DNA of 11,192 bases from Anaerolineaceae bacterium (GTDB lineage: Bacteria > Chloroflexota > Anaerolineae > Anaerolineales > Anaerolineaceae): the NCBI GenBank assembly GCA_003158355.1, contig PMIV01000043.1, positions 1 through 11,192 on the forward strand, given 5' to 3'. The translations under genes were made by a program, and so were the position numbers. The notes under the pieces were generated by a model. That model saw only the letters and a program-made list of their open reading frames with translations. It made no database searches and was not told where the DNA came from. Below, in pieces: positions 1-11,192 of this stretch; the first letter of the stretch is position 1; each line of letters begins with the position of its first letter.

Positions 1-50
1 ATCAATTTCGGCTCTCTCATTTTGAATTCAAGTCAAAAATTTTTATCCAA

Positions 51-1223
51 TTACCCTTCGTAATCATTTTTTCCCCATATTGGAGCCTGTGGGTAACTAA
101 AAACACCATTTAACCCAACAAGTATAATGATTTCTTTGGTCATCACATTTTGACGGAAAATACTTATTGTATTATCTCCTAAGTAATCTGCCGAAAAAGT
201 AATATAATTTCCATCTGGCGACCAAGAAATCCCTCCATTTCCACGATTTACTTCACAAATTGCGCACAAATATTCATTGAATTCGCCATTCTTGGGCTGT
301 AGATATAACCATTGTTGATTTTCTCCGTTATTATTAATTACAGCAATACCATTTCTTGGACTGTTGTTATCATAAGCAAAATAAACAATTCTTTTTCCAT
401 CAGGAGACCAAATAGGATTGACCCCCTTGGTCAAACTGCTCAATAAGTTACCTTCTTCGTCAACAATCTCAATGAATCCATTTCTACTGATAGCCAATAT
501 ATCCACAGTTGGCGAGAAAGAAGCGCTTGTTACATTTCCGCTTAGTTTTTCATCCCAACAATGAAAATCGTTTGATAAATTCAGAATACAAACACTATTC
601 TCACCAAGATTCTGGGAATAGTTTGTACACGTAATAATTATTCGCTTCCCATCCTTAGACCAACTAATTGAATTGTATCCTTGGTTAGAATTATTATTCG
701 CTTCACAATTATCTGGCAAATCAATCTTATTAATAATTAGATCTGCAGAATTATTTTTAAATTCCACTGGAAATGAGCGATAGACGATTGCTTTATCTAT
801 ATTGAGAATGCATATCTGGTTAATATTTTTACAACCGATTGCTATATATTTTCCATCCGGTGACCATGCAGGGGAACCTGTGAATTCCCCAATATTAGCT
901 AATATCGCCCCATCTGCATTCATTAAGTAATACTCAATATGTCGGTCTGGTTCATTTACTACTGCACCGAATACAATAGTTCCCCCCGGATAATTCTTTT
1001 TGGATGTAAATTCATCCGACTGAAAAGTTAATTCTTGAGATGAAACAGAATCAAAATTAGAGTTACCCCCTCGTTGGATTGAATTGTTGTCTGAATTTGC
1101 AGCCTTACTCATTTTCCCCACCAACATCCAAGTTCCCGATACTATCCCCAATAGTAGAACTATAGATAAAATAGAAAGAATTAATTTGTGATTCAAAAAC
1201 GCATGAAAAATACGAATTTTCAT
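51..1223 (-). CDS. Membrane-anchored TolB/PD40-type beta-propeller protein; candidate immunity protein
   Basis: A 390-residue protein with a short basic N-terminus and one long hydrophobic stretch (about residues 13-37). No convincing signal-peptidase site is visible, so I read it as a signal anchor with the rest outside the membrane. A Ser/Asn-rich linker (about 38-80) precedes a beta-propeller. Repeated PD40 motifs of the form (A/S/I)WSPDGK(Y/R) are visible with Trp at 120, 188, 272 and 334, a degenerate blade near 237 (SPTVDILAIS), and a final W383 that may close the ring. PD40 propellers bind proteins or ligands and are not enzymes by themselves. The start follows the stop of the RHS gene by 5 bases, and its ribosome site lies inside that gene's last codons, so the two are translationally linked. 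The gene is AT-rich like the RHS tip. Its place directly after an RHS C-terminal domain is that of an immunity gene, but no sequence match supports this; it could be an unrelated sensor or scaffold. Confidence 0.85.
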   Translation of the reverse strand: MKIRIFHAFLNHKLILSILSIVLLLGIVSGTWMLVGKMSKAANSDNNSIQRGGNSNFDSVSSQELTFQSDEFTSKKNYPGGTIVFGAVVNEPDRHIEYYLMNADGAILANIGEFTGSPAWSPDGKYIAIGCKNINQICILNIDKAIVYRSFPVEFKNNSADLIINKIDLPDNCEANNNSNQGYNSISWSKDGKRIIITCTNYSQNLGENSVCILNLSNDFHCWDEKLSGNVTSASFSPTVDILAISRNGFIEIVDEEGNLLSSLTKGVNPIWSPDGKRIVYFAYDNNSPRNGIAVINNNGENQQWLYLQPKNGEFNEYLCAICEVNRGNGGISWSPDGNYITFSADYLGDNTISIFRQNVMTKEIIILVGLNGVFSYPQAPIWGKNDYEG

Positions 1224-1228
1224 CGAAA

Positions 1229-1911
1229 TTACCTTCCCATAAAGATGATGGATATTTTTTGAATATCTTTATTGTTGGTATCAAACATTGATCTCGGTAA
1301 TTCAATTGGTTGGTTATTATATCCAGTTGACGGCCCATCAACTTCTTGAATATAGGGTATTGTATTACCATTTTCATCATTTACAATATCTACAATCATA
1401 GCTACATGTGTCCAGTCCGGTTGGCCAGTTTCAGGGTTTGAATAGGTAGTAGGATCCATGTAATATACCAAATCACCCACTTGAATATTTCCAGAATTAT
1501 TATTAATCAATTGATGTAAAGACTTATTATCAAAAATACTCTCTCTTTCATTAGGTTTCTTAAGATTGTTTGTGGCTGGTAAATCTTTACTTTCAATAAA
1601 ATTAAACTGCATTGTTACTGTCCAATAATCAAAGTTATCCGGAGTTTTATACCATGCAGGGCTATTTATACTATTATTCCATATACTGCTAGTAGGTATA
1701 TTTCCAGCTTGAACTGCACTTGAAACAGCCGACGTACAATTAGTTCCTGGATATTGAGTATAATTTTTTCCCATTGCGTTTGCTGCGGCGGCTCCGTTAT
1801 AAACATTCGAATTATTTTGTCCGGATGCTGCCGCTCCAGCATTATTTTTGTACATATCTGTAATTATTTTTTTCTCACCAGGATCCGTCATGTGATCTGT
1901 AAATCTATGCC
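1229..1911 (-). other. RHS C-terminal variable domain (residues ~2230-2456), Cys/His amidase-like
   Basis: This is the segment after the DPSG motif, in the place where polymorphic RHS toxins carry their variable effector. It opens with an Ala/Asn-rich stretch, then the motif NCTSAVSSAVQAG (C2288) and W-rich SIWNNS. Much later come GDLVYYMDP and DWTHVAMIVDIV (H2398), followed by YIQEVDGP. The order Cys on a helix, then GD-(V/I)-x-Y-x-D, then (W)xH(V/S)A(M/I)(I/V)V matches the Amidase_6 and NlpC/P60-like papain-fold hydrolases that act on peptide bonds in peptidoglycan. The third catalytic residue cannot be assigned by eye. Base composition is AT-rich (23-38% GC in the lines counted) against 53-58% in the adjoining core. 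Substrate is inferred, not shown. Confidence 0.55.
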
Positions 1912-4900
1912 CACTTGGATCATTGAAACTAATCGGATTATTGTTCACATAAGCATAGCGGTCAAAACTCTTTGAACTTCCTGCCTCTGGAATGACAGAA
2001 TCCATCTGGACAAAGTGAGCTATGGTGGGGTCATAGAAGCGCGACGCATAGTAGTCCAACCCAATCTCTGCCTCTTGCTGCTGGCCGGTGTACTTCTTAT
2101 CAGTTACTGTCGTCCCGCTACTGGTCCGTATTTCTCCAAAAGAGCTATATTTCACCTCTGAAGCCAGGCTGCCATCCGCATTGGCCGTGATCGTGGTCGA
2201 ACTCACCTGATCCTGCAACAGCCAGGTGACTACACCATTTTCTCTCATGGCCACAACCGAACCACTGAAGCTGTAGTACTTGCGCGTGTTGGTATGAGTA
2301 CCGTCTGTCTTCACCTGATAGACTGAGCTCGGGTAATAGGTAATGAGATTGTCGATCACCGATTTCACCATCGTGCCATTGCCATCATAGTAGTACTTGG
2401 CGCTGCCATTTGGCGGTGTTGCAGTTGCAGTGGCCGTGGGGGTCGATGTCAACGTCGCCGTCGAGGTGATAGTCGGGGTTTGTGTCACGGTGCTGGTCAT
2501 CGTAGGTGTATTCGTGATGGTCGATGTTTGCGTAGCTGTGCCAGTATTGGTGGCAGTCGGCGTAATTGTTGGGGGTAAAGTCTGCGTCGGCGTATTGCTG
2601 GGCAATGGAGTATTGCTCGGCAATGGGGTCTCACTGGGTATCGGTGTTTCAGTCGCTGTATCCGCAAACGTCGAGATACCATCCCAGGTAGGTGTCTCGC
2701 TGGGCACAGGGGTATCACTGGGTACCGGAGTATCAGTCGGCAAAGGTGTTTCGCTAGGTACGGGGGTATCCGTCACGGTCGGAGTTTGAGTTGATGTACT
2801 GGTATTGGTCGGCGTTGGCGTCACCGTGGCGGTCAAAGTCGCTGTAGCCGTCTGCGTTGACGTAGAAGTCACTGTTGCGGTATTGGTTTGGGTAGCGGTT
2901 GGAGTACGTGTGGCGGTTTGCGTCGGCGTCAAAGTTTTAGTTGGCGTACTCGTTATCGTCGGCGTGAGGGTGATCGTCGGGGTTAAAGTGATCGTAGGCG
3001 TCAAAGTTAACGTTGGCGTGGCAGTAGGCGTCACTCCAAACCAACTCACGGCCTCGTTTGTGAAGGGATGATCGGAACTCACTTGCACCAGGTTATTACC
3101 GGCATCGTAAACCAGTTGGAACATGGCACTGGCCAATGTACGGGTGGTCTGGTTACCATCAGCATCATAACTATAGCTATTGCTGTTGTAACCGGCCACG
3201 GCATGTTTGTGCGCCGAGTCATAGGTGAAGGAAAGTCCATTCTTGTTGGACATGCTGCCGGTTAAGGCATCATAGCCAAAACTCTCGCTGAAGGTGGTTA
3301 CGTTGGAAGAGTTTTTCACGGTGTTGGCCGTCAAACGGTTCAGTGCATCATATGTAAAGGTGGAAGTCTCTCCCGCATGAGAATCGGCTATGGAGGTGAT
3401 GTTAGCATTATGGTCGTAGGTGTAGGTCAGGTTCTGCAAGGTGGCACTGACCGAGTTAGTTGTAACCACGGATTGCAGCTTGCCACCATTGGTCGCGGTC
3501 GTCCAGGAGTAATAGCTGTACTGTTTGTTTAAAATGGCGCTACCGGAAGTATCCCCCAGCTTGAGATTGGTCATGCGTCCGGCTTCATCATACCAGGCAC
3601 CCTTCACATAGGTATAGTTGGCACCGTTGTTGCCAGACAATGAGATGGGAGTGCCCTGGCTGTCATAGCCGTAGGTGAGCACTTCGTTATCGGGCAGGGT
3701 CGTGGTCACGGGCAAATCAGCACTGTTATAAGTCCACGCAGTGGTATAAGATTGTGCTTGAGTCGTGCCGGTGCCCTGGTAGATCTTCTTTATCTCGCTG
3801 GTTGTGCGTCCACGCGAATCGTAGGCGTCCAATGTAGCACCACTGCCATCCACCATGCCGATCAAGTGACCGGCGGTGTTGCTGGTGCTGCTGCCATAAG
3901 CTGTGCCCAGGAAGTTAAAGCCCTGATTATCGTAATAATACGCGACCGATCCGGTGGTTGCACAGGCTGCCGGGCCGGAATAACTCTTGGCGGTGACACG
4001 GTTGAGCAGATCATAGCTCATGGAGGTCACACAACTGCGTGCGTCGGTTTGGCTAGTCAAGTTGCTCTGCGCGTCATAACCGTAGGACCAGGTACCCGCA
4101 TCGGGGTCAGTCATGCCTGTCTTACGTCCGGCATGATCGTAGTTCACCGAGATAGTTGTGATGCCTTTCACCGCAGAGACCAATTGGTCAAGTGCATTAT
4201 AAGAATAGACCAGGTTGGGACCGGTGGGTTCATTCACAGCGATCACCCGCCCCCAGACGTCATTGATAGTAGAAGTCACCTGTGACATGGGGTCGGTAAC
4301 GCGGGTCACCAGTCCATTGTAAGCAGAAGAAGTCGTGTTACCATTCGGCGCAATGGAGGATATCTGCCGCCCATACACATCATAAGTATTGGTCGTTGCC
4401 GTCTGGGTGAAGGTCTGGCTGATGAAATTGGGGGTAGTTGTATAGGTAGAAGTATAGGGTTCTGTTACCTTGGTTTGTCTGCCCATATTGTCGTACTGGG
4501 TATCTACTACGCTGTTTACCTGTGAACCGTTGACCACGGCTCCAATCGTCTGGTCCTGAATCAATTTACCCAGACCGCTGTAGAAATAACTCAGACGGAT
4601 GGTCGCGCCGCTGTCATTTACCTTCTGATTTAAATCCACCTGATAGGGAACGCGCGTGTCATAATAAGTAACGGCCAGCGTTGGAGCGGCTGTACTGTCT
4701 CCCGGCGCAATTACCTTGAGGGTACGTCCAAACAGGTCATACGTTGCCGAGGTGGTTGCATTATTCGGATCTGTCGTGCTGGTGGCTACGCCCAAACTGT
4801 AATCATAAGCTGTCTGGGTGGTCTGGTTGAGTGCATTGGTGGCACTCAACGCATACGTATTGTAATAAGAATCATAGGTGGTGCTGCTCGTTCTGGCCCC

Positions 4901-7900
4901 AACCGTCGGTGCGGAAGTCGCCGTGCCATAGCCGCTGTAAGCGGTCTGCCCGGTCTGGTTGCCATAATTATCATAAGCATAGGAAGTCTGCGCATAATTG
5001 TTGGCGCTATCCACCCAGGTACGGGTGGCCGTGAGTTTGCCAGCCGTAGGCGAAGTTGTGGCTGCCGAGGCATTGTCGTATAAATAGAGAGCTTCAGCCA
5101 GTTTACCGTTACTTGTCGTGAAATCGCAGCTGGAAGCACAATCCAGAGTAACCTCACGTGCGGGTAAAGTAGTGAGGGCGCTCGCCGCATTTGGGTAGAA
5201 CTGGGTCAGCTTGGCCCGATAATTCACCCATGCGCTGCCGTTCCAATAAGATTGCGTGGTACGCGTTAGATTGCCATACTGCGCGCCGCCCTGATCAGCC
5301 GTATTGTAATCATAAGCAGTTTTTGTGCCGCTCCAGGAAATGTTCCCGTTAAACAAGCGTGAGATCGCTGAACTGACCGTGGACCAGTTCACCTGCAAAT
5401 CCACAAAATTGGTCAGGCTGGTCAGATCCGGAATGCTGTCTGACAGCGTGTTATACAAAGTACTGGCGTTGTAAGTGGTTTCTGTTTCAGAGTAGGGCAC
5501 ACCCTCAAAATATGAATCCAAATACACGGTGCCGTTGTAGACCTTGTCGGTGAAGCGTAAATAAGAGGTCGGAGTAATACATATTAATCCCCGTCGAGAA
5601 TCTATACAAGACTGTGGGACCGCAATTGAAGATTCAGCAAAAACTGACGGGTTATTCTTTTCCCAAACTCGAACAACTCTTTTTCCATCAAGGTTCACAA
5701 AAATCATTAACATATATAATGTGTCACGTTTAAATGAACTCGCTGGGATGAGTAATGTGTCTGTGGTTACCCCACTCGTTATACTACGCATATTTAGATT
5801 ATGCGAGCTGCCATTGGGAACTGCATAAATTCCAAAGAAGTCACCAGAGGAATTTTCCACACCCAGTTGGGCCTGGGTATTGGCTCCACTCACCTGGAAC
5901 TGGGTATACATCACGTCACCATCGGTCAGCGAATAAGCTGAGCGGTTGCTGACTGTTGTCCAATCTGCTGTCGAACTCACAGATTCCAGGGCACTTTCGT
6001 TTACCCCCACCCCAGCGATGTATTGCCGTACGTTTGGATGGCTAAATGACCACTTGGTCGTATCCAGGGAGTTAAATTCATCCGATACATCCTTTGTGCT
6101 GGTGAGAGTACGATAGGGAAGTCCTTTACGCAGATCATCCTGGTTGTACCAGGTAGTTGTCACCAGTCCGTCTGGATTCGTCACTTGTACTTGCGAGTAA
6201 CCGCGATAATCTCGATAGGTTTGTGTATAGCGTTTTTGTGAACCCGTTAAGGTAATCTTTGCTGTGTCAGAATGTGCAGAATCATTTACAGCTGCATCAT
6301 TATAGGAATACAAATAGGTACCACTGGCAGACGTTGCCGTATCAGCTACTATTTGACTCGTCACCCGGTAGTATAGCGGCATTAACAATATTTGAAGCTT
6401 TTTGACATAACAATCATCGCATTCCATTTTCAACTTTGTATTGAGAGGGTTAAGAGTGACCGGCATTTCCACTCCACCCTCCTTTTCAGTTAATGTGGTT
6501 CCAATGCCAGTAAGCGTCACTTCGTAGTCATGATCGCCAGGGTTTGTAAAGCCAAATATGATACTGGTAGTCTGATAAATGTCACGGGCCTTAACATACA
6601 GCCGGTATTCGGCGCCTTGTTTAATCAGGTTTTGCGGGAAAGTCCGCTGCCCTAAACCAACTGAATTGCTGGCTTTGTCCACTTGTAACATGTTCGCTTC
6701 ACATTTGGTGGTGCCATAACCCGAGACAGCAGACCAGGCGGTACCAATGGTGTCGCTGCATTCGTCCTGACCAAAAACAGTCGAAAGCATCCAGGTGTCA
6801 TGATTCACATCATCCAGATAAGTCCAGCGCTCGTAGTTAAAGGTCGTCGAGCCACCCTGGCTATTATCCGCTTTGGTGAGGTGCATCGTGTCGCTATAAG
6901 TAAATTGAGTTGCCGGGAGATTGACCGTGCCGTCCCCGCTACGCTCCTGCACTCCTACTAAGGTAGTGGTTAACCCTGCAGTTGTGCCGCCTTTTGTCCA
7001 ACGAAAATTGGGATAAATTTGATTCGTGGTTGAGTCGGAATAGGTAAAAACATACTGCCGAATGGTGTTCCAGGTGGTTCCACTTGGATTTTGCTTGATC
7101 AGAATGCTTGTCAGTAGCTGATTCTGAAAGAAGATCTTGGAATCATCCGCTTCCCAGGCAGATTGGTAATCTGTGCGGGTGCCCAATACGAAAGCGATCT
7201 GATAATGTTGGTTAGGATAGGTAATAGTGGTGGGATAGACCGCAACCTGGTTGAGACAGGTGGATGAGGTGGTTTTCTTTTGATTGGAATAAGCATATGT
7301 TGTTATGTTGTTGAACTTATCGGTTGCCGTGGTGAGCGACCAACGCCAGGTGAGGTTGAGATCGCCTGTGCTGGTAACGCAGCTATTGGTCGCATTGGTT
7401 TTTGTTTGGAAACTGAAAGCGTAAGTCGTTCCTGCTTGGTCTTTGATGGTCCAGGCATCGGTAGAGGAATTGTATTGAATTAACCAATAATTCATGGCCT
7501 CCGCGGCGTAGGTCGTCACTGTTCCGGATACGCTGATCGGTAACAATTGACTGCTCACCCCACCCAGGGTAATCTGATAGGAATCGTCGCTCAGATCACT
7601 GTTGGTGCTGTGCATATTTCGCTCGATGTAGCCGGTATCCAATGACCAGCCCATTCCTACCCAACCTGCTTCGGTGAATGCCGTAGAGCTATCCACTATT
7701 TGGCTATTGTAGCTCAAAGACAAAGAAGGTGAATAACTACCCGTTGTCGGTGGCATCCAGAAAGACATATCATAGGTAGCCGCGCCGGTATTGCCGGTTA
7801 CCTGTGCCTGATCAACGGTAGGTAGATGTGCTCCCTGCCAGGAATTGGCTTGATAATCAAAAACCGTCAGGTGGTTGACCTGAGCCGTGAGCTTGTGGCT

Positions 7901-8599
7901 GACTGTATCCACAGTGGTATGGACAGGCCACCAATCATTGGTGGTTTCATCATAGTAATAGATCGATAAATCATCTTCCGATCCACCGCCATAAATTTTT
8001 GTAGGATCATAATTCATTGAAATTGTGAAATTACCGTTAAATTTGTTGACGTTTTTCTTGCTCGTTTCGCCCACAGCCACTACTTCAACCGGATTTCCAC
8101 TCATTGAATATCCATGGATGTTGGATGGGCTGGGATCACGCACGTCCATGTAGAGGGATTCTGAAAGCGTGCTGGCCGGAAAATCCAGAGTGACCCTACC
8201 ATCCTTGCTTACCAGGTGGTTGCTTTTTCCGGCAACTGCCTCGAGGGTAGGTTTGGTCATCAAGATTGAATTTGTAGCCAGTTGATCCGTACCGGAGTTT
8301 ACATCCACATTAATCAGGTAAGAAGAATCGGTGATGGCATCTGAGTTGAAACTGGTGCTCCCCGTTGCGGCAGTCATGGGGAGGTTCATCGATGTCGTAT
8401 CTGCCCCCTTGGTCAGGTTTGTCGAAATTCCGTTAGTTTTCATTGCGTTCGGGAAATTCACAACCGTTTGCAGGCTCCCTTTTTTCTGCGCTGTGGCCCA
8501 ACCATTGACTGACCACTGCACAGAAACCGGTACACCCGGAATAATTAGCTGGGGGTCCGCTTTTAGGTTCACTTCAACAGGAGTTGTATCTGAAGCCAC
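1229..8599 (-). CDS. Giant RHS/YD-repeat protein with C-terminal amidase-like toxin domain (WapA-type), severed from its signal peptide
   Basis: The open frame has 2456 codons from a GTG at 8599; numbering here uses that start. Residues 1-125 are Ig-like beta sequence. Residues 127-250 are a beta-sandwich opening with VTLDFPASTL. About 265-330 is the RHS N-terminal segment (VTGNTGAATYDMSFWMPP, GWVGMGWSL). About 590-715 and 838-1000 are inserted beta domains, the second resembling a concanavalin-A/LamG jelly roll (DEFNSLDTTKWSF). YD repeats fill about 1094-1855 (YDxxGRxT, YDAQSN, YDLLNRV). About 1855-2063 is a Thr/Pro insert. The RHS core (GLDYYASRFYDP, YAYVNNNPISFNDPSG) ends at D2227-G2230, the usual self-cleavage zone. 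The C-terminal 226 residues carry NC2288TSAVS and GDLVYYM...WTH2398VAMIV, like Amidase_6/NlpC-type cysteine hydrolases. Known relatives deliver C-terminal toxins to neighbouring cells. The GTG has no good ribosome site; the real start is very probably the ATG at 8782, cut off by a TAA. Either the gene is a recent nonsense mutant, the stop is read through, or the base is an error. Confidence 0.9.
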   Translation of the reverse strand: MASDTTPVEVNLKADPQLIIPGVPVSVQWSVNGWATAQKKGSLQTVVNFPNAMKTNGISTNLTKGADTTSMNLPMTAATGSTSFNSDAITDSSYLINVDVNSGTDQLATNSILMTKPTLEAVAGKSNHLVSKDGRVTLDFPASTLSESLYMDVRDPSPSNIHGYSMSGNPVEVVAVGETSKKNVNKFNGNFTISMNYDPTKIYGGGSEDDLSIYYYDETTNDWWPVHTTVDTVSHKLTAQVNHLTVFDYQANSWQGAHLPTVDQAQVTGNTGAATYDMSFWMPPTTGSYSPSLSLSYNSQIVDSSTAFTEAGWVGMGWSLDTGYIERNMHSTNSDLSDDSYQITLGGVSSQLLPISVSGTVTTYAAEAMNYWLIQYNSSTDAWTIKDQAGTTYAFSFQTKTNATNSCVTSTGDLNLTWRWSLTTATDKFNNITTYAYSNQKKTTSSTCLNQVAVYPTTITYPNQHYQIAFVLGTRTDYQSAWEADDSKIFFQNQLLTSILIKQNPSGTTWNTIRQYVFTYSDSTTNQIYPNFRWTKGGTTAGLTTTLVGVQERSGDGTVNLPATQFTYSDTMHLTKADNSQGGSTTFNYERWTYLDDVNHDTWMLSTVFGQDECSDTIGTAWSAVSGYGTTKCEANMLQVDKASNSVGLGQRTFPQNLIKQGAEYRLYVKARDIYQTTSIIFGFTNPGDHDYEVTLTGIGTTLTEKEGGVEMPVTLNPLNTKLKMECDDCYVKKLQILLMPLYYRVTSQIVADTATSASGTYLYSYNDAAVNDSAHSDTAKITLTGSQKRYTQTYRDYRGYSQVQVTNPDGLVTTTWYNQDDLRKGLPYRTLTSTKDVSDEFNSLDTTKWSFSHPNVRQYIAGVGVNESALESVSSTADWTTVSNRSAYSLTDGDVMYTQFQVSGANTQAQLGVENSSGDFFGIYAVPNGSSHNLNMRSITSGVTTDTLLIPASSFKRDTLYMLMIFVNLDGKRVVRVWEKNNPSVFAESSIAVPQSCIDSRRGLICITPTSYLRFTDKVYNGTVYLDSYFEGVPYSETETTYNASTLYNTLSDSIPDLTSLTNFVDLQVNWSTVSSAISRLFNGNISWSGTKTAYDYNTADQGGAQYGNLTRTTQSYWNGSAWVNYRAKLTQFYPNAASALTTLPAREVTLDCASSCDFTTSNGKLAEALYLYDNASAATTSPTAGKLTATRTWVDSANNYAQTSYAYDNYGNQTGQTAYSGYGTATSAPTVGARTSSTTYDSYYNTYALSATNALNQTTQTAYDYSLGVATSTTDPNNATTSATYDLFGRTLKVIAPGDSTAAPTLAVTYYDTRVPYQVDLNQKVNDSGATIRLSYFYSGLGKLIQDQTIGAVVNGSQVNSVVDTQYDNMGRQTKVTEPYTSTYTTTPNFISQTFTQTATTNTYDVYGRQISSIAPNGNTTSSAYNGLVTRVTDPMSQVTSTINDVWGRVIAVNEPTGPNLVYSYNALDQLVSAVKGITTISVNYDHAGRKTGMTDPDAGTWSYGYDAQSNLTSQTDARSCVTSMSYDLLNRVTAKSYSGPAACATTGSVAYYYDNQGFNFLGTAYGSSTSNTAGHLIGMVDGSGATLDAYDSRGRTTSEIKKIYQGTGTTQAQSYTTAWTYNSADLPVTTTLPDNEVLTYGYDSQGTPISLSGNNGANYTYVKGAWYDEAGRMTNLKLGDTSGSAILNKQYSYYSWTTATNGGKLQSVVTTNSVSATLQNLTYTYDHNANITSIADSHAGETSTFTYDALNRLTANTVKNSSNVTTFSESFGYDALTGSMSNKNGLSFTYDSAHKHAVAGYNSNSYSYDADGNQTTRTLASAMFQLVYDAGNNLVQVSSDHPFTNEAVSWFGVTPTATPTLTLTPTITLTPTITLTPTITSTPTKTLTPTQTATRTPTATQTNTATVTSTSTQTATATLTATVTPTPTNTSTSTQTPTVTDTPVPSETPLPTDTPVPSDTPVPSETPTWDGISTFADTATETPIPSETPLPSNTPLPSNTPTQTLPPTITPTATNTGTATQTSTITNTPTMTSTVTQTPTITSTATLTSTPTATATATPPNGSAKYYYDGNGTMVKSVIDNLITYYPSSVYQVKTDGTHTNTRKYYSFSGSVVAMRENGVVTWLLQDQVSSTTITANADGSLASEVKYSSFGEIRTSSGTTVTDKKYTGQQQEAEIGLDYYASRFYDPTIAHFVQMDSVIPEAGSSKSFDRYAYVNNNPISFNDPSGHRFTDHMTDPGEKKIITDMYKNNAGAAASGQNNSNVYNGAAAANAMGKNYTQYPGTNCTSAVSSAVQAGNIPTSSIWNNSINSPAWYKTPDNFDYWTVTMQFNFIESKDLPATNNLKKPNERESIFDNKSLHQLINNNSGNIQVGDLVYYMDPTTYSNPETGQPDWTHVAMIVDIVNDENGNTIPYIQEVDGPSTGYNNQPIELPRSMFDTNNKDIQKISIIFMGR
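1232..1237 (-). promoter_or_regulatory. Ribosome binding site of the propeller gene, inside the RHS 3' end
   Basis: GGAAGG on the minus strand, 8 bases before the ATG at 1223. It overlaps the last sense codons (Gly-Arg) of the RHS gene, whose TAA is at 1229-1231. This fixes the propeller start and points to coupled translation from one mRNA. Confidence 0.7.
2411..3037 (-). repeat. Thr/Pro-rich low-complexity repeat tract inside the RHS gene
   Basis: About 627 bases encode residues ~1855-2063, almost entirely TPT, TxTxT and PSxTP units. Two sub-blocks show near 18-base periodicity: LTPTIT units near 2950-3030 and LPSNTP/VPSDTP units near 2590-2760. A short non-repeat island with Trp (TWDGISTFADT) sits near 2660-2690. 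Thr/Pro tracts of this type act as extended, often glycosylated, spacers in secreted proteins. Here the tract lies between two YD hairpins (NLVQVS before, KYYYDGNG after), so it interrupts the shell rather than linking domains. The antisense strand reads as Val/Gly repeats, which explains spurious plus-strand open frames here. Confidence 0.85.
5600..6090 (-). other. Inserted jelly-roll (LamG/DUF1349-like) domain within the RHS protein
   Basis: Residues ~838-1000 are not YD repeats. They begin DEFNSLDTTKWSF and continue with beta-strand-like text ending around SSIAVPQS. An opening DxFN(S/G)xLDxxxW is characteristic of concanavalin-A-like domains, which often bind glycans. Part of it (about 5580-5830) is clearly AT-richer than the flanking RHS sequence (32-38% GC in two lines counted). 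It would sit on the outside of the shell, possibly as a surface-binding arm. Family naming is by eye only. Confidence 0.5.
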
Positions 8600-8641
8600 T
8601 GCCTGTTGGCTTTTTAATGTATCCGATAATAAAGGTACGGG

Positions 8642-8644
8642 TTA
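8642..8644 (-). other. In-frame stop codon separating signal peptide from RHS body
   Basis: Reading the minus strand in steps of three from the ATG at 8782, the only stop before 1229 is this TAA, with codons GCT before and CCC after. No frameshift is needed to join the halves. The 14 codons between the stop and the GTG at 8599 contain no ATG, GTG or TTG. Re-initiation would therefore have to use the GTG, which has only a weak AGGCA-like sequence just before it. Confidence 0.9.
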
Positions 8645-8782
8645 AGCTTTCACCGCCTCTGCAACTGAAGCATTTTGTGCCAACGCCCCAGTTTGCGCTT
8701 TTAGACTACCTTGAGACGCAAACCCACTAATTCCCTGGAATAGCATAGATACAATTAACGCAGCATTGAACAGCGCTCTCAT
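8642..8782 (-). CDS. Signal peptide ORF (46 codons), in frame with the RHS protein and ended by TAA
   Basis: The ATG at 8780-8782 has a perfect AGGAGG 5 bases upstream. It encodes MRALFNAALIVSMLFQGISG followed by FASQGSLKAQ. There is a basic residue at position 2, a hydrophobic core (about 4-17) and a likely signal-peptidase site after GFA, so this is a textbook Sec signal peptide. The frame continues with an Ala/Gln-rich segment to A46, then TAA at 8642-8644. Beyond the stop the same frame (PVPLLSDTLKSQQ) runs straight into the RHS protein at 8599 with no gap. I infer that this is the true 5' end of the RHS gene, giving 2517 residues if the stop is read as sense. A one-base change such as CAA to TAA would create the stop. 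A free-standing secreted 46-residue peptide is possible but less likely. Confidence 0.75.
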   Translation of the reverse strand: MRALFNAALIVSMLFQGISGFASQGSLKAQTGALAQNASVAEAVKA

Positions 8783-8787
8783 ATAAC

Positions 8788-8793
8788 CCTCCT
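8788..8793 (-). promoter_or_regulatory. Strong ribosome binding site for the signal peptide ORF
   Basis: AGGAGG on the minus strand, followed by GTTAT and the ATG. It is the best Shine-Dalgarno match noted in the window. It decides that translation of the RHS locus begins at 8782 rather than at the GTG at 8599. Confidence 0.85.
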
Positions 8794-8824
8794 AATACGC
8801 CTATGAAGTTGTAATATCAAGGTA

Positions 8825-8853
8825 ATAATACAATCTGTTTTCTAATTATTCAA
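8825..8853 (-). promoter_or_regulatory. Sigma70-type promoter for the RHS/propeller operon
   Basis: On the minus strand there is a -35 TTGAAT (8848-8853), a 17-base spacer and a -10 TATTAT (8825-8830). This predicts a transcript start near 8818 and a leader of about 35 bases that includes the AGGAGG site. Each box differs from consensus at two or fewer positions. The surrounding DNA is AT-rich, which raises the chance of a fortuitous match, but spacing and position are ideal. Confidence 0.55.
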
Positions 8854-8977
8854 GTACGATCTTTGCATTTTGCTAATATTTTAAGTTTTCTTAGATTCTT
8901 CCTCCTTTTTGTTGATTAAAAAAGAAAATTCGATAAATTAGAAATAGCATTTTCTGGTAAATGTTTCTGATTAATAA

Positions 8978-9006
8978 TTTACATTTCGCTAACTATTTGC
9001 TACAAT
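8978..9006 (+). promoter_or_regulatory. Extended -10 sigma70-type promoter for the transglycosylase gene
   Basis: -35 TTTACA (8978-8983), a 17-base spacer ending in TGC, and -10 TACAAT (9001-9006), so the TGn extension is present. This predicts a transcript start near 9013 and a leader of about 24 bases. A second possible -10, TATACT at 9012-9017, has no well-placed -35. The arrangement is back to back with the RHS promoter, about 125 bases away. Confidence 0.6.
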
Positions 9007-9021
9007 GATTCTATACTGGAT

Positions 9022-9028
9022 AAGGGGG
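9022..9028 (+). promoter_or_regulatory. Ribosome binding site of the transglycosylase-like gene
   Basis: AAGGGGG, 8 bases before the ATG at 9037. It supports that ATG, which is also the one giving a complete N-terminal signal sequence. Confidence 0.65.
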
Positions 9029-9036
9029 ACTACCAG

Positions 9037-10815
9037 ATGAAGCGGGGAATATATTCAACGTGGATATTCAAAGTTGTTTTTTCTTTGTTTTTAAGTCTGT
9101 TTTTGTCAGGCTGTATTACTCTCCTTGTATTGGCTCAAGATAAGCCCCAACCTGCGATGGATCGCACCTCCAAGATTGAAGTGGATGAAACCGATTACCA
9201 CTGGCTGTTGAATTTTCTCTCTGATCGATCTACTGCCTGCAATTTTGTCGTTAATCACGATGGAGACCCAACGGACCAGGATATCCAATCCGGTTGCGGA
9301 GAAGCTCTATTCCAGGAGCTGAAAGATACCCCATCCTGCTCGAAGGATACTAAAGTTTGCATCGGTCTATACTTGAGCAAAAGTAATAGTTTGCCTGTGC
9401 ACAAGAAAATTATGGTGCAATTATCCCCTCCCAGTATTTCAGTCTCCCTCTCCGGATGCGATTATTCCGAAGACGAGAATTACTGCATAGGTCAACCCAA
9501 GCTGGTTTTTACCGGTGATGAACCCTTACCCAACGAGAGAATTGTCGCCATACATGGCAGTCTGGCAGGTAAAACATTCGAATGCAGTGAAAGTCATTGC
9601 GAAGTCGCGCTCAAGCCAACTGGGCCAGGGGGTGATCCGCTCGTCTTCTGGGGAGATTCCAGCTTTGGCGATTCTACCGCTAAGTTCAATGGATTGGTAC
9701 GGGTAATTCCCAACAAAGAGGCGGACAATGCTTTTTCCATCGATGTGATCAGCGACCAATGGGAAGGGAAAGATCCGCCGAGTTGTTCGGATATTTGGGA
9801 CAAGTTCCCCGAGTCGCTCGACTTGCCCGCCTGGCTGAATACACCCGGTTCAGCAGCTGATCTGAGCAGCAATGACTCGTTGTATTTTCTATCCGCGGCG
9901 CTCATTAATAATGGGCTGGTTGATGCCAGCAGCTGCCAAAACAATGGCCTCGCGGATAAGATCACTGCCAATGAATGCGGCGTTTCGAAGGCAGCGCCCA
10001 AGGTGCAATACTGGCAAAACTTATTCGACCAGGAAATTTTCTCAGTGGCCCGGGAGGATGGGGTCCCCGCAAAGTTACTCAAGAATATCTTCTTACGTGA
10101 AAGTCAGTTTTGGCCGGGGATTTATGATGATATCAAAGAAGTTGGGTTGGGACAGCTAACCGACAACGGTGCCGATACCGCCCTACTCTGGAATCCGCAG
10201 TTCTTCAACTCTTTTTGTCCTCTCGTGTTGGATAAAAGTGTGTGCGCCTATGGATATGCCCAATTACCCGACTATGCGCAATCGATCTTGCGCGGTGCAT
10301 TATTGAGAAAAACCAATGCATCATGTCCAAATTGTGATGAAAAGATTGACCTGACAAAAGCGAGTTTTAGCATTCATGTTTTCGCCGAAACGCTCAAAGC
10401 CAACTGCAGCCAGGTTAATCAATTGATTGTGAATACAACGCATAAATCGGCGCGTGATGTCAGTAGCTATTCCGATCTTTGGCGGTTTACTCTGATGAAC
10501 TATAATGCGGGTCCGGGCTGTTTGGGAAATGCCATCAGCCAGACCTGGAATGCAAAAGTACCTGTCGATTGGGCTCATGTTGCAGCCAATCTGGATCCGG
10601 CTTGCCGGGCAGCGGTGGATTATGACAGGGATATATCTGATGGAGATTCGCTCGCAATTACTGATTTTTCAACCCCACAACCGACGGGAACAATTACTCC
10701 ATCGCCAACGCCAACCGTTACTTTAACTCCAACTCCAACGCTGACTCCAACAATTACCCCCACCCCCTCGTTGCCGCAGTCCAGCATCACAATTATGCCA
10801 ACGGAAACCCATTAG
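9037..10815 (+). CDS. Secreted lytic transglycosylase-like (SLT-fold) protein with Thr/Pro tail
   Basis: 592 residues. The N-terminus is a signal sequence with basic residues at 2, 3 and 12 and a Phe/Leu core. It offers two readings: a lipobox LSGC with C26, or cleavage after VLA (residue 33) before QD. Residues ~45-330 are a Cys-rich region that I cannot assign, suggesting a disulfide-bearing extracellular fold. The catalytic domain follows: LLKNIFLRESQF with the probable acid E355, EVGLGQLT (368-375) and MNYNAGPG (487-494). These are the three diagnostic motifs of soluble lytic transglycosylases (ES, GLxQ, YNAG), in order and at plausible spacing. Such enzymes cleave the MurNAc-GlcNAc bond of peptidoglycan to 1,6-anhydro products. 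An unusual Cys-containing loop (CPNCDE) lies between GLGQL and YNAG. The last ~45 residues are a TPTPTLTPT tail resembling the RHS insert. It is transcribed divergently from the RHS operon. Enzyme class is fairly secure; cellular role is unknown. Confidence 0.8.
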   Translation: MKRGIYSTWIFKVVFSLFLSLFLSGCITLLVLAQDKPQPAMDRTSKIEVDETDYHWLLNFLSDRSTACNFVVNHDGDPTDQDIQSGCGEALFQELKDTPSCSKDTKVCIGLYLSKSNSLPVHKKIMVQLSPPSISVSLSGCDYSEDENYCIGQPKLVFTGDEPLPNERIVAIHGSLAGKTFECSESHCEVALKPTGPGGDPLVFWGDSSFGDSTAKFNGLVRVIPNKEADNAFSIDVISDQWEGKDPPSCSDIWDKFPESLDLPAWLNTPGSAADLSSNDSLYFLSAALINNGLVDASSCQNNGLADKITANECGVSKAAPKVQYWQNLFDQEIFSVAREDGVPAKLLKNIFLRESQFWPGIYDDIKEVGLGQLTDNGADTALLWNPQFFNSFCPLVLDKSVCAYGYAQLPDYAQSILRGALLRKTNASCPNCDEKIDLTKASFSIHVFAETLKANCSQVNQLIVNTTHKSARDVSSYSDLWRFTLMNYNAGPGCLGNAISQTWNAKVPVDWAHVAANLDPACRAAVDYDRDISDGDSLAITDFSTPQPTGTITPSPTPTVTLTPTPTLTPTITPTPSLPQSSITIMPTETH

Positions 10816-10936
10816 AGCGATCTAAATATGCTTTTTTTTCTATTTTACCTTCAGACTAATTATGAGTTCTTGATATATTTATTTCTTGAATGGAAAAACA
10901 CTTTAAACTAGACTGCTTATTCAGATAGGTTTTTAT

Positions 10937-10960
10937 GCTTAGTACATTAACTAGCTTTTT
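10937..10960 (+). terminator. Candidate intrinsic terminator after the transglycosylase-like gene
   Basis: GC(T)TAGT and ACTAGC form a 6-base-pair stem with one bulged T and a 6-base loop, followed directly by TTTTT. It lies about 120 bases past the stop codon. The stem is short and low in GC, so termination would be weak. A T-run at about 10830-10837, closer to the stop, has no comparable stem. Confidence 0.35.
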
Positions 10961-10980
10961 GAGAGAGTGAAGTCTCACAA

Positions 10981-11087
10981 TGCCAAACTTTATGGTAAAA
11001 ATGATGGGCAGTGCCAAACTTTATCATACGTATTGCCAAACTTTGCTATCAAAACAAGCCTTTTTGACTCTTTCATTGCCAAACTTT
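10981..11087 (+). repeat. Four direct repeats of TGCCAAACTTT (transposon end or operator array)
   Basis: Exact 11-base copies begin at 10981, 11012, 11034 and 11077. The first two extend to TGCCAAACTTTAT. Start-to-start distances are 31, 22 and 43 bases, close to 3, 2 and 4 turns of B-DNA, so all copies would face the same side of the helix. A partial inverted copy (TTGGCAA) follows at 11105. Multiple same-orientation sites of this kind, with an outer TG, occur at ends of Tn7-, Tn5053/Tn402- and IS21-type elements, where the transposase binds each copy. Regulator operators are the alternative. No transposase gene is inside the window. Confidence 0.7.
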
Positions 11088-11192
11088 AGTAGATACGACA
11101 GAAATTGGCAATAAAATTAGAGCGGAAGTTGCCGACAAAAACAGTCGATTTTTAGGGGGTACAAATATCCCCTAATGCAAAAACAAATCGCT

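What the first reader, a model, noticed from the sequence alone, without database searches (positions are those of the whole stretch)
8597..8782. A single in-frame TAA splits a perfect signal peptide from a 2456-codon RHS toxin body
The ATG at 8782 has a promoter, an ideal AGGAGG and a clean Sec signal peptide. Its frame continues into the RHS protein with only one stop, TAA at 8642-8644. The RHS body is otherwise intact over 7.3 kb, so decay must be very recent, or the stop is tolerated by readthrough or re-initiation, or it is a phase-variation-like off switch for export, or a base error. If real, the RHS body would be made without a signal and trapped in the cytoplasm, where a wall hydrolase has no target.
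Basis: partly seen in the sequence, partly recalled or inferred. Interest (0 to 1): 0.75.

Follow-up and report, generated by a model that had tools for sequence, protein, structure and literature searches.

The report
RHS toxin gene silenced by nonsense
In an uncultured Anaerolineaceae bacterium a giant secreted RHS toxin gene carries a single stop codon just behind its export signal; the relatives examined lack this stop, so it is most likely a recently silenced weapon, and several related bacteria carry different single breaks in the same kind of gene.

Summary
On the minus strand ATG 8782 opens a 46-codon signal-peptide frame with AGGAGG (8793-8788), ended by TAA 8644-8642; the same frame is then open for 2470 codons to 1229. 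In relatives signal peptide and RHS body form one frame: 39 of 40 other loci examined, also proteins P0005 and P0006. So the stop is a lesion of this copy, not a separate peptide gene nor a recoded TAA. The body has no other stop, which caps unconstrained divergence since the lesion at about 1%. The tip resembles Amidase_6 through one relative; an intact anchored propeller gene starts 5 bases downstream. Likely state: toxin not exported, putative immunity kept. Five of 58 other RHS loci also show one in-frame stop, at scattered places and of all three kinds; others have frameshifts. This fits repeated young inactivation better than a switch at this joint. A consensus error cannot be excluded without reads: the rpoB comparison speaks against it only weakly. 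An ordinary lesion with a mildly interesting recurrence.

The parts
8788..8793 (-). Shine-Dalgarno AGGAGG before ATG 8782
   Evidence: a GGAGGG site at the same place in G003
8645..8782 (-). 46-codon head with Sec-type signal peptide (P0001)
   Evidence: the same head is fused to the body in relatives
8642..8644 (-). in-frame TAA, the lesion
   Evidence: counted as 1 TAA inside the profile match
8597..8599 (-). GTG, first possible start after the stop; poor ribosome site and no signal peptide
1229..8641 (-). post-stop open frame, RHS body and tip (P0002, 2470 aa, TAA at its end)
1907..2149 (-). Rhs-associated core (TIGR03696)
1232..1906 (-). C-terminal tip, AT-rich (34% GC against 50% in the body), Amidase_6-like through relative G058
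   Evidence: no direct Pfam or PDB sequence match
51..1223 (-). intact propeller gene (P0003, PD40 repeats) with N-terminal hydrophobic anchor, 5 bases after the RHS stop; putative immunity
   Evidence: role inferred from position

Best explanation
A Sec-exported RHS polymorphic toxin gene of an Anaerolineaceae MAG, inactivated recently by one nonsense change in the linker just behind the signal peptide. Translation from ATG 8782 makes a 46-residue leader fragment and stops. At most a weakly started body without a signal could be made, and it would stay in the cytoplasm, away from the expected target of an amidase-like tip. The next gene, a propeller, is intact, so the cell may keep its putative immunity: a resistant non-producer. 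Shown: the frame, the single stop, fusion of head and body in relatives, the open remainder, the intact neighbour. Inferred: that the base is real, that export is lost, the tip activity and the immunity role. It is one of several independent, scattered single lesions in RHS genes of this order.
For: Head and body fused in 39 of 40 other loci examined and in P0005 and P0006. Head has no free-standing homologue. TAA ends the gene and its neighbour, and 0 of 91 ABC_tran matches of this genome hold an in-frame stop. No second stop in 2470 codons, so the lesion is young if the body is unconstrained. Five of 58 other RHS loci show one in-frame stop: G003 TGA, G168 TAG, G357:C19 TAA, G418:C232 TAA, G344:C15 TGA (continuation checked); two show one frameshift (G002, G321:C22), one is decayed (G262).
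Against: No reads were seen; the MAG is fragmented (292 contigs, 84% complete). One printed rpoB row of the same order also holds an in-frame stop (G292), so errors of this kind exist. The excess of stops in RHS genes over rpoB is weak: p = 0.02 and 0.36 on two ways of counting rpoB codons, 0.045 and 0.44 without the window. The same species was not found in another sample. Expression of the propeller gene past a possibly untranslated message is unknown; promoter-like sites ahead of it are no more than chance.
Confidence: 0.72

Rival explanations
1. Consensus or assembly error (or a base of a minor strain) in a fragmented MAG; the real gene is continuous.
For: Draft MAG. The head and its ribosome site are in full order, as expected if the gene works. 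An in-frame stop in one printed rpoB row (G292) shows that such errors occur in this genome set. The rpoB comparison is not decisive (p = 0.36 on the stricter count).
Against: 0 of 91 ABC_tran matches of this genome hold a stop; the rows printed for G003, G002 and G168 also show none, but that list of 219 was cut. Other RHS loci carry single lesions too. On open-frame counts rpoB has about a tenth of the RHS rate.
Confidence: 0.18
2. The stop is tolerated: occasional readthrough, or re-initiation behind it, still gives some functional toxin.
For: The body is free of further stops, and the stop is followed by C, which by recalled general knowledge is not the strongest terminator context.
Against: GTG 8599 has a poor ribosome site; the better sites within 420 codons are not followed by a signal-like stretch, the highest 10-residue mean there being 1.62. 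TAA is the normal stop here. All three stop codons interrupt other loci.
Confidence: 0.06
3. A programmed on/off switch at the signal-peptide joint.
For: Only position: the stop falls right behind the export signal, where one change is enough to stop export.
Against: No direct or inverted repeats of 12 or more bases in 8400-9100. Among 57 matches at E <= 1e-20 in 400 genomes only the window has a stop within the matched N-terminal stretch (many matches begin past the head). Stops of other loci lie elsewhere.
Confidence: 0.02

Closest known systems
Sec-exported RHS polymorphic toxins (T2SS/Sec class in Zhang et al. 2012, PMC3482391; passages and table rows seen)
   Same: Signal peptide, RHS repeats and core, a tip that differs between relatives, a gene directly behind it in the place of an immunity gene; Chloroflexi are listed there for many toxin types.
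   Different: The frame is broken behind the signal peptide; the tip matches no Pfam family directly; the propeller is not shown to be an immunity protein.
Decayed or silent rhs genes and fragments (Jackson et al. 2009, PMC2935791; passages; Poole et al. 2011, PMC3150448; passages)
   Same: Frameshifts and premature stops in rhs sequences are in print, also an in-frame stop in an orphan rhs module.
   Different: Those are mostly displaced fragments; here a nearly whole gene has one stop behind its signal peptide.
Orphan Rhs toxin of Salmonella Typhimurium (Koskiniemi et al. 2014, PMC3967940; abstract and outline)
   Same: An Rhs toxin sequence without export signals is silent while its immunity gene is kept.
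   Different: There the silent unit is a fragment brought into use by recombination; here it is a main gene with one stop.
CDI locus of E. coli CFT073 with an in-frame stop in cdiB (PMC5056734; passage)
   Same: Export of a large contact toxin is presumably lost through one stop while the toxin sequence stays.
   Different: There the stop is in the exporter gene of a two-partner system, not in the toxin gene.

Membership tests
RHS polymorphic toxin | RHS/YD repeats and Rhs-associated core | tested here: met
   PF05593 E 2.6e-16, TIGR03696 E 1.8e-19
RHS polymorphic toxin | C-terminal tip that differs between relatives with the same body | tested here: met
   Tips of P0005-P0056 differ; tip found in 2 of 400 genomes, own included, while the N-terminal part is found in 70 of 400
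RHS polymorphic toxin | Export signal joined to the body | tested here: not met
   In this copy TAA 8644-8642 separates them; joined in 39 of 40 other loci
RHS polymorphic toxin | Cognate immunity gene behind the tip | tested here: inconclusive
   Intact propeller gene 5 bases downstream; G058's related tip is also followed by a propeller, but the two propellers are not detectably related
Amidase_6 (PF12671) | Direct match to the profile | tested here: not met
   Window tip: no Pfam family up to E 10; relation only through G058's tip, which scores 4e-10
Nonsense-inactivated gene (young pseudogene) | Continuous frame in relatives, one internal stop here | tested here: met
Nonsense-inactivated gene (young pseudogene) | Stop supported by reads | not testable with these tools
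   No reads on hand
Nonsense-inactivated gene (young pseudogene) | Product or activity lost | not testable with these tools
   Needs proteomics or an assay

The most novel reading that the evidence does not exclude
In Anaerolineaceae and their order giant Sec-exported RHS toxins are repeatedly parked in a silent state by one nonsense (less often frameshift) lesion while the rest, the putative immunity included, is kept. Populations would then hold resistant non-producers, and the lesions seen are young because silenced alleles are reverted or replaced by recombination before they decay.
Probability: 0.15. Interest if true: 0.55.

Novelty: new member of a known kind. Interest (0 to 1): 0.3.

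Why it matters
It turns an apparent oddity into a testable loss-of-function allele of a probable interbacterial weapon. The survey suggests that single lesions are common in giant RHS genes of these uncultured bacteria: 5 of 58 other loci by one in-frame stop, two by one frameshift, counts that are lower bounds because many loci run into a contig end. That bears on how toxin producers and resistant non-producers coexist, and it warns that gene callers will record such genes as RHS proteins without a signal.

Tried and rejected
Rejected. Separate small peptide gene: no homologue of the 46-aa head found, and the head is fused to the body elsewhere. Recoded TAA; all three stops occur in other loci. 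Slippage or inversion switch: no repeats. Export by an internal start: within 420 codons of the stop, starts with a better ribosome site than GTG 8599 are not followed by a signal-like stretch; the 2.10 stretch after GTG 8599 and GTG 8572 is body sequence that also stands in relatives.

Led nowhere. Structure of the tip without an alignment: mean pLDDT 37.4, unusable, so no fold search was run. Viral contigs: no relative. First genome-contig scan: nothing; the second gave seven loci, five of them in MAGs named Anaerolineaceae or Chloroflexi. PADLOC: no match for P0002-P0004. The same species in another sample was not found: best proteins 69% and 66% identical; both searches scored only the ~8000 candidates that share most words. 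P0057 (66%, 959 aa) begins inside the linker without a signal peptide and could be a second headless allele, but its DNA could not be read. Of the 52 proteins, 11 lack an obvious signal peptide (P0014, P0018, P0020, P0021, P0023, P0025, P0038, P0044, P0051, P0052, P0053); contig ends and wrong starts were not told apart.

Limits of the survey. Heads: one search had 30 rows; the window and ten weak rows (L043-L052) were left out, 19 of 19 remaining have an in-frame head; one search had 21 rows, 20 with a head (L107 accepted), G356 without one in frame but with a candidate in another frame. Body: one search read 59 loci including the window; these are 55 of the 57 matches at E <= 1e-20 (not G056:C28, contig end, and G038:C13, short contig) and four more. 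Many reach a contig end, so lesions are undercounted. G416 and G196 are ambiguous and in no class. The 126,748 codons include displaced tips. The number of rpoB rows (150) was estimated by eye from the printed part.

Full report
What is there. The window is the whole contig C21 of a draft MAG, G000 (2.71 Mb, 292 contigs, 84% complete). Named records of relatives found with the N-terminal alignment are MAGs called Anaerolineaceae or Chloroflexi (five of seven loci; the two others are short matches in Bacilli MAGs). On the minus strand ATG 8782, with AGGAGG at 8793-8788, opens 46 codons that end in TAA 8644-8642; in the same frame 2470 codons then run to a TAA at 1231-1229. The long frame carries RHS repeats (PF05593) and the Rhs-associated core (TIGR03696), and a sub-threshold SpvB match, then an AT-rich tip (34% GC against 50% in the body). 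The next gene, 1223-51, is an intact propeller with a hydrophobic N-terminal anchor, 5 bases behind. An SLT-type gene is divergent upstream.

Is the stop ancestral? No. In the genus, 3 of 16 genomes have this gene: the window, G003 and G002; in the two relatives, and in more distant ones, the signal peptide runs into the body. In 19 of 19 strong loci of the family survey other than the window (ten weak rows not assessed) and in 20 of 21 further loci of the order survey a hydrophobic head is in frame with the body; the exception, G356, has a candidate head in another frame. Of 57 matches at E <= 1e-20 in 400 genomes of the order, only the window has a stop inside the matched N-terminal stretch; many of those matches begin past the head. 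Two intact database proteins, P0005 and P0006, are 69% and 67% identical over the first 450 post-stop residues. The head alone has no homologue.

Is it recoding or a switch? TAA ends this gene and its neighbour. None of 91 ABC_tran matches in this genome holds an in-frame stop. There are no repeats around the stop. The first start behind the stop, GTG 8599, has a poor ribosome site (-1.9 against -10.4 kcal/mol for ATG 8782); better sites within 420 codons are not followed by a signal-like stretch.

How old? Of 22,230 possible single substitutions of the body 883 make a stop. Without constraint about 2.4 to 2.9 further stops are expected per 1% divergence; finding none puts the divergence since the lesion below about 1.0-1.2% (95%), frameshifts not counted. 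So the stop is young, or the body is still under constraint, or the stop is an error.

Does it stand alone? No. Of 58 other RHS loci, 5 have one in-frame stop with RHS or toxin sequence continuing in the same frame: G003 (TGA, cutting off a Tox-REase-7 tip), G168 (TAG, RHS repeats beyond), G357:C19 (TAA), G418:C232 (TAA) and G344:C15 (TGA). Two have one frameshift (G002, G321:C22), one is heavily decayed (G262), two are ambiguous (G416, G196), and G356 lacks an in-frame head. Positions run from near the start to near the tip and all three stop codons occur. This looks like repeated independent inactivation, not like a conserved joint.

Error or real? rpoB was sought in 400 genomes of the order: 376 have a match; about 150 rows are printed, most with full-length open frames, and one (G292) has an in-frame stop. 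Against about 180,000 rpoB codons so estimated, 6 stops in 126,748 RHS-like codons give p = 0.02; if only the matched rpoB stretches count (about 51,000 codons), p = 0.36. The window was chosen for its stop; without it the values are 0.045 and 0.44. So error is a live rival, though not my favourite.

Function. The tip has no direct Pfam or PDB sequence match. It aligns (pairwise E 3e-10) with an RHS tip in G058 that scores Amidase_6 (4e-10) and, below cut-off, CHAP and NLPC_P60. A Cys/His hydrolase of cell wall is the natural guess (family knowledge, not tested). In G058 the next gene is a propeller too, but not detectably related to the window's. The likely state of the cell: leader fragment made, toxin not exported, putative immunity perhaps still made. 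Whether the propeller gene is expressed behind 7.4 kb of possibly untranslated message is open; promoter-like sites ahead of it are no more than chance.

Literature. Premature stops in silent rhs fragments (PMC2935791, passages), an in-frame stop in an orphan rhs module (PMC3150448, passage), an in-frame stop in cdiB of CFT073 that presumably blocks CdiA secretion (PMC5056734, passage) and orphan Rhs without export signals (PMC3967940, abstract) are in print. Six searches of the open library listed no survey of single-stop RHS genes in Chloroflexota among the rows shown; most subscription papers are not held.

Noticed in passing
L070 (G003:C8), minus strand: stop at 9488-9490, open piece 8951-9487: In a genus relative one in-frame TGA cuts the body from a Tox-REase-7 tip (PF15649, E 3.3e-20); head and body are otherwise one open frame.
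   Followed up: yes
L076 (G168:C8), L110 (G357:C19), L112 (G418:C232), L114 (G344:C15): Four more giant RHS frames with one in-frame stop each (TAG, TAA, TAA, TGA) at different places.
   Followed up: partly
L061 (G058:C1), 1204-2010 and 2015-3169: An RHS tip of the Amidase_6 family is followed at once by a lipoprotein-like propeller (Reg_prop), a layout like the window's tip and propeller though the propellers are unrelated.
   Followed up: partly
window 8901-8907 (minus strand): An AAGGAGG with no start codon behind it at the usual distance, between the divergent genes.
   Followed up: no
window 1-1906: Tip and propeller gene have 34-35% GC against 50% in the RHS body, as expected of an exchanged tip and immunity cassette.
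   Followed up: no
L023, L024 (G000:C84), L025 (G000:C261): Three further Rhs cores with short frames elsewhere in the same genome, probably displaced tips.
   Followed up: partly
P0057: A 66% identical protein fragment begins inside the linker without a signal peptide; possibly a second headless allele.
   Followed up: no
G292:C1:1837016-1838011: rpoB of a single-contig genome shows one in-frame TAG; probably a sequence error.
   Followed up: no
window 9037-10815 (+): Divergent gene with an SLT transglycosylase domain and a Pro/Thr-rich tail.
   Followed up: no
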